This document shows, piece by piece, positions 1-64,000 of a stretch of 64,000 bases of DNA. Origin of the DNA: Nodularia spumigena CCY9414 (lineage in GTDB: Bacteria > Cyanobacteriota > Cyanobacteriia > Cyanobacteriales > Nostocaceae); contig NZ_CP007203.1 of the NCBI RefSeq assembly GCF_000340565.2, positions 3,204,955 to 3,268,954 on the forward strand, given 5' to 3'. The notes under the pieces are model-generated. The model worked only from the letters and a program-made list of their open reading frames with translations, was not told the origin of the DNA and ran no database searches. Positions within the stretch are counted from its first letter, which is position 1, and each line of letters opens with the position of its first letter. The position numbers and the translations under genes were made by a program.

Positions 1-1
1 A

Positions 2-904
2 CTCTTTATTAAAGGACTAGATACAATATTTTTGGTAATTGCCTTAAATGCGGCGGGATCGAATTTAGCCGATTCGGAATTTGTCGAAAGTGAATTATCA
101 GGATATTCATTTAAAGAAAATCAAATAACTTACGGGGACATAGAGCAAAGATGGTTGGTCGTACAGAGCCAAGTGAGAAAAGAATCAGACCTGCGTAAGC
201 TTTCACAAAAAATTATCAAGGCTGAAGAAAAAGCTGTTAAGGAATTGAAAAAGTTATCACAAGATAAATTTGCTTGTGAGGCTGATGCTATCAAGGCATT
301 ATTAAAAATATCGAAACAATTTAAATATCACCAAATTGAGCAGAGTAACGTCAGTGAAATCACATCAAAGAAAAAAGACAACCAACCAGAGAAATTCTAC
401 CAAATATTCGGGACAGTATCCAGGAATGAAAATCAAATTAACAAGGAAGTACAGAGTGCAGGTAGATTTGTAATTGCCACAAATATTTTAGAGTCTAGTG
501 TACTCAGCAATGACTCAATGTTAAAGGAATATAAAGCACAACAATCATGTGAACGGGGATTTGGTTTTCTCAAAGACCCATTATTTTTTGCAGATAGTAT
601 CTTTCTCAAAAGCCCTGAGAGAATTGAATCTCTAGCAATGATTATGGGTTTATGCTTGCTGGTATATACCCTGGCACAAAGACAAATACGAGCCGCTTTA
701 CGAGAAAATCAATCAACAATTAGAAATCAGTTAGGTAAACCAACTGCAAAACCTACTGTACGCTGGATATTTCAATGCTTTCAGTCAATTCATTTAGTTA
801 CATCTAATGACCAAATTCAAATCTCTAATCAGAATAAAGATAGAGATTTTATTCTGAGGCTTTTACCATCAGATTGTCTTCATTACTATAAATTCGTTAC
901 CTAA
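2..904 (+). mobile_element. IS1634-like transposase, C-terminal part, cut by window start
   Basis: The reading frame is open to the left edge of the window, so the true start lies outside and the first visible Met/TTG is not the gene start. The C-terminal third carries the block CERGFGFLKDP followed by a hydrophobic helix and YTLAQRQIR, which I associate with the RNase H-like DDE domain of IS1634/DUF4277-type transposases common in cyanobacteria. The middle (roughly residues 55-105) is Lys/Glu-rich and likely helical. The gene stops cleanly at the TAA after residue 290 of the visible part. The family call is from pattern memory; the terminal inverted repeats could not be identified. Confidence 0.75.
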
Positions 905-1228
905 CTATTCTCGTAATTGCGTATTTAATTAGTTATTTTATTTTTGATTAACGGGCTAATTAATTTAACAATTAGTTCTCAATTAATATGTTTAAAATCT
1001 AGGTTTGTCGCTTGTATATATTAGTAAAATTGCGAATTTAGAGATTTAGCATAGACATTTATCTATCAAATCACATAAATTTAGTTCTCGTTCTTATTGC
1101 TCCTTATTGACAATACATTCTGATGCCATTTTGTCAGATTAATGACTGCTCAAAATCTTTTCTCCCTATAAATGTCTGATTTTATTCTTTGCTTACATTT
1201 TTATTTCAGTAATTACCGCTTGTGACAG
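905..1228. other. AT-rich gap between two IS remnants
   Basis: About 320 bases of very AT-rich DNA between the end of the first transposase and the truncated IS4-like fragment. It probably contains the right end of the first element, but I could not assign inverted repeats or a target duplication. No open frame with coding character was seen on either strand. Confidence 0.5.
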
Positions 1229-2081
1229 TTGAAGGTGCGGAATGTGGGTAAAAGAGCATTTCCAATCTATTTTAAATTATTGCCCAAATTAGGTAGTAGT
1301 AACATAGATGAGCAACAAAATCTATTGTCTCAAGTCATGCCACTTTTTCCGAATTATAAAATATGTGTATTAGGTGATAGAGAATTTTGTTCGGTAAAAC
1401 TCGCTAAGTACCTTCAATCCTTGGGTATATACTTTTGCTTGCGATTAAAAAATAACGAATTTGTAGAGTTTGAGAAAGGTATTTTTCAGGAATTAAATAG
1501 TCTGGGATTAGCACCAGGGATATCATTTTTTATTAAAGGTGTGAAGGTAACAAAGACTCGCGGTTTCATGAGTTTTAACGTTGCTTGTAAATGGAAACGT
1601 AAAATCAACGGAGTAGCACCGAAAGAAGGATGGTTTATCTTAACGAATTTTGATGCGTTAGAATTGGCTATTTCTGCCTATAAACAAAGATTTGATATTG
1701 TTCGTCCTTGGCGTTACCGAAGGGTAGAAATGTTTAGATATTTTAAGGAAGGGAGGCTATAATTTAGAGGATACTAATGTAACTGGTCAACGCTTTATTT
1801 CTCTAGTTTTATTGATAGCGATTGCTTACTCCTCTGCAACAATTCAGGGTCAACAAATCAAACGTAAAGGAATACAAAAATATATTGCTCGGATCAAAGA
1901 ACATGGTCGAACGGAACGGAGACGTAGTAGTTTTTATATCGGCTTATATGGTCAAACTTGGGTCAATTTCAAGGATATTTGTATGGATTTAGTCACGGAG
2001 TTAATAAAATTAAATCGCAATAAACGTAAGTATTATCAACAAGGTCTAAGAGCTATGAGTCTTATGGAGTCTGTCTTATAG
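1229..2081 (+). pseudogene. IS4-family transposase, 5'-truncated and frameshifted
   Basis: Two consecutive reading frames together give the C-terminal part of an IS4-type DDE transposase. The first has KRAFPIYFKLLPKLGSS, the GDREF motif around the second catalytic Asp, and the YKQRFDI...EMFR block that precedes the catalytic Glu. The second continues directly with GQRFISLVLLIAIAYSSAT and the basic C-terminus. Three lesions are visible. The N-terminal half is missing. Nine codons (1700-1726) interrupt RFDI/EMFR in frame. A one-base frameshift near 1748-1756 gives a premature TAA, after which the second frame resumes. The element is therefore dead. The downstream orphan frame suggests it once interrupted another gene. 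Confidence 0.8.
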
Positions 2082-2239
2082 CTGATTTTGTCCCCCCTTC
2101 AGCTCTAGATCAACAATGGGCAAACTTTAACTATACAGAATACCCCCCAGAATCTAAAGAAACCATTCCTCAAGCATTATCCGATATCATGACACCACCA
2201 GTTGGGCGTGGAGGACAATTAGTACATTTGCCCATGTGA
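2081..2239 (+). pseudogene. orphan C-terminal gene fragment next to IS4 remnant
   Basis: Fifty-two codons remain open from the end of the IS4 remnant to a TGA, with no start codon of their own. The translation is Pro/Gln-rich with normal codon use (for example DQQWANFNYTEYPPES near the middle and a VHLPM end), so it looks like a real protein tail cut off by the insertion. I do not recognise the family. It ends a few bases before the convergent end of pcxA. Confidence 0.45.
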
Positions 2240-2245
2240 TTTTTG

Positions 2246-3565
2246 TCATTCATTCATATTCCGATATGTAGCAACTGCGGAAGGCGAGATGCGGTTTAAA
2301 TAACGGAAAATCCAATATTTAAAGATAGTATCTAAAATCACGGGAAACGTAGCAATAAATAAGAAGATAAAATCTCGATTAGCTGGTAAACCCCAATGAC
2401 GTGATACACCTTCTAAAATTACTTCCCAACCGTGCGGAGAGTGAAAGCCGACAAATACATCAGTAAATAAAATAATGATAAATGCCTTAGCACTATCACT
2501 CAGACCATAGACAATATGATCAAAGAAATCTTTTAGCACCATAATCGAAGGCTTGCTGATTACCAACAGATAAATAAAAGCACCTACCGAGAAAATATCA
2601 GAAAAAACATTTTTAATAGCGTTGGCACTTTCGCGACGAAATTGTTCCGCAATTTCACGGGCTTTATCTTCCATCTCAACTTCTATCTCTTCCGCAGATA
2701 GTCGCGGGGCGCTACTAATTAGATTTTTAAATTTGATTTTTTCTTCAAATCTTTGCAGTTCTATTAATGCTTCTTCCTCCATTTCTAAATTGAGAAAGAT
2801 TTCGGCTGTTTCGGAACCTCTAAAATGGTTGATTATCGGTCCTACTATTAATACCTTTGATATTTGATGAGTTAACAGAGGTACTATAATTAATAGTAAA
2901 ATAAATCTAATAGATATTATGGTTCTTCTTTGAGTTAGACGGAAGTTTTTAACAACATCTTCTTCAGCATTGGGGTCTAATTCAACTTGCAGACGGCCGA
3001 TGGTACTTAAAATCGACCGGGGCAGTATCCCCATTGTATCAGCTTTACCGCGCTGTTTTTTCTGCGGTTCTTGATTTTGAATTGGTAATTTTTGTGGTGA
3101 TGTTTCAGAGGTAGGTACATCAACTTTAACAATTTGAGGTTTATTGACTAAAGCCGGGGAATTGATCTCGTTATCCAAGTTATGATATTTTGAGATAACT
3201 TGATCAATAAATTCTAATTTCTCTAAAATTAAGGTAGGACTAGGATACTCTATACCTGTTTTGTGCGCGGCTCTTTGATGAGATTCATTGGAAAACAAAC
3301 GACTGGCTCGAAACTCTGTTAGTCGCATCCGGGCAGTTTTTAAATGTTGCTTTAAATCTGACTCAAAGTAATCCATTACACTGTTGCTGTAGATGGCTGA
3401 GTTTAAGTCTATTTTATTACCATGAAAATGGTCATCTTCTATGGCTTGAATGTGTAATGCTGCCTTATAAGCTTCCTCTAATGAACGCTCTGGGGTGAGT
3501 AAGTACCATCGGTAAGCAGACAGTAAAAAAGGGTAAATTTTTTGGCTAAAAATCGGTATTCTCAT
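2246..3565 (-). CDS. pcxA: proton extrusion protein PcxA (CemA family)
   Basis: Inner-membrane protein of the PcxA/CemA/YcF10 family, required in cyanobacteria for light-induced proton extrusion that supports carbon and nitrate uptake. The N-terminal half (about 270 residues) is soluble, with MRIPIFSQK and the SAYRWYLLTPERSLEEAY block. A Pro/Gln-rich linker lies near residues 145-175. Membrane segments follow at about 220-240 and in the last 120 residues, including the signature HGWEVILEGVSRHWGLP and a YWIFRYLNRISPS tail. I chose the ATG at 3565, three codons inside the longest frame, because family members begin MRIP. Its 3' end faces the IS debris. Confidence 0.93.
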   Translation of the reverse strand: MRIPIFSQKIYPFLLSAYRWYLLTPERSLEEAYKAALHIQAIEDDHFHGNKIDLNSAIYSNSVMDYFESDLKQHLKTARMRLTEFRASRLFSNESHQRAAHKTGIEYPSPTLILEKLEFIDQVISKYHNLDNEINSPALVNKPQIVKVDVPTSETSPQKLPIQNQEPQKKQRGKADTMGILPRSILSTIGRLQVELDPNAEEDVVKNFRLTQRRTIISIRFILLLIIVPLLTHQISKVLIVGPIINHFRGSETAEIFLNLEMEEEALIELQRFEEKIKFKNLISSAPRLSAEEIEVEMEDKAREIAEQFRRESANAIKNVFSDIFSVGAFIYLLVISKPSIMVLKDFFDHIVYGLSDSAKAFIIILFTDVFVGFHSPHGWEVILEGVSRHWGLPANRDFIFLFIATFPVILDTIFKYWIFRYLNRISPSAVATYRNMNE

Positions 3566-3652
3566 CGTCAGCAATTATTTAGCATTTATTAGTGCTTCTG
3601 ATCATTAAGTTAACGCACAAAGTATACTAGCAAATCTACAAGGGGAGGATTT

Positions 3653-5833
3653 GTGATTTCTCATTCTACTTGGATTGTTGGCGCTAGCCGCAGTGGTAAA
3701 ACGGCTCGTTTGGTAGATATTTTTAGTGATTGGTTGCAAAGTGAAAATCATGTTCGGGCATCATTTTATACTAAAAACTCAGACGCTCTCAAAGGCGGGG
3801 CGATAGCGCCAGATTCACATCTCCAAAAAACAGCGCCGAGAGTTTTGGTTTTAGCTGCTAATAGTGAAAATCGCCGAGAATTGGCTGATAAAATTGTGAC
3901 AGCAACTCAAGGAAAATATCCAGTTCGTGCTAAGACGATGCTCGGTTTTTTTCAAGATGAAGTTATTTTATTTTGGCCTTTATTAATTCAGTCGTTAAAA
4001 CTCAAAGCACAGTTTCCGGTAAGATTACGCCCTGAAACTGAACAGGAATTAGCCACGAAACTTTGGCATTCTCAGTTAAATACAGCCACTTTGCAATCTG
4101 CGGGAGTCAATGAGTCCCGTTTGGTACGTCGGATTCTGGATTTATTCCAATTGGCTGCTTACAGTGGTACACCTTGTGAAGATATTGCCCAGATTTTGCA
4201 CACAGGTTTACCAGAAAATGCCATAGATTTAGAGCCGGAGTTTTTGGTATCTTTATTATTAGATTGGCGCGACTGGTGTTTAGAAAGGGGATTACTTAGC
4301 TATGGGATAATTACTGAACTTTATAGTCAGAAGTTATTAAGCGATCGCCATTATCAACAACACTTAACTCAACGCTATCAAGCTGTACTCGCAGATGATG
4401 TCGATGATTATCCTGGGGTAGCGCGTCAACTATTTGATTTTTTATTGAATCAAGGTGCAGTGGGGGCTTTTAGCTATAACCCTGATGGTGCAGTGCGTCT
4501 AGGTTTGGGAGCAGATCCCCAATATTTGGCAGGTTTAGCCGAACGTTGTCAAATTGAGACATTAACCACATCACCCTTACCCAGTCTAGCAGAGCAACTT
4601 TTGACCCCAATGGTGGAGTTAGTCACAGAATCAATGATGCTGTCTAGTTTACCAGACTCAGTGCAGTTAATTCAAACGACCTCCCGCGCCCAATTATTAC
4701 GGGACACAGCCGAGGAAATTGCGAAAGCGATCAATTCGGGACAAGTACAAGCAGAAGATGTGGCAATTATTGCACCGGGTTTAGATGCGATCGCCCGTTA
4801 TACTTTAGTAGAAATCCTGAGTAAACAAAACATCCCCGTCGAATCACTCAACGAGCAACGTCCCTTAATTAGTTCACCTGTGATTCGAGCCTTACTCACC
4901 ATGCTGGCTCTAGTTTATCCCGGTTTAGGTCGCCTTGTAGATCGAGAAGCCGTAGCCGAGATGTTAGTTATCTTTAGTAGAAAACCAGAAATCTCCACCG
5001 ACCACACCCCACTCCCCACACCCCACTCCCCACTCCCTATTCCCCACACCCCACTCCCCACTCGCATCGACCCAGTACGCGCCGGATTAATTACAGATTA
5101 CTGTTTTAAACCTCATCCCGATCATCCCCACTTGCTCCCAGTGTCAGCATTCGAGCGCTGGGATAGAATTGGCTATGCAGCTACCACAGCTTATGGTGAA
5201 ATTTTGCAGTGGTTAGAAAAACAACAAGCAAAGGATTTGATTCCCAGTCCAACTTCTCTGTTATATCTAGCAATGCAGGACTTTATCTGTAAAGATCATC
5301 ATCCTCCCTACGAAGAAATGGCAGCATTGCGGGAATTACTGGAAACAGCCCAACATTATTGGGAAATTGACACCCGTTTAAGACAAATAACCCCCAGAAC
5401 AGCAGGGGGAGAACTCCACACAACCATTGCCGAATTTATACACTTACTCCGACGTGGTACTATTACCGCCAACCCTTACCCCTTGCGTCCCATCGGCGCA
5501 GCCAGAAAAGCTGTCACCTTAGCAACTATTTTCCAATATCGTTCTAGTAGAAGATTTCACCGTTGGCATTTTTGGTTAGATGCTGGTTCTCCTCTGTGGA
5601 CAAAAGGTGGCGCAGCGACGCTATTTGCAGCGCCGTTGTTCTTGCGAGACAGGTTAGGCGAACGTTGGACAGCAGAAGATGAAAATCTACTAGAAGAAGC
5701 AAGATTGCGAAAAATCCTAGCAGATTTACTGTCTCGTGTCGGTGAAAAAGTTTATTTATGTCACAGCGACTTAGCCGTAAATGGTCAAGAACAAATAGGT
5801 CGGCTGTTGCCTTTGGTACAATCGTTTGTGTAA
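3653..5833 (+). CDS. UvrD/AddB-like helicase, 'recombinase family' protein
   Basis: A 726-residue protein starting at GTG after a strong AGGGGAGGA ribosome site. It has a P-loop GASRSGKT at residues 10-17 and, around 345-415, a block (AEEIAKAI, EDVAIIAPG, ISSPVIRALL) resembling the C-terminal half of superfamily-1 helicase/AddB-like proteins. I recall such proteins as 'recombinase family' in Nostoc. A DNA-repair role is inference; no helicase motif III-VI set could be fully assigned. Residues about 450-470 are Pro/His/Thr repeats encoded by a CCCCACTCC-type repeat that sits in frame. The divergent neighbour is pcxA, 87 bases away. Confidence 0.7.
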   Translation: MISHSTWIVGASRSGKTARLVDIFSDWLQSENHVRASFYTKNSDALKGGAIAPDSHLQKTAPRVLVLAANSENRRELADKIVTATQGKYPVRAKTMLGFFQDEVILFWPLLIQSLKLKAQFPVRLRPETEQELATKLWHSQLNTATLQSAGVNESRLVRRILDLFQLAAYSGTPCEDIAQILHTGLPENAIDLEPEFLVSLLLDWRDWCLERGLLSYGIITELYSQKLLSDRHYQQHLTQRYQAVLADDVDDYPGVARQLFDFLLNQGAVGAFSYNPDGAVRLGLGADPQYLAGLAERCQIETLTTSPLPSLAEQLLTPMVELVTESMMLSSLPDSVQLIQTTSRAQLLRDTAEEIAKAINSGQVQAEDVAIIAPGLDAIARYTLVEILSKQNIPVESLNEQRPLISSPVIRALLTMLALVYPGLGRLVDREAVAEMLVIFSRKPEISTDHTPLPTPHSPLPIPHTPLPTRIDPVRAGLITDYCFKPHPDHPHLLPVSAFERWDRIGYAATTAYGEILQWLEKQQAKDLIPSPTSLLYLAMQDFICKDHHPPYEEMAALRELLETAQHYWEIDTRLRQITPRTAGGELHTTIAEFIHLLRRGTITANPYPLRPIGAARKAVTLATIFQYRSSRRFHRWHFWLDAGSPLWTKGGAATLFAAPLFLRDRLGERWTAEDENLLEEARLRKILADLLSRVGEKVYLCHSDLAVNGQEQIGRLLPLVQSFV
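5003..5063 (+). repeat. CCCCACTCC-type tandem repeat inside a coding gene
   Basis: About 60 bases of ACCCCACTCCCCAC-like units lie in frame within the helicase-like gene and add roughly 20 residues of Pro/His/Leu/Thr. The same repeat type occurs outside genes near 18690, 25160 (as its complement GGGGAGT), 44205 and 57520. Confidence 0.8.
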
Positions 5834-5957
5834 AATTACTTTTAATTATCGGTTGGGGATGAACAATGAGTTATTTCCAAAACTCCCCAAGCTGTACAAG
5901 ATTCTTTACAATATTAAGTAAGGTAAAGAAGTTTATGAGAAATCAGAGTTAAAAATT

Positions 5958-6626
5958 ATGGGACTATTTGGATTTGGTAAAAAGCTGGCTATCCCCACTC
6001 CTGAAGAAGCTTTACCAGGAAGAGCAAAATCAATGCCAGTACCCAATGAACACTATGTCAATAAGAATACTTTAACAGCGCCTTTTCCTGAAGGATTGGA
6101 GAAAGCAATATTTGGTTTAGGCTGCTTTTGGGGTGCAGAACGCAAATTTTGGCAACTTCCAGGAGTTTACACAACTGCGGTGGGTTATGCTGCTGGTAGC
6201 ACCCCAAACCCCAGTTATGATGAAGTATGTAGCGGCATGACTGGTCACAATGAGGTAGTCTTGGTTGTCTTTGATCCTAACGTGGTTAGTTTCTCTCAAC
6301 TACTAAAAGTTTTTTGGGAAAGCCATAACCCCACCCAAGGAATGCGCCAAGGTAATGATGCTGGTACTCAATACCGTTCGGGAATTTATGTTTATTCCCC
6401 ACAGCAGAAGCAACTAGCAGAAGCATCGCGGGACGCTTATCAGGAAGCACTCAACAAAGCAGGTTATGGGAAGATTACCACAGAAATTTTAGATGCACCT
6501 GAATTTTACTACGCAGAAGCTTATCATCAGCAGTATTTAGCCAAAAACCCCAATGGCTATTGTGGGTTAGGAGGAACAAAGGTTGCTTGTCCCATCGGTG
6601 TAGTAGAATCTCAAATTAGTGGCTAG
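5958..6626 (+). CDS. msrA: peptide-methionine (S)-S-oxide reductase MsrA
   Basis: Repairs oxidised methionine by reducing the S-sulfoxide form in proteins, using thioredoxin-recycled cysteines. The catalytic motif GCFWGAE lies near residue 54, followed by [17 protein letters not shown] and [11 protein letters not shown]-terminal resolving cysteine region (GYCGLGG, then VACP) is present. The 222-residue length fits the cyanobacterial form with an N-terminal extension of about 45 residues (GLFGFGKK...), which shows no signal peptide. It is a single gene, converging on an NrdG-like gene across a heptamer-repeat hairpin that may terminate both. Confidence 0.96.
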
Positions 6627-6631
6627 CTTGT

Positions 6632-6759
6632 AATTCGTCATTGATAATTCGTAATTCGTAATTGCAATCAGTGGTTGCTCTGTATCGTATATTTGAGTAC
6701 GGCTTGTACATTCTTAATTACGAATTACTAATTACGAATTACGAATTACGAATTAGTAA
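6632..6759. repeat. inverted heptamer arrays (TAATTCG / AATTACG)
   Basis: The short gap between two convergent genes holds several TAATTCG-type heptamers (6636-6664) and, after about 55 bases, several AATTACG-type complements (6716-6757). The two arrays can pair into a long AT-rich hairpin. Heptanucleotide tandem repeats of this kind are a known hallmark of Nostocales genomes. A role as a bidirectional terminator is inference. Confidence 0.75.
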
Positions 6760-7380
6760 TTATTTACTCAAACCCCCTTGATAACCAGTCACAATTCTGC
6801 TACCATCTTTAAGAATATGGATTTCTATCTGGTCACTTGCCCAAGTCATCTGGTCTGCTAAATCTGGGTTAAAAACATTAACGCCTTGATTGCTAGAAGA
6901 AACCAAAGACGTGGGAGAATTAATTGCTAGAGAGTCCACAAAAGGACCATCAATCAAGATATCTAATTCTGCTAATAATGCGGCGGAATCTGGTGGTGCT
7001 GATGCAGACTGTAATTGCTTGAGGGTGAATCCAGTAAAAGACATTATATTTAAACCCGCAGCTTTGAGCTTACGAGCCAAAGACGCTAGTGCAGTTGCTT
7101 GCCAAAAAGGTTCCCCACCGGAAAACGTCACACCTGTATTATTAGGTTTGCTGAGGATATTCTGCGCGAGAGTATCAACAGAAATTAATTGATTAATCCC
7201 AAAAGACCAAGACTCAGGATTAAAGCAACCAGAACATTCACGCGGACAACCTTGAACCCAGACAACAGCACGACTTCCCGGACCATTAACTTCTGACTCA
7301 TCCACGTAACCCATAATATTCAGATAGCCAGCCGGAATTTCTGTGAGTGCTGCTGATGGTTCCGTTAGTTTACTTTCCAT
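6760..7380 (-). CDS. NrdG-like 4Fe-4S radical SAM protein
   Basis: A 206-residue protein resembling the activase of anaerobic ribonucleotide reductase and other single-cluster radical SAM enzymes. The cluster motif CX3CX2C is CPRECSGC at residues 45-52, in the context RAVVWVQGCPREC. TFSGGEP follows near residue 90, the usual SAM-binding GGE motif. LDILIDGPF near 140 is also typical of the NrdG branch. No nrdD lies in this window, so its target is unknown; it may be a free-standing paralogue. It converges on msrA and is separated from the next upstream gene by about 150 bases on the other side. Confidence 0.85.
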   Translation of the reverse strand: MESKLTEPSAALTEIPAGYLNIMGYVDESEVNGPGSRAVVWVQGCPRECSGCFNPESWSFGINQLISVDTLAQNILSKPNNTGVTFSGGEPFWQATALASLARKLKAAGLNIMSFTGFTLKQLQSASAPPDSAALLAELDILIDGPFVDSLAINSPTSLVSSSNQGVNVFNPDLADQMTWASDQIEIHILKDGSRIVTGYQGGLSK

Positions 7381-7531
7381 CTGTTTCCTCTATTTCCATA
7401 GTAAAATATTCCAGATATTTCTGTCAATATCCGGTAAATCAATTCTTACTGTAGACTGCTAAACTCGCTGCCATTAATTTAACTCTTCCTCTCCCTCTCT
7501 GCGCCTCTGCGCCTCTGCGTGAAACAAACTC

Positions 7532-9163
7532 TTAATTAACTCTTAACGGCAGCAAAACTTGAGAAAGAAAACCATCTCCACAATTTACCGTAATTGTGAT
7601 TACCTGAGCATTCATCAACTCCCCACTACTTCTTACTGTACCACTTCCAGAATTCATCGCATAAGCAGGAAAACAGGCAGCACTCAAACTCAAACGCAGG
7701 GCATTACCTTGAGCAATTCGCGCACAAGTAGGTTGGAGTTGAATTTTGGTCGGCGCTTGTTCTGAACCTGGGGGACAATGGACATAACCTTGAGTTAAGT
7801 TATAGACGCAGCCATCGGGATGGACTTCTGACAGCACTGCACACAAATCATAACTGGGTTGGTCGGCACTACAAAAGATTTCCACCGCGACATTCCCTAG
7901 TAAATGCAAGTTTTCTGTTAAGGGTTCGCTGGTGTAAGTTAAAACATCAGCACGACAATCTAAATGCGATCGCTCAAAAACACCCGCCGGCATTCCTGCA
8001 TGACCACCCAAAGCGGGAACCGGTCGCCAAGGGTCATGTACTAAGACATCAAAGGAATTTGGGATTTTAGATTTTGGATTTTGGATTAGGCTTCCAGAAT
8101 CTTCTCTGATATTAGCCAGTCCGGTGGTTGACAAAAAATAAGATTTCTGGTTTACTTTAGGGATAGTTGGATAACTATGCCAAATATTACTTCCTATCTC
8201 AAATAGACAAACAGGATCTTCTTCAAGTAATCCTGTATTCATACCTTTGAGAAACTGGTCAAACCAGCGAACTTGCATCTGGTCAACAGGACTCACAGCA
8301 TTAACACCAAAATCAACTCCACCAACTTTGCGACCCCAAGGCAAATGCGCCCAAGGACCAATGATTAAATGTTGGGGTGTGGTGCTACGGGCGATCATAT
8401 ATTGATATAAATGCCAAGTTCCTCGCAGGTAAGTATCAAACCATCCCCCGATATGGAACATGGGCAAATCAATATTTTGTAAGTGGTTTTTAGGCGAAAG
8501 TTTTTCCCAGTATGTATCGGGATGAGAATATGTCAGCCACTGATGATAAAATGATTCTGGGGCGAGTTGCTGGAGAATTTCGGGATGAGTTACAGGTAAA
8601 TTACGAGACGCAGCAAATAATGCTTCATAAGCTGTTTTGTCTTTGCGTAAACGAGCGGTTTCTGTAGCTAGTTGAATTGCCCAAGCGAGGTTAGTTTGTA
8701 AACAAAATGCACCCCCTTCATAAGCCCAATCTGTATATAAATCATAGCCAATCATGGCTGGGCAAATTGTTTTTAATGCTGGTGGTTTTGCAGATGCGGC
8801 ATATAGTTGAGTCATTCCTTGATAGGAAAAGCCATACATCCCCACTTTGCCGTTACTACCAGGGAGTTTCGCCGCCCAGTTTACGGTGTCTTCTCCATCG
8901 GCGATTTCGTGCTTAAATAGCTGAAATTCACCTTCGGATGTGCCTCTTCCTCTTACGTCTTGAATAACTACAATATAGCCATGTGCAGCATACCAAATGG
9001 GATGGGCATAGACAACTGTGGAGGCGATCGCTCTTCCATAGGGTTGGCGCATTAATAAAACGGGATATTCTCCCTCTGCTTCGGGGCGATAAATATCTGC
9101 ATCTAGGCGGATACCGTCGCGGGTTTGCATGGAGGCTGTTTGTTTGGGTAGGATTTTGTGCAT
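7532..9163 (-). CDS. CocE/NonD family hydrolase (S15 X-Pro peptidase-like)
   Basis: Alpha/beta hydrolase of 543 residues related to cocaine esterase and X-Pro dipeptidyl-peptidases, acting on ester or acyl substrates that are not known here. The N-terminal core has RDGIRLDADIYRPE and the oxyanion-type MRQPYGR. The nucleophile elbow GFSYQGMTQ lies near residue 112. GGWFDTY supplies the acid and GPWAHLPWG the His. The C-terminal 200 residues form the PepX-type jelly-roll. Near residues 360-372 (8054-8090 on the DNA) the sequence IQNPKSKIPN is encoded by a dispersed TTTTGGATT repeat that has been absorbed in frame. No secretion signal is visible. Confidence 0.88.
   Translation of the reverse strand: MHKILPKQTASMQTRDGIRLDADIYRPEAEGEYPVLLMRQPYGRAIASTVVYAHPIWYAAHGYIVVIQDVRGRGTSEGEFQLFKHEIADGEDTVNWAAKLPGSNGKVGMYGFSYQGMTQLYAASAKPPALKTICPAMIGYDLYTDWAYEGGAFCLQTNLAWAIQLATETARLRKDKTAYEALFAASRNLPVTHPEILQQLAPESFYHQWLTYSHPDTYWEKLSPKNHLQNIDLPMFHIGGWFDTYLRGTWHLYQYMIARSTTPQHLIIGPWAHLPWGRKVGGVDFGVNAVSPVDQMQVRWFDQFLKGMNTGLLEEDPVCLFEIGSNIWHSYPTIPKVNQKSYFLSTTGLANIREDSGSLIQNPKSKIPNSFDVLVHDPWRPVPALGGHAGMPAGVFERSHLDCRADVLTYTSEPLTENLHLLGNVAVEIFCSADQPSYDLCAVLSEVHPDGCVYNLTQGYVHCPPGSEQAPTKIQLQPTCARIAQGNALRLSLSAACFPAYAMNSGSGTVRSSGELMNAQVITITVNCGDGFLSQVLLPLRVN
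8054..8090. repeat. TTTTGGATT/TTTTAGATT repeat inside a coding gene
   Basis: A stretch of GGGATTTTAGATTTTGGATT-type sequence lies within the CocE-type gene without breaking the frame. The same words recur in the 117-bp tandem units at 20419-20769 and in a short copy near 40770. Confidence 0.75.
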
Positions 9164-9192
9164 GAGTTGACGGAGCGATCGCTATAATAAAA

Positions 9193-9306
9193 TTAGCATT
9201 TAGGCAAAATTTCTCCAATAGCACAGAAACCCGCCCAATTTGCCGGTTCGCTCAGGGGTTTGTCATCTGGTTGATACCATTTAAGATAACGAGTATTTTC
9301 TGTAAC
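9193..9306 (-). pseudogene. tail fragment of a possible CHAT-domain gene
   Basis: A 37-codon frame bounded by a TAG upstream and a TAA downstream, with no start. Its translation includes RYLKWYQPDDKPL and ends in NWAGFCAIGE, which resembles the C-terminal end of CHAT (caspase-like) domains. It sits in the short gap between the Uma2 gene and the CocE-type gene on the same strand. The assignment is weak and based on one motif; it is best read as gene debris. Confidence 0.35.
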
Positions 9307-9311
9307 CTACT

Positions 9312-9905
9312 CTATGGATTTAAAATAATCATCAAATCTAAAACAAAACCACGTAGAACTTCTTCACCAGAAACTTGAGGAGGTCTCTCAAAAGAGAAAT
9401 TTAAAACTTCTACATCTTGTCCTGGGCGATAAATTTCTACCGAAGGTGTTTGCGGATCAATTAACCAACCTAACCGCGCACCATTTTCTTGATACTCCCG
9501 CATTTTAGCGCCTAATTTAGCTAAACTATCACTTTCTGAACGCAGTTCAATTACAAAATCAGGACAAAGCGGCGGAAAACGTCTTTTTTCATCTTTAGTT
9601 AAAGCTTCCCAACGTTCTAACTTCACCCAAGCCGCATCGGGACAGCGATATGCACCATTGGGTAATTTAAACTCAGTCGAAGAGTCAAAGACTTTGCCTA
9701 ACTTGGTTTTACGGTTCCATAAATTTAACTCTGTGATTAAATCAGAGTTTCTAATTCCGCTTTCACCGCCTGTTGGGGGCATAATAATTAATTCTCCAGT
9801 CTGGGTAAGTTCTAATTGCCAAGGTTCGTTAGCAATGCAGAGTTGATAAAACTGCTCATCGGTTAAACCTACGCTTGGAGGTATGCTTAAGGTGAGGGTT
9901 TCCAT
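9312..9905 (-). CDS. Uma2 family endonuclease (DUF820)
   Basis: A protein of about 197 residues of the Uma2/DUF820 PD-(D/E)XK family, which is greatly expanded in cyanobacteria and of unclear biological role. The order is typical: LSIPPSVGLTDEQFYQLC, GELIIMPPTGGESG, the PDAAWV catalytic Asp strand, FVIELRSESDSL (the E-x-x motif), LGWLIDP and VEIYRPGQ. I chose the ATG at 9905 (METLTLS) over a GTG four codons upstream because family members start near this point. Downstream is only the CHAT-like fragment. Confidence 0.9.
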   Translation of the reverse strand: METLTLSIPPSVGLTDEQFYQLCIANEPWQLELTQTGELIIMPPTGGESGIRNSDLITELNLWNRKTKLGKVFDSSTEFKLPNGAYRCPDAAWVKLERWEALTKDEKRRFPPLCPDFVIELRSESDSLAKLGAKMREYQENGARLGWLIDPQTPSVEIYRPGQDVEVLNFSFERPPQVSGEEVLRGFVLDLMIILNP

Positions 9906-10054
9906 GATGATTTTCACGAAAGGGTTAATTCTATTATCGTGGGTAAAATTCTGCTTGAGTTAAATAATTTTGCGTGAATGCGATGATATCAACCACAAAT
10001 GAATACCCATGAATACCAATTAAATGCAATTCATCTGTGTTTATCTGTGGTTTC

Positions 10055-10157
10055 GGGGAGCATCCCAACTTGGAAGATATATTTTTCATTAAGCCGTAAG
10101 AACCTGATTACATGGTTAGACAGAAAAGATATATTTCCAAAGTGGGATGCTCCCTGC
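10055..10157. mobile_element. MITE-like element with GGGAGCATCCCA ends
   Basis: About 100 bases flanked by inverted ends GGGAGCATCCCA(A)CTTGG and its near complement ending CAAAGTGGGATGCTCCC, with AAGATATAT inside both arms. There is no coding capacity, so this looks like a non-autonomous element mobilised by some other IS. It ends about 15 bases from the stop of the cupin gene. No clear target duplication was found. Just upstream (9990-10055) a second weak palindrome built on AACCACA...TGTGGTT is present. Confidence 0.6.
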
Positions 10158-10169
10158 TTCCGAACTTCT

Positions 10170-10625
10170 TTAACAAGGCATCAACGCATTTGATCTTCCT
10201 AAAACTTCCATATCCTCTGCATCTAATTCCACCGGAATCCCACTGCGAATTAATTCCGAAAAATCTTCATTAGGAACCATCACCGTTAAAGTATATAAGC
10301 GAGATTTCCCTATATTCTTAATTAAATGAGTTCCAGTTGGAGGTACTAACAAACTATCCCCGGCTTGAATTTTGACACTCTTCCCATCACACATAGCTAC
10401 CCCTTCCCCTTTGAGGACAAAAAACATTTCCACCGCCCATTGATGACGGTTTGGTGGTGTTTGTCCACCCACATCAAAAATTTCGATGCAGCAAGTTAAA
10501 GAAGTATTCGCATTGATGGAATCAAAAATAATCGCCAGCCGATTAGAATCATCTGGACTGATGCGATATGTTTGATAATCCTTGGGAGATTTGATCACAG
10601 GAATTACACATTTAGTAGCTTGCAT
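10170..10625 (-). CDS. cupin-domain protein
   Basis: A small single-domain cupin of 151 residues. The beta-barrel motifs are recognisable: NRHQWAVEMFFVLKGEGVAMCDGK (first cupin motif with Glu as ligand), then DSLLVPPTGTHLIKNIGKSRL (second motif with His). It could bind a metal and a small molecule, or act as an isomerase or dioxygenase; nothing in the sequence decides this. It lies 40 bases downstream of the cysteine hydrolase on the same strand, so the two are probably co-transcribed. Confidence 0.85.
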   Translation of the reverse strand: MQATKCVIPVIKSPKDYQTYRISPDDSNRLAIIFDSINANTSLTCCIEIFDVGGQTPPNRHQWAVEMFFVLKGEGVAMCDGKSVKIQAGDSLLVPPTGTHLIKNIGKSRLYTLTVMVPNEDFSELIRSGIPVELDAEDMEVLGRSNALMPC

Positions 10626-10666
10626 TTATTCATCTCCTTTAAACTAATAACTGTAAATGTTCTCTA

Positions 10667-11434
10667 CTAAGTCAGCACTTTTAAAATCGCTTCTGAATCA
10701 GTTACAAAACCGAAACATTGCTTAACGTTATATAATGTCGCCAGCCAACAATACTCAGGAGAAGTCGTAGCTGTGCAATTCTTAACTAAAATGCAGTCAT
10801 AGCCTAAAAAATTGGCATCACATAGGGTAGACATCACACATTGATCAGCATTCACACCTCCAAATAATAGTGTCGTTCTTCCCAAGTTCCGCAGAATACT
10901 ATCTAAAGGCGTATCCCAAAAGCCACTCATGCGGTATTTATCCACTCGAATATCTTCTGGTAGCTGTTGCAGTCCATCTACGACCGAGGCCGCCCAACTA
11001 CCCGCCATCAGGACTTTAGCACCGTTGCTGGGCAGAGAATCGCCCAATCCTACGCCTGATCCTGTGGGGTTGTAGACGTGCATTAAAGCCGCACTAACAT
11101 TGAGTAAGTCGGGACGATTTCCCCAGTTAAGCCAAATTATCGGCACATCCACAGCACGTAGTTTTGGCAGTAAACTATTTAAAGGTGCGATGGGTTGACG
11201 TGCTGGTGTGACATCTACGCCAATATGCGCTAACCATCCATCGGGGTGACAGAAGTCGTTTTGCATATCAATGATGATGATGGCGGTTTTTGCTAAGTCG
11301 AGGTGCAGAGTTTTGGTTTCTGTGGGTAAGATAACCGGTTGTGGGGTCTTTGGAGGACGAGTAATATCTGCGATATCCTGATTTACAGTCCACGCATTTG
11401 GTTCAACTCCCAATCTCCGTAATGGTAAATTCAT
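10667..11434 (-). CDS. isochorismatase-like cysteine hydrolase
   Basis: About 255 residues of the isochorismatase/nicotinamidase superfamily, which hydrolyse C-N or vinyl-ether bonds through a Cys nucleophile. The catalytic Asp is in AIIIIDMQNDFCHPDGW near residue 55. The downstream GGVNADQCVMSTLCDANFLGYD block carries the cis-peptide and the catalytic Cys. Family members include biuret, ureidoacrylate and N-carbamoyl hydrolases. ATG at 11434 is preferred to a GTG four codons earlier. It is divergent from an amidohydrolase and followed by a cupin, which suggests a common catabolic job. Confidence 0.87.
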   Translation of the reverse strand: MNLPLRRLGVEPNAWTVNQDIADITRPPKTPQPVILPTETKTLHLDLAKTAIIIIDMQNDFCHPDGWLAHIGVDVTPARQPIAPLNSLLPKLRAVDVPIIWLNWGNRPDLLNVSAALMHVYNPTGSGVGLGDSLPSNGAKVLMAGSWAASVVDGLQQLPEDIRVDKYRMSGFWDTPLDSILRNLGRTTLLFGGVNADQCVMSTLCDANFLGYDCILVKNCTATTSPEYCWLATLYNVKQCFGFVTDSEAILKVLT

Positions 11435-11517
11435 AAATGACAACACTCAAAACAGTCCTTAAATTTGTAACTTGAATTTCTAATGTTTGTGCAATTACTT
11501 AATTAAGGTTAAATAAA

Positions 11518-12915
11518 GTGAATTTTACGATTCAAAACGTTCTGATTGCTACCAATGACGATTATGCCACCGTAGATGTGCAGGTTATTGATGGTACAAT
11601 AGCGGCGATCGCACCGGATTTAGATGTCATCGGTACTGCTGTTGATGGTAGCAATAAACTATTACTCCCTGGTTTCGTCAACGCCCACACCCATTCCTCA
11701 GAAATGTGGCAACGGGGAATTATGTCAATTTTTCCTTTAGAATTATGGCTAGCCGAATTATATGATTTTGCACCCCTCGATTTAGAAAAAGTTTATCTGA
11801 GTGCTTTGGGAACAGCTGTAGAAACTTTACTTTCCGGTGGAACCAGTGTAGTAGATCATTTGGTGTTAACTCCTGGAAAAGAATTAGAAACCATCGCCAC
11901 TGCGGTGCGTGCTTATCGAGAAGTGGGAATTCGGGCTTTTATTGCGCCACTAATTCAAGATGAATCCCTCAGCGCTGGGATACCTTCGGGGGAAACAGAA
12001 CAAAACCATGAACCTTATTTTCGCTCAACTACGGCGACATTAGAAATTATAGAAGAAGCGGTGAAACAATTTCATCGTCCAGAAGAGGGGGTGAGTATTT
12101 TAGTTGCACCAACAGGGATACAATTGTGTAGTGATGGTTTATTTAAAGGATGTATTGAATTAAGCGATCGCTATAATCTTTGTCGTCACTCCCACTTATT
12201 AGAAACCAAAGCCCAAGAAAAACTCGCCCAAGAAAAATACGGATGTACTGCTGTGGAACATCTGCAACGCATTGGATATTTAGGCGATCGCACATCCTTA
12301 GCTCATTGTGTCTGGTTAAATGATCATGATATCACCATTCTCGCCCAAACCCAATGTACAGTTGTCCATAACCCCTTGAGTAACCTGCGTTTAGGCAGTG
12401 GTATCGCCCCAATTTTAAAATATATCAAATCAGGGGTAAACGTGACTTTTGGTTGTGATGGCGCTTCTAGTAACGACTCCCAAGACCTGCTAGAAGCCAT
12501 CAAAATGGGTTCCATCTTGCACAACATAACAGACTCAGATTATCAAAACTGGATCACACCCAAAAAAGCCGTAGAAATGGCATCATTAGGAGGAGCAAAA
12601 GGACTAAATATAGCTGACCAAATTGGTTCCCTCACCGTAGGTAAACAAGCAGACTTAGTAATGTATGATTTAACAAATTTATCATTACTACCCAGAACAG
12701 ATCCCATAGGTTTATTAGTATTAGGTCGCCCCACAAACGTTGTCCATAGCGCTTGGATAAACGGGAAACAAATAGTTAGCAAAAATCAAATCAATACAAT
12801 CAACATAGATAACTTACGACAAGAACTATTTAATCGTAGTCAATGGGAAACAAAACGCAAATCTCAAACCGTCGCCCAAATAGAAACTCATTATCGCCAA
12901 GTAATGGACTTATAA
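11518..12915 (+). CDS. amidohydrolase/deaminase (AtzA/TrzN/MtaD-like)
   Basis: A 465-residue metal-dependent hydrolase of the COG0402 type, which removes amino or other groups from purine-, triazine- or pyrimidine-like rings. The metal site shows NAHTH near residue 58, RHSHLLET near 223, LAHCVWL near 260 and GCDGASSND near 315. The C-terminal strand KQADLVMYDL completes the composite beta-sandwich. The start is GTG after AAGG. It lies divergent from the cysteine hydrolase and cupin. The substrate is not deducible; hydrolytic breakdown of a nitrogen heterocycle with the neighbours is inference. Confidence 0.85.
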   Translation: MNFTIQNVLIATNDDYATVDVQVIDGTIAAIAPDLDVIGTAVDGSNKLLLPGFVNAHTHSSEMWQRGIMSIFPLELWLAELYDFAPLDLEKVYLSALGTAVETLLSGGTSVVDHLVLTPGKELETIATAVRAYREVGIRAFIAPLIQDESLSAGIPSGETEQNHEPYFRSTTATLEIIEEAVKQFHRPEEGVSILVAPTGIQLCSDGLFKGCIELSDRYNLCRHSHLLETKAQEKLAQEKYGCTAVEHLQRIGYLGDRTSLAHCVWLNDHDITILAQTQCTVVHNPLSNLRLGSGIAPILKYIKSGVNVTFGCDGASSNDSQDLLEAIKMGSILHNITDSDYQNWITPKKAVEMASLGGAKGLNIADQIGSLTVGKQADLVMYDLTNLSLLPRTDPIGLLVLGRPTNVVHSAWINGKQIVSKNQINTINIDNLRQELFNRSQWETKRKSQTVAQIETHYRQVMDL

Positions 12916-12987
12916 CCAGCAGAAAAACCCCCTCCGCGAACCTTTGCGTTAACCTCCGCGCCCCTTTGCGTTAAAATATTAACCTAG

Positions 12988-13443
12988 CTAACGCCTCACA
13001 TAACCTAACCGCCAATATTGTGGTTCCTGTAACTGACTTAACTTACCTTGAGCAATTAACTTCAAAGCAATGCGAGTGTTTAAAAATCCCCGAATCATGG
13101 TATAATAATCCAGATTATCAACTCCAGATAAAACCTCGTCAATATCCTGAACTCGTCCGCAGTAAGTGATAGTTCCAGGTATTGATACTGTAAATAAAGC
13201 ATCACTTCTGTATTCAGCAGGAATAGCAAATATAGCGTAGACATTATGTGGTCCAAGCCAAGGTTTGACTACTAACTTTTGAGGATGAGTATAGTACTTT
13301 TGAACTTGTGGCGGATAAAATCCCCCTTGTTCACACCTAACTATCGGCTTTTGTTCCGAGATATAAGCAGAAATATCATAAAATACCAGAACGCTCAATA
13401 AGCTTAGTAATAATAACAAAATAAAAAGTCTGATTTTTCGCAC
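12988..13443 (-). CDS. small membrane-anchored protein of unknown function
   Basis: A 151-residue protein starting at GTG. Residues 5-28 form one hydrophobic segment (LFILLLLLSLLSVLVFYDI), either a membrane anchor or an uncleaved signal. The rest appears extracytoplasmic, with two cysteines (VRCEQGG and TYCGRVQ) that could form a disulfide. The motif PWLGPHNVYAIFAIPAEYRSD is distinctive, but I do not recognise the family. It stands alone between convergent repeats and the SLH protein gene. Confidence 0.6.
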   Translation of the reverse strand: MRKIRLFILLLLLSLLSVLVFYDISAYISEQKPIVRCEQGGFYPPQVQKYYTHPQKLVVKPWLGPHNVYAIFAIPAEYRSDALFTVSIPGTITYCGRVQDIDEVLSGVDNLDYYTMIRGFLNTRIALKLIAQGKLSQLQEPQYWRLGYVRR

Positions 13444-13616
13444 TGTTCAAATAGATAAGTTGCACAAAAAGAAATTGCTCACACTTCTATCCTACATAGA
13501 GAAAAATCAAGGGATGGAAAATGTTAAAATTTACACAATCTCACAGACGCGATCGCATTCAAATTGTTAAATTAACTAAGAATAGCAGCATGGAATCAAG
13601 CTAATTACAATCCATC

Positions 13617-15641
13617 ATGGTATCTAATCCTCTTCGTTTCCCGGACGTTCAAAATCACTGGGCCAGGCCATTCATCGAAGCATTAACAGAGCGGAGCATT
13701 TTAAATGGTTATCCGAATGGCACTTTTCGACCAGATAACTCAGTGACTCGCGCTGAATTTGCCGCTATACTGGGAGCAGTATTTGCATCATCCCGGTCTC
13801 CTAAACGGGAATATGTTCCCTTTATTGATGTCCCGGATAATCACTGGGCTGTGAATCGGATTAAACAAACTTATGAAGCCGGATTTTTTAGCGGCTATCC
13901 TGATGGACGCTTTCGCCCCAATGACAGGATTTTCCGCAGTGATGTTTTAGTGGCGATCGTCAACGGCTTAGAAATCGCGGCTAATGTTAAACCCGATTTA
14001 CTGAATATATTACCACAAATTTATCAAGATGCCGCCAAGATTCCTGCCTATGCGAGAACTCAAGTGGCGATCGCTACTGCAAAAAACTTAGTAGCGAGTT
14101 ACCCCAACGTTAAAATACTCAACCCCCGTGTAGCCGCAACTCGTGCAGATGTGGTAGTCATGGTCTATCAGGCAATGGTGTATTTATTGTGGAGAAATAA
14201 AATTACCTCCAATTATATCATAGTTCCCCCAATAGTTGTACCTACCCCTCCCATAGAAAACATTTACCATCAGCGAGAGTTTCGCGGTGCGTGGGTGACA
14301 ACAGTATGGAATAATGATTGGCCTTCCCAAGCCGGACTTTCCACAGCACAACAGAAAGCAGAATTTATCGAAATTGTCAACCGACTACAATATCTGAATT
14401 TTAACGCCCTGATTTTGCAAGTGCGACCAGAGGGTGATGCTTTATATGCTTCCCCATTTGAACCGTGGAGTGCTTGGTTGAGCGGAACTCAAGGTAAAGC
14501 ACCAGATCCATATTATGATCCTTTAGAGTTTGCGATCGCCGAATGTCACAAACGCAATATAGAACTTCATGCTTGGTTCAACCCCTACCGCGCCAAAACC
14601 AGCCTCACAGCTAGACCCAACGCCAGTCCCCATATAGCTGTCACCAACCCCGAAGTAGTTTACCAATGGGGTAATCAACTATGGATGGACCCAGGTAGTA
14701 AAATCGTCCAAGACCGTGCTTTCAACGTCATTATAGATGTTGTCCGCCGCTATGATATCGATGCCATTCATCTAGATGATTATTTTTATCCCTATCCCAT
14801 CCAGGGTCAAACCTTCCCCGACAATCAAACCTATGCAGCTTCTCAAGCAAATGGTGGTCAACTCAGCTTAGGTGACTGGCGACGGAACAATGTTAATCAA
14901 ATGGTATTACGTATATCTGAAGGAATTAAAGCCACAAAGCCCCACGTTAAATTTGGTATTAGTCCCTTTGGTATTTACCAACCAGGACAACCACCAGGAA
15001 TCAATGGCTTAGATGCTTATAATCAGTTATATGCTGATGCCAAAAGATGGTTACAAGGAGGTATAGTAGATTACTTAGCCCCCCAACTGTATTGGCGCAT
15101 CGACCAAGCTGCACAAAGTTATCCCCTATTGCTCAAATGGTGGACAGAAATTAATACTAGCCAACGACATATATATGTAGGCAACAATCTTAGTAAACTC
15201 GATGGTCAAGCTTGGACAAATCAAGAAATTCAGCAACAAGTCGCCATTACGCGCAACCTAGCCAATAACTTGTCCCTGGGTAATATCTTCTTTAGCATGA
15301 GTGCCATTACTCAAAATCGTCAAGGAATTGCTGACAGTTTCCGAAATTCCCTTTATTCTACCCCCGCCATAGTACCCACTATGTCATGGCGCAATACAAC
15401 GGCACCACCACCACCCCAAGAACTACAAGTTAATAATAGCCGCCTCAGTTGGCGACCCGGAGATAATCAACCGGTTCGTTCTTGGACACTTTATCGAGAA
15501 TTTGGTGATTATTGGAAACTGGCGCGAGTCTTGTCAGCTGGGACAACCTTCGCCACTGTTCCACAAGCCGGAAACTATGCAGTGTGTGCAGTTGATAGGT
15601 TGGGAAATGAAAGTCAGGGTGCGGTAATTACAGTCATTTAA
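13617..15641 (+). CDS. SLH-domain protein with GHL10 glycosidase-like domain
   Basis: A 674-residue protein. Residues 1-185 hold three S-layer homology repeats (FPDVQNHWARPFIEAL, FIDVPDNHWAVNRI and a weaker third), which bind cell-wall polymer. From about 220 to 560 lies a family-10-like glycosyl hydrolase domain (COG1649): REFRGAWVTTVWN, ILQVRPEGDALY, ELHAWFNPYRA, HLDDYFYPYP, YLAPQLYWR. A C-terminal region of about 80 residues resembles a fibronectin-like module. There is an in-frame stop a few codons upstream, so the absence of a signal peptide is real unless a non-ATG start is used. It is likely to act at the cell wall. Confidence 0.88.
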   Translation: MVSNPLRFPDVQNHWARPFIEALTERSILNGYPNGTFRPDNSVTRAEFAAILGAVFASSRSPKREYVPFIDVPDNHWAVNRIKQTYEAGFFSGYPDGRFRPNDRIFRSDVLVAIVNGLEIAANVKPDLLNILPQIYQDAAKIPAYARTQVAIATAKNLVASYPNVKILNPRVAATRADVVVMVYQAMVYLLWRNKITSNYIIVPPIVVPTPPIENIYHQREFRGAWVTTVWNNDWPSQAGLSTAQQKAEFIEIVNRLQYLNFNALILQVRPEGDALYASPFEPWSAWLSGTQGKAPDPYYDPLEFAIAECHKRNIELHAWFNPYRAKTSLTARPNASPHIAVTNPEVVYQWGNQLWMDPGSKIVQDRAFNVIIDVVRRYDIDAIHLDDYFYPYPIQGQTFPDNQTYAASQANGGQLSLGDWRRNNVNQMVLRISEGIKATKPHVKFGISPFGIYQPGQPPGINGLDAYNQLYADAKRWLQGGIVDYLAPQLYWRIDQAAQSYPLLLKWWTEINTSQRHIYVGNNLSKLDGQAWTNQEIQQQVAITRNLANNLSLGNIFFSMSAITQNRQGIADSFRNSLYSTPAIVPTMSWRNTTAPPPPQELQVNNSRLSWRPGDNQPVRSWTLYREFGDYWKLARVLSAGTTFATVPQAGNYAVCAVDRLGNESQGAVITVI

Positions 15642-15657
15642 TGAAAACTGATAACTG

Positions 15658-16638
15658 TTAACTGTTAAAGCTGTCCCCTGAACATTCAAATAAATGTAAC
15701 CCCAAGCGCCGGGAGAGTTCCTCACACACCTTGACTCCCCGGACACTATTACCACGCACATCTAACAAAGGCGAAAATACTCCAATACCCATTTTGTGAG
15801 GTACAACCGCCATAATTCCCCCACAAACACCACTTTTAGCCGGAAGTCCCACTTTATAAGCCCATTCCCCAGCAAAGTTATACATCCCGCAGGTGTACAT
15901 AACGCTGAGAATATCTTTAATGTAACGACTATCTAATGCTTGTTCACCTGTAACTGGGTTAACACCTTTGTTAGCCATAGTCGCCGCCATCACCGCTAAA
16001 TCTTGGCAATTCACCATCACAGCACATTGCTGAAAGTAAAGATCCAAAACTTCCTCAATGTTTTGGTCAATCATACCAAAATTAAGCATCAGATGTGCTA
16101 TGGCGCGGTTGCGATGTCCCGTACTGCGTTCAGAGGTAAAAACTGAAATATCAACCATTGTATCCCTTCCGGTGTATTTGCTAAACATTTCCAGCACCCG
16201 GTTTAAGCGTTCTGTTGGACCATTGCCTTTAATTAAACTGGTAGTAGCGATCGCACCTGCATTTACCATAGGGTTATAAGGTCGCTTCGATTTTTCATCC
16301 AGAATAATCGCGTTGAATGCGTCTCCTGTTGGTTCCACCCCAACTCTAGTTAAAACATAATCCCGTCCATGATCTTCTAAGGCCAGTCCGTAAGCAAACA
16401 CCTTAGAAATTGACTGAATTGTAAATTGTTGTTGATAGTCCCCGACTTTGTAAGTTTGACCATCTACAGTCACAATACAAATGCTGAATAATTCCGGATT
16501 CACCTTCGCTAGTTCTGGAATATAGTTTGCTAGTGTCCCCTCTTTTTTTGACTTGTATTTGGAATACAAGTCGTTGAGAACAGCTAAAAATGGCGCTGAG
16601 ACAATTTCTAAACCTTCGGAATTTGCTTGGTTTGCCAT
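15658..16638 (-). CDS. glsA: glutaminase
   Basis: Hydrolyses glutamine to glutamate and ammonia; serine beta-lactamase-like fold. The catalytic SxxK is S76-I-S-K79 in [14 protein letters not shown]. Further family blocks are [35 protein letters not shown] and [12 protein letters not shown]. The length of 326 residues is normal. It converges on the SLH protein gene with only about 15 bases between stops, and is divergent from the RlpA-like gene across a long gap. Confidence 0.95.
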
Positions 16639-17436
16639 AAGGCTGATAGGTTACTCTGAAAAATCATATTTTAGTCAATATAGCAAGCGAGAACGCTTGT
16701 ATTTTTCGCTACATACTTTTATTATTGGCTCATGCCAGTGAAGCTTTTTTTATTGTCTCATCATTGATTTTTATTTGTGGGCGATTTTTTTTAGTTACCA
16801 AATTAGCTAATATTTAACCGTATATTTAGATAGATATAGAGCAAACTTAAACACTTACAAATTAAAATTATTAAGTATATTTATTTAGATATTATCTAAG
16901 AATCTAACTTCAAGCTAGAGGATGGCTCCTAGCTTATCTCAAATGAATAATATCTGTAAGTGTTGATAAAGATGATTTTTAGTAGGATCACAAAAATTTA
17001 TCAACTAAATATCATCAAGGATTTTGAGAAGGATTTGGCTAGATTATATTGAATTATTATCAACATGATTTAATAAAATTATATGTTTTCTTAAATACAA
17101 TTTAAGTTCAGGAGTATTACAGTTAATTTAAATTGGCTGTCATATTAAAATTTCCTATGAAAAATTTTATTAATTGAAAAAAACGTTACATAGTCAAAAT
17201 CGCCATTAGAGAACGGTTTGACCCTGGAAATGGAAATGGAAATTGAATCAAGTGATGTATATCTACGCTAAAACCCTGATCCCCAAGCTCAAAAATTCAT
17301 GTTACTGTGTTGCAGTTAATAAACAAAAAGTGAAAGCGGAACAAGTTCGAGTTATTAAAAATACGTCACTTTTTGTGGCACAAAATTCCACGAACTAAAA
17401 AAGTTCCGTTCTACAGTCGCTTTAAAAATCGGACGC
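16639..17436. other. 800-base AT-rich divergent intergenic region
   Basis: A gap between glsA and the RlpA-like gene with no convincing coding frame. It contains a nested palindrome at 16850-16964 (listed separately) and a run of GGAAAT repeats near 17226-17245. Promoters for both flanking genes must lie here, but I could not single out a reliable box. Confidence 0.5.
16850..16964. other. nested inverted repeat, possible structured RNA or MITE
   Basis: An exact 10-base inverted repeat (AACACTTACA at 16850-16859, TGTAAGTGTT at 16955-16964) encloses a strong inner hairpin (AAGCTAG at 16912-16918, CTAGCTT at 16929-16935). The whole is about 115 bases without coding potential, in the glsA/RlpA gap. 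It could be a small mobile element or a structured transcript; no T-tract follows on either strand. Confidence 0.35.
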
Positions 17437-18543
17437 ATGAATCAAAGATATTTGTGGACTATTGTCGCCCTGTTTCTGACTGCTCTGGGTACGCCCTTAG
17501 CCGGTCACGCTCAAACCACTACGGAAAAGGAAGCTACTTCAGTTTCTCAAAAATCATCAGTTAATGATGCCGTTAAAGTAGGAGAGTTTAAAACCGCAGC
17601 AGGGAAACTTACTTCGGATGGTGTGATCACAAACATTCATTCTCACAACATTGAAGGTCGCAAGGCAGCAACCCTGTTTATCAAAGATATTCCAGTTCTC
17701 ACCTTTTTGAGTTCTCAGCCAGTAGCAAGTGTTGATCCGAAAGTTGGTGTAATTGGAAAGACTAAGGGACAACAGTCGTATTCCCGAATTGCAGATAACT
17801 CAGCCAAGTTAAGCAGTGTAGGGAGTTTGACGAATGCGAGAAACCAAAAGACATCGCTTCATAATGACCCGGTTCATAGAGCTGGTTTAATCGCAGCTAG
17901 TATTAACCAGCTAGTCCTACACAGTGAGGACGCTGAACAAATTACCGTTAGTTGGAAGGGCGAGGGCGAATCTACAGCCAATCAAGCCCAGAACAAAAAT
18001 GCCTCTGTCTCACAACAGCCAACAGAGCGGTATACAATCAAAATCAATGGCCAAGAATTGGTAGAAATCAATGCAAAAACCATCCTAGCAGGTACTACCG
18101 ACAATCTCGCAGAAGATGCATTGCAAGCAACCAATCGCTTGCGGAGACTGATTGGTAATGCATCTCCCATCACCGAAATTGCTGACTTACCAGAACGCGC
18201 TAGAATTTCTCTGCCACAGATGGGATTGCAGATTGCCAACAATAGACGATTCAATTTCCGAGGCATAGCTTCCTTTTACGGTCGCGGCTTCGCTGGTAAA
18301 CCCACGGCAACTGGCGAGAGATTTAATCCAGAAGCCATGACTGCCGCCCATCGTACCTTACCCTTTGGTACACGAGTCCGTGTCACCAACACCCGCAATG
18401 GTCGTTCCGTTGTGGTGCGAATTAATGACCGAGGCCCATTTATTCGAGGTCGAATCATTGATGTCTCTACTGGTGCAGCTAGAGCTATAGGAATGATCAA
18501 CAGTGGTATTGCACCAGTGAAGATTGAAGTTCTGGGTAGATAA
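17437..18543 (+). CDS. RlpA-like double-psi beta-barrel protein, secreted
   Basis: A 368-residue protein with a signal peptide at residues 1-26 ([22 protein letters not shown], cleavage after HAQ). The middle is low-complexity and Ser/Thr/Asn-rich. The last 95 residues are a DPBB domain of the RlpA type: [63 protein letters not shown]. RlpA proteins bind or cleave peptidoglycan at septa; in filamentous cyanobacteria a septal role is plausible, but enzymatic activity is not proven by the sequence. No SPOR domain is present. Confidence 0.88.
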
Positions 18544-18576
18544 TTCTTCAGGGTAGGACAAAGGGACAAAAGAAGC

Positions 18577-18715
18577 AGGGGAGCACCGGAGCATCGGAGC
18601 AAGGGGGAGTTTAAATTACTTTAAACTTCCGGTTACCTAACAACCTTTCCTCTTCTCCCCAGCACCCTGCCCCCTGCCCCCTTTCCTCTTCTCCCCCCCC
18701 ACTCCCCACTCCCCC
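18577..18715 (+). repeat. composite GC-armed repeat, copy A
   Basis: A purine-rich arm (GGGGAGCACCGGAGCATCGG) is followed by a conserved AT-rich core at 18603-18660 and a pyrimidine-rich arm (CCCTGCCCCCTGCC and CCCCACT units). The core contains TTACTTTAAACTTC and GGTTACCTAACAACC. It is the most diverged of the four copies in this window, one base shorter than the others. It lies between the RlpA-like gene and panC-cmk. Confidence 0.8.
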
Positions 18716-18768
18716 ATTTCAGATATAAACTAACGGGGGAGAGGCTTAAAAAGAACTAGGGGAATTTT

Positions 18769-20373
18769 GTGCGCCTGCTGACAACAGTCGCAGCTTTACG
18801 CTGCTATTTAACTAAACGCTGTTCCGAAAATCAGCTGACGGTTCCAGAAGATTTGGGACTAGATGAGATAACTAGCTGGTACCAGACGGCTGTCGGTTTG
18901 GTGCCAACGATGGGAGGATTACATCAAGGTCATTTGAGCTTAATTAACAGAGCAAGGCAAGAAAATTCTACGGTGATTGTCAGTATTTTTGTCAATCCCC
19001 TGCAATTTGCTCCTCATGAGGATTATGAACGTTATCCCCGCACTTTAGACTCAGACCAACAACTCTGTTTACAAGCAGGGGTAGATGCAATTTTTGCACC
19101 TACTCCGGAGGAAATGGGTGTTTCTCAGAAAAGTCTACAAGAATCTCAAGTTACACAAGTAACGCCTCCATCTGCTATGATGTTAGGTTTGTGTGGTCGT
19201 TCTCGGATAGGTCACTTTCAGGGTGTGGCGACGATTGTTACCAAGCTTTTGAACTTGGTACAACCTGAGCGAGCCTACTTTGGACAAAAAGATGGTCAGC
19301 AACTGGCTATTATTAGACGGCTGGTTACTGATTTGAATTTGCCAGTGGAGATTGTTGCTTGTCCAACGGTACGGGAAGCTTCAGGTCTGGCTTTAAGTTC
19401 TCGTAACCAATATTTGACTGCACAAGAAAAAGAGCAAGCAGCGATCTTATATCGAGGTTTACGGGCCAGTTTAGCTGCATTTAAGGCTGGTGTTCGTAAC
19501 AGCAGCGAGCTGATAGCCGTGGTACAGCGAGAATTGGCAAAGGTTAGTAATCTAATCGTGGAATATATTGAATTGGTGGAACCGACTACGTTAATGTCTT
19601 TAGAAACAGTTGAGGAGGAAGGAATGCTGGCGATCGCAGCTCGTCTTGGTTCGACACGTTTAATTGATAATACCATCTTGAGCGATCGTCAACCCATCAT
19701 CGCTATCGATGGCCCAGCAGGGGCTGGCAAGTCCACAGTGGCTCGTCAAGTGGCAAGTAAGCTGGATCTAGTTTATCTAGATACAGGCGCTATGTATCGC
19801 GCTGTGACTTGGCTGGTGCTACAAAAAGGTATTGCCATTGATGATGAATGTGCGATCGCCCAATTAGTCAGTCAGTGTAACATTGAACTTACCCCCACCC
19901 ATGACCTGCAATATCCCGTCAAGGTTTGGATTAATGGTACTGATGTCACTCAGGCAATTCGCACAATTGAGGTGACATCTCAAGTATCGGCAATAGCTGC
20001 ACAAAGCGCTGTGCGTCAAGCACTCGTGAAACAACAGCAAAGCTGGGGTAAAAAAGGTGGTTTAGTCGCAGAAGGTCGAGACATTGGGACTCATGTCTTC
20101 CCCAATGCTGAAGTCAAGATTTTCTTAACCGCCTCAGTCAGTGAACGCGCCCATCGCCGTCAGCAAGACTTTAAAGAACAGGGTCAATCCGAAGTGAATT
20201 TAGAGCAGCTGAAACAGGATATCGCCGAACGTGACTGGAAAGACAGCACTCGTAAAGTTTCCCCTTTACAAAAAGCAGCAGATGCAGTTGAAATCCAGTC
20301 AGATGGTCTTAACGCCTCTGAAGTCACAGCGCAAATCGTTAAGTACTACCAACAACGGTTATCTCAGGTGTAG
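18769..20373 (+). CDS. panC-cmk: bifunctional pantoate-beta-alanine ligase / cytidylate kinase
   Basis: A 534-residue fusion typical of cyanobacteria. Residues about 40-300 are pantothenate synthetase, which joins pantoate and beta-alanine using ATP: VPTMGGLHQGHLSL with the HIGH-like motif, FVNPLQF, YFGQKDGQQL, SSRNQYL. From about 308 on is (d)CMP kinase: IIAIDGPAGAGKSTVAR P-loop, DTGAMYRA, VAEGRDIGTHVFP, RDWKDSTR. The start is GTG following AGGGGAA. The join has no long linker (STRLIDNTILSDRQPI). It couples coenzyme A precursor synthesis and nucleotide metabolism in one polypeptide; any physiological link is unknown. Confidence 0.96.
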   Translation: MRLLTTVAALRCYLTKRCSENQLTVPEDLGLDEITSWYQTAVGLVPTMGGLHQGHLSLINRARQENSTVIVSIFVNPLQFAPHEDYERYPRTLDSDQQLCLQAGVDAIFAPTPEEMGVSQKSLQESQVTQVTPPSAMMLGLCGRSRIGHFQGVATIVTKLLNLVQPERAYFGQKDGQQLAIIRRLVTDLNLPVEIVACPTVREASGLALSSRNQYLTAQEKEQAAILYRGLRASLAAFKAGVRNSSELIAVVQRELAKVSNLIVEYIELVEPTTLMSLETVEEEGMLAIAARLGSTRLIDNTILSDRQPIIAIDGPAGAGKSTVARQVASKLDLVYLDTGAMYRAVTWLVLQKGIAIDDECAIAQLVSQCNIELTPTHDLQYPVKVWINGTDVTQAIRTIEVTSQVSAIAAQSAVRQALVKQQQSWGKKGGLVAEGRDIGTHVFPNAEVKIFLTASVSERAHRRQQDFKEQGQSEVNLEQLKQDIAERDWKDSTRKVSPLQKAADAVEIQSDGLNASEVTAQIVKYYQQRLSQV

Positions 20374-20969
20374 TTACTGTAATTTAATATTACTTTTTCG
20401 TTAAATATAATGGTGAGCCAAACAATTTTGGATTTACGATTTGGGATTTTGGATTAATTCCGCCCTGAAGGGGTGGGGCTTGTACCGAAAATTCCCAATC
20501 CAAAATCTAAAATCCAAAATCTAAAATTTTTCGGTCAAACAATTTTGGATTTACGATTTGGGATTTTGGATTAATTCCGCCCTGAAGGGGTGGGGCTTGT
20601 ACCGAAAATTCCCAATCCAAAATCTAAAATCCAAAATCTAAAATTTTTCGGTCAAACAATTTTGGATTTACGATTTGGGATTTTGGATTAATTCCGCCCT
20701 GAAGGGGTGGGGCTTGTACCGAAAATTCCCAATCCAAAATCTAAAATCCAAAATCTAAAATTTTTCGGTCATAACCACTCACCATTATAGGAATTTGGCT
20801 TAAATACAACAGTATTTTGTGGGAATCCTCCCTTTGGTAGTAGAATATCTATGTTAAGTTTTATATCCTTTAATACTTGGATATACGACGCATAACCATA
20901 AAACCTGTCGTTTCCTAAGTTGCTACAACAGCTTGAAACGGGAAAACACTAAAGAGAGGATTTCATAAA
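20374..20969. other. intergenic region with tandem repeats upstream of sodB
   Basis: Almost 600 bases between panC-cmk and sodB. The middle is filled by three tandem 117-bp units (separate entry), bracketed by TAATGGTGAG (20408) and CTCACCATTA (20777). The last 180 bases are unique AT-rich DNA and should carry the sodB promoter; AGAGAGGA at 20951-20958 is its ribosome site. Confidence 0.7.
20419..20769. repeat. 117-bp unit repeated three times in tandem
   Basis: Copies begin at 20419, 20536 and 20653 and look identical. Each unit has a TTTTGGATT-rich left part, a GC-rich centre (CCGCCCTGAAGGGGTGGGGC) and a right part of the complementary words (AATCCAAAATCTAAAATCC), so each can fold on itself. 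ACCGAAAATT and AATTTTTCGGT form a second inner stem. It is not a CRISPR: there are no spacers. Confidence 0.92.
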
Positions 20970-21572
20970 ATGGCATTTACACAGCCCCCCTTACCATTCG
21001 ACTTTAACGCTCTAGAAGCCTATGGCATGAAGGGCGAAACCTTTGAGTATCACTATGGCAAACATCATGCAGCCTATGTGACTAACTTAAACAAGCTGAC
21101 TGACGGTACAGAACTTGCTGACAAGTCTCTCGAAGAAGTAATCCAAATTGCCTTTAAAGACTCCTCTAAGGTGGGAATCTTTAATAATGGCGCTCAAGTT
21201 TGGAATCACAGCTTTTTCTGGAATTGCTTGAAGCCCGCAGGTGGTGGCGCGCCCACCGGCGACTTAGCAGCCAAGATTAATCAGGATTTTGGTAGCTTCG
21301 ATAAATTCAAAGAAGAATTTTCTAACGCAGCTGCAACTCAATTCGGTAGTGGTTGGGCTTGGTTAATTGATGATGGTGGTACTCTCAAGGTAATGAAGAC
21401 ACCAAATGCAGAAAACCCCTTAGCTCATGGCAAAAAAGCACTCTTAACCTTGGATGTCTGGGAACACGCCTACTACATCGACCATAGAAATGCTCGTCCT
21501 GCTTTCATTAAGAACTTCTTAGACCAGTTGGTAAATTGGGACTTTGCTGCTGAAAACTACGCTAAAGCCTAA
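20970..21572 (+). CDS. sodB: superoxide dismutase [Fe]
   Basis: Dismutates superoxide in the cytosol. At 200 residues it is of normal length for FeSOD, with PPLPFDFNALEAYGMKGETFEYHYGKHHAAYV at the start (metal His residues), NHSFFW, AATQFGSGWAWL (the Gln form typical of Fe enzymes) and the metal block DVWEHAYYIDHRNARP. There is no signal peptide, unlike the membrane MnSOD SodA of Anabaena. The ATG follows AGAGAGGATTTCATAAA. A hairpin terminator follows at 21659-21690. Confidence 0.96.
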   Translation: MAFTQPPLPFDFNALEAYGMKGETFEYHYGKHHAAYVTNLNKLTDGTELADKSLEEVIQIAFKDSSKVGIFNNGAQVWNHSFFWNCLKPAGGGAPTGDLAAKINQDFGSFDKFKEEFSNAAATQFGSGWAWLIDDGGTLKVMKTPNAENPLAHGKKALLTLDVWEHAYYIDHRNARPAFIKNFLDQLVNWDFAAENYAKA

Positions 21573-21658
21573 TCATCTGTCAGTCTGTCCATGACTTCCA
21601 TGCTGGCTGATTCCAGATATTTCCAGCAGTGAAAATCAGTGAATTAACGAATACTGCA

Positions 21659-21690
21659 AGCAGTCACGAATAGTATCGTGGCTGTTTTTG
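21659..21690 (+). terminator. rho-independent terminator of sodB
   Basis: AGCAGTCACGA and TCGTGGCTGTT pair (two G-U) around a 6-base loop and are followed by TTTTTG. The position about 90 bases after the sodB stop fits its terminator. Confidence 0.7.
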
Positions 21691-21728
21691 CTTAGTCATG
21701 TATCGTAAACAGTAGTGAGATCAACAAT

Positions 21729-21935
21729 ATGGATAGTAAAGAACTAGCACAATATCTAGAATCAACAGATAGCATTACCAAGCCTTGGCTACTGGTACAG
21801 CTGCGACTCCAGAAATTACAAGAACGCCGTGCTAGTATTTCCGAGGATACTTACGCCAATGAGTTGGCAGATATCCACGAAGACTTGATGCACTTGGGTG
21901 AATGGTGGCGTGGTATTGAGGATAAAGTCTTTTAG
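21729..21935 (+). CDS. conserved small cyanobacterial protein, function unknown
   Basis: A 68-residue soluble, mainly helical and acidic protein (MDSKELAQYLE, KPWLLVQLRLQKLQERRASISEDTYANELADIHEDLMHLGEWW in pieces). I believe it is conserved in cyanobacteria, but I cannot name a function. It sits between sodB and purM on the same strand, with a heptamer array between it and purM. Confidence 0.65.
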   Translation: MDSKELAQYLESTDSITKPWLLVQLRLQKLQERRASISEDTYANELADIHEDLMHLGEWWRGIEDKVF

Positions 21936-21951
21936 TCGCTCCTTGACTATG

Positions 21952-22003
21952 GACTATGAACTATGGACTAATGACTAATGACTAATGACTAATGACTAAT
22001 GAC
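21952..22003 (+). repeat. TAATGAC heptamer array reaching the purM start
   Basis: Repeats of ATGACTA/TAATGAC (preceded by CTATGGACTATGAA words) run right up to the purM start codon. They supply several spurious ATGs and replace any normal ribosome-binding site. Confidence 0.8.
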
Positions 22004-22004
22004 T

Positions 22005-23033
22005 ATGGATTATCGGGATGCTGGGGTTGATGTTGAGGCGGGTAGAGCCTTTGTAGACCAAATTCGCAATTTAGTTCACAGTACTTTTAGACCGGAAGTA
22101 ATTGGTGGACTAGGCGGTTTTGGTGGTTGCTTCCAACTACCAGGGGGTTTTAAAGAACCAGTTTTGGTTTCCGGAACCGATGGTGTGGGAACAAAGCTGA
22201 AAATCGCTCAGGTGGTCAACCGACATGATACTGTGGGCATTGATTTAGTGGCGATGTGTGTCAATGATGTGTTGACATCAGGTGCAGAACCACTGTTTTT
22301 TTTAGATTATGTGGCTACCAGTAAGTTAGAACCAGAACAACTAACTCAAGTGGTAGCGGGGATAGCTTCTGGCTGTAGGTTGGCGGGTTGTGCTTTATTG
22401 GGAGGAGAAACCGCAGAAATGCCGGGTTTCTACCAAGTGGGTGAGTATGATTTGGCTGGGTTCTGTGTGGGAATTGTGGAAAAAAGCCAGATGTTGGATA
22501 GTTCTCAGGTGCAAATTGGAGATATTGCGATCGCACTTCCTAGCACTGGTGTACACAGCAATGGCTTGAGTTTAGTCCGGAAAATTGTTGACTCCAAATC
22601 ATTGGCTTGGGATGAGCGTCCACAATTATTGGGTGGTGAAACTATCGCAGAAGCTTTCCTCAAACCGACACAAATTTATGTCAAGCCTGTTCTCGCAGCG
22701 CGTCAAGCTGACTTAGAAATTCATGGTATGGCTCATATTACAGGTGGCGGTTTACCAGAGAATTTACCTAGATGTCTAGGTAAAAATCAAAGCATTCAAA
22801 TTCACCCCAATAGTTTGACTATCCCGCCTATATTCCAGTGGCTAGCTGAAGTCGGCTCAGTCAGTGCCGAGGCTATGTACAATACTTTCAATATGGGAAT
22901 TGGTTTTGTGCTGTTAGTACCACCCCATCAAGTCCAACAAGCAATTACCTTTTTTCAATCACAGAATATTTCAGCTTTGGCAATTGGTGAAGTTATTACA
23001 GGTTCCGGTACATTAGAAGGCCTAGGATCATAG
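22005..23033 (+). CDS. purM: phosphoribosylformylglycinamidine cyclo-ligase
   Basis: AIR synthetase, which closes the imidazole ring in purine synthesis using [23 protein letters not shown] is the canonical start, so I take the ATG at 22005 rather than one two codons earlier that belongs to the heptamer repeat. Later motifs are [56 protein letters not shown] and [12 protein letters not shown]. About 343 residues, normal length. No Shine-Dalgarno is visible because the repeat abuts the gene. Confidence 0.96.
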
Positions 23034-23451
23034 CACAAAATTGATGAGAACAAAATAGCAATCTCGCTGTCGTGCAATCCGCCTGCAATTGGATACAGGA
23101 TTGTCCGTGTGCCTATTCTTGTTCTTGTCGCTACCTGATTCTTGCGTCGAGTTAAATCTTGCTGAATCAAGGTGAAACCTGTCCTCACCCTCACAAATAA
23201 CTTTTTCAGCACACCCTAATTAACTCCGTAGTTAAATATGTTCAAGAAGATTTTTGAATAACTTTATATCAGCAATTGGAAATACTCATGATTATCAGCA
23301 TTTAGATTTGCTAAGGTAGTCTTAACATATTGAAAAATTTGGCTAATAAGGCTGAGTAAATTACTACTGACACTCGGAAGCGCTTGAGTTATTTTTACCT
23401 CTAAGTGTGGTGTGTTGGTTTATGATCAAGTATTTTCATTTATAAAAAGTT
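23034..23451. other. 420-base gap between purM and a PHP gene
   Basis: AT-rich sequence in which I see no supported gene, RNA or clear repeat. The promoter of the downstream PHP-domain gene should lie in the last 100 bases. Confidence 0.5.
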
Positions 23452-24135
23452 ATGGTTGTAAATTTTGCTCGGACATCTACAAACGCAGACACTTTAAGGC
23501 AAGTCTTCTGGAGTGTTGATGCCCAAAGCTGTCCCACGTTATTGAATTTTCATCTGCATACTGTCCACTCAGATGGCAAGTTGCAACCAAGTACATTGAT
23601 GGAACAGGCGATCGCAATTGGGCTACAAGGATTAGCGATTACAGACCACCATAGTATCAAAGGGTATGAAGCAGCACAAGATTGGTTAGAAAACTATCGG
23701 GGAAATTCCAGTGAAAACACTCCTTATTTATGGAGTGGTGTAGAAATTAATGCCAACCTTTTGGATGTGGAAGTTCATATTTTGGCTTACGCCTTTGAGC
23801 CAGAGCATCCTAGTATCAAACCCTATTTGCAAAGAAAACCGACGACAGGTAAAGAATATCAAGCACATAACGTCATTGCTGCTATCCAACAAGCCGGGGG
23901 ATTGGCAGTTTTAGCTCATCCAGCTCGTTACAAGCGATCGCATTTTGACTTAGTTCCGGCGGCGGCTGAACGGGGAATTGATGGTGTTGAAGCTTTCTAC
24001 GCATACAAAAACCCCAAACCTTGGACACCAAGTGCTTTGGAAACACAACAGGTACAACAGTTAGCTGATGAATATCAGCTATTTAATACCTGTGGTACAG
24101 ATACCCACGGTTTAAGTCTGCTACAACGCTTGTAA
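23452..24135 (+). CDS. PHP-domain metal-dependent phosphoesterase
   Basis: A 227-residue protein of the polymerase-and-histidinol-phosphatase fold. The metal ligands are visible in order: FHLHTVHSDG near residue 29, AITDHHSIKGY near 59, SGVEINA, VLAHPARY near 150 and CGTDTHG near the end. These proteins are phosphatases or nucleases for small phosphorylated substrates; RNase AM/trpH-type 3'-5' nucleases are one branch. It appears to be a single-gene unit. The start is ATG after a weak site. Confidence 0.88.
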   Translation: MVVNFARTSTNADTLRQVFWSVDAQSCPTLLNFHLHTVHSDGKLQPSTLMEQAIAIGLQGLAITDHHSIKGYEAAQDWLENYRGNSSENTPYLWSGVEINANLLDVEVHILAYAFEPEHPSIKPYLQRKPTTGKEYQAHNVIAAIQQAGGLAVLAHPARYKRSHFDLVPAAAERGIDGVEAFYAYKNPKPWTPSALETQQVQQLADEYQLFNTCGTDTHGLSLLQRL

Positions 24136-24289
24136 AGATAAATAAATCTTGCTCAAAACTTCTGGTTTGATGAGAACGTGAGTTTAAAATAGGATATGGT
24201 CTAAACAATCACTCCTCACCAGCAACGCCATACTCATTCCCCATCCTGATAAACTTGTTTAGCTTAAACATTTTTAATAGTCTAAAACA

Positions 24290-25153
24290 ATGGAAGCATC
24301 TGCTAATTTCGACTTTGAGGACGATAAATTTAACGCCCCTCCTTCTCAAATCATCCCCTGGTGTCAGATGATTAATCCTCGGTACGGCACAGATGGTATC
24401 CAGCCCCACGGGTTGGCGATTAAATTGGATAATGCTAGTGCTGTAGGTTTTAAGCCCGATGAAAATTGGCAACAGCTAGAGCATGAATTTAGCTCTGGAA
24501 TGGAAACAGTTTTTATTACCAGTACGCCAAAATTAGTTATAGTCCGCCGGGGGCCTCTATCTGTTAAAGACCGGGAAACTGGTAGCAAACTTGGTACTCT
24601 TAAAGAAAATTACGATGCTTTTTTAGCCGATAAGCTTAAATTTAAAACCTTTACTCGCTACCTAATTTACTTAGTCGGAGAAGATAAAAAATTTCTGCAC
24701 GACTCTCCATTACAATTAACTCTTAACGGCGCAGCCGGAGCAAGTTTTAGCAAATCTTACTGCGAATTTCAACAAGGAAGAGTGATCGGTGGCTTCGTAG
24801 CTGAACTAGAAAGAGCTTATGCTGTATATCGGCAGCAACCTGTTGTACCAAAAGGCTCGTTATTTCACGCGCATGGAATTTTCTCCCCGATTATTGAATC
24901 TGAAGAACGCGGTATTCAACCAAATACTGCGCTGGTAGCTTCAACAGTGGACTACAAGCATCCCACTGTTGACACATTAACTGAATATCTAATTGCTTCA
25001 GATTCGGTTGAGTCGGCGATGATCTGCAAGACTTTTGAAGAACACAAAGAATTTGGTAAGGAATCTATCAAAGTCGAAGCACCTAAATTGGCAGCAGTTG
25101 GTGTTTCTAGTTCTTATATTTACGCTGATGACGATGATTATCCACCGTATTAG
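24290..25153 (+). CDS. DUF5895-type protein
   Basis: A 287-residue soluble protein that I recognise as the DUF5895 type seen in cyanobacteria and some of their phages or plasmids; no biochemical function is known to me. Distinctive blocks are PPSQIIPWCQMINPRYG, HEFSSGMETVFITS, RRGPLSVKDRETG, FTRYLIYLVGE and LFHAHGIFSPIIESEERG. The C-terminus is acidic (YADDDDYPPY). The stop is followed at once by a GGGGAGT tandem array, so any native terminator has been displaced. Confidence 0.75.
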   Translation: MEASANFDFEDDKFNAPPSQIIPWCQMINPRYGTDGIQPHGLAIKLDNASAVGFKPDENWQQLEHEFSSGMETVFITSTPKLVIVRRGPLSVKDRETGSKLGTLKENYDAFLADKLKFKTFTRYLIYLVGEDKKFLHDSPLQLTLNGAAGASFSKSYCEFQQGRVIGGFVAELERAYAVYRQQPVVPKGSLFHAHGIFSPIIESEERGIQPNTALVASTVDYKHPTVDTLTEYLIASDSVESAMICKTFEEHKEFGKESIKVEAPKLAAVGVSSSYIYADDDDYPPY

Positions 25154-25525
25154 CGTGGGGAGTGGGGAGTGGGGAGTGGGGAGTGGGGAGTGGGGAGTGG
25201 GGAGTGGGGAGTGGGGAGAAGAGGAACGGGGGGCAGGGGGCTTTCTAGCAGGGGAGAAGAGGAAAGGGGGCAGGGGGCTTTCTAGCAGGGGAGAAGAGGA
25301 ACGGTTATTAAGTAACCCGAAGTTTAAAGTAATTTCTTACTCCCCCTTGCACCCTGCACCCCGCACCCCTGCCTCTTTACTCCCCCTTGCACCCTGCACC
25401 CCGCCCCCCTGCCTCTTTACTCCCCCTTGCACCCTGCACCCCGCCCCCCTGCCTCTTTACTCCCCCTTGCACCCTGCACCCCGCCCCTGCCTCTTCTCCC
25501 CTGCCCTTCTGCCTCTTCCCAGCCC
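25154..25525. repeat. GGGGAGT array plus composite repeat, copy B (reverse)
   Basis: Eleven or so GTGGGGA units (25155-25217) run into CAGGGGGCTTTCTAG words, then a 59-base core at 25288-25346 in reverse orientation, then four CTCCCCCTTGCACCCTGCAC-type units up to 25500. The core is identical, as reverse complement, to the one at 31535-31593. G-rich and C-rich arms flank the core, so the whole can fold back on itself. It separates the DUF5895 gene from the convergent mltA. Confidence 0.88.
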
Positions 25526-26800
25526 CTATCTTTTGAGTAGCAAATAGTAAAGTGAGCCTTTACCACCTGTAACGCCAGCGCGATCGCCAGCGACTTTGCC
25601 AGAACCCATGAAATAATCGACCCTTCCCGGTCCTTTGATGGCGCTTCCTGTATCCTGATCGAGTACAAAGCGGCTCACAGTCCGATATTGCATCTGACCA
25701 TTGCTGGTGGGATATGGAATTGAAGTATGAACCAGTGCTAGTGCGCCCGGAGGCATGAGAGATTTATCTGTAGCAATGGAACGCTCGGCGGTAACTGGTA
25801 CATTAATACTGCCAGTAGCTGGTCTACCGGCGGTTTCTTTGAAGAAGACAAATCTTTCCCATCGGGGGAGATAATTATTCATTTCCTGGGGCTGGCTCTG
25901 GAAAAAGTTAATGATCCCCGGCATACTTAATTGATTGGCGGCTAACTTGCCATCTTTGGACAGTTGTCCGCCGATACTAGTCCAGGGGTAATCTGTTCCA
26001 CCGGCAAAACCGATAGAGGTTTTAGTACCATCAGATAACTGGATTTGGGCAGAACCTTGGATGTGTACCATGTATGCGTCGAAGCGATCGCGGAACCATA
26101 GGATTTCTAAACCACTTAACTGGCTTCTTTCCCCTAGTAATCCGTCTTTACCTTCCAAATCAACTCGTTTAGGGTGAGGTTTAGCCCATTGAGCCAAATC
26201 CGGTGGAACTCGATACAGGGGATACTTGTATTCTTCAGTCCTGACACGGCTAGCATTATAAATAGGCTCATAGTAAGCAGTAAACTTAACAGTACCCTGG
26301 CCATCATGGCCCACAGACTGGTAAAAGGTAAACTCTCGACGGACAGCAGCTTGCAGTTCTTCTGGGGATTTAGAATTAACTACTAGCTCCCGGAAACGGA
26401 TCAAACTCCGACGCACACGATCATGGGTAATTCCTTTAACTGGATACTTTTGATAGGCGGCGATCGCACTCTTTCTCGACAGGTAACTCAAACTATTGTC
26501 AATGGAAGCCAACAAAGCCAGGCGATCGCCACCGCCAGATTTACCGATTTGATTCCAAAGTTGCTCATCCCAACCCAAACAAGCGTGTCTGGGAGTACAA
26601 TTGTTTCCCAGGTTCAGGGGTTTAAGGACCCGTGACGGCTGTATGTTAGGAATCCTGGGCTTGGGTTGGACTGGCGGCTGTACCTGAGAATTGGTTGGTA
26701 CTGGTAACGGGATAGAAACCTGAGCGACAGCTGACCAGATACTATTTATAAAGGCAATTCCTAAACTCAAGGAAACCAAAGCAAGGCTTTTTCTCATCAT
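25526..26800 (-). CDS. mltA: membrane-bound lytic murein transglycosylase A
   Basis: A 424-residue peptidoglycan-cleaving enzyme. Residues 1-27 form a signal peptide (LALVSLSLGIAFINSIWSAVAQ). A Pro-rich linker follows. The MltA barrel runs from about 165 to 320, with GTVKFTAYYEPIYNASR, YPLYRVPPDL and ILWFRDRFDAYMVHIQGSAQIQL. A C-terminal 3D domain contains the catalytic-type Asp motifs (RFVLDQDTGSAIKGPGRVDYF). It cuts glycan strands to anhydro ends. No lipobox is seen, so it is probably periplasmic. It converges on the repeat block. Confidence 0.93.
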   Translation of the reverse strand: MMRKSLALVSLSLGIAFINSIWSAVAQVSIPLPVPTNSQVQPPVQPKPRIPNIQPSRVLKPLNLGNNCTPRHACLGWDEQLWNQIGKSGGGDRLALLASIDNSLSYLSRKSAIAAYQKYPVKGITHDRVRRSLIRFRELVVNSKSPEELQAAVRREFTFYQSVGHDGQGTVKFTAYYEPIYNASRVRTEEYKYPLYRVPPDLAQWAKPHPKRVDLEGKDGLLGERSQLSGLEILWFRDRFDAYMVHIQGSAQIQLSDGTKTSIGFAGGTDYPWTSIGGQLSKDGKLAANQLSMPGIINFFQSQPQEMNNYLPRWERFVFFKETAGRPATGSINVPVTAERSIATDKSLMPPGALALVHTSIPYPTSNGQMQYRTVSRFVLDQDTGSAIKGPGRVDYFMGSGKVAGDRAGVTGGKGSLYYLLLKR

Positions 26801-26935
26801 AAAAACGATAGAGTGTACAGACTAGGGAGACATCCCGTCAAGTGTTTTGAGCTACCACACTCAGACAGTCCAGTTTCATGAGCTAGACACTGGTTTGGTC
26901 TTGTATTTGAAAGGTGGTTAGCCTTTCTCCTACAA

Positions 26936-26956
26936 GCCCCTAGCTTCAGCCGGGGG
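26936..26956. repeat. CCCC-TAGCTTCAGC-CGGGG hairpin, IS605-end-like relic
   Basis: GCCCCTAGCTTCAGCCGGGGG followed by TTAGTGAC resembles the hairpin plus GGTAGTTCAC right ends of cyanobacterial IS200/IS605 elements. There is no transposase beside it, so it is at most a relic or a non-autonomous end. Confidence 0.3.
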
Positions 26957-26964
26957 TTAGTGAC

Positions 26965-27219
26965 TTAGTTGAATCTTTCAACACTAGAGCTAAAAACTGG
27001 TTCTACCCGGATTGCTAAAATCCGACTTGGACGTACTACTAAATACTCCTGCTGAATATTCTTGATTGGTACATTAATAAATTCATTAGAATCAAACTTA
27101 GGCATCAGCGAACTGCTGTACCATTTTTGAAAATCTGGAAAAGTGGGAAAACGTATTTCTTCCCGGTGACCACCCTCTAGTAAGAGGTGTACTGCAAATT
27201 CATTTGGTGTTCTCGGCAT
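26965..27219 (-). CDS. small conserved hypothetical protein
   Basis: An 84-residue soluble protein beginning MPRTPNEFAVHLLLEGGHREEIRFP. It contains alternating hydrophobic/charged strands (EYLVVRPSRILAIRVEP), suggesting a small beta-rich fold. No signal peptide or membrane segment. I think homologues occur in Nostoc relatives, but I cannot name a function. The next upstream gene on this strand lies beyond a hairpin-containing gap. Confidence 0.55.
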   Translation of the reverse strand: MPRTPNEFAVHLLLEGGHREEIRFPTFPDFQKWYSSSLMPKFDSNEFINVPIKNIQQEYLVVRPSRILAIRVEPVFSSSVERFN

Positions 27220-27520
27220 AAAATTGAATTATTTCAAACATATCCAACTCATTGTTAACCACCGAACGCCACAATGAAAAGGGTAAGCATACCGGAAGCA
27301 CAAAAGCTTTTTGCCATAAATTTCAATTCATCGCGCATCACTCCCCACATTTGGGCTTTACTTTGACTCTAGACGGCCTTCAGTTTTACCAGTTCCCTAA
27401 AAATTCCCCCAACTACGTAAGGTGACAACACTAGCGCACATAATTTAAACCTAGAAACATACACTTACAGCGTATGTCTCTAGGTTCGTGGTTTTTTTAC
27501 TTGATTACCCGCAACGTGAA
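27220..27520. other. gap with possible plus-strand small RNA
   Basis: No supported gene. The only strong feature is the plus-strand terminator at 27448-27501. Whether a transcript starts in this gap cannot be told from the sequence. Confidence 0.35.
27448..27501 (+). terminator. strong orphan hairpin with T-tract
   Basis: AACCTAGAAACATAC (27448-27462) pairs with GTATGTCTCTAGGTT (27472-27486), one mismatch, loop of nine. On the plus strand it is followed by CGTGGTTTTTTTAC, a textbook intrinsic terminator. No plus-strand gene precedes it within 2 kb, so it may end a small RNA made from about 27230-27450. On the minus strand the T-tract is absent. Confidence 0.55.
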
Positions 27521-27700
27521 TTAATACTGTTGAGGCCCCTTAGCATCACATTCTTTATTCAAGCACCGTTCTAGAAGTCCAATTCGCCAGCTATAAGCAA
27601 AACGACGAGGATTCAATTCTAATTTAGAATCGCGACTAAATAAGGGTTGGTTCAGATACTGCCAAAAAGGAAATTTAATCTTGTTGTGTTGTGCGGACAT
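27521..27700 (-). CDS. small conserved hypothetical protein
   Basis: A protein of about 59 residues beginning MSAQHNKIKFPFWQYLNQP and ending with ECDAKGPQQY. The longer frame begins 22 codons upstream, but that extension reads like non-coding DNA and I recall homologues starting at MS(A/T)QHN. It is Arg/Tyr/Trp-rich with no membrane segment. No good Shine-Dalgarno is present at either start. Function unknown. Confidence 0.5.
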   Translation of the reverse strand: MSAQHNKIKFPFWQYLNQPLFSRDSKLELNPRRFAYSWRIGLLERCLNKECDAKGPQQY

Positions 27701-27948
27701 AGGAGGAACAAAATAGTATAAAAGCGTTGCGGCAGAGTAGTTGGCAGATTGTGTGATCACTGCCACATACTGATTTCCTACTTTAAGATGACATGATACA
27801 TATTCAATTGTCTTGGTGGCAATTGCGGAATCTTACTTAAATATTTCTGTCAGATTTGCTAGACTGGACATGACGCTAAAAGTTCCTAGTACAGTACGGC
27901 GTAAATAGGACAACCATTTAAAATCAATCAAAAGCCTATAAAGTCAGA

Positions 27949-27980
27949 CTTTTGACTTTTGACTTTTGACTTTTGACTTC
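27949..27980 (+). repeat. ACTTTTG heptamer array
   Basis: Four to five direct ACTTTTG units lie just outside the end of the TnpB element. This is one of several different heptamer families in the window. Confidence 0.8.
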
Positions 27981-28036
27981 CGCCTTGCGGTACTAGGTGA
28001 ACTACCCACACTGACTTGGAGTACCAAGTACAGTGT
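27977..28036 (-). ncRNA. candidate omega RNA 3' end of TnpB element, with guide
   Basis: Read on the minus strand, ACACTGTACTTGG-TACT-CCAAGTCAGTGT forms a near-perfect hairpin (28008-28036) followed by GGGTAGTTCAC, as at the right ends of cyanobacterial IS605-group elements. The tnpB stop TAG is inside GGGTAGTTCAC, so the RNA scaffold overlaps the coding end, as known for TnpB omega RNAs. The first 20 bases beyond the end (27977-27996) would be the guide: CTAGTACCGCAAGGCGGAAG. The boundary may be off by one or two bases. Confidence 0.5.
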
Positions 28037-29282
28037 CGGCTTCTGTACTCACAGGGGAATGCCGCAACTTAGACTTTCGCCCCAGCCTTGGTCTGACATC
28101 CCCTCCTACAGCAGAGACGGCTGAACCTTCCGCCTTGATCCCTTCGGCTTCGGTTCCATCGAGCGAAGTCGAGATGCTCAGGGCAAGCATTCTGATCCCC
28201 TCGGCTCTAATATTGAGCGCTGCGTTTCCATCACGGTCATGATGAGTACCACAATGAGGACAAGTCCATTGCCTCACATCCAATGGCATCTCACTCACTT
28301 GATGGAAACAATTAGAACAGAGCTTGGAACTGGGGAACCATCGATCAATTTCAACGAACTTTCCACCTTTACGCTCTAGCTTATAGGCTAGAAAATTGGT
28401 GAACGTTCCCCATCCACAATCAGAAATTGCCTTCGCCAAATTGTGATTACAAACCATGCCTTTGACATGAAGATTCTCTACTATGACAGCTTGGCTATCG
28501 CTGACCAACTTATAACTCAGTTTATGTAGAAAATCTTGCCTAGAATTGCTAATTCGTTCATACACTTTAGCGACAATTTTACGATATTTATTTCTTGAAC
28601 TGCTCCCTTTTTGTTTACGGGCTAACTTTTTCTGCTTACGCTTGAGGTTTTTCTCATGCTTGGCAAGGTGCTTAGGATTATCATATTTAGAAACCTTTTC
28701 ACCATCAGTTACAACAGCAAAGTGCTTCAAACCTAAATCAATACCATAGATCTTACCGAATGTAATAGTTGGATTTTCTCCTTCTACTTCAGTCAGGATA
28801 GATGCGAAATATTTACCTGATGTTGTTTTGCATACAGTTACAGTCTTGATTTTTCCCTCAATAGTCCTATGTATTTTGGCTTTGACTATGCCAATATTGC
28901 CTGGAAGTTTGACATTGCCATCGACAATTTTGACGTGTTGAGGATACTGAATAGACTGTTTACCATGCTTAGATTTGAACTTAGGAAACCCAGCACGCTT
29001 CTCAAAAAAGTTTTTGTATGCTGTGGTTAGATTGAGTGTTGTTGCCTGTAAAACTTGGCTATAACAATCGGCTAACCATACAGTCTCTTCTGCCTTTTTG
29101 AGCGCCGGAAGAAACGCGTTGAGTGCTACACGGCTAAGTCCCTTGCCCGTTTCTCTGTAAGTTTCAATTGACTGATTTAGAGCGTAATTCCACCACCAAC
29201 GAGCGCAACCAAATGTTTGAGCTAGTTGTATTTCTTGTTCTTTTGATGGATACAAACGGACTTGCACAGCTTTGTGTAACAC
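28002..29282 (-). CDS. tnpB: TnpB, IS200/IS605-family RNA-guided nuclease
   Basis: A 426-residue TnpB. The N-terminus (MLHKAVQVRLYPSKEQEIQL, WWWNYALNQSI) is the usual helix-turn-helix region. The RuvC triad looks intact: D182 in YGIDLGLKHF, E269 in VIVENLHVKG, and the DRD at 349-351 in HHDRDGNAALN. The zinc finger is C322/C325/C341/C344. After residue 360 a tail of about 65 residues is partly encoded by a dispersed repeat (SLDGTEAEGIKAEG). It starts at GTG behind AAGGAGGTGAT, an exact match to the 16S tail. No TnpA lies beside it, so it cannot move by itself. TnpB proteins cleave DNA guided by an omega RNA from the element's end. Confidence 0.93.
   Translation of the reverse strand: MLHKAVQVRLYPSKEQEIQLAQTFGCARWWWNYALNQSIETYRETGKGLSRVALNAFLPALKKAEETVWLADCYSQVLQATTLNLTTAYKNFFEKRAGFPKFKSKHGKQSIQYPQHVKIVDGNVKLPGNIGIVKAKIHRTIEGKIKTVTVCKTTSGKYFASILTEVEGENPTITFGKIYGIDLGLKHFAVVTDGEKVSKYDNPKHLAKHEKNLKRKQKKLARKQKGSSSRNKYRKIVAKVYERISNSRQDFLHKLSYKLVSDSQAVIVENLHVKGMVCNHNLAKAISDCGWGTFTNFLAYKLERKGGKFVEIDRWFPSSKLCSNCFHQVSEMPLDVRQWTCPHCGTHHDRDGNAALNIRAEGIRMLALSISTSLDGTEAEGIKAEGSAVSAVGGDVRPRLGRKSKLRHSPVSTEADTVLGTPSQCG
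28123..28200. repeat. CGAAGTCGAGATG-type repeat in the tnpB tail
   Basis: CCATCGAGCGAAGTCGAGATG and adjoining CTTCGGCTTCGG words, common as dispersed repeats in Nostoc-type genomes, are read through in frame at the C-terminus of TnpB. Confidence 0.5.
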
Positions 29283-29298
29283 TTAACATCACCTCCTT

Positions 29299-29347
29299 GA
29301 TTGGACTAATTTATCACAAGTTGATATTGCGGTAAAGTAGTCTAATC
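29299..29347 (-). promoter_or_regulatory. left-end palindrome of the TnpB element
   Basis: GATTAGACT and AGTCCAATC (minus strand; 29339-29347 and 29299-29307) form an imperfect stem around about 31 bases just upstream of tnpB. This is the position of the subterminal left-end hairpin in IS605 elements. TTGAT occurs at 29345-29349 and could be the target-adjacent motif, but it overlaps the stem, so that reading is uncertain. Confidence 0.4.
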
Positions 29348-29419
29348 AAATAAAATAATTGCTGATTCCGCACTACGTGCCGCTACGCGAACATACATCC
29401 AGTATTTGTTTTTGGCTAG

Positions 29420-29638
29420 CAAAAAAGCCATACTGGATGCAATCGTTATCACCCACCTTATATCCCACCACTGATTCGTCCTTCCCAAATTCAGTGGGGG
29501 ACTTACGGCGTAACAGTTAAAAATACTATTGTAGTTGTAGATCCGCTATTTGCTAGAGTCTACAAAGAAATTTTTTTGGTCAATAGAGATAAATTGATGG
29601 AACATATAAGCCTACAAGAAAGCTCCCGCCAAATTTGA
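29420..29638 (+). pseudogene. orphan coding fragment without start
   Basis: A 72-codon frame bounded by TAG and TGA with no ATG/GTG/TTG start near its beginning. It reads RYHPPYIPPLIRPSQIQWG, then VTVKNTIVVVDPLF and KEIFLVNRDKLMEH, with protein-like composition. It lies next to the left end of the TnpB element, so it may be a gene cut by old transposition. I do not recognise the family. Confidence 0.35.
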
Positions 29639-29710
29639 GATGATGGCAGGAGTCTTCAGATTACAGATTAATAGTTGCAGGATAACTGCAAAGGATTATC
29701 TATTAATCTT

Positions 29711-31423
29711 TTAATAATGAGTGCCAGTTTTGCGATGGTTCATGGCAGTCACGGCATCAGGTTTGATTAATTTACCGTTGTCAACAGTTGCATAAATTAC
29801 CCAATGATCGCCACATTCCATGCGTTCGTTGACAGAACATTCAACATAAGCGATCGCATCAGTGAGAATGGTACAGCCATTATCTGCAACTATGGTGCTA
29901 AAGTTGGTAAATCTGTCTTCTCCGGGAGCAAAACTTTTGCCCAAATGCTTGGTGTATTCTAAATGATTACCTTCCTCCAGGATATTCAAGGCAAATTTAC
30001 TACCTGGATACATTAAAGATTCTATAGCTCTATCTTTAGCGATCGCCACAGTCAGACCTGGAGGATTAAAGGTAGCCTGAGACACCCAAGAGCCTAGCAT
30101 CCCCGTAGACACATCACCTTGTTTAGCTGAGATTACACAAACCGAACCAACAATCCGACCCACAGCTTGTTCCATAGGCGTAGCCGATTGTTGTGGTAAG
30201 CGGACTTTTTTAGCTTTTTTCAAAGTTTGAGCAAAATCTGTACCAACTTCTTCACAGAACTTGAGAGTCATATCGTCAGGCTTAAACTTGACTCTGAGAG
30301 TATCAAATCCAAAGCGATAACCAGCATCCCGAAGTTTACCTTCAATTAAATCAAAGGCTTCGCCACTCCAGCCGTAAGAACCAAAAACCCCTGCAAGTTT
30401 GTTGCTATCACCCACAGTTAAAACGATTCCCAAAGCAGTATGAATGGGAGTCGGAGCATGACCGCCAATAGTGGGAGAACCAATCACAAAACCATCACAC
30501 TTTTGGATAGCAGCGTTGATTTCATCAGGAGTAGCAAATTCGCAGTTAATCGAATGCACTGCGGCTCCACCTTTAGTTAATCCCAAAGCCATCGCCTGGG
30601 CTAAGATAGCTGTATTTCCGTAAGCTGAAGCATAAAGCAGAGCAACAGATATCTCCCGCTCCTTTTGAGCATCGCTCCATTCTGCGTAAGCCTTAGTCAG
30701 TTCCATTAAGCCAGTACGTACCAATGGCCCATGACCAGGAGCATACATTCTCACCTGTAAATCTGAGATTTTCTCCAAAGCTGATTCTACGTGCTGAGAT
30801 TGGGGAGCCATCAGACAGTTGTAGTAGTAGCGCTGGTCTTCTTTCAATGCTTCCCAGTTGTCATCAAACACCTCATCACCACAGATATGAGCGCCAAAAA
30901 GCTTATCTGTGTAGAGAATTTGGGTTTTGTCGTCGTAAGTACAAAGTCCTTCGGGCCAACGAGGACTAGGAATAGGTAAGAATTTTAAAACATGACCCTG
31001 ACCTAAATCTAAAGTTTCTTTCCCCCGCATCACTAAAATTTCTAGGGCGTTATCTGGGAAAGCATGACGCAAATTAGCCTCACTGGGAAGAGAACAAACA
31101 AATGTTACCTGTGGTGCTAATTCTAAAATTGCCTTGAGTGTGGGTACACGGTTGGGGCTAAAGTGACCCAGGAGGACATAATCCAACTCTTTCAAGTTTA
31201 CGGTTTGCTGTAATGCCTGGACATAAATTTCTGTGAAGGTTTCAGCCGGTGGGTCAATAATTGCGGATTTATCGCCTTCAATTAAAAAACAATTGGAGGT
31301 AGTACCTCTTTCTCTGGCGTATTCAATTTCAAACCGCAGGCGTGACCAACTACGCGCTCTAATAAATTTCGTGTTTGTAGCGACGGGAATAACTTGTACG
31401 TCACGGGGTTTGGAATTGCTCAT
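29711..31423 (-). CDS. flv1: flavodiiron protein, Flv1 type
   Basis: A 570-residue protein with the three domains of cyanobacterial flavodiiron proteins: metallo-beta-lactamase-like (1-250), flavodoxin (about 265-400, SVALLYASAYGNTAILA) and C-terminal flavin reductase (about 425-570). The diiron motif is altered: H87-F-S89-P-N91-R92 replaces the HxExDH of active subunits, as in Flv1 and Flv2. Flv1 works as a heteromer with Flv3, reducing oxygen to water with photosynthetic electrons. The start is the ATG at 31423; a 37-codon upstream extension is only translated repeat DNA. It follows flv3 on the same strand after a repeat insertion of about 200 bases. Confidence 0.9.
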   Translation of the reverse strand: MSNSKPRDVQVIPVATNTKFIRARSWSRLRFEIEYARERGTTSNCFLIEGDKSAIIDPPAETFTEIYVQALQQTVNLKELDYVLLGHFSPNRVPTLKAILELAPQVTFVCSLPSEANLRHAFPDNALEILVMRGKETLDLGQGHVLKFLPIPSPRWPEGLCTYDDKTQILYTDKLFGAHICGDEVFDDNWEALKEDQRYYYNCLMAPQSQHVESALEKISDLQVRMYAPGHGPLVRTGLMELTKAYAEWSDAQKEREISVALLYASAYGNTAILAQAMALGLTKGGAAVHSINCEFATPDEINAAIQKCDGFVIGSPTIGGHAPTPIHTALGIVLTVGDSNKLAGVFGSYGWSGEAFDLIEGKLRDAGYRFGFDTLRVKFKPDDMTLKFCEEVGTDFAQTLKKAKKVRLPQQSATPMEQAVGRIVGSVCVISAKQGDVSTGMLGSWVSQATFNPPGLTVAIAKDRAIESLMYPGSKFALNILEEGNHLEYTKHLGKSFAPGEDRFTNFSTIVADNGCTILTDAIAYVECSVNERMECGDHWVIYATVDNGKLIKPDAVTAMNHRKTGTHY

Positions 31424-31459
31424 AGATTTTTGGTGAAGAACTGTAGAAAAAACATGGAA

Positions 31460-31622
31460 AAACCGGAGTGAAGAGGCAGGGGTGCGGGGAGCAGGGTGCA
31501 AGGGGGAGTAAAGAGGCAGGGGTGCGGGGAGCAAGGGGGAGTAAGAAATTACTTTAAACTTCGGGTTACTTAATAACCGTTCCTCTTCTCCCCTGCCCCC
31601 TGCCCCCTGCCCCTCTGCTTCT
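31460..31622 (+). repeat. composite GC-armed repeat, copy C
   Basis: A purine arm (AGAGGCAGGGGTGCGGGGAGC, repeated twice) leads into the 59-base core at 31535-31593 and a pyrimidine arm (CCCTGCCCCCTGCCCCCTGC). The core contains AAATTACTTTAAACTTCG and CGTTCCTCTTCTCCCC. It fills nearly the whole flv3-flv1 gap. Confidence 0.88.
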
Positions 31623-31623
31623 T

Positions 31624-33342
31624 CTAGTAGTAATTGCCTACTTTGCGATGGCGAACTGCTGTCAGTGCATCAGATTTAGATACACGACCTTCTGCAACGG
31701 TGCAGTATAAAAGCCAGTGGTCGCTGCATTCCATGCTCTTTTGGATTTCACATTCCATGTATGCGAGAGCGTCGGTGAGGATGGGAGAACCGTTTTTGGC
31801 GGTTTGGGTTTTGACTCCCGCAAACCTGTCAGCACCGGGAAGCAAGCGCTTGAGGAAGTGCTTTTTCAGTTCTTGATAATTGCCTTCTTCGAGGACATTC
31901 AGAACAAAGCGATCGCCTACTTGCATCAAGGAATCAATAGCACGGTCTTTGGCGACGGCGATTGTAAATCCTAAAGGTTGTAAACTCGCTTGTGCTACCC
32001 AGGAGGCTAACATGGCACTTTTGACATCACCTTTTTTGGTGGTGACAATGTACAGTCCATTGCTAATCCGCCCCAGGGCTTTTTCTAAGTTGACATCTAA
32101 AGACTTGATTTGCTTGATGTTACGTTCGCGCATCAGCACTTGTCCCAAGTCTATACCCGCTTCTTGGCACATTTGGAATGTACTGGCGGTGGGAGCTTCT
32201 TTAATCCGAATAGCTGGGAAGGCTTCTTTTACACCCAAGTCAATAAACTTTCGCCGCAGGGTATCAATGGGTTCATCATCACCGCCGTAACATTCAAACA
32301 AGCCCACCATTTGCTTGTTTTTCACCACGGATAATAAGGAACTAATCCCAGCTTGAGCCGCAGCAGCACTAGATGGAGGCATTCCGATAATAACACCAGT
32401 GGCTCTACCTGCTAGTTCTTGGATTTCTTGCGGTTCGGCTGTGCTAATATCAATGACTTCTATGCCGACTCCGGTTTTTTGGATACCTTCAGCGATCGCT
32501 AAACCTAGTTGATCACTATAGCCATACTGGGAAACATAAAACAAGCCGACGGTGGTTTCTGTCTTGGCTTGTCTTTGGCTCCAAGTTTGGTAGCACTCTT
32601 TTAACAAGTCTAAGTTATGGTACAGTAAGGGGCCGTGACCGTTGGCAATGATGTTAATTTTTCCCAAATCGCCCATTCTCTTCATTGCGTTCAGGAGAGA
32701 ACGAGCATTTGGCCCCATGAGACAGTCATAGTAAAATCTAAAGTCGGCTTCAATCGCTTCTAAGTCTTCATCAAAGGTGCGATTGTCACAGAAGTGCATC
32801 CCAAAAGCGTCGCAGGTGAAGAGGGTTTGGGTTTTGCGGTCGAAGCTGAAGATTGTATCTGGCCAGTGTAGGTTAGGCGCACTGACAAATTCAATTTCGT
32901 GTCCTTTACCAATGTCGATGCGATCGCCACTTTTGACAATGCGCTTGGAAAAGGGATCATGTACTAAACCTTCTAAAAACTGAAGGGCAATTTTTGAAGC
33001 TAATACAGTCGCTCTGGGTGCTAATTGTAGAACATCTTCAACCAAGCCGCTATGGTCTGGTTCTGTGTGACTAACGATTATGTAATCAATTGTCTTGGGG
33101 TTAACAAGTCCTTTGAGTGTATCTAAATATAGTTGTCGAAACTTCTGGTGAGAAGTATCGATCAAAATTGTCTGTTCACCCCGAATCAGATATGAGTTGT
33201 ATGTTGTACCGTTTTGCAGTCCAAATTCGATATCGAAGCGATCGCGATCCCAATCAAGAGAGCGAATCGCCGTTGTGTTAGGGGCAATTTCTACAGTCTG
33301 TATAGTTAACCGATGCTGCACGTTCTCTGCGACCGTTACCAT
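31624..33342 (-). CDS. flv3: flavodiiron protein, Flv3 type
   Basis: A 572-residue protein with the same three domains as its neighbour. Here the diiron ligands are canonical: H92-T-E94-P-D96-H97 in VSHTEPDHSGL, so this is the Flv3/Flv4-like subunit. A flavodoxin domain with VGLFYVSQYGYSDQLGLA starts near 265 and a flavin-reductase domain near 425. In Anabaena PCC 7120, flv1A/flv3A act in vegetative cells and the adjacent flv1B-flv3B pair acts in heterocysts; adjacency here favours the B-type pair, but sequence reading alone cannot settle it. It starts at ATG, first gene of the pair. Confidence 0.9.
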   Translation of the reverse strand: MVTVAENVQHRLTIQTVEIAPNTTAIRSLDWDRDRFDIEFGLQNGTTYNSYLIRGEQTILIDTSHQKFRQLYLDTLKGLVNPKTIDYIIVSHTEPDHSGLVEDVLQLAPRATVLASKIALQFLEGLVHDPFSKRIVKSGDRIDIGKGHEIEFVSAPNLHWPDTIFSFDRKTQTLFTCDAFGMHFCDNRTFDEDLEAIEADFRFYYDCLMGPNARSLLNAMKRMGDLGKINIIANGHGPLLYHNLDLLKECYQTWSQRQAKTETTVGLFYVSQYGYSDQLGLAIAEGIQKTGVGIEVIDISTAEPQEIQELAGRATGVIIGMPPSSAAAAQAGISSLLSVVKNKQMVGLFECYGGDDEPIDTLRRKFIDLGVKEAFPAIRIKEAPTASTFQMCQEAGIDLGQVLMRERNIKQIKSLDVNLEKALGRISNGLYIVTTKKGDVKSAMLASWVAQASLQPLGFTIAVAKDRAIDSLMQVGDRFVLNVLEEGNYQELKKHFLKRLLPGADRFAGVKTQTAKNGSPILTDALAYMECEIQKSMECSDHWLLYCTVAEGRVSKSDALTAVRHRKVGNYY

Positions 33343-33770
33343 TCTTTGTCTCCGAGCGCAAATTTTTAGTATTCTTTTTCTGCACCCATTGTCGCTGGAA
33401 TTTATTTTTAAAGTTGTAATGAAGATGCTATTTTACTAAATTAAACTTGTATTAAATATTGCGCTTTTTTGGTCGTTTTTCTAACTCAAAGTATATACTA
33501 TTAATTTACAGGTATTACTTTTTAAATATGGTCTTTTATTGGTTTGATTTCATCATACATATCTTGTTTCTCTGACAAGCATTTCGTAATGAAAAGCATA
33601 GAATGGAGTTTTTAACGCAAAGGTTCGCGAAGTTTTCGCAAAGTTGCGCGGAGTCTTGATCTGAAGGTTTTTTGTGCGGTTTTTATAGTATGATTACCAA
33701 TCATATAAGCTATCTTATAGCCCCCTCCTCGCTTGCACCGGAGGGGGTTGGGGGTGGGGTTGTTTTAATT
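33343..33770. other. divergent gap between flv3 and cobA-hemD
   Basis: AT-rich for the first 250 bases (flv3 promoter side). It then has a CGCAAAGGTTCGCGAAG repeat near 33617-33650 and a GC-rich hairpin at 33721-33747 (CCCCCTCC / GGAGGGGG). No gene is supported; frames reading into cobA from upstream are translated repeat. Confidence 0.55.
33721..33760 (+). repeat. CCCCCTCC/GGAGGGGG hairpin before cobA-hemD
   Basis: A perfect 8-base stem with an 11-base loop (TCGCTTGCACC), followed by GGGGGTGGGG, ends about 10 bases before the start codon. In mRNA it would fold next to the ribosome-binding region, so an effect on translation is possible. The type is common as a dispersed repeat in these genomes. 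Confidence 0.6.
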
Positions 33771-35369
33771 ATGAATAAACAAAAGGGCAAAGTTTATCTT
33801 GTCGGTGCTGGCCCTGGAAATGTGGCTTATCTGACGGTGAAGGCTTACAGTCTGTTAGCCAAGGCTGAGGTATTAATCTATGATGCTCTAGTAGATGAGC
33901 AATTGTTACAATGTGTACCACCTGATTGTCTGCGGCTAGATGTTGGTAAACGTGGTGGTAAACCTAGTACACCACAAACTGAAATTAATCAGTTAATTGT
34001 GCAGCACTGTTTACAGGGAAAACAAGTGGTACGCCTCAAGTCAGGTGATCCGTTTATTTTTGGGCGCTGTACGGCGGAAATTCAAGCTTTGCAAGAGTTT
34101 GGTTGTGAATTTGAAGTTGTACCCGGAATTTCTTCGGCTCTTGCTGCTCCATTAATGGCGGGTATTCCTTTAACAGATCCGGTTCTGAGTCGTTGTTTTG
34201 CAGTGTTAACAGCCCATGAACCAGATGTTTTAGATTGGGAAGCTTTATCTCGGTTGGAAACTTTAGTTATATTGATGGGTGGGCGACATCTACCACAGAT
34301 TATACAGCAATTAGTTAGACACGGGCGATCGCATTCTACAGCTATTGCGATTATCCGTTGGGCGGGAACTCCTCAGCAACAAATTTGGACAGCCCAGTTA
34401 GATAATATTCTCGAACAAACTATCGGCGTTTCTCTCTCCCCAGTGGTAATTGTGATTGGCGAAGTTGTGAGATTATCCAATTACTTACAATCTGAGAAAA
34501 TATCCTTAGATCAAGTTTCTCACGCCCAAACTATGTTCAGCAATTTTTCTGCATCTTCCCACCTCCCCCTCACGGGTAAAACTATCCTGGTGACGCGTTC
34601 TTCTGGACAATCTAGCCAATTTAGCGATCGCCTCACCGCATTAGGTGCTACTGTAATTGAAATGCCAACTTTAGAAATTGTCCCGCCTTCGAGTTGGGAT
34701 GGGTTGGATCAGGCGATCGCTAATTTAATTGATTTTGACTGGTTAATTCTCACTTCCACCAATGGCGTAGACTACTTTTTTGCCAGATTAATCGCCCAAG
34801 GTAAAGATATTCGGGCTTTAGCTGGGGTGAAAATTGCCGTAGTTGGTGAAAAAACAGCCGCAAGTCTCCACAAATATCATCTTCAACCTGATTTTATTCC
34901 CCCTAATTTTGTTGCTGATTCTTTAGTAGAAAATTTCCCCGAAGCACTACAAAATAAAAAGGTGTTATTTCCCAGAGTGGAAAGCGGTGGAAGAGAAGTT
35001 TTAGTCAAAGAATTAACTACTCAAGGTGCAGAAGTTTTAGAAGTGGCTGCATATCAATCTCGTTGTCCTGATAGTATCCCAGAATCAGCAAAGTTAGCTC
35101 TCCAAAATCGCACTGTTGATATAATTACTTTTGCTAGTTCTAAAACTGTAAAATTTTTCTGTCAACTTATATCAGAAATATTTTCTCATAACTCTGATAT
35201 AACTTATGCCTTAGAGCAAATTTGTATTGCTTCTATCGGTCCCCAAACCTCAAAAACTTGCCATGCTTTATTAGGGCGAGTGACCATTGAAGCTGAAGAA
35301 TATACTTTAGATGGCTTAACTCAAGCAGTAATAAAATGGGTGAAAAATTCTCAAATTACTCATGAATAA
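33771..35369 (+). CDS. cobA-hemD: uroporphyrinogen-III methyltransferase / synthase fusion
   Basis: A 532-residue fusion. The N-terminal 245 residues are the SAM-dependent methyltransferase (CobA/SUMT): KVYLVGAGPGNVAYLTVKAY, DALVDEQLL, VVRLKSGDPFIFGR, VVPGISSALAAP. From about 270 on is uroporphyrinogen-III synthase (HemD): LTGKTILVTRSSGQSSQFSDRL, LILTSTNGVDYFF, TFASSKTVKFF. It makes the tetrapyrrole branch point and diverts it to sirohaem/cobalamin. I set the start at the ATG at 33771, because the longer frame runs through a repeat. Its stop overlaps coaE by eight bases. Confidence 0.93.
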   Translation: MNKQKGKVYLVGAGPGNVAYLTVKAYSLLAKAEVLIYDALVDEQLLQCVPPDCLRLDVGKRGGKPSTPQTEINQLIVQHCLQGKQVVRLKSGDPFIFGRCTAEIQALQEFGCEFEVVPGISSALAAPLMAGIPLTDPVLSRCFAVLTAHEPDVLDWEALSRLETLVILMGGRHLPQIIQQLVRHGRSHSTAIAIIRWAGTPQQQIWTAQLDNILEQTIGVSLSPVVIVIGEVVRLSNYLQSEKISLDQVSHAQTMFSNFSASSHLPLTGKTILVTRSSGQSSQFSDRLTALGATVIEMPTLEIVPPSSWDGLDQAIANLIDFDWLILTSTNGVDYFFARLIAQGKDIRALAGVKIAVVGEKTAASLHKYHLQPDFIPPNFVADSLVENFPEALQNKKVLFPRVESGGREVLVKELTTQGAEVLEVAAYQSRCPDSIPESAKLALQNRTVDIITFASSKTVKFFCQLISEIFSHNSDITYALEQICIASIGPQTSKTCHALLGRVTIEAEEYTLDGLTQAVIKWVKNSQITHE

Positions 35370-35970
35370 ACGCATCATCGGCTTAACAGGAGGTATTGCT
35401 ACAGGTAAAACTACTGTCGCCAATTATTTGGCTAGTGCTTATAATCTGCCAGTTTTCGATGCAGATATTTATGCTAGGGATGCTGTAGCTGTGGGTTCGC
35501 CAATTCTGAGTGCGATCGCTCAACGTTATAGTAAAAAAATCTTACTTCCAGATGGTAGCCTCAACCGAGAAAAACTGGGTACAATTATCTTTGCACAACC
35601 AGAAGAACGCCACTGGATAGAGAGTTTAATTCATCCTTATGTAGTTGAGCGTTTTGAGCAAGCGATCATCGCCAAATCATCATCACAAACACTTTTATTA
35701 GTTATCCCCCTACTTTTTGAAGCCCAGATGACTGACTTAGTTACAGAAATTTGGGTAGTGCGCTGTTCTGAATTACAGCAACTGCAAAGATTAATCCAGC
35801 GCAATCATTTAACTCCTATTCAAGCCCAAGCTCGCATCAATAGCCAGTTATCTTTGTCAGAAAAAGCAGCTCGTGCAAATGTTGTACTTGACAACTCTTC
35901 TACCCTTGAGTCTCTGCTCAAACAGGTAGATGTTGCTTTTGCAATGAATATTCAGGACAATATCAGCTAA
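35362..35970 (+). CDS. coaE: dephospho-CoA kinase
   Basis: Last step of coenzyme A synthesis: phosphorylates the ribose 3'-OH of dephospho-CoA. A 202-residue P-loop kinase with LTGGIATGKTTVANYL near residue 8, VFDADIYARDAV, LIHPYVVERF and LLVIPLLFEAQ. The start overlaps the end of cobA-hemD, so the two are translationally coupled. The window also holds panC, an earlier enzyme of the same pathway, but 16 kb away. Confidence 0.95.
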   Translation: MNKRIIGLTGGIATGKTTVANYLASAYNLPVFDADIYARDAVAVGSPILSAIAQRYSKKILLPDGSLNREKLGTIIFAQPEERHWIESLIHPYVVERFEQAIIAKSSSQTLLLVIPLLFEAQMTDLVTEIWVVRCSELQQLQRLIQRNHLTPIQAQARINSQLSLSEKAARANVVLDNSSTLESLLKQVDVAFAMNIQDNIS

Positions 35971-36087
35971 AAAAATGATCCCGATGAGAATGATTTTAAA
36001 CTTTTTCAGTATAGGCGATCGCTCTCTATATACAAACTAGAATAGGCATATACAATCAGTTAATTAGAGCTAGTTAAATACTAAGGA

Positions 36088-36609
36088 ATGTTAAGGATGT
36101 ATCACAAAATTTTGGTGGCTGTAGACAAGTCAGAAATGAGCCAATATGTGTTTGAACACGGTGTATTTTTGGCAAAAGCTGCTGATGCTGAACTCATGTT
36201 GCTACACGTACTGTCCCCCCTAGAAGACCCCTATATCAGTCCTGTATTTACACAACCAGATACCCTCTATCCATCTGTGCCAACTACACCTATGGATACT
36301 TATATACAGGAGTGGGAAGAACTGAAAAGACAAAGACTAGATTGGTTGCGCTCCCTGAGTGACACAGCAATTAATGCAGGCGTAAAAACTGGGTTTACCC
36401 AAAATCTCGGTGATGCTGGAAAGATAATTTGTGAAGTTGCGCGTAATGGGCTAGCTGATTTAATTGTAGTTGGTCGTCGAGGTCGTACTGGAATCAGTGA
36501 GTTTTTGCTAGGTAGTGTCAGCAATTATGTCCTGCATCATGCTCCTTGCTCAATTTTGACAGTACAAGGACGTATTCCTACCACCACGGAAATTCCTCCT
36601 AGAGTGTAG
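36088..36609 (+). CDS. universal stress protein (UspA family)
   Basis: A single-domain Usp of about 170 residues. The N-terminal strand KILVAVDKSEMSQYVFEHGV and the C-terminal ATP-binding loop GRRGRTGISEFLLGSVSNYVLHHAPCSILTV mark the ATP-binding subclass. Either the ATG at 36088 (TAAGGA ahead of it) or the one at 36097 could be used; the first has the better-spaced ribosome site. Role: stress response of unknown detail. It is transcribed alone after coaE, with about 115 bases between. Confidence 0.92.
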   Translation: MLRMYHKILVAVDKSEMSQYVFEHGVFLAKAADAELMLLHVLSPLEDPYISPVFTQPDTLYPSVPTTPMDTYIQEWEELKRQRLDWLRSLSDTAINAGVKTGFTQNLGDAGKIICEVARNGLADLIVVGRRGRTGISEFLLGSVSNYVLHHAPCSILTVQGRIPTTTEIPPRV

Positions 36610-36986
36610 GTGATGAATACAGCAATTTCCCAGTAAATCAAGTAAACATCTTAATTTTAGAACTCTTGTGGGGGTGGGTATCTTTGCCCTCCCTTCTCTA
36701 CATTTTCAGTATAAGTAGGTCGGCGTAAATAAAGTTAACTAGCTAGGGTCGTCATTGGTCATTTGTCATTGGTCATTAGTAAGGGTTTAAGTCCTGTTTA
36801 CGAGTCGTAACATAGTTTGGTTTATTCATGCTTACCTACTTATCTAATAAATTCACAATCAGATAAAAACATTTAACATTGAAATCATCATTTTAATTAC
36901 ATATATTATTCATGGGATTAATTATATCTATTTAATATTCCCGTGAACACAATATTTATACTTTCAAATTTGGAGAATTATTGTTG
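36610..36986. other. gap with heptamer repeat before the NGNW protein
   Basis: Contains AACTCTTGTGGGGGTGGGTATCTT-type sequence (36660-36685), the inverted relative of the 31-bp tandem unit at 60962. It also has a GTCATTG/GTCATTT heptamer array (36749-36781). The rest is AT-rich, with GGAGAATT before the next start. Confidence 0.6.
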
Positions 36987-38102
36987 ATGGAACTAGATGC
37001 TATCAACTCGGTTAATGGTGAGGAAAATACTTCAATTAGTGATGATTCGGCTCTAGGACCGCCTTTTGAGGGACTAGATGCAGTTTTAGCTGAGAATTTA
37101 CATTTAAGAGACACTAATAATCTCTCTGGGATGAATGGAGGAAACACTCCTGTACTAGATACCGTTATTGATCCGTTCGCAGGCGATGTTAGCGGTCAAC
37201 TTAATGAATTAATTTTTGGTCGCTTGGATTTAATTCAGAGTCAAAACTCCTTCGATGGCGTTGATAACGCCTTTGTTGGTGGCGGTAGTAACTCATTTCC
37301 AGTTGGCAATGGTAACAGAAACTTTGGTAGTGATAACGCAACTATTGGTAATTCTAACTCAGACTATGGTAGTGATAGCGCCACTATTGGTAATGGTAAT
37401 TGGAACTTTAATGATAATAATGTAACTATTGGTAATGGTAACTGGCTATTCGCAAGTGACAATACAACCCTTGGTAATGGTAACTGGTATTGGGATGATG
37501 GCAGTAACAATGCAACTCTAGGTAATGGGAATTGGCAGTTTAATAGTGACAATTCAACTATTGGTAATGGTAACTGGGGGTTTGGTAATAATAATACAAC
37601 TCTTGGTAATGGTAACTGGGGGTTTGGTAATAATAATACAACTATTGGCAATGGTAACTGGGACTTTGGTAATAACAACACAATTATTGGGAACGGGAAA
37701 TGGATCTTTGACGATAACAATATAGTGGTTGGTGATTACAAAATTCCCCAGGATTCAGAGTTAATTCCCCCAGAATTTCAGGGTGATGTTGATAGCTTAA
37801 TTAACTCTCTTATCGGCAGTATGGGTGAAAAGTTTCTGCCGTTAACAGGAGATTTGGGCGGATCGGAGACAGAAACCTTTAATCGGCTGATTCTTTCTCA
37901 AAACAATGGTAATATGTCTACAGATGTTGAGGAGTTTTTGGCTTTACTCAATGAGATTCAAACCAATGCGATCGCTTACCAGCATTGGCAAAAGCCTGAG
38001 CCTGTCCCAGAATCTGCATCTTCAGTGTCACTGGTAGTAGTTGGACTCGTCTATTTGCTATTGTCGAAATTCAAACAAGGATTTTGCCGCCAACCAAGGT
38101 AA
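36987..38102 (+). CDS. 14-residue NGNW-repeat protein with PEP-CTERM-like tail
   Basis: A 371-residue protein. After an acidic N-terminus without a signal peptide, residues about 104-250 consist of ten 14-residue units (one is 16) of the form TIGNGNW-F-NNN. This pattern should form a beta-solenoid, with Asn ladders. The C-terminus has VPESASSVSLVVVGLVYLL followed by Lys/Arg, close to a PEP-CTERM sorting signal (motif, membrane helix, basic end). It therefore may be exported and anchored or processed by an exosortase system, although the lack of a signal peptide is at odds with that. I do not know a named family. ATG at 36987 is chosen over an upstream TTG. Confidence 0.65.
   Translation: MELDAINSVNGEENTSISDDSALGPPFEGLDAVLAENLHLRDTNNLSGMNGGNTPVLDTVIDPFAGDVSGQLNELIFGRLDLIQSQNSFDGVDNAFVGGGSNSFPVGNGNRNFGSDNATIGNSNSDYGSDSATIGNGNWNFNDNNVTIGNGNWLFASDNTTLGNGNWYWDDGSNNATLGNGNWQFNSDNSTIGNGNWGFGNNNTTLGNGNWGFGNNNTTIGNGNWDFGNNNTIIGNGKWIFDDNNIVVGDYKIPQDSELIPPEFQGDVDSLINSLIGSMGEKFLPLTGDLGGSETETFNRLILSQNNGNMSTDVEEFLALLNEIQTNAIAYQHWQKPEPVPESASSVSLVVVGLVYLLLSKFKQGFCRQPR
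37297..37735 (+). repeat. 42-bp coding repeats (NGNW)
   Basis: About ten tandem 42-base units (GGTAATGGTAACTGG core) encode the solenoid of the preceding protein. Central units at 37560-37680 are the most alike, pointing to recent expansion or conversion. Confidence 0.85.
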
Positions 38103-38690
38103 GCAATTAAATTTTTACAGGCAAATCTTTGTAGATTGATCAATTAAACAAAATAAAATTTAACAACTCTGCATTTTTTGTAGAGTTTTATTAATTATTG
38201 TCCGGGAATTCTCAGGAAGCTATTTGCTAGATAAATTATACTTTACAATTGTAAAATTTAGGTGAAATATTTAAGGCTTCTGAAGTTCAATCAAAGCCTC
38301 AAAAATATCTCGGCTCTACCTATGATATATTATTTATTTAAAGTAAGATCAGGATTTATACGGTTATATTTCCGTGTGTAAATGCTTAAAATAATATAAT
38401 AGATAACTCAATATTAAACCCATATTAATGGGAGCGTAGACTAAGCTGAGAGGAAATTAAGCATTCAACTACTCCTCTACCAGCGCTACTTTTGTTGTCT
38501 TCCTACTTTCATTAGTCTTGCCAATCTTAATTAAGGAGCGCTATCAATTACTACATAAAGAATAAATCGGCTACTATCTGAATTAGTGTGCAAAATTTAT
38601 TTGTAATTATTGAAATGCTTGCCAACTGCTATCGCTATATAGCTAAGTTGGATATTTAAAGGGCTGACTTGTTAATTAAAGGAACAAAGT
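38103..38690. other. 590-base leader region before the chemotaxis operon
   Basis: Apart from the terminator at 38165 there is no supported gene. The long AT-rich stretch probably carries the promoter and a long 5' leader of the chemotaxis-like operon; AAAGGAACAAAGT is the ribosome site of the first gene. Confidence 0.5.
38165..38187 (+). terminator. terminator after the NGNW-repeat gene
   Basis: AACTCTGCA / TGTAGAGTT with a T6 loop, followed by TTATT, about 60 bases after the stop. Confidence 0.6.
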
Positions 38691-39989
38691 ATGACCCACC
38701 CGGAAGTCATGAAATCAAATAATATACTTCATGAGTTTAAAACTTGTACTGAACTGCAATACAATGGCTATTTAAATATAAAAAGTCCCAAGGGAAACCA
38801 ATGGACTTTTTACTATCGTCTAGGACGGATAGTTTGGGCTACAGGAGGAACCCATCCTTTCCGGCGTTGGCGGCGAAATATGGCTCAATACTGCCCCCAC
38901 ATTGATGTAGAACAGTTAAATTTACGTAAAGAAGACATAGAAATCAATTACTGGGATTATCGCATCCTGGAAATTTTGTATAAAAGGCAAAAAATTGAAC
39001 GAGAACAAATTCACTCTTTTGTAGAAAGCACAATAGCAGAACTGTTGTTTGATTTAGCGCAACAAACCAATTTTGTGTCTGCAACTTGCGAGCGCAGTCA
39101 GGAAGTTATCCTAGAAACACCAATGAGTTTCACGAGTGCAAATGTCTCTATGAAACAGATGCAAGATGCGTGGAAAACTTGGTCGGAAGCTGGTTTGACT
39201 AATTTTTCTCCCGACTTAGCGCCAATTCTGCGGAAACCAGAACAACTCCAGCAGCAGGTAAGTCCATCTGTCTATAAAAACTTTGTAAATTTGATCAACG
39301 GTAAATACACTCTGCGAGATTTAGCCGCCAAAATGAAGCAGAGTCTTGTCGCTGTCACCCGTTCATTGCTTTCTTATATTCTCAAAGGCATTATTGAACT
39401 GGTAGAAGTACCTGATTTGCCTTTCTCCTTTACAGCAGTTAAAAACAATAGTAATGCCAGGAAACCTACCCAATCAAATGCACCATTGGTAGCTTGCGTA
39501 GATGATAGCCCACAGGTTTGTAAGATCCTAGAGGAAATTATTATCTCACACGGACTAAGATTTATCAAGATTCAAGATGCTGTACAAGCTTTACCAACCT
39601 TGATTCAAAATAAGCCAGACCTGATTTTTTTAGATTTAATTATGCCTGTTGCTAATGGTTATGAAATTTGTACTCAGTTGCGGCGAATTTCAGCCTTCAC
39701 CAATACACCTGTGATTATCTTAACGGGAAACGATGGTCTTTTGGATCGAGTCCGCTCTAAGGTGGTCGGTGCTACAGATTTTATGACTAAACCCGTAGCA
39801 GCAGATAAAGTTATGAGTGTAGTTCGTAAGTATTTACCTGTACAGGCTCAACGTCAGGTGAAAAGGACAGTAGCTAAATCTCAAACTGAATCTCAAACTC
39901 AATCTCAATCTAAATCTCAAACTCAACCTCAACCTAAATCTCAATCTCAATCTCAATTAAAGGTTTGTCATTCAAGCCTTGACTCTTAG
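38691..39989 (+). CDS. hmpA: PatA-like response regulator (PATAN + REC), HmpA type
   Basis: A 432-residue protein. The PATAN/DUF4388-like domain covers about 10-245 (LQYNGYLNIKSPKGNQWTFYYRLGRIVWATGG). The receiver domain covers about 266-390, with the DD pair at 271-272, the phosphoacceptor D315 in LIFLDLIMP and the conserved Lys in FMTKPV. The last 35 residues are Gln/Ser/Lys repeats encoded by a CAATCT-type array. PATAN-REC proteins feed signals from CheA-type kinases to motility or patterning targets. It is the first of five genes matching hmpA-E of Nostoc punctiforme, which controls hormogonium development and gliding. Confidence 0.85.
   Translation: MTHPEVMKSNNILHEFKTCTELQYNGYLNIKSPKGNQWTFYYRLGRIVWATGGTHPFRRWRRNMAQYCPHIDVEQLNLRKEDIEINYWDYRILEILYKRQKIEREQIHSFVESTIAELLFDLAQQTNFVSATCERSQEVILETPMSFTSANVSMKQMQDAWKTWSEAGLTNFSPDLAPILRKPEQLQQQVSPSVYKNFVNLINGKYTLRDLAAKMKQSLVAVTRSLLSYILKGIIELVEVPDLPFSFTAVKNNSNARKPTQSNAPLVACVDDSPQVCKILEEIIISHGLRFIKIQDAVQALPTLIQNKPDLIFLDLIMPVANGYEICTQLRRISAFTNTPVIILTGNDGLLDRVRSKVVGATDFMTKPVAADKVMSVVRKYLPVQAQRQVKRTVAKSQTESQTQSQSKSQTQPQPKSQSQSQLKVCHSSLDS
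39880..39960 (+). repeat. CTCAAT/CTAAAT hexamer array at the hmpA 3' end
   Basis: Repeated TCTCAAACT/TCTCAATCT/TCTAAATCT units encode the Ser-Gln-rich tail (SQTESQTQSQSKSQTQ). It is in frame, so tail length can vary by slippage without loss of the protein. Confidence 0.7.
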
Positions 39990-40309
39990 TATTTGTTCGG
40001 GAGATTAATAATCAAAATTCAGTTGTAGAACTTTCTTTATGACTCAGAGCAATTCTACCGCACAGATATTATATTTTTAACAGCTTTGGGTTTTGTGAAT
40101 TTCGCCTTAAGGGTTAATGGGGTTAATCACATAGTATTTGTAGATTCCATACATTAAAGGGATGATTTATCAAGGATAATATTTTCTCTGATCAAATATA
40201 AAAATCATCAAGCAAAATTCCATAGAATTGCAACTTCCTATTGGTATAATTTGGACACATACTTGAGTTTTGTGTTTTCATTCTGAGAATAACTTTAAAG
40301 GTAATTTCC
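39990..40309. other. hmpA-hmpB gap
   Basis: About 320 bases of AT-rich DNA without a gene. The only feature I can point to is an extended -10 box close to its right end (next entry). Confidence 0.5.
40242..40250 (+). promoter_or_regulatory. possible extended -10 promoter for hmpB-E
   Basis: TTGGTATAAT (TGn plus TATAAT) lies 60 bases before the next gene, with no good -35. The unusually long gap after hmpA makes a second promoter plausible. Confidence 0.35.
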
Positions 40310-40672
40310 ATGAATACTGTTTTAGTCGTTGAAGATGGTTTGACTGATATGGAAATCATCAGCCGTTACTTACAGCAAGCCGGATACTATGTGATTAGTG
40401 CTACTAGCAGTGAAGAGGTTCAGGACAAAATAGACCGCAATAAGCCGGATCTGATATTTCTGGATGTAATTTTACCAGGTAAAAGCGGATTTGAAATTTG
40501 CCGAGAATTGAAAAATAACCCCGATACTAGCAAAATACCTATAGTTTTTTGCTCAACTAAAAATAGCGATGTCGATAAAATTTGGGGAAATATGTTGGGT
40601 GCTGAAGCTTATCTTGCTAAACCTATAAATCCAGAGGAATTAGTAGTTACTCTCAAGAAATTACTGAAGTGA
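40310..40672 (+). CDS. hmpB: CheY-like response regulator, HmpB type
   Basis: A single receiver domain of 120 residues. The acidic pocket is VVEDG (E8, D9), the phosphoacceptor is D52 in LIFLDVILPG, the Thr/Ser switch is in VFCSTKN and the Lys is in YLAKPIN. There is no output domain, so it acts by protein contact, probably as a phosphate acceptor of the CheA-type kinase encoded downstream. The ATG follows TAAAGGTAATTTCC. Confidence 0.92.
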   Translation: MNTVLVVEDGLTDMEIISRYLQQAGYYVISATSSEEVQDKIDRNKPDLIFLDVILPGKSGFEICRELKNNPDTSKIPIVFCSTKNSDVDKIWGNMLGAEAYLAKPINPEELVVTLKKLLK

Positions 40673-40832
40673 AACTGGAGTATGTGTTCCTGATTTTCGA
40701 TTAACTTACTCATAGTTTCTGAATGCTACTACAAGCCCCGACATTTATCTGTTGTATGAATCGAAAATACCAAATCTAAAATCTAAAATTGTCTGACTCA
40801 AATTCATCATCTATATTAAAGGAAAATTAACT

Positions 40833-41306
40833 TTGGAGAACAAGGAAAAATTTTTAAGTTTGAACTTGGGTACAAGAGATACAGCAGTAATTTCTTTACA
40901 CCAAATTACAGAGGTGTTTCAAGTATCCTTGGCTGATATATGTGGCGTTCCCCAAATGCCAAGTTGCGTTTTGGGTATCTATAACTGGCGCGGCGAGATG
41001 CTTTGGTTAGTCGATTTAGAGGAAATGCTGGGTTATCCACCAGTTTTGCAAGGAGCAAATTTTCTCTCCAATTTGATGGCGATTGTGCTGGAAAGGGAGG
41101 GTAAATATTTAGGTTTATTGGTGCGGTCTCTCATGGATATTGAATCGCTAGATACTAATCAAATTAAACCTGCATCTGCGGAATTATTTTATCCAGCCAT
41201 GTCACCTTTCTTGAAAGGATACTTTATTAATAGTGCGGAAGAGATGATCTTAAATTTGGATGCTACGGCGATTATTCAATCTCCTCTCTGGGCTATTAAG
41301 AATTAA
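40833..41306 (+). CDS. hmpC: CheW-like adaptor, HmpC type
   Basis: A CheW-fold protein of 157 residues that should bridge the chemoreceptor and the kinase. The pattern is typical: ISLHQITEVFQVSLADICGVPQMPSCVLGIYNWRGEMLWLVDLEEMLG, then LVRSLMDIESLD. It starts at TTG with AAAGGAAA eight bases ahead; no ATG is nearby. A copy of the AATCTAAAATC dispersed repeat lies in the gap before it (about 40768-40790). Confidence 0.9.
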   Translation: MENKEKFLSLNLGTRDTAVISLHQITEVFQVSLADICGVPQMPSCVLGIYNWRGEMLWLVDLEEMLGYPPVLQGANFLSNLMAIVLEREGKYLGLLVRSLMDIESLDTNQIKPASAELFYPAMSPFLKGYFINSAEEMILNLDATAIIQSPLWAIKN

Positions 41307-41356
41307 TAGGAATATTATTTGCTGAGGAATATTAACAATTTTTGAGGGCTTTTACT

Positions 41357-44125
41357 ATGACAGTTGCATATGATAACAACCAGGAAAATGAGCAGAACAT
41401 GAATGATTTACAAGAGTTAGAAAATCATAATGGTGGTACTCATATAGCCAATATTATGAGCGATTCTATATCTGAATTAAATGCAGTTTCTCAGGAATTT
41501 AAAAATTGGCGGCGACAGTTGCAAGAAATTACAACTCGGATGCGTCAAGCCTCAGATATGGATACGCTATTTCAAGTGACTGTGGCACAACTGAGGGCGA
41601 AAATTGCTTGCGATCGCGCGTTGATTTATCGCTTTACTTCTCTGGAGTCTGGTACGGTTTTATCAGAATCTAGAACCAGAGGTTGGACACCGACTCTGAG
41701 TGAAAATCTTCCAGGGATTCTTTTTGGTTTATATACCAGTGAAGACTATTTAGAACCTGTCGCAATTAATGATATTAATCAGGTACAGCTGACACCTTAT
41801 CAAAAGCAACTTTTAGAAAAATTTCAAGTCCAATCTCTTTTGAGTGTCCCCATTGTAGTAGGGGGTAAAGTTTGGGGCTTATTAGCAATCAATAATTGTG
41901 CTTTAGCCCGCCAATGGCAAGAGTCCGAAACTACCCTATTATCTCAAATTAGCACAGAACTTATCTACAGGTTGCAAAGCTTTGAATTCCAAAAAGAAAT
42001 ACAACAGCAAACATTAGCAAAGAAATCTGTCGCCAAAGTCATCGATAAGATTTTGCGAGTATCAAACCTGGAGCAAATTTTTAACACAACTACTCAAGAA
42101 ATTCGCCAATTATTACGATGCGATCGCGTCGGTGTTTACCGCTTCCAACCTGATTGGAGTGGACAGTTTATCGCTGAGTCAGTGGGTGAAGGTTGGATAA
42201 AAATGGTGACACCAGATTTCAAAATGGTCTGGGAAGATTCACACTTACAAGAAACCAAAGGCGGACGTTATGCTAAGGGTGAAAGCTTTGCCGTCAATGA
42301 TATCTATGAAATGGATCATGCTCAATGCCACATTGATATTTTAGAACAATTTCAAATGAAAGCCTATATGATTGTTCCGATTTTTGCTGGGGAACAATTG
42401 TGGGGTTTATTGGCAGCTTATCAAAATTCTGGCCCTCGTGAATGGCAATCCTGGCAAGTCAGCTTTTTGACTCAGATTGGTTTGCAATTTGGTGTAGCTA
42501 TTTCCCAAGGTGAATATCTAGAACAAGTACAGTTCAAATCTGACCAATTAGTTCAAATTGCTGCTCAAGAAAAGGCTCTGACAAAGATAGTTAACCGCAT
42601 TCGCCAATCCTTAGATGTAGACGAGATTTTCAAAACAGCTACTCAAGAAGTCCGCCAATTACTAAGATGCGATCGCGTCGCAGTTTATCGCTTCAGTCCT
42701 GATTGGGGTGGTGAATTTGTAGCTGAGTCAGTAGGTCATAATTGGGTAAAACTGGTAGGTATTGATATCAAAACCGTTTGGGATGATAGCCACTTACAAG
42801 AAACTCAAGGAGGTCGATATGCCAAAGGTGAAAGCTTTGTTGCTAAGGATATCTATAAAGTAGATCATTCTCCTTGCCACATTGAAATTTTAGAGCAATT
42901 TGAAATCAAAGCTTATGTCATAGTTCCTATATTCTCTGGAGAACAATTGTGGGGCTTGTTCGCAGCTTATCAAAATTCGGGACCTCGTGATTGGGAAGAA
43001 ACCGAAGCCACCTTGTTAGCACGCATGGGCGACCAACTAGGGTTAGCATTACAACAAACTGAATATTTGCAACAACTACAGACACAATCAGCACAACTAG
43101 CAGAAGCCGCAGCACGAGAAAAAGCCGCCAAAGAATTACTGCAACAACGATCTATTCAACTGCTCACAGCCGTCAGACCAGCCTTGGATGGAGATTTAAC
43201 AGTCCGCGCCCCAGTGACCGAAGATGAACTAGGTACAATTGCAGATGCCTATAACAATACATTGCAAGCACTGCGGCAAATTGTTATCCAAGTACAAACC
43301 ACTTCCCAAAAAGTAGCCCAAACTTCCAGTAATAGTGATGCTTCACTGGCGGGACTGACAAATCTCGCCAAACAACAATCTGAAGAAATTACCACAGCCC
43401 TAGACGATATTCAACACATGGTAGACTCTACCAAAGCTGTGGTAACTAATGCCGATTTGGTGCAGGTGGCGCTGCAAAAAGCTAACCAAACCGTAGAGTC
43501 AGGCGATGCAGCAATGAACCAAACTGTCAAGGCCATCCAAGGAATTCGTGAAACCGTCGCCCAAACCAGTAAAAAAATTAAACGCCTCAGCGAATCTTCG
43601 CAAAAAATCTCCAAAGTGGTGAATTTAATCAGCAATTTCGCCACCCAGACAAACGTACTGGCTTTGAATGCAGCCATTGAAGCCACTCGTGCTGGTGAAT
43701 ATGGTAAAGGATTTGCAGTTGTAGCCGATGAAGTTCGTTCCTTATCTCGCCAATCAGCCGCAGCAACAATTGAAATTGAAAAATTAGTTCAGGAGATTCA
43801 AGCAGAAACTGGCGAAGTATCAGTAGCAATGGAAACAGGGATTCAGCAGGTGGTGGAAGGGACAAACTTTGTCGGTGAAACCCGGCAAAACTTGAACGCC
43901 ATTGTTTCTGCAACTGCCGAAATCAGCCTGCTAATCCAGCGAATTACCGCAGCTACCCAAGAACAAATGGGTCAATCTGTAACGGTAACAGCATCAATGC
44001 AAGATGTGGCAGAAATTGCTAACAAGACTTTTACCGAATCTCAAGAAATTGCTACTGTCCTGCAAGATTTATCAGGAATGGCACAAGGGTTATTAGCAAC
44101 TGCTAGTAAGTTTAAAGTCAATTAA
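41357..44125 (+). CDS. hmpD: soluble GAF-HAMP chemoreceptor, HmpD type
   Basis: A methyl-accepting chemotaxis protein of 922 residues. It has three GAF domains (about 70-205, 235-390, 415-565), a HAMP-like linker (about 595-655, [19 protein letters not shown]) and a signalling domain with the invariant hairpin [30 protein letters not shown] see no convincing membrane helices, so the receptor is probably cytoplasmic. GAF2 and GAF3 are near-duplicates, and each carries a Cys-His pair (324-325, 507-508) in the position where cyanobacteriochromes attach bilin; GAF1 does not. ATG at 41357 is used instead of an upstream TTG. Confidence 0.9.
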
Positions 44126-44129
44126 TTAA

Positions 44130-44417
44130 TTGGGAGTAGGGAGAAGAAGCAGGGGAGCAGGGAGCAGGGAGCAGGGGGAAAGAAATTTCTCAATCCCGAA
44201 TCCCCACTCCCCAGAAGAGGAACGGGCGCACCGGAGCATCGGAGCAAGGGGGAGTGAGAAATTACTTTAAACTTCCGGTTACTTAACAACCGTTCCTCTT
44301 CTCCCCTGCACCCTGCCCCCTGCACCCGCTCCTCTTCTCCCCTGCACCCTGCCCCCTGCACCCGTTCCTCTTCTCCCCAATCCCTAATCCCCAATCCCCA
44401 ATCCCCAATCCCCAATT
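44130..44417 (+). repeat. composite GC-armed repeat, copy D, between hmpD and hmpE
   Basis: A GGGAGCA array is followed by the 59-base core at 44248-44306, then CCCTGCACCCTGCCC arms and AATCCCC heptamers that end two bases before the hmpE ATG. The core contains AAATTACTTTAAACTTCC and GGTTACTTAACAACCG. No ribosome site remains in front of hmpE. Confidence 0.88.
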
Positions 44418-47400
44418 ATGATTACAGACGCTGAAATTCGCGAACAAGGCTATATGTATTTTCTGGCAGAAGCACCAGATTTATTGCAAATTATTGAGCA
44501 AGAACTGTTTAGCTTATCAGAAGATTTTAGTATTGCTAAAGTTCATAAGTTAATGCGGGCTAGCCATACACTTAAAGGCGGAGCTGCTAACGTTGGGCTA
44601 GAAGTCATTAAGATGATCGCCCATTCTTTAGAAGATGTGTTTAAAGCTCTTTATAATCCAGATGTGGTCATTGATGCTGAACTGCAAACACTCTTATTCC
44701 AAGCTTACGAATGTCTGAGCCTAGCCCTAACTACAGAACTGACAGATATTACTGTTAATAATGAAGAACTTCTGCAAAGAGCGGCTTTGGTTTTTGCTCA
44801 ATTGCAAGAAAAACTCGGTGATGCTTATGGTGATGAAACTCATATCCCCACTTCGGAAGAATTGGGTTTTGATATTGTTAAATCAATTTTTGAATCCGGG
44901 GTAAATCAGCGTTTAGAAAGTATTGCGGAAGCTATTCATAATCCCCCTGATGATGAAGAATTTCACGCCTTTTTAGGTTCTCAGGCTGAGGTGTTTCTGG
45001 GGTTAGCAGAATCCTTAAATTTACCGGGTTTGCAAGAAATTTCCCAAACAATTATGGCAGCACTGCAAGCAAACCCCAGCCAAGTATATCAGATTGCTGA
45101 ACTAGCTCTTGCAGATTTACAGCAGGCTCAAAAAGAAGTTCTAGCAGGCGATCGCACTTGTGGCGGCGCACCTTCGCCAGAGTGGGAAAAACTCACAACT
45201 GTGGTAGATGTAGATGAGGAATTGTCTGAAACTACTGGTAGTTTTATCAGCAATGCCGAAGAATTTTATAATTTTTTAACCGCATCTGGTAATACTAAAA
45301 ATGAGCCGATTAAACCAACAACTGCCAAGTTATATTTAAAAGTAATCTACTATATTTGTGGCTGGTTTAATCACCAAAAGAAAATACCTAAAGATGAACT
45401 TGAGTTATCTTTGCTTATTCCCAAATCAGATGCAGATAACCAAATAAATTATATTACTAATTGGTTGAATGATTTTTTAGATTTTGTCCAAGATGAAGAA
45501 GATAGTCTTAGTCTTGTCCTTTATCGCCACGGTGTAATTTTAATAATTCTGCTAGCAGTTGCTAAATTTGAATATATATCTGATAAATCTGACAGCTATA
45601 CCCTTTTGGTTCACACATTACAAAACCAAATTCGTGCATTAGCAGAAGAATATAAAAATTATCCCCCTGTTAATACTCAAGAAAAAAATTGGCTAGACAG
45701 TCCTAAATTACGAGAATTGCTAGTTTTCCAAGAAATATCAACTCCGGAATTACCGATAAACGATAGCTTGGTAGAGTCAATTTGGGGAGGAGAAGCTGAT
45801 GCAAACATTACTGATGACGAAGTTAATAAATCATTAGCTGTCAGTGAGGAGGTGCTTGCAGATATTCTAGAAACTGACATTGAAGCTATTACTGATGTAG
45901 CTATCCAAAACAACGAACAAATACAAGATAATTCCCAGTCGCCAGAAAGTAAAAATTATCGCAAACCTACATTCATTCGTGTAGATGTAGACAGATTGCA
46001 ACGTCTTAATTATCTAGCAGGGGAATTACTGATTCATCAAAAACGCCGGACATTATATGATGAAAAAATCAAAGAAATATTAGAGCAATTATTACAGCGA
46101 TTTAGCAAACACCAAGGAACTTTAAGTGATTTAAAAGATTTGCCTTTACAGATGCCAAATGTCACATCACCATCTACACAAAAATTTGCATCTGTGAAAT
46201 TTGATTCCCTGGAAATGGATATCTATACAGAATTTCATCTGTCGTTACATGAAGCGATGGAAGAAACTATGCAACTACAAGAAGCTACAGAATCCCTGGA
46301 ATTACTCCTCGGACAAGCGACTCAAATTAGTGATAAAAAACAAAGTTTGGCTTTTAGTATTATAGATAATTTAGTAGAAGCGCGGTTGTCACCTCTAGGG
46401 AATGTCTTCAATCGCTTACCTCAGATGGTGAAAAAACTGGGGAGTGTCTATCACAAACTTGTAGAATTGAAACTCACCGGGACAGAAGTGCTGGTTGATA
46501 AAGCCATTGCGGAAAAGCTTTATGAACCCTTACTACACTTAGTCCGTAATGCTTTTGACCACGGTATTGAATCTCCACAACTTCGAGAAGAACGTGGTAA
46601 ACCAGAAGAAGGATTAATTGAAATTTGCGCCTATCATCAGGGGAGTCAAACTGTGATTGAAGTCCGGGATGATGGACAAGGATTAAATTTTGAGAGTATT
46701 CGCCAGAAAGCTATTAAACTTAATTTTATAGCTGATGATGACCATAGAGGTTATTTTTCTCATTCTGATCAATCCGAATTGTTGGATTTGATGTTTTTTC
46801 CGGGTTTGTCCACTGCGGATCAGGTGAATGAAGTTTCTGGCCGGGGTATGGGGTTAGATATTGTGCGTTCTCAGTTACAAGCACTCAATGGCTCTATTTC
46901 AGTGCAATCTTTGCCTAACCAAGGGACAAGTTTTATCCTCAAAATACCTTTTTCTATGACTACTGATACATTAATGTTAGTCCAGGCTGGAGGGGTTGTT
47001 TATGCCCTACTTTTGGACAGTATTGAAAAAATCTTGATTCCTTCGACTCAGCATATCAGGGATTTTGAAGGCAAGAGAGTTTTACATTGGAATGCAGATG
47101 ACAATGAAACTGTAGTCAACCTGTATAAATTGTCTGAGTTGATTGACTATCAAGGTTCATTATTCAATGGTGCTAGTTTAATAGACAATACATCAATTAC
47201 CCATGAAGTCGGAGTCATGAAAAATCCGGTGCTGCTACTACGGCGAAATCAGGGCGTTTTTGGTTTAGAAGTTGATCAAATAATTGGTGAACAAGAATTA
47301 GTGATTAGACCTTTAGGAAATGCGATCGCTCCCCCAAAATATGTTTATGGTTGTAGTAGTTTAGCCAACGGTAATCTGATTTTAGTAATTGACGGTACAC

Positions 47401-47993
47401 TCCTGCTGGAGTCGAAATCAAGCCCAACCAAGCTCGATATTCCCGCACTACCAACAGCTGATAATTCCCAGCCAAAAGCTTTGGCGATGTCAGGGTATAC
47501 TGCCCCAAATATGCCTTTATTGTCGGCCTCTGCGCCTACAAATACTCTCCAAGCACAACCACGTCAATCTCTAGAGTCAAATCACAAAGCTGCAAAAGTG
47601 GTTTTAGTCGTGGATGATGCTATTAGTCTCAGACAAACTCTCTCTCTGACGTTGCAAAAACATGGGTATCAAGTCATACAAGCACAACATGGTGTAGAAG
47701 CTCTTGAACAGTTGCAACGCCATCCGGAAATTCAGGTGATTATCTCCGATTTAGAAATGCCGAGGATGAATGGTTTTGAATTGTTAAGTAATCTCCGTCA
47801 AAACCCCAATTTTGTCAACATACCCATAGTAGTTCTCACTTCCCGCAGTGCGGACAAACATCGTCAGCTTGCCAAAGAACTCGGTGCAAATGCTTACTTT
47901 GTTAAGCCTTATTTAGAACATGAATTTCTCTCGATGATCCATGATTTGATTGCTCAAGAAGAGCAAGATTCCAGCTCTTTGGTAATTGTCTAA
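44418..47993 (+). CDS. hmpE: CheA-type hybrid histidine kinase, HmpE type
   Basis: A 1191-residue kinase. It has an Hpt domain with phospho-His H50 in RASHTLKGGAANVG and a long variable region (about 130-510). The dimerisation/P3 segment contains DRLQRLNYLAGELLIHQKR. The ATPase has HLVRNAFDHGIESP (N box), VRDDGQGLN (G1) and GRGMGLDIV (G2). A CheW-like P5 lies at about 840-1010. The C-terminal receiver starts near 1057, with D1111 in VIISDLEMP. The ATP motifs are intact, so it should be active. It phosphorylates its own receiver or the HmpA/HmpB-type regulators. Confidence 0.92.
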   Translation: MITDAEIREQGYMYFLAEAPDLLQIIEQELFSLSEDFSIAKVHKLMRASHTLKGGAANVGLEVIKMIAHSLEDVFKALYNPDVVIDAELQTLLFQAYECLSLALTTELTDITVNNEELLQRAALVFAQLQEKLGDAYGDETHIPTSEELGFDIVKSIFESGVNQRLESIAEAIHNPPDDEEFHAFLGSQAEVFLGLAESLNLPGLQEISQTIMAALQANPSQVYQIAELALADLQQAQKEVLAGDRTCGGAPSPEWEKLTTVVDVDEELSETTGSFISNAEEFYNFLTASGNTKNEPIKPTTAKLYLKVIYYICGWFNHQKKIPKDELELSLLIPKSDADNQINYITNWLNDFLDFVQDEEDSLSLVLYRHGVILIILLAVAKFEYISDKSDSYTLLVHTLQNQIRALAEEYKNYPPVNTQEKNWLDSPKLRELLVFQEISTPELPINDSLVESIWGGEADANITDDEVNKSLAVSEEVLADILETDIEAITDVAIQNNEQIQDNSQSPESKNYRKPTFIRVDVDRLQRLNYLAGELLIHQKRRTLYDEKIKEILEQLLQRFSKHQGTLSDLKDLPLQMPNVTSPSTQKFASVKFDSLEMDIYTEFHLSLHEAMEETMQLQEATESLELLLGQATQISDKKQSLAFSIIDNLVEARLSPLGNVFNRLPQMVKKLGSVYHKLVELKLTGTEVLVDKAIAEKLYEPLLHLVRNAFDHGIESPQLREERGKPEEGLIEICAYHQGSQTVIEVRDDGQGLNFESIRQKAIKLNFIADDDHRGYFSHSDQSELLDLMFFPGLSTADQVNEVSGRGMGLDIVRSQLQALNGSISVQSLPNQGTSFILKIPFSMTTDTLMLVQAGGVVYALLLDSIEKILIPSTQHIRDFEGKRVLHWNADDNETVVNLYKLSELIDYQGSLFNGASLIDNTSITHEVGVMKNPVLLLRRNQGVFGLEVDQIIGEQELVIRPLGNAIAPPKYVYGCSSLANGNLILVIDGTLLLESKSSPTKLDIPALPTADNSQPKALAMSGYTAPNMPLLSASAPTNTLQAQPRQSLESNHKAAKVVLVVDDAISLRQTLSLTLQKHGYQVIQAQHGVEALEQLQRHPEIQVIISDLEMPRMNGFELLSNLRQNPNFVNIPIVVLTSRSADKHRQLAKELGANAYFVKPYLEHEFLSMIHDLIAQEEQDSSSLVIV

Positions 47994-48029
47994 AAATTCG
48001 CAATCATTGTTTGATTTGATTTCTGTGTA

Positions 48030-48947
48030 TTAGCTATTGTGATTAACTTCACCAAACTTAATTAACAGGGCGATCGCTATACTCACACCTAAAATTAATG
48101 TCATACTCAAAGCTGAACCAAAGCCCCAATTTTGGGTGGCTCCGAGAAACTGATTATATACTAGGCGCGCTGCGGTCATACTAGAAGCCCCACCCAATAA
48201 TTCTGGTTCAATAAAATCTCCTAATGCGGTGATGAAAACTAACATTGTCCCAGCAATTATTCCTGGCAAAACTTGCGGTATGGTGATTTTGACCAAGGTT
48301 TGTCGGGAATTTGCGCCTAAGTCGGCGGCGGCTTCTAATAATCGCTTGTCTAGTTTTTCTAGGGAAGCATAGAGGATTAATACCATATAGGGTAATAAAC
48401 TATAGCTCATACCAATTAATACGCCTGGTTCTCGGTACAGTAATTCTAAGGTGGGTAAGCCTAAACTGCTGAGGACAGTATTTAGTAAGCCAGTAGGACG
48501 TAAAATTGTCATCCAGGCATAAGAACGCAGTACTGAGGATGTCCATAAGGGGAGGACAAAGCCTAATAACAGCAAGTTTCGCCAGCGCGGCGGTGACATT
48601 TGAGCAATCCAATAGGCGACGGGAAAGGCGAAAATTAAGCAAGTGATTGTTGTTTTGGTTGCCAATTCTAGCGATCGCTTGATAACTTCTAGGTATAAGG
48701 GATCTAGTATCCGCAGATAGTTATCGAGTCCACTGGGATTGACTATCTCCCCTGGTCTAATATTGGGAACTAGGCTCAATTGCAAAATTAGCAGTGTGGG
48801 TAGCACTAACAACAATAATAACCAGAGTCCAGAGGGTGCTAGTAATACTAAAGGTTGCAGCCAATTAGTTGGCTGGCTATTGAGTTTTTTTATATTGGCA
48901 AGATCACCGGAGAATTTGATTTCAGGAGGAGGATTTTTGGTAGGCAC
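48030..48947 (-). CDS. potB: spermidine/putrescine ABC permease PotB-like
   Basis: A 305-residue membrane protein with about six helices. The first helix starts near residue 32 (LVLLAPSGLWLLLLLVLP). The cytoplasmic EAA loop reads EAAADLGANSRQTLVKITIPQVLPGI near residue 210. It forms the transport channel with a second permease in most polyamine systems, but no potC-like gene follows: the next gene in this direction is the convergent kinase. It is downstream of potD by 20 bases. Confidence 0.9.
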   Translation of the reverse strand: MPTKNPPPEIKFSGDLANIKKLNSQPTNWLQPLVLLAPSGLWLLLLLVLPTLLILQLSLVPNIRPGEIVNPSGLDNYLRILDPLYLEVIKRSLELATKTTITCLIFAFPVAYWIAQMSPPRWRNLLLLGFVLPLWTSSVLRSYAWMTILRPTGLLNTVLSSLGLPTLELLYREPGVLIGMSYSLLPYMVLILYASLEKLDKRLLEAAADLGANSRQTLVKITIPQVLPGIIAGTMLVFITALGDFIEPELLGGASSMTAARLVYNQFLGATQNWGFGSALSMTLILGVSIAIALLIKFGEVNHNS

Positions 48948-48967
48948 TTTAATTATTTTCTCAACTA

Positions 48968-50050
48968 TTAACTAATACTTAATTTAGTCCAGTAACGCTC
49001 ATAAACATCTTCAAAATCTCCCAAGGGCGCAATCCGTTCGCACTTTTCTAGTAGCTCCTGTGGGGGAAACCAGTTAGCATTATTTTGGATATTTTGGGGT
49101 AATTGTTCAAACCCGGCCATATTGGGAGTAGCCAGGCTGAGACGTTGACTGATGCTGGCGGCTATGTCTGGTTGTAACATATAGTTAATCCAGGCGTAAG
49201 CACCATCTAAATTAGGTGCGCTTTTAGGGATAACGATTGTATCAGTCCATAGTGAAGAACCACTGCGAGGAATGACATATTTAAATTGGGGATTTTCCTG
49301 GGTAATGCGGATAGCATCTGCTGAGTAACACATGGCTAAGGTTAAATCTCCGGCTAAGAGTTGGTTTTGCCAAGCGTCAGTATTGAAAGAGGCGATCGCA
49401 GGTTTTAATTCTACTAATTTTTCATAGGCTTGTTGGATTTGGTTTTCGTCTTGAGAGTTGTAAGAGTAACCCAACATTCGCAACACTCCACCCATGACTT
49501 CCCGGACATCATTTAACAAGGTGATCCGCCTATTCAGGAGTTCTTGATTTTGCCACAGATAGTCCCAATCTTGGGGTGGATTTTTGAGTTTGGCGGAATT
49601 GTAAATAAATCCCGTTGTTCCCCAATTAAAGGGGATACTATGACGGTTATTCGGGTCATAACTGGGATTTTGAAATTGCGGCAATAAATTATTTAACCCG
49701 TTTAAGCGCTCATGATCAATTTCGGTTAATAAATCTTGTTCCGCCATTTTCTGCACCATATAGTCAGATGGATAGATGATACTATAAGCACCACCACCAC
49801 CAGCTAACAGTTTAGCCAGCATGACTTCGTTGGAATCATAAATATCTACCAACACTTTGATGCCGGTTTGGGTGGTAAATGTTTCGAGTAATTTTTGATC
49901 GGAATACTGTGTCCAAGTGAAAAGATACAGTTGATCACTACGGGTAGAGGTTGTACTTGATTTTACATTACCCAAAGTCCAACCACAACTAGCCAAGGAT
50001 AAACTAGAAAGTGCTGCGATCGCTTGTAAAAATTGCCGTCGGTTGTTCAT
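48968..50050 (-). CDS. potD: polyamine-binding lipoprotein PotD-like
   Basis: A 360-residue solute-binding protein. The N-terminus MNNRRQFLQAIAALSSLSLASC has a twin-arginine motif (RRQFL) and a lipobox ending LASC, so export through Tat followed by lipid anchoring is likely. The mature part has the PotD/F fold: YLFTWTQYSDQKLLETFTTQTGIKV, YPSDYMVQKM, IPFNWGTTGFIYN, AYAWINYML. I use the ATG at 50050; an overlapping GTG six bases upstream is less likely. It should capture spermidine, putrescine or a related ligand in the periplasm. Confidence 0.9.
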   Translation of the reverse strand: MNNRRQFLQAIAALSSLSLASCGWTLGNVKSSTTSTRSDQLYLFTWTQYSDQKLLETFTTQTGIKVLVDIYDSNEVMLAKLLAGGGGAYSIIYPSDYMVQKMAEQDLLTEIDHERLNGLNNLLPQFQNPSYDPNNRHSIPFNWGTTGFIYNSAKLKNPPQDWDYLWQNQELLNRRITLLNDVREVMGGVLRMLGYSYNSQDENQIQQAYEKLVELKPAIASFNTDAWQNQLLAGDLTLAMCYSADAIRITQENPQFKYVIPRSGSSLWTDTIVIPKSAPNLDGAYAWINYMLQPDIAASISQRLSLATPNMAGFEQLPQNIQNNANWFPPQELLEKCERIAPLGDFEDVYERYWTKLSIS

Positions 50051-50055
50051 GCTCA

Positions 50056-51186
50056 CTACTGATTAATTGCTACACAGTCACTTTCTGCCCACCAAGCATA
50101 AATAGGTGTGTTACGATCTGGTAAATTCCCCAAGGTATTGGGTTGCAAAACATTGATACTCACACCGTTAGTTAATTCCACTACATAATTTACATGAGTT
50201 CCTAAATACATGACATTCCCCAACCGCCCTTCAAAGCAGTTGGTTAGGAGATGAGGCTGATACAGTGAGAGTTGAATTTTTTCCGGACGCACACTCACCA
50301 CTACTGCTTGAGATAATTCCGATGGCGTGTCTGCATAACGGGTGACAACTATTTTTAAGCCATTTTTTGTGACAATTTGTACTGATGAAGATTCTATATG
50401 GGTGATTTCACCACTAAATAAATTTGTATCACCAATAAAATCAGCGACAAAGGATGTTTGGGGATGCTCGTAAATTTGCTTAGGAGTACCGACTTGCTCA
50501 ATTTTGCCTTGGTTCATCACGGCGATGCGATCGCTCAAGGACATGGCCTCTTGCTGATCGTGTGTCACCATAATGAAGGTTAATCCTAAATTTTTGTGTA
50601 AACTCGCTAACTCAACCTGCATATCTTTACGCAGTTTTAAATCTAAAGCCCCCAAAGGTTCATCGAGCAATAAGACAGTGGGGCGATTGACTAAAGCCCT
50701 GGCTAAAGCTACCCGTTGCTGTTGACCACCAGAGAGTTGATTGGGAAAGCGCGATCGCCAGCTTTCCATTTTTACCAGCCCTAAAGCTTCTTTAACTCTG
50801 ATTTCAATTTCTGATTTGGGAATTTTTTTCTGGAGGCGCAATCCAAAAGCAATGTTATCCCACACATTCATATGGTTAAACAGCGCATAGCTTTGAAAGA
50901 CAGTATTTACCGGTCGGCGATAAGCCGGGACATGAGACATGGGCTGACCCTGAATCAATACCTTACCCGCATCAGTCATTTCAAACCCAGCTATTAAGCG
51001 TAGTATGGTTGTCTTGCCACAACCAGAAGGGCCTAAAATACTAAAGAATTCCCCCTGTTTGACATCCAAGTCAACTCCATGTACTGCTGGTTCATTGTTA
51101 AAAAACTTGAACACGTGACGCAGTTCAACATCCAGTTCTTCAGACATTGTGATTTTATTATGATTTTGCGTAACTGTTTGAGCCAT
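50056..51186 (-). CDS. potA: polyamine ABC transporter ATPase PotA-like
   Basis: A 376-residue ATP-binding subunit. Walker A is GPSGCGKTT near residue 55. The signature is [15 protein letters not shown], Walker B is [12 protein letters not shown] and the switch His is in [12 protein letters not shown]-terminal TOBE-type regulatory domain ([13 protein letters not shown]) confirms the PotA/CUT branch. The start is either the ATG at 51186 or an internal ATG at 51147. First gene of the potA-potD-potB unit, only a few bases from potD. Confidence 0.93.
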
Positions 51187-51407
51187 AATCTTCGGTAAAA
51201 TGCACTGATATTAGGTGATTGTCTGAGTCAATGTAGTCTATTAAAACCTATAATTCCGTAGTTAGGAGTGGAGACTAAATAAATTATGCAGTATAAAAGA
51301 TGGTGAAAAGTTGATTATTTAGGCGATCGCATTGCTGCTAAATTCCCGGTAGGCATTTAGCATAATCCTATACATATTAATACTAGTTTAGAAAATTTCT
51401 TTGTCTT

Positions 51408-53216
51408 ATGACTTTATGGCAATCATCCCCACTGGGCGGAGAAAAGAATACACGTACAGTTGGACGAAATTTTCAACCTGTATTTTTAATGGCATTTACC
51501 CTATTGATGACCACGGTCATCGGCGTGCGGTTGGCATACTTGCAAATTCTCGGCGGAGCGCAATACCGTTCCCAAGCAGAGGCTAACCGGGTGCGGACAA
51601 TTCATAAACAACCAGAAAGAGGCAATATTTTTGACCGCAACGGCAAACTTTTAGCTAGTACCCGTTCTCCTCGTTCTGTATATCTGTGGCCAATGGCTCA
51701 TACCAAGGCTGCTTGGACGGTTGTCGGTTCACGTCTAGAGAAAATTCTCGATATCCCCAAAGAAGAAATCGCCAAAAAATTACAAGAAGCAAGCCCCAAC
51801 TCTTATTCACTGATTCGCATTGCTCGTGACCTGAATGAAGCCCAAATTACTGCCATCAAAGAGTATGAAAACGAACTAAAAAATGTCGAAATCCAGACAG
51901 AAGCAGTTCGCTATTACCCCCACGGTCGAGAATTAGCCCATGTGCTGGGCTATACGCGAGAATTAACTCCCGAACAGTTAAAACAAAAGCGGAAGTCAGG
52001 CTATCGATTAGGAGATGTGATTGGTCAGATGGGGTCGGAAAAGGCTTACGAACATCTTCTCCGGGGTGAATGGGGCGGTCAGCAAATAGAAGTAGATGGA
52101 GCAGGTCGTCCTGTCCGGGTATTGGGAGAGAAACAGGCAAAGCCCGGTAATGATTTAACTTTAACTATAGATTTAAATCTGCAAATAGCGGCAGACAAAG
52201 CTTTGGGAAATTACAACGGTGCCATTGTGGCAATTGACCCCAATAATGGCGCAGTCTTAGCGATGGTGTCTCGCCCCACCTTTGACCCCAATATCTTCTC
52301 TAAACAAAAACTCACCGAAAAAGATTGGGAAACTGTCCAAGGTGCAAATCATCCTTTAGTTAATCGCGCTCTTTCTGCTTTTCCTCCCGCCAGTACGTTC
52401 AAAATTGTCACTACAGCAGCTGGGTTGGAATCAGGTAAATTTTCTCCGAATACAGTCCTACAAACCTACGGTTCTTTAACTTTTAGTGGGACGAGATTTG
52501 GTGAGTGGAACCACGCCGGATTCGGTCCTTTAGGTTTTGTGGGCGCAATGCAGTGGAGTAGTGATACTTTCTTTTATCAAGTTGCTAGGGCAGTGGGCGG
52601 CCCCACTTTGATTGAATGGACTCGTAAATTTGGATTTGGTGAAAAAACTGGCGTTGAGTTTGCCTCGGAAGAAGCCAGAGGTTTAGTGCCGGATGACCAA
52701 TGGAAACGCAAGACTTGGAAGATGCCTTGGAGTATCGGCGACAGCATTAATATGTCCATTGGTCAAGGAGCTTTATTAGCTACTCCTTTGCAAGTTGCGG
52801 TCATGTTTGCTGTGCCAGCTAATGGCGGCTACCGAGTCCAGCCCCATTTGCTCAAAGATAATGAAGAAGCCAGAAGCTGGCGAGAACCTATCAAGATGAA
52901 GCCGACAACCATGAAAATTCTCCGTGACGGACTCAGGAAGGTGATAACTCAGGGTACTGGTCAAGTTTTGAATAAGCCCACACTTCCCCCTGTAGCTGGT
53001 AAAACAGGAACAGCTGAAGCATGGCAGCGTGGAGTGAAAAAAAATCATGCTTGGTTTGGTGCTTATGCTCCAGCAGATAAACCAGAAATCGTCATCGTCG
53101 CTTTTACTGAACATTCTGGTGGCGGTGGTGGTAGTCTTGCTGGCCCAATACTTTTAGAAATTCTGGAAGACTATTTTCAACAGAAGTATCCTGGTAAGTA
53201 TCAAAAGCCAAAGTGA
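51408..53216 (+). CDS. mrdA: penicillin-binding protein 2
   Basis: Class B transpeptidase of 602 residues for cell elongation. The membrane anchor is near residues 24-45 (PVFLMAFTLLMTTVIGV). The dimerisation domain has RGNIFDRNG at 71-79. The transpeptidase active serine is S329 in PPASTFK, the second motif is SSD around 384-386 as usual for PBP2, and KTGT lies in VAGKTGTAEAW. No mreBCD or rodA lies beside it. The start is ATG at 51408. It is transcribed divergently from potA. Confidence 0.94.
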   Translation: MTLWQSSPLGGEKNTRTVGRNFQPVFLMAFTLLMTTVIGVRLAYLQILGGAQYRSQAEANRVRTIHKQPERGNIFDRNGKLLASTRSPRSVYLWPMAHTKAAWTVVGSRLEKILDIPKEEIAKKLQEASPNSYSLIRIARDLNEAQITAIKEYENELKNVEIQTEAVRYYPHGRELAHVLGYTRELTPEQLKQKRKSGYRLGDVIGQMGSEKAYEHLLRGEWGGQQIEVDGAGRPVRVLGEKQAKPGNDLTLTIDLNLQIAADKALGNYNGAIVAIDPNNGAVLAMVSRPTFDPNIFSKQKLTEKDWETVQGANHPLVNRALSAFPPASTFKIVTTAAGLESGKFSPNTVLQTYGSLTFSGTRFGEWNHAGFGPLGFVGAMQWSSDTFFYQVARAVGGPTLIEWTRKFGFGEKTGVEFASEEARGLVPDDQWKRKTWKMPWSIGDSINMSIGQGALLATPLQVAVMFAVPANGGYRVQPHLLKDNEEARSWREPIKMKPTTMKILRDGLRKVITQGTGQVLNKPTLPPVAGKTGTAEAWQRGVKKNHAWFGAYAPADKPEIVIVAFTEHSGGGGGSLAGPILLEILEDYFQQKYPGKYQKPK

Positions 53217-53249
53217 TTGAGGGCTGGGGACACCGGGACTGGCGGTTCC

Positions 53250-54653
53250 TTATAAATCAGTGATTAATCTGGCTCTTCTCAGGATAAATTGCATAGCTGT
53301 TTCCTCTTTAGAAATAATGTCAGCTTTGGTATTCATACCTGATTGGATGCGACAATGGCGATCGCCATTGCCAAATGTCATATTTACTGGTTGCACTGTG
53401 GCTTCAAAATAACTACCTGCTGTAGCAGCACTAGAGGCTGCACCCATGTTATTTGCAGTTGTCATTACATCTGGAGATATGTTAGTAACCACAGCCTTAA
53501 GAGTGCCATAATCAGGATATGGACAAGCATCAACACGTAATAGCACGTCTTGACCAATCCCCACCTTTTGTATATCTGCCGTGGGAATCATCGCTTTAAT
53601 CACCAGAGGTGCATTTTGAGGAACGATTTCCGCCACAGGTTCGCTCGCACGCACAACTTGGCCAGGGTTGCGTAAATTCAGCTTGAGAATAATACCGTCG
53701 CTGGTAGCACGAATAATGTTACCTTGGACTTCGTTTACTACTTGTTGCAGCTCTTGTCGCAATTGGTAGAGTTGATTTTGCATATCAACTCGCCGTTGAA
53801 TTAACGCTTGTTTTTCTTTGTTCAACGTAGCGATGCTGGCTTCACCCCTAGCAGTTTCTTGAAGAATGCGGATTTGAGCAATTTCTACCGCCGCCTGAGA
53901 AGGATTGAGGACTGCTTGTGCCAAGTTTACTTTACTTTGGGCAATCTGCACCGCTTCTTTGGCGGCTACTAGGTTCGATTTCGCTTGAGCTACTAAGAGA
54001 CTTTTCTCATCATACTGGCTGTTACTAACCACGCCACTTTCTGACAATCCCTTGTAGCGATCGCTTTCCGTTTGGGCGTGTGCTAACACAGAACTAGCTG
54101 TTTGTAATTGAGCTTGTGTTCTTCGCAATTCCGCTTCTGCTACTTTTAATTCACTGTTAGTAGCAATTTCCCGGTCTTGATAGTCTCTTTGATTACGTGC
54201 TAAATCAGATTGCGCCGCATAAACCGTCTGCTGTATGACTCTTTGTTCTGCCAGCATCTGATTATCTAAAGACTCAAGTTGGGAATTAATTTGAATTAAT
54301 TGTAAACTGTTTTGTTGAATACTTCCTTGTAATTGACTTTGCTTAATTTGCAAATCCTGAGAATCAAGAATAGCAATTATATCTCCTTGTTTGACCACCT
54401 GATTTTGTTGAACTAGAATCTTTTCAATACTGCCTTCTTTTGGTGGTTGTACAACTCGAACTTCTCCTGTAGGACGAACAGTAGCCGTAGTTTTGACTGT
54501 CACATTATATTTTACAAATGAAGACAGAGCGACCGCAGAAACAACCGTTCCCACCAGCGTCACTCCAGCTAAAGAAGTCCAGATACTAACCGGAGGCAGA
54601 AAATCCTCAGTTTTAACACTTGGAAGGATTTTTTCGCTATGAGTATAAAGCAT
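53250..54653 (-). CDS. HlyD-family adaptor of peptide exporter
   Basis: A 467-residue membrane-fusion protein. A single anchor helix covers residues 24-47 (IWTSLAGVTLVGTVVSAVAL). The lipoyl half-motifs (VRVVQPPKEGSIEKILVQQNQVVKQGDIIAIL and RATSDGIILKLNLRNPGQVV) enclose a long coiled coil of Gln/Ala/Ser-rich heptads (about 100-320). A beta-barrel region follows. It links the inner-membrane exporter to an outer-membrane channel (TolC/HgdD-like, not in this window). It lies 25 bases after the C39 ABC gene on the same strand, so they form an operon. Confidence 0.92.
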   Translation of the reverse strand: MLYTHSEKILPSVKTEDFLPPVSIWTSLAGVTLVGTVVSAVALSSFVKYNVTVKTTATVRPTGEVRVVQPPKEGSIEKILVQQNQVVKQGDIIAILDSQDLQIKQSQLQGSIQQNSLQLIQINSQLESLDNQMLAEQRVIQQTVYAAQSDLARNQRDYQDREIATNSELKVAEAELRRTQAQLQTASSVLAHAQTESDRYKGLSESGVVSNSQYDEKSLLVAQAKSNLVAAKEAVQIAQSKVNLAQAVLNPSQAAVEIAQIRILQETARGEASIATLNKEKQALIQRRVDMQNQLYQLRQELQQVVNEVQGNIIRATSDGIILKLNLRNPGQVVRASEPVAEIVPQNAPLVIKAMIPTADIQKVGIGQDVLLRVDACPYPDYGTLKAVVTNISPDVMTTANNMGAASSAATAGSYFEATVQPVNMTFGNGDRHCRIQSGMNTKADIISKEETAMQFILRRARLITDL

Positions 54654-54678
54654 ATTCTTCTAGACCAATTACTACTAC

Positions 54679-56829
54679 TTAAAAACTTAAAAAATCTAAA
54701 TGTTCTCCTGGCTTATTCTTCAACTCTGCTAATTTTCCTTGCTCCTTTAACTTGCCATTTTCCAATAAAACTACCCAATCAGCCCGATTAATGACTCTAG
54801 GGCGATGAGTAATTAAAATTGTGGTTTTTCCGCGACGATGCTGAAATAATTGTTCTAAAACTTGCGCTTCACTCACCGGGTCTAGTCCACCTGTAGATTC
54901 GTCTAAAATCAGAATTGGTGGATCTGTAATTATCGCTCTTGCTATTGCTAACCTTTGGCGTTGTCCCCCAGAAATGTTTGCCCCAAACTCACCTAAAATA
55001 GTTTGATATTTCGCAGGTAGTTTAATAATAAATTCATCAGCTTCCGCAATTTTGCAAGCTTTAACAATTTGCTCAAATGAAGCATGGGGCGCTCCTAGTC
55101 GAAAGTTTTCTACTATGGAACGACTCCAAAAATGAGCATCTTGAGGAACCAGTATTACCTGTTGCCGTAAACAATCTAGAGCCAAGTCTTGGAGATTATA
55201 TAATCCTATCTGAATATTACCATAATTTATCGGGTATAACCCCGCTATTAGTTTGGCTATCGTGCTTTTACCACAACCAGATTTGCCAATTATAGCAGTA
55301 ACCTTACCACCAGGAATAGTCAAAGAAAAATCTTCTAAAAGTTCCAATCTCCCAGCATAGTGAAAATTCACATTACTGCAAACAATATCTGTATCACCGG
55401 GAATCATCGCAAAAGGCTTTTTCCCATCATTTTCATTCTCTGGGGTCGCGTCTATCACCTCTGTCAGACGTTCAGTGGCAGTTTTCACAATGGTGAATTG
55501 TTGGACAAAACCAATCACCGTCGCAATTAATCCCAAAAAATTAGCATTCATGGCGTTAAATGCGAATAACTGCCCGATGCTGAGATTTTCAGCCGGATTA
55601 ATTACTAAATAACCACCGAACCAGAGTAAAATTACACCGCCAATACTAGAAACAAAACTGGAAAAATTATTATTAATAATTCCAATCTGCATTGTCCGGA
55701 ATGCTAAGTTACTCAACAGTCCAAATTCACCTTGCAATTCATCTTTAAATTGTTGTCCTGACCTGGTGGTTTTCAGGGTGAGAGCGCCTTTAAATGTTTC
55801 TACTAACAACCCCTGCGCTTCTGCATACTTAACTAAAAAATCCCGGTTCTTTTGCTGTAAAGTCGGGAGAAAAACGATAGTGGATAAGGTCATGAATACA
55901 GCAATAATTACTGCTACTATGCTCAATTTCCAGCTATAGAAAATCATCAAACACAGAGAAATCAGTGCAATAAAAAAGCGGCTGGGTAAGCTGACAACTA
56001 CCTGAGATATTAATTGATTAATCTGGTCAATATCTCTGAGCCTACTGACAATTTCTCCACTCCGCCGGGCTTCGTAATAAGAAAGCGGTAATTGCAAAAT
56101 TTGCCGTCCAAAATCCAGCACTAACCCTAATTTCAAACGCTGGGCAAAGTGCGCGATTAAGTTAGACTGTACATAAGAAAGGCTAGTAGAAATTATATTC
56201 ATCACCACTACAGCCATGACTACTGTAGTCAGTAAACTTGTATCACCCCTCACTAGCACATCATCAGTCAGGATTTGCAGTAAAAACGGAGAAGCCAAAG
56301 ACAGTAACCCCAACATCAAGTTGAGAGGTAAAGCTTGGGCGAGTATTGTCCGATAAATCCAAACCCGTTTGAAGAAGCGAAAAAATCCCCCTACTTGGTC
56401 ATCTTCTTGGGCAAAAAAGCGGATGGGATCTGGTTCTAGTAACAACATTAACCAGTCTGTCCAACCCTTTACTAAATCTTGGCTAGACAGATAACGCATT
56501 CCCACAGCTGGGTCAGCAATCAAATATTTTTTGCCTTTTTTACCGTAGAAAACTACCCAGTGATTTCCGTTCCAGTGAATAATTGCTGGTAAAGGTGCTT
56601 CATCCAAGCGCTTCAGTAACTCTGGTGAAGTAGTCACAGGTTTAGCAGTGAACCCCAGTGTTTCTGCACCCCGCCGCAGCCCTAACAAAGTTGTGCCAAA
56701 TTGTCCAGTCCCTACCACTTCCCGGACATGGCTGAGGGTAAAATTGCGCCCGTAATATTTAGAAATTGCCGCTATACAAGCTGCGCCACAGTCTTCTTCA
56801 CTATGCTGTCGAACAAATTGGTATTTCAT
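54679..56829 (-). CDS. C39-peptidase ABC exporter for double-glycine peptides
   Basis: A 716-residue exporter. The C39 peptidase has C14 in EEDCGAAC, H90 in GNHWVVFYG and D106 in IADPAVG, a complete catalytic set. The transmembrane ABC1 region covers about 160-450. The ATPase has GKSGCGKSTIAKL, ISGGQRQRLAIARA and ILILDESTGGLD. Such proteins cut leaders after Gly-Gly while exporting the peptide. Four genes with exactly such leaders lie upstream on the same strand. I choose the ATG at 56829 over a TTG two codons before it. Confidence 0.94.
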   Translation of the reverse strand: MKYQFVRQHSEEDCGAACIAAISKYYGRNFTLSHVREVVGTGQFGTTLLGLRRGAETLGFTAKPVTTSPELLKRLDEAPLPAIIHWNGNHWVVFYGKKGKKYLIADPAVGMRYLSSQDLVKGWTDWLMLLLEPDPIRFFAQEDDQVGGFFRFFKRVWIYRTILAQALPLNLMLGLLSLASPFLLQILTDDVLVRGDTSLLTTVVMAVVVMNIISTSLSYVQSNLIAHFAQRLKLGLVLDFGRQILQLPLSYYEARRSGEIVSRLRDIDQINQLISQVVVSLPSRFFIALISLCLMIFYSWKLSIVAVIIAVFMTLSTIVFLPTLQQKNRDFLVKYAEAQGLLVETFKGALTLKTTRSGQQFKDELQGEFGLLSNLAFRTMQIGIINNNFSSFVSSIGGVILLWFGGYLVINPAENLSIGQLFAFNAMNANFLGLIATVIGFVQQFTIVKTATERLTEVIDATPENENDGKKPFAMIPGDTDIVCSNVNFHYAGRLELLEDFSLTIPGGKVTAIIGKSGCGKSTIAKLIAGLYPINYGNIQIGLYNLQDLALDCLRQQVILVPQDAHFWSRSIVENFRLGAPHASFEQIVKACKIAEADEFIIKLPAKYQTILGEFGANISGGQRQRLAIARAIITDPPILILDESTGGLDPVSEAQVLEQLFQHRRGKTTILITHRPRVINRADWVVLLENGKLKEQGKLAELKNKPGEHLDFLSF

Positions 56830-56996
56830 GTGCAAGTAATGATGAAATTCCCCCAGAAACAGCTACCCGATTCGGCTTCAGGCAATTTTATGAATAATAT
56901 CAAATTCTTCATCAATACCCATAATAAAATTTATGTTGCTAAGTTTGGGTGGGAAAACAGTCACTAGGGCGTGTTTTAAAAGTCTAGAAGTAGTCT

Positions 56997-57092
56997 AAAA
57001 GTAGGTTGGGTTAAGCGCAGCGCCACCTGTACGAAGCAAACCAAATATTGGGTCAAGTTGGGTTGGCCAAAACCTCAACCCAACCTACTTTT
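56997..57092. repeat. inverted-repeat element AAAAGTAGGTTGGGTT
   Basis: Perfect 16-base inverted ends (56997-57012 and 57077-57092) around 64 bases. The GTAGGTTGGGTT word is a frequent dispersed repeat in cyanobacteria. It sits inside a direct duplication of about 20 bases, roughly 167 bases apart, that differs at one base. Confidence 0.75.
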
Positions 57093-57272
57093 ACTACATT
57101 TACGTCTAATTTTGGGTGGGAAAACAGTCCCTAGTGTGGGGTTCTTTTTATGCATCTTTATATTCAATTGGTATTACTTGAATTAAAAGTGTTAACCACA
57201 GATGATATAGTTGGCAACTTTATGCTTCTATGTGGTTGGGCAATATTTTCAGCTATCGTTAGAGTGCCTATT

Positions 57273-57361
57273 AAAAATGGTCAGCTATTAGTTGGGAGTC
57301 TATCACGACCAGATAATTATTGCTAATTATACGACCCAAAAATAAATAGCTGACCATTTTT
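57273..57361. repeat. 17-base perfect inverted repeat around AATGGTCAGCTATT
   Basis: AAAAATGGTCAGCTATT (57273-57289) and its exact complement (57345-57361) bracket 55 bases. No coding capacity; it could be a small mobile element or a terminator-like structure. Confidence 0.65.
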
Positions 57362-57660
57362 TAAACTGGAAATGGAAAATTTAGTAAATGATTTTCAAGC
57401 TATCACTTTTACTCACTATCTATTTATGAAACACTTATGCAGATATAGGACTCCTATTTGATTTCTGTTGGCGTAGCCTGCGCTTTGCGCTTACAACTCA
57501 AAAAGCTGTTTCCTACTCCCCACTCCCTACGGACCACTCCCCACCTACGCAAGTAAGTATGGCTACGCCACGCAAGCTATCAAAAATCAAAGCGGATTAC
57601 TATATTTCAGTTGATGTCTGGTAAAATGTGAAAAAAGCTCTAAAATTCAATTTTCTCTGA

Positions 57661-57975
57661 CTATGGATTTACAGGTCCTGGGTTGGGGGGATTTGGATTT
57701 GGCTCTGGCTCTGGCTCTGGTGGCATAGGAGGCATAGGAGGCATCATAGTCAAAATATTCACAGTCAAACCAGTTGTTGAAACTGTGTTTGAAGAATTAC
57801 CACCGCCTGCTATACTACCGCCCGGACCAGATTGAGCGAATGAAGTAGAGTTAGTTTGTTGGGCAAAAAATGAAGTCGATGCTCCATTCAGATTTAAAGT
57901 CCCATTTTCAAGTAAGCCACCACTTATGGTTTCTTGCTCTGCAACAGATACTTCTGTAAATAATTGGTCAAACAT
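57661..57975 (-). CDS. double-glycine precursor peptide 4, Pro-rich tail
   Basis: A 104-residue precursor. Leader of 20 residues, MFDQLFTEVSVAEQETISGG, with the export cleavage expected after GG. The mature part (84 residues) has no Cys, Lys, Arg, His or Trp. It starts Leu/Asn/Ser-rich and Gly-rich, then ends with MPPMPPMPP and PEPEPEPNPN-type tracts. The Pro tail is unique among the four peptides. It is the copy closest to the exporter. Confidence 0.82.
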   Translation of the reverse strand: MFDQLFTEVSVAEQETISGGLLENGTLNLNGASTSFFAQQTNSTSFAQSGPGGSIAGGGNSSNTVSTTGLTVNILTMMPPMPPMPPEPEPEPNPNPPNPGPVNP

Positions 57976-58113
57976 TGTGTTTATTTCTGGTTATTAGGAA
58001 TCTTTACTAGAAAGCCTTTTCCCTATCAGGTTTACGTAGCCCTGTAGGAAAACTCAGGTAATACTGAGCTATATTTGACAGAGGGAAACTAAATGAAATT
58101 CATCTGTTGAAAT

Positions 58114-58182
58114 TTAATTTAAATTCACCAGATCAGATTTTTCCTGATCAAGAGATACCTGGGTAAACAATTGATCAGAAAT
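58114..58182 (-). pseudogene. decayed fifth double-glycine precursor
   Basis: Between two intact precursors, the minus strand reads (I)SDQLFTQVSLDQEKS then diverges to a TAA. It aligns with the leaders of the neighbours, including the upstream words AAGAGGTAAAACT against AAGAGATAAAAACC, but the start codon is ATT instead of ATG and no GG or mature part remains. Confidence 0.6.
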
Positions 58183-58263
58183 AGTTTTACCTCTTGGTGG
58201 TAACAAAATTTACCAGAGTTGCTAGATGTTTTTCCATCAACTCTGGTACGATTCATCAGCTAT

Positions 58264-58533
58264 TTAGAAACCGAATTGAGCGAACAGACTTGCTAGGTTG
58301 AAATCTGCTGGTATATCTAGTCCGTTTAAATTTGCACCTGATGTATTAACTCCAACGGAAGCATTTTCACCAGTTGCGATGCTACCGTCTGCATTAGACG
58401 CAGCATTAGTTATTGAAGCTGTTTGTAGTCCTACGAAAGTAGTACCACTAAAGTTCAAGCTGCCTATTGATAATCCACCAACTAGGGTTTCTTGTTGGCT
58501 TGCGGATAGTTCGTTAAACAATGGGTTGGTCAT
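58264..58533 (-). CDS. double-glycine precursor peptide 3
   Basis: An 89-residue precursor with the leader MTNPLFNELSASQQETLVGG. The mature peptide (69 residues) has no Cys, Lys, Arg, His, Trp or Tyr and is rich in Ala, Ser, Asn and Gly. It carries FVGLQTASIT near its start and NGLDIP near its end, matching peptides 1 and 2. AAGAGATAAAAACC precedes the ATG. Confidence 0.85.
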   Translation of the reverse strand: MTNPLFNELSASQQETLVGGLSIGSLNFSGTTFVGLQTASITNAASNADGSIATGENASVGVNTSGANLNGLDIPADFNLASLFAQFGF

Positions 58534-58595
58534 GGTTTTTATCTCTTGGTGTTAACAAAATTTACTTAAGTTAGTAGTATTTTTGACTACTAAAC

Positions 58596-58847
58596 TTAAC
58601 CGAAAATAGCCGCAAAAGTCAGGCCTTCAGGTAGATTCAATCCGTTTGCGGTGAAGGCTTCAGTGATAATTTCTATGTTGATAGTTTGTGAAGTTGATTC
58701 GCTACCACCATCTGGGGTAGAGGTGGTTACAGTTGAAGTGAACTGTTGACTGCCAAAAAAGCCGGTTTGACTAGAATTGATGGTAAATCCACCAACAACG
58801 GTTTCTTGTTGCTCTGAGGATACTTCGGTAAACAATTGGTTCAACAT
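58596..58847 (-). CDS. double-glycine precursor peptide 2
   Basis: An 83-residue precursor with leader MLNQLFTEVSSEQQETVVGG. The 63-residue mature peptide has FFGSQQFTSTVTTSTPDGGSE and NGLNLPEGL. It shares STPDGGS with peptide 1 and the NG(L/I)(N/D)(L/I)P motif with peptides 1 and 3. It has no Cys or basic residue. Same strand and spacing as its neighbours (about 60-110 bases). Confidence 0.85.
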   Translation of the reverse strand: MLNQLFTEVSSEQQETVVGGFTINSSQTGFFGSQQFTSTVTTSTPDGGSESTSQTINIEIITEAFTANGLNLPEGLTFAAIFG

Positions 58848-58959
58848 GATGATAATTTATGAAAATTGAGGACTATTATTGCAAGTGAGAAAGTTTACCT
58901 AAGTTGCTTGTCTGTGTAGGCAATTAACTCAGGGACGGATAACTAAATTAAGGGATCGG

Positions 58960-59208
58960 TTATGGCTGGGGAGCGGGAGCGCTGAAGAAGTTGGCAGGTA
59001 GATTGATTCCGTTAAAGGTTTCAGCAAAGGTGAGAACAATTACGTTTCCAGTTTCGCTGGTTGATTGGCTACCACCATCTGGGGTAGAAATTGTTTGTGT
59101 GAAACTGGTTTCTTGCAAGCCAGAAAAGAAAGTGGAACCAAAGTTAAATCCACCAGCTACAATTTCTTGTTGCTCTGAGGAGACTTCGGTAAATAATGGG
59201 TTTGACAT
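58960..59208 (-). CDS. double-glycine precursor peptide 1
   Basis: An 82-residue precursor, the first of the array. Leader MSNPLFTEVSSEQQEIVAGG. The 62-residue mature peptide contains FFSGLQETSF, STPDGGSQSTS and NGINLPANF and ends PAPQP. It has no Cys, Lys, Arg, His or Trp, so it is acidic overall. I recall similar cyanobacterial genes being annotated as 'CTB family bacteriocin', but nothing in the sequence demonstrates antibacterial action. Confidence 0.85.
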   Translation of the reverse strand: MSNPLFTEVSSEQQEIVAGGFNFGSTFFSGLQETSFTQTISTPDGGSQSTSETGNVIVLTFAETFNGINLPANFFSAPAPQP

Positions 59209-59776
59209 GATTGTGATCTCTTGGTATGAAGAAGTTTTACCATAATTAGTAGTCGTTTTAACAACTATAATTCTGGTTCGCCACTATAATAACCCCCTAT
59301 AATTCATAAGTCAATAAATATTTTTAACAAGCCTAATTACCTGAAACTACATACAGGCATTACACTTTTCGGAAATAAAGAGCAAGTCCTAAGTTGACAA
59401 TTAATAGACAAAGCTATACTTATATTGACAAAAATCAATATATATTTTAGGAAAAAATCAACTACTTGATATATAATACGGTGATATCAAGTATTGAATT
59501 GAGACTATTGCCGACGCGAAAACCAAGCAATGATGGTGGTAGTCTTTTTCAGAAACTTAATTGGAACACAATCGCGTCTGGCTAAGGCGTGAAAGTCTAC
59601 TGAGGGATAACTGCTCCCATGCTCCCGTTGAAGTAGAAAGTAAAGTCTAGTTTTGTCTAGGTTTTATATAGCAGGAAAAAGTGCAAAATATCCTTGGCTC
59701 AAAAATTTGAAGAGACATAGCACTGCTACGTCTCTTCATCTAGGGGTATCAGGAAATATACTGCGCTAAGGGGTGC
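59209..59776. other. promoter region of the peptide array
   Basis: About 570 bases between exbD and the first precursor, very AT-rich on the precursor side. A candidate promoter is at 59286-59314. The rest shows no gene. Confidence 0.5.
59286..59314 (-). promoter_or_regulatory. candidate promoter of the peptide genes
   Basis: On the minus strand TTGACT (59309-59314), a 17-base spacer and TATTAT (59286-59291) form a sigma-70-type promoter about 80 bases upstream of precursor 1. Confidence 0.45.
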
Positions 59777-60181
59777 TTAGGGTTTTTGAGTGGAAATCGC
59801 TAACTTCGCCCCCTTTACCTGACGCACTCGATCCATTATGGCGACTACTTGACCATGACCTACTTTTTCATCAGCATTAATAATTACCAAGGCTTCCGAG
59901 TTAGCACCAATTATATTCCGCAGTTGTTCTGCTAATGAATTAACTGTACTTGGTTGACGATTGACGCTAATTGTTCCGGTTTGATCTACCGTTACGGTAA
60001 TTTTCATGGGAATTTGCTGTTGTGTGGCTGTGGTGGCTGTAGGTAAATTAACGGGCAAACCTTCAGACCTAGTTAAAAACAGCGTTGACATGATAAAAAA
60101 TGTTAGAATTGCAAATATCACGTCAATCATCGGTAAGATGTTGATCTGTGCTGGTAAATCTGCTTCATCTGGTAGGCGCAT
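59777..60181 (-). CDS. exbD: ExbD/TolR-type biopolymer transport protein
   Basis: A 134-residue single-span inner-membrane protein. The transmembrane helix NILPMIDVIFAILTFFIM carries the proton-coupling Asp at residue 20. A periplasmic domain follows (VTVDQTGTISVN, ALVIINADEKVGHGQVVAIMD). With ExbB it converts proton flow into force for a TonB/TolA-type partner, none of which is visible here. Its start overlaps the end of exbB by 17 bases. Confidence 0.92.
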   Translation of the reverse strand: MRLPDEADLPAQINILPMIDVIFAILTFFIMSTLFLTRSEGLPVNLPTATTATQQQIPMKITVTVDQTGTISVNRQPSTVNSLAEQLRNIIGANSEALVIINADEKVGHGQVVAIMDRVRQVKGAKLAISTQKP

Positions 60182-60818
60182 AACTTTTCTCTCCTCGTTC
60201 GTAGCGTCGGCGGTAAAGTAACTCTAATTGTCCTCCGTATTCTTGAATGAGTGCTATTTGACGGATATATAGACCCCGGAAAGAGTTGGCAAATAATAGT
60301 GTAAATATAGCAACTACTAATCCTGTGGCGGTGGAAACTAAGGCTTCACTAATACCAGCTGTGACACCTGCGGTTTTTGTACCTCCGACATCACCTATAT
60401 CTAAGGATGCAAAGGAAGCAATTAATCCTAAGACTGTCCCCAGTAGTCCTAATAATGGTGCTAAACCGATAATTGTCTCAAAGATGTTTTGAAAGCGTTT
60501 GAGTAAGGGTATTTCTGCTTGGGCTTCACTTTCTAGTGCTAAACGAAATTCTTCGGGGTTCGGTTCTTCTAATTCCAGAGGCGAAAGAAAAATGCGCGCT
60601 AAAGGCAAATCTGCGTTTTTCCGGAGTTTATCCATTGCGCCAACTACGTTATCTAGCCGATAAAGATTTAACACATCTCTAATTACACGGCTTTGACGGT
60701 TATTGATTCTCACCCAAAATCGGATACGTTCAATAATTAGCGCTACTGCTAACACTGAAAACCCGAATAGCGGCCACATCACCACTCCGCCAGCCGTAAA
60801 CAGATTATTAATTCCCAT
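60165..60818 (-). CDS. exbB: ExbB/TolQ/MotA-type proton channel protein
   Basis: A 217-residue protein with three membrane segments: about 13-35 (VMWPLFGFSVLAVALII), 113-135 (IIGLAPLLGLLGTVLGLIASF) and 155-180 (VSTATGLVVAIFTLLFANSF). The conserved LGLLGTVLG and TATGLVVAI stretches are diagnostic. It is translationally coupled to exbD and reads toward the secreted-peptide array, though 570 bases separate them. Confidence 0.93.
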   Translation of the reverse strand: MGINNLFTAGGVVMWPLFGFSVLAVALIIERIRFWVRINNRQSRVIRDVLNLYRLDNVVGAMDKLRKNADLPLARIFLSPLELEEPNPEEFRLALESEAQAEIPLLKRFQNIFETIIGLAPLLGLLGTVLGLIASFASLDIGDVGGTKTAGVTAGISEALVSTATGLVVAIFTLLFANSFRGLYIRQIALIQEYGGQLELLYRRRYERGEKSYAPTR

Positions 60819-61247
60819 TTAATGCCTCGTCACAAATAAGTAATACACAGCCAGATGAGTAGAATCTTCAGGCAAGTTGCTAGTTTTTGTCAAGAGAGTA
60901 GAAAGTTGTCAGATAATTTTTTTTAATCTATGCGTACATAAGGGCGGGCAATCCTTGCCCTCCCCACAAGAGTTGTCATGTTAAGATGCCCACCCCACAA
61001 GAGTTGTCATGTTAAGATGCCCACCCCACAAGAGTTGTCATGTTAAGATGTGGACTAGATTTATTTGCCCCTGGCTGTATTTTGTCGGAAATTTAGGTTA
61101 ATTGAATTAACTCAAGTTTTTGGGGTGGTTTTGTCGCTACTTGTGATAATTAGTATTCATATTTTGCTGTCTGTCAAAAGACGGGCTGTCATAGTTGAGC
61201 TATATCTCTAGGAATTACGCAAATATCCACTCTAGGGGTAATTTAGA
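60819..61247. other. gap with 31-bp tandem repeat
   Basis: No gene is supported. It contains the tandem repeat at 60962-61050; otherwise AT-rich sequence carrying the exbB promoter on the left and the 3' side of the VanY-type gene on the right. Confidence 0.5.
60962..61050 (+). repeat. 31-bp unit, nearly three copies
   Basis: CCCCACAAGAGTTGTCATG starts at 60962, 60993 and 61024, with TTAAGATGCCCA completing each unit; the copies are contiguous with no spacers. A single diverged copy in opposite orientation lies at about 36650-36690. Confidence 0.88.
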
Positions 61248-62063
61248 TCATGGTTGTGTGGGGTTTAAATTTCTGGCTTTGTAGAATAATTCTAAACTAT
61301 GGCGATCGCCTACAAAACGCCAGTGCCAAGGTTCATAACTCACACCTTGAGAATTATTTTCAGGAAAGGAGATTTCAAAGCCAAAACGCGCCGCATTTCC
61401 TTCTAACCACCGAAAAGCTTTAGTATTTTCAAAGTTGGTTTGCAGATTAGTTGCTGGGACTGCACCATCTCCTATATCCACAGCGTAACCTGTATGATGT
61501 TCACTATGTCCAGGGGGCGCGCTGACAGTAGCTCTTTCGGCTGGGGTTTGATTGCGTCTAGCACCAACACCAAAAAATAGCTGTTCTTGCTGTTTTACTG
61601 AGCGAAAACCCGAAATTGCCGCTAAAATTACACCCTCACGCCGCGCTGCTTGCTCCATCGCCTGATACTTTTCGGCTGCGGCTTTTCGCAGTCTAATTCG
61701 CCCATCTGCGGTAATTGGTAATAGTTCTGATTCTGGCGCTTCTGGGTATGTCAAATGACCCAATAGCGCATCCAGATTATTATCTTGACTATTGACAGAA
61801 TTACCAGATTGTGTATCTGTGGTAGCTGTGCCGTTAGATGCAGGTTGAGGAGCAACTGTGTTTCTGGGTGTGATGACAAAAAACCAAAAACTAGCAATTA
61901 AACCCAGGACGATCAACCCGGATACTCCTGTGATCAGTAAAATTAGACTTGACGAAAGGCGCTTAGGTGCTGCTTCAGGGCTATCGCGTAAAGCCACTGG
62001 AATATCTTCACTAGAGTCACCTGATAAGTTATGCGGTTGTCCAGAAAACCGGGCTTTATTCAA
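61248..62063 (-). CDS. VanY-type D-alanyl-D-alanine carboxypeptidase
   Basis: A 271-residue membrane-anchored M15B peptidase that trims D-Ala from peptidoglycan. A cytoplasmic stretch precedes the helix at about 38-62 (LILLITGVSGLIVLGLIASFWFF) and a Ser/Thr/Asn-rich linker. The catalytic part has AAISGFRSVKQQEQLF, the zinc-binding GHSEHHTGYAVDIGD and the second metal/His motif EPWHWRFVG. The start is TTG behind AGGAG with seven bases' spacing; no ATG is better placed. Divergent from the AEC transporter. Confidence 0.92.
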   Translation of the reverse strand: MNKARFSGQPHNLSGDSSEDIPVALRDSPEAAPKRLSSSLILLITGVSGLIVLGLIASFWFFVITPRNTVAPQPASNGTATTDTQSGNSVNSQDNNLDALLGHLTYPEAPESELLPITADGRIRLRKAAAEKYQAMEQAARREGVILAAISGFRSVKQQEQLFFGVGARRNQTPAERATVSAPPGHSEHHTGYAVDIGDGAVPATNLQTNFENTKAFRWLEGNAARFGFEISFPENNSQGVSYEPWHWRFVGDRHSLELFYKARNLNPTQP

Positions 62064-62161
62064 GGATCAACTCCTGCTTTTGTGCAATATTCTTCAAAGA
62101 TTGTAGACTGGACAGTGAGAATCTTCGGTAGTATTGACATCTATTATTTTTCAGCACAATC

Positions 62162-63079
62162 TTGGCTAACCTCCTAGAACTATACGTCAAACTGGTGGGA
62201 TTAGTCCTAGTAGGCTTTATTCTGGGACGCAAACTACCTCACACAGTTCCTACCCTTGTGGGTCAAGGGCTATTTTGGGTAGGAGTACCTATAAGCATTG
62301 TCGCTTTTTTACGTAACACTGACTTGTCGGGACAGATTTGGATTGCTCCGGCGATCGCCTATTTAGCCATTTTACTAGGGGCATTTTTGGCTTGGTGGGG
62401 AATGAAAGGACAAGCCTATTTCACAAACACCATTCACCAAAAATCCACTCAAGGTAGTTTGCTTCTAGGGGCAATGGTGGGTAACACAGGTTATCTGGGT
62501 TATCCCATCACCCTAGCATTAGTCGGGCAAGAATACTTTGCCTGGGCTTTATTCTACGATATGTTGGGATCACTTTTCGGAGCTTATGGCTTCGGGATAG
62601 TATTGGCATCTCATTTTGGCAGTAATGTCCGGAATTATTGGCAAATTACCAAATCTATTTTAATTAATCCTGCCCTGTGGAGTTTCGGCTTCGGCTTGCT
62701 ATTTCGCCAAGTGACCCTCCCCACTGTCTGGGAATCTAGCCTAGAAAAATTAGGTTGGGGCGTGATTGCTTTAACTTTAGCCTTAATTGGGATGCGACTT
62801 TCTCAGCTTAATTCTTGGCATAGGCTACCGGAAGCAGGAATCAGCTTAACAATTAAAATGTTGGTAGTTCCTTTAATTATCGGCAGCACATTACCACTTT
62901 TTGGCGTAACTGGAGAACCAGCACTGGTGATTGTGCTACAAATGGCTATGCCTCCAGCATTTGCTACATTGGTAATTGCCGAAACCTTTAATCTTGACCG
63001 TGACTTGGCTGTTACTTCTTTAGCAGTTGGCTCTATGGGATTACTACTTACTCTCCCCCTTTGGCTTTGGCTATTTTAA
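62162..63079 (+). CDS. AEC-family (auxin efflux carrier-like) transporter
   Basis: A 305-residue membrane protein with eight to ten helices. The N-terminal half begins LLELYVKLVGLVLVGFILGRKLP. GAMVGNTGYLGYPI near residue 107 is the conserved unwound-helix motif of this fold, and the C-terminal half has the ALVIVLQMAMPPAFATLVIAE block. Substrate unknown; family members export or import small organic acids. The start is TTG at 62162, without a clear ribosome site. Downstream lie heptamer repeats. Confidence 0.88.
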   Translation: MANLLELYVKLVGLVLVGFILGRKLPHTVPTLVGQGLFWVGVPISIVAFLRNTDLSGQIWIAPAIAYLAILLGAFLAWWGMKGQAYFTNTIHQKSTQGSLLLGAMVGNTGYLGYPITLALVGQEYFAWALFYDMLGSLFGAYGFGIVLASHFGSNVRNYWQITKSILINPALWSFGFGLLFRQVTLPTVWESSLEKLGWGVIALTLALIGMRLSQLNSWHRLPEAGISLTIKMLVVPLIIGSTLPLFGVTGEPALVIVLQMAMPPAFATLVIAETFNLDRDLAVTSLAVGSMGLLLTLPLWLWLF

Positions 63080-63175
63080 CAGTTATCAGTTATCAGTTAT
63101 CAGTTAAACGGCATTATTGGATCGAAGTCCCTGATTCAATCGGCGTGATAACTGTTCACTGTTCACTGTTCACTG
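63079..63175 (+). repeat. AGTTATC and GTTCACT heptamer arrays
   Basis: CAGTTATCAGTTATCAGTT (63080-63105) and GTTCACTGTTCACTG (63152-63174) bracket a unique stretch of about 45 bases between the AEC and chromate transporter genes. AACTGATAAC/GTTATCAGTT words can pair. Confidence 0.7.
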
Positions 63176-63200
63176 ATTTAGTTTATCGGGGGTTTATTTG

Positions 63201-64000
63201 ATGCATGGTTTATCTGCTCGCTTGCTAGAACTGGCTCAACTTTTTCTCAAGTTAGGCTTAATTGGTTTTGGTGGCCCTCAAGCTCACATGGCGATGATTA
63301 ATGATGAAGCGGTAGTGCGGCGAGGCTGGTTTACCCAGGAACAATTTTTGGAAGGAGTCGCGGTTTGCGAGATGTTACCTGGACCGGCTTCTACCCAGAT
63401 GGGAATTTATACTGGGTATGTGCGGGCGGGACAGTTGGGTGCTTTGGTGGCGGGTATTTGTTTTATTTTGCCCGCTTTTTTGATTGTGCTGACTTTATCT
63501 TGGGCTTATTTTCGTTTTCAGGGTTTACCGCAGATTGAAGATTTGTTTCTGGGGGTTACGCCTGTGGTGATTGCGATTATCTTTGGCTTTTGCTGGAAGT
63601 TAGCAAAACGGGCTATTACGGATGGGAAAGGTGTAGCGATCGCTTTAATTGTCCTACTTGTTACTTTGCTATTTCAAGTTAATATTCTATTGCAATTCCT
63701 CTTAGCTGGTATTGTCGGGTTAATTCTCTATCGACCACCAACCACTCCATCAAATCGTACCAGTGCTTGGCTATTTCCGCTTTTACCCATGATGCAGGTG
63801 CTGCCGAAAACACTGGCAACTGTATCTAGTGACACATTGGCAGTTTCTAGCTTTTGGGGACTAGAACGCATTCAGGAATATTATTTAACTTTAACGTTAT
63901 TTTTTTTGAAAGTCGGTAGTTTTATCTTTGGGGGTGGGCTAGTAATTATCCCCTTACTGGAGTTTGAAGTAGTCAATCAATTTCATTGGTTAACCCGCAG
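63201..64000 (+). CDS. chrA: chromate transporter ChrA, cut by window end
   Basis: An open frame from ATG at 63201 to the right edge (266 residues visible) with no stop. LGLIGFGGPQAHMAMI near residue 20 and EMLPGPASTQMGIYTGY near 62 are the signature motifs of the CHR family. KVGSFIFGGGLVIIPLLEFEVV near 240 opens the second homologous half, so this is the long two-domain form. It exports chromate and perhaps sulfate-like anions. The rest lies beyond the window. Confidence 0.93.
   Translation, partial: MHGLSARLLELAQLFLKLGLIGFGGPQAHMAMINDEAVVRRGWFTQEQFLEGVAVCEMLPGPASTQMGIYTGYVRAGQLGALVAGICFILPAFLIVLTLSWAYFRFQGLPQIEDLFLGVTPVVIAIIFGFCWKLAKRAITDGKGVAIALIVLLVTLLFQVNILLQFLLAGIVGLILYRPPTTPSNRTSAWLFPLLPMMQVLPKTLATVSSDTLAVSSFWGLERIQEYYLTLTLFFLKVGSFIFGGGLVIIPLLEFEVVNQFHWLTR

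Follow-up and report, generated by a model that had tools for sequence, protein, structure and literature searches.

The window analyzed here, a 64,000-nucleotide stretch of Nodularia spumigena CCY9414 (NZ_CP007203.1, positions 3,204,955 to 3,268,954; all coordinates below are those of the window), contains a group III cassette that quite possibly exports bulk extracellular peptides for a surface coat or matrix rather than killing peptides. The matrix role is proposed by analogy with the EbfG/PteB system and is held with some reserve, while the genes, the leaders, the exporter and the composition of the peptides are established at the level of sequence. The kind of cassette is already known, as it was catalogued in 2011 as group III, and the locus is not new. 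New at this locus are a decayed fifth leader, a hairpin-UTR unit repeated before the precursors, a promoter-like site 5' of the array and a terminator-like hairpin 3' of it, and mature cores that are devoid of Lys, Arg, His and Cys and drift much faster than the exporter, one of them with a predicted beta-hairpin fold.

The precursor array comprises the following features.

58960..59208, minus strand: precursor 1, 82 aa (nsp31980 / NSP_RS14125 by position), leader of residues 1-20 ending in GG, core of 62 aa; NF038167 E 3.9e-11, 43 bits
58596..58847, minus strand: precursor 2, 83 aa, core of 63 aa predicted as a long beta-hairpin; NF038167 E 9.2e-11, 41.8 bits
58264..58533, minus strand: precursor 3, 89 aa, core of 69 aa; NF038167 E 4.9e-8, 33 bits
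58114..58206, minus strand: decayed fifth precursor, a leader-like frame with a stop before any GG and without a core; leader model E 0.0038
57661..57975, minus strand: precursor 4, 104 aa, core of 84 aa with a Pro-rich tail; NF038167 E 1.8e-10, 40.8 bits

The earlier note had described four small genes in a row with a common 20-residue double-glycine leader and had mentioned, for cyanobacterial relatives, the name 'CTB family bacteriocin'. Both statements were confirmed, as four minus-strand ORFs bear GG at residues 19-20 (4/4) and all of them passed the curated cut-off of 32 bits of NF038167 ('CTB family bacteriocin') in a profile search. Since all four exceeded this cut-off, the ORFs are not chance frames. 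The expression 'several different peptides' needs to be narrowed; there are four precursors, but their mature parts are paralogues in one similarity group and not four unrelated peptides. The grouping comprised the cores of 187 relatives and the four window cores and was done without low-complexity filtering, so that Gly-rich groups may be over-joined. A remnant comparable to the decayed fifth precursor was found in a related locus (L126, positions 5397-5456; leader model E 0.46). Among 99 sampled genomes of Nostocaceae, 82 (including that of CCY9414) had a match to NF038167 and 75 had one over the cut-off. Nothing at the locus excludes membership in this family, of which the name promises killing; no killing assay on the family was found in the literature consulted. 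Should the peptides prove to be matrix material, the class would be misnamed and its part in bloom formation could be put to the test.

The array lies upstream, on the same strand, of the two genes for export.

54679..56835, minus strand: short-type C39 peptidase ABC exporter, likely start ATG at 56829; assigned from Pfam domains, motifs and alignment to 4ry2
53250..54653, minus strand: HlyD-family adaptor; TIGR01843 E 4.1e-50, below its cut-off; PF13437 E 5.4e-18, over its cut-off

Three domains of the exporter, and these only, exceeded the Pfam cut-offs, namely Peptidase_C39 (E 8e-35), ABC_membrane and ABC_tran; none of the 25 NCBIfam models among the matches listed reached its cut-off with this protein. 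The catalytic Cys (EEDCG), His (NHWVVF) and Asp (IADPAVG) motifs are all present, as are the Walker A, signature and Walker B motifs, and the protein aligned with the solved exporter 4ry2 over residues 3-705 with an E-value of 1.3e-115. Thus, the claim of a C39 exporter with complete catalytic residues and an HlyD adaptor next to the array is well founded. The alignment over residues 3-705, catalytic motifs included, is shared with the PCAT1-type transporters, from which the window exporter differs by the adjoining HlyD gene; PCAT1 as a system is not known to have an HlyD adaptor. Because the alignments with 48 of 80 relatives begin at residue 3 (at residue 2 in 20 and at residue 1 in 11, with one cut short), the ATG at 56829 is the more likely start of the exporter. 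The adaptor gene starts 25 nt 3' of the exporter stop. 'Full' was too strong a word for this secretion cassette; the precursors, the exporter and HlyD are there, but no outer-membrane factor is encoded, and OEP-type genes are found elsewhere in the genome. The next neighbours scanned encode PBP2, ExbD/TolR-like and TolQ/ExbB-like proteins, and no second ABC transporter, LanM or SurA was found in the cluster among the nine proteins scanned or, for genes farther away, in the ORF lists inspected by eye. The exporter was also called 'dedicated', which we infer rather than observe, and the same genome encodes a second C39 exporter of ~720 aa with its own leader array, which contains Gly-rich GG precursors.

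The earlier note had suggested a search with the leader for arrays that travel with C39 exporters, and the two were indeed found together in relatives. Around the exporters of the best 80 of 176 matches, by which the near relatives are covered, we detected 188 leader ORFs, all upstream and on the same strand, with at least one in 70 of the 80 loci; the leader model behind this count was itself derived from 136 regex hits in these 80 loci. Two regex hits downstream of an exporter (L075 and L080) failed the model. Four of the 10 loci without a leader ORF hold no more than ~1.3 kb upstream (L024, L052, L072 and L085), and in L052 one leader ORF is present but was missed by the model. A homologue of HlyD was found in 74 of the 80 loci. 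Across five Nodularia genomes, every one of the 29 members above the NF038167 cut-off resides in the window or in regions with an ORF of 716-749 aa bearing a C39-exporter-like N-terminus, as judged by eye, the C39 scan being confined to the genome of CCY9414 itself. In the core grouping, the exporters of these 80 loci adjoin unlike cores, some of which are Gly-rich. No lost precursor on the exporter side was seen in the alignment of the window, while L020, L125 and L126 possess one or its remnant.

Group III of Wang, Fewer and Sivonen 2011 (PMC3140520) agrees with the locus in a short C39-ABC exporter with no N-terminal nucleotide-binding domain (no CAP_ED), an adjacent HlyD gene and several precursors. 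Table 1 of that work contains two group III clusters in N. spumigena CCY9414, and the genome has two C39 frames of ~720 aa with leader arrays. The terminator-like hairpin, the repeated hairpin-UTR unit and the decayed member of the Nodularia locus are not described in its Results, Discussion or abstract.

Two further features probably bear on the transcription of the array.

59286..59314, minus strand: promoter-like site TTGACT-17-TATTAT before precursor 1; 10 of 12 positions, the closest fit among 8 such matches in the region
57262..57365, minus strand: long hairpin with a U-run between the array and the exporter, a probable terminator; -35.1 kcal/mol, z -5.7

The 8 promoter-like matches in the region are no excess over shuffles (mean 9.8), and a promoter-like site is also found 5' of the first precursor in L125 and L126. 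The published 5' end of nsp31980 (3264182; the last row of a top-50 table, with 25,978 reads) corresponds to position 59228, 20 nt before the ATG of precursor 1, and not to ~59279, where the promoter-like site would place the start. The terminator-like hairpin can be aligned in L125 and L126, and, apart from its own site read on the opposite strand, it has no further match in the genome; it is absent from the list of the terminator scan, in which loops were limited to 3-8 bases. The array genes rise under phosphate starvation (PMC9846622), with log2 values, in the direction of transcription, of 1.51, 1.10, 1.08 and 0.77 on day 7 and of 1.75, 1.45, 1.31 and 1.16 on day 14 (PMC9846622). A single promoter before gene 1 would give induction falling along the array. 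Operon-Mapper assigned a separate operon to each gene.

The mature cores are 62-84 residues long (6.5-8.4 kDa), have a pI of about 4 (4.05), and contain no Lys, Arg, His, Cys or Trp. Their calculated average masses lie near 6524, 6554, 6798 and 8445 Da. Lys and Arg are absent from 13/13 cores in three of the four Nodularia array versions. The core dN amounted to 0.17-0.35 against 0.046 for the exporter, and omega ranged from 0.32 to 1.72 in 11 comparisons that are not independent of each other; the array of L020/L127 was left out of the dN/dS comparison. Fast-drifting cores free of Lys and Arg, the unlike and Gly-rich cores beside related exporters, and the Gly-rich precursors in the second array all speak for a matrix. 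On the other hand, fast core evolution is also typical of antagonistic peptides, and the lack of Lys and Arg is local. The fourth Nodularia array version (L020/L127) contains both residues, which weakens the matrix reading and raises the chance that the peptides are bacteriocins. Among the cores of 187 relatives, 95 are net positive and 181 have no Cys (one of the 188 ORFs was dropped because it showed no GG/GA followed by 20 or more core residues, and one core of the set has masked letters). A general avoidance of Lys and Arg was rejected, as just 24 of the 187 cores lack both. Being free of Lys and Arg, the particular peptides of the window would be missed with trypsin, which guides the choice of another protease.

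If the peptides are true bacteriocins, they would be allelopathic killers of related cyanobacteria or of competitors, which we regard as rather unlikely. The family name NF038167 and the fast-evolving cores agree with killing, as does the induction by phosphate starvation, which is discussed as allelopathic in PMC9846622. The two strands predicted in the core of precursor 2 (residues 22-43 and 49-71), with a block of pLDDT ~90 over residues 31-60, count for a matrix, but the model is weak overall (pTM 0.31, mean pLDDT 69). A structure search with this model found nothing at E <= 0.001; the best, non-significant matches (E 0.12 and up) were beta-hairpin stems of pore-forming proteins, which would fit killing. 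Class II bacteriocins are mostly cationic, which is usual but not absolute, whereas the cores of the window are acidic, and neither a cationic peptide (no Lys or Arg, pI 4.05) nor an immunity gene beside a precursor was found at the locus. No immunity-like small ORF was seen by eye in the window array, and none of the 12 largest groups (of 702 ORFs) of shared, same-strand, non-precursor ORFs over the 3 kb upstream of each exporter of the 80 loci was immunity-like. By eye, these groups were locus-specific neighbour genes, overlapping frames, or exporter-side precursors missed by the leader model (7 loci). The Gly-rich cores beside relatives of the window exporter also argue against killing. Resemblance of TQTAVN-like cores of relatives to curlin-type repeats was noticed by eye and found no Pfam support in the proteins scanned. 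Lanthipeptides (group IV) and other modified peptides were rejected, since Cys is absent from the four cores and the nine proteins scanned include no enzyme for such modification; LanM is encoded in 0/7 clusters of the strain (PMC3610870).

The system that suggests a matrix is EbfG1-4/PteB of Synechococcus elongatus PCC 7942, which likewise combines four GG precursors with a C39 exporter (PMC4997328). The EbfG peptides are secreted and probably cut after GG/GA (PMC4997328), and this array, which has the same layout, is required for biofilm development and gives rise to matrix (PMC4997328, PMC9981879), with EbfG1-3 forming amyloid (PMC9981879). Mature EbfG is said to have no homology to proteins of other cyanobacteria (PMC4997328), and, at the level of the profile, NF038167 found no match at E <= 1 in S. 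elongatus, which served as a control genome. The statement that the biological role of the group is essentially open holds for the locus itself, but the phosphate response (PMC9846622) and the biofilm array (PMC4997328, PMC9981879) are published clues.

In the matrix reading, the four paralogous CTB-family precursors would be strongly transcribed as a single array, with the promoter-like site before gene 1 as the probable start. Once the C39 domain had cut off the 20-residue leaders behind GG, the mature peptides would be released by the exporter together with HlyD and an outer-membrane factor whose gene lies elsewhere. The peptides, probably unmodified, may self-associate through long beta-hairpins and could serve, comparably to EbfG1-4, as a coat or matrix of filaments or the bloom that is made more under phosphate starvation. 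Alternatively, the peptides may be cell-to-cell signals in the filament or bloom, as the HetC substrate is suspected to be, and the array would then supply several variants, but we find this improbable. The phosphate response of the array genes (PMC9846622) is compatible with signalling, and so is HetC, a protein with a cysteine-protease domain that Nostoc PCC 7120 requires to form heterocysts (PMC10986499). The same paper ascribes to HetC a cyclic nucleotide-binding domain, whereas Pfam lists none in the window exporter, and a strong 5' end together with fast-drifting cores of 62-84 residues is unlike a signal for a specific receptor. Returning to the matrix, a wider proposition, which we offer as speculative and rather doubtful, is that the 'CTB bacteriocins' in this family of cyanobacteria are for the most part a large and quickly changing group of structural peptides for secretion. 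A single export line, supplied with interchangeable cores of the beta-hairpin, Gly-rich and repeat types, would make the outer matrix around filaments and blooms and be raised under phosphate starvation in Nodularia, the Nodularia cores free of Lys and Arg would be hidden from tryptic proteomics, and a 5' hairpin would make the precursor mRNAs long-lived.

Such a hairpin is part of a unit repeated through the array and represented by the model R1.

59209..59285, minus strand: hairpin-UTR unit before precursor 1; R1 71.4 bits, model member; hairpin -12.8 kcal/mol, z -4.3
58848..58943, minus strand: hairpin-UTR unit before precursor 2; R1 57.2 bits, model member; hairpin z -2.6
58534..58610, minus strand: hairpin-UTR unit before precursor 3; R1 80.7 bits, model member; hairpin z -3.1
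58183..58256, minus strand: hairpin-UTR unit before the decayed precursor; R1 65.7 bits, model member; hairpin z -7.3
57976..58057, minus strand: weak, degenerate copy before precursor 4; R1 18.8 bits, E 0.12; hairpin no better than shuffles, z -0.9

R1 was built from 12 chosen upstream regions, leaving out gene c of L126 (no hairpin), gene b of L127 and three gene-4-type regions. In the genome of CCY9414, it matched at the array and, weakly, at one more site (E 0.50; 150 of 5175 first-look candidates scored), and two further matches in the window at 37.4-37.6 kb were at chance level (E 0.41 and 0.77). A wide RNA family was rejected, as R1 finds the unit in just 3 of the 80 loci, one of which, L020, is identical with the locus L127 already in the model. 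Two Rfam matches were obtained at E <= 1, both far below the gathering scores. Upstream folds of -12 kcal/mol or lower precede 97 of 187 precursors of relatives, but upstream regions of large ORFs reach this energy too (148 of 437), so that we make no general claim on such folds.

The support for the unit is moderate, and it is thus a serious possibility, albeit not the one we lean to, that the unit is a mere by-product of tandem duplication with no role of its own, which concerns the unit and not the cassette. One precursor has decayed and one UTR copy is degenerate, L126 has one precursor without such a hairpin, and the unit was not found beyond Nodularia and very near relatives (3/80 loci); pairs changed on both sides are no more frequent than in shuffles (316/500). 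Against a mere by-product, in the 12 chosen sequences the pairing was kept in 75.8% of cells, compared with 22-44% for slid controls, and 4 of 500 shuffles reached the covariation score of the hairpin.

Four small precursor genes, a C39 peptidase ABC exporter and an HlyD adaptor follow one another on the minus strand of the window, accompanied by the sites listed below.

59738-59708, terminator-like site separating the ExbD-like gene from the array
59314-59286, minus strand, promoter-like site TTGACT-17-TATTAT before precursor 1
59208 to 53250, minus strand, four small precursor genes, C39 peptidase ABC exporter and HlyD adaptor, in this order
58114-58206, minus strand, fifth leader-like frame ending before any GG, absent from the earlier note

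The row of four leader-bearing genes ahead of an exporter and an adaptor on the same strand, as described in the earlier note, was upheld: all of the four precursors, in each of which GG corresponds to residues 19-20, exceeded the curated cut-off of NF038167 in a profile search, and the Cys, His and Asp motifs as well as the ATPase motifs were all present in the exporter. NF038167 bears the name 'CTB family bacteriocin'; the use of this name in the note is supported. Three expected domains were found in the exporter by Pfam, a cyclic nucleotide-binding domain not being among those listed, and the alignment with the solved peptidase-containing exporter 4ry2 covered residues 3-705. Judging from the gene order and from how C39 transporters are known to work, the leader would be removed after GG and the core exported by this exporter. 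The cassette is flanked by TolQ/ExbB-like and TolR/ExbD-like genes upstream and by penicillin-binding protein 2 on the opposite strand downstream.

N. spumigena CCY9414 was reported to possess seven bacteriocin clusters, two of which belong to group III (short C39-ABC exporter, HlyD and several precursors; PMC3140520). A C39 profile scan of the same genome yielded six matches, two of them within frames of ~720 aa that each lie beside a leader array. The window locus is therefore very probably one of the catalogued clusters. The 5' end of nsp31980 in Table 2 of PMC3610870 (3264182, minus strand) corresponds to window position 59228, 20 nt ahead of the first precursor, and we take precursors 1-4, assigned by order, as nsp31980, 31970, 31960 and 31950. 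In PMC9846622, a study of phosphate starvation, Table 2 classes these four as CTB family bacteriocin genes, and the text calls three of them induced, the fourth being below the threshold of log2 1 at day 7. Members of the CTB family also appear in tables of PMC9679502; no functional test of any CTB-family peptide was recognised among the openly licensed papers listed by the literature searches. The second short-type C39 cluster (L124; C1:1438000-1452000 of the same genome) comprises, in this order, three CTB-like precursors, a probable HlyD gene (505 aa), the exporter and four further GG precursors, one with a Gly-rich repeat core and another with a charged Gly/Asp/Arg repeat. L124 is very likely the second bacteriocin cluster of the strain, which is described in a passage of PMC9846622 as not phosphate-regulated.

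The earlier note had proposed a homology search with the leader to see whether such arrays always travel with C39 exporters, and the results agree with such a link. In the best 80 of the 176 exporter relatives found, the leader model (E < 1e-3) detected 188 ORFs. Every one of them shares the exporter's strand and lies upstream of it, with neither downstream nor opposite-strand cases. Their count is not independent, since these 80 loci had also supplied the model's seeds, though strand and side played no part in the seeding. Of the seeds, two that lay downstream of the exporter failed the leader model. At least one leader ORF was present in 70 of these best 80 loci and an HlyD homologue in 74, in 60 cases 1.5-4.5 kb past the exporter start. 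Each of the 29 NF038167 members over the cut-off in five Nodularia genomes lies either in the window or in an extracted region that also contains an ORF with an exporter-like N-terminus; one genome, G001, had such members at the second array only. Matches to NF038167 were found in 82 of the 99 sampled genomes of the host's family (75 over the cut-off). For the order the figures were lower: of 120 sampled genomes, 15 matched and 5 passed the cut-off. The own genome is included in both counts. The CTB family is common within the host's family.

Two related arrays also have a TTGACT-17-TATTAT-type site ahead of their first gene. On the 3' side of the window array lies a U-run hairpin (-35.1 kcal/mol) that aligns in two relatives. 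Phosphate-starvation induction drops along the array (log2 1.51, 1.10, 1.08 and 0.77 at day 7; PMC9846622). Combined, these observations fit one regulated promoter and a transcript mostly terminating ahead of the exporter. On the other hand, Operon-Mapper gave each gene a separate operon number (PMC9846622), against a single transcript, although this is predicted rather than measured. As for the strong 5' end published at 59228, it is located ~12 nt past the hairpin preceding precursor 1 and ~50 nt away from the start expected of the best promoter-like site; the two disagree, and 59228 could reflect either RNA processing or an additional start site. Between the array and the exporter, the stretch 56948-57130 is bordered on both sides by a direct repeat of 20-odd bases and contains an inverted repeat (by eye); it had no counterpart in the alignment with the related Nodularia arrays L125 and L126.

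A repeated hairpin-UTR unit precedes precursors 1-3 and the fifth, remnant frame. Its covariance model, built from 12 chosen sequences of the window and three related arrays, detected four unit sites, a weak match before precursor 4 and two further chance-level matches in the window, and the four unit sites plus one weak place (E 0.50) in the whole genome (150 of the 5175 candidates scored). Three of the 80 exporter-relative loci matched, each immediately before a precursor; one of the three, L020, is the locus that had also entered the model as L127. Pairing was retained in 75.8% of cells versus 22-44% when slid, and the covariation score was reached by just 4 of 500 shuffles, but pairs changed on both sides were no more numerous than in shuffles. 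Thus, an RNA structure of the unit is moderately supported.

The cores of precursors 1-4 (62, 63, 69 and 84 residues; 6.5-8.4 kDa; pI 4.05) are free of Lys, Arg, His, Cys and Trp. In three of the Nodularia versions of the array, none of the 13 cores contains Lys or Arg, whereas the fourth version (L020/L127) contains both, and only 24 of the 187 relatives' cores lack them; the absence is thus a local feature. Between Nodularia arrays, core dN was 0.17-0.35 and omega 0.32-1.72 (11 comparisons; rough values from short sequences), and the exporter showed dN 0.046 and dS 0.47 between the window and L126 (rough values). The relatives' cores split into 42 unrelated groups, smaller ones included, the largest comprising 37, 28 (including the window's four), 24 (Gly-rich) and 24 (mostly exporter-side) sequences; a further group of 12 is Lys/Pro-rich with repeats. 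In the relative L079, masked letters fall within the core of one precursor upstream of the exporter. The exporter-side type, a separate precursor of ~100 aa, frequently lies directly before the exporter in relatives (the core group of 24 and more); none was seen in the alignment of the window. The relatives concerned are listed below.

L020 7427-7726, exporter-side precursor
L021 7657-7959, exporter-side precursor
L125 5946-6035, remnants only
L126 6157-6219, remnants only

The array of EbfG1-4 with PteB yields secreted GG-type proteins required for biofilm (PMC4997328), and EbfG1-3 form amyloid (PMC9981879). Its layout is alike to that of the window array, but the peptides are of a different family. 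By this analogy, together with strong transcription, no immunity gene visible at the window array, drift with composition kept in three of the four Nodularia arrays and the presence of Gly-rich cores at the genome's second array, we favor extracellular material over killing as the role of the window peptides, at slightly less than an even chance. Allelopathy, as proposed in PMC9846622, would be a less likely alternative.

In the AlphaFold model of precursor 2, two strands, 22-43 and 49-71, pair as a long beta-hairpin, with a block of pLDDT ~90 across residues 31-60, yet a pTM of 0.31; a structure search with it gave no match at E <= 0.001. Elsewhere in the window, two proteins were noted by eye: one of 373 aa (36981-38102, plus strand) with NGN-type repeats and a C-terminal hydrophobic stretch resembling a surface-sorting tail, and one of 426 aa (28002-29282, minus strand) resembling an OrfB/TnpB-type transposon protein.
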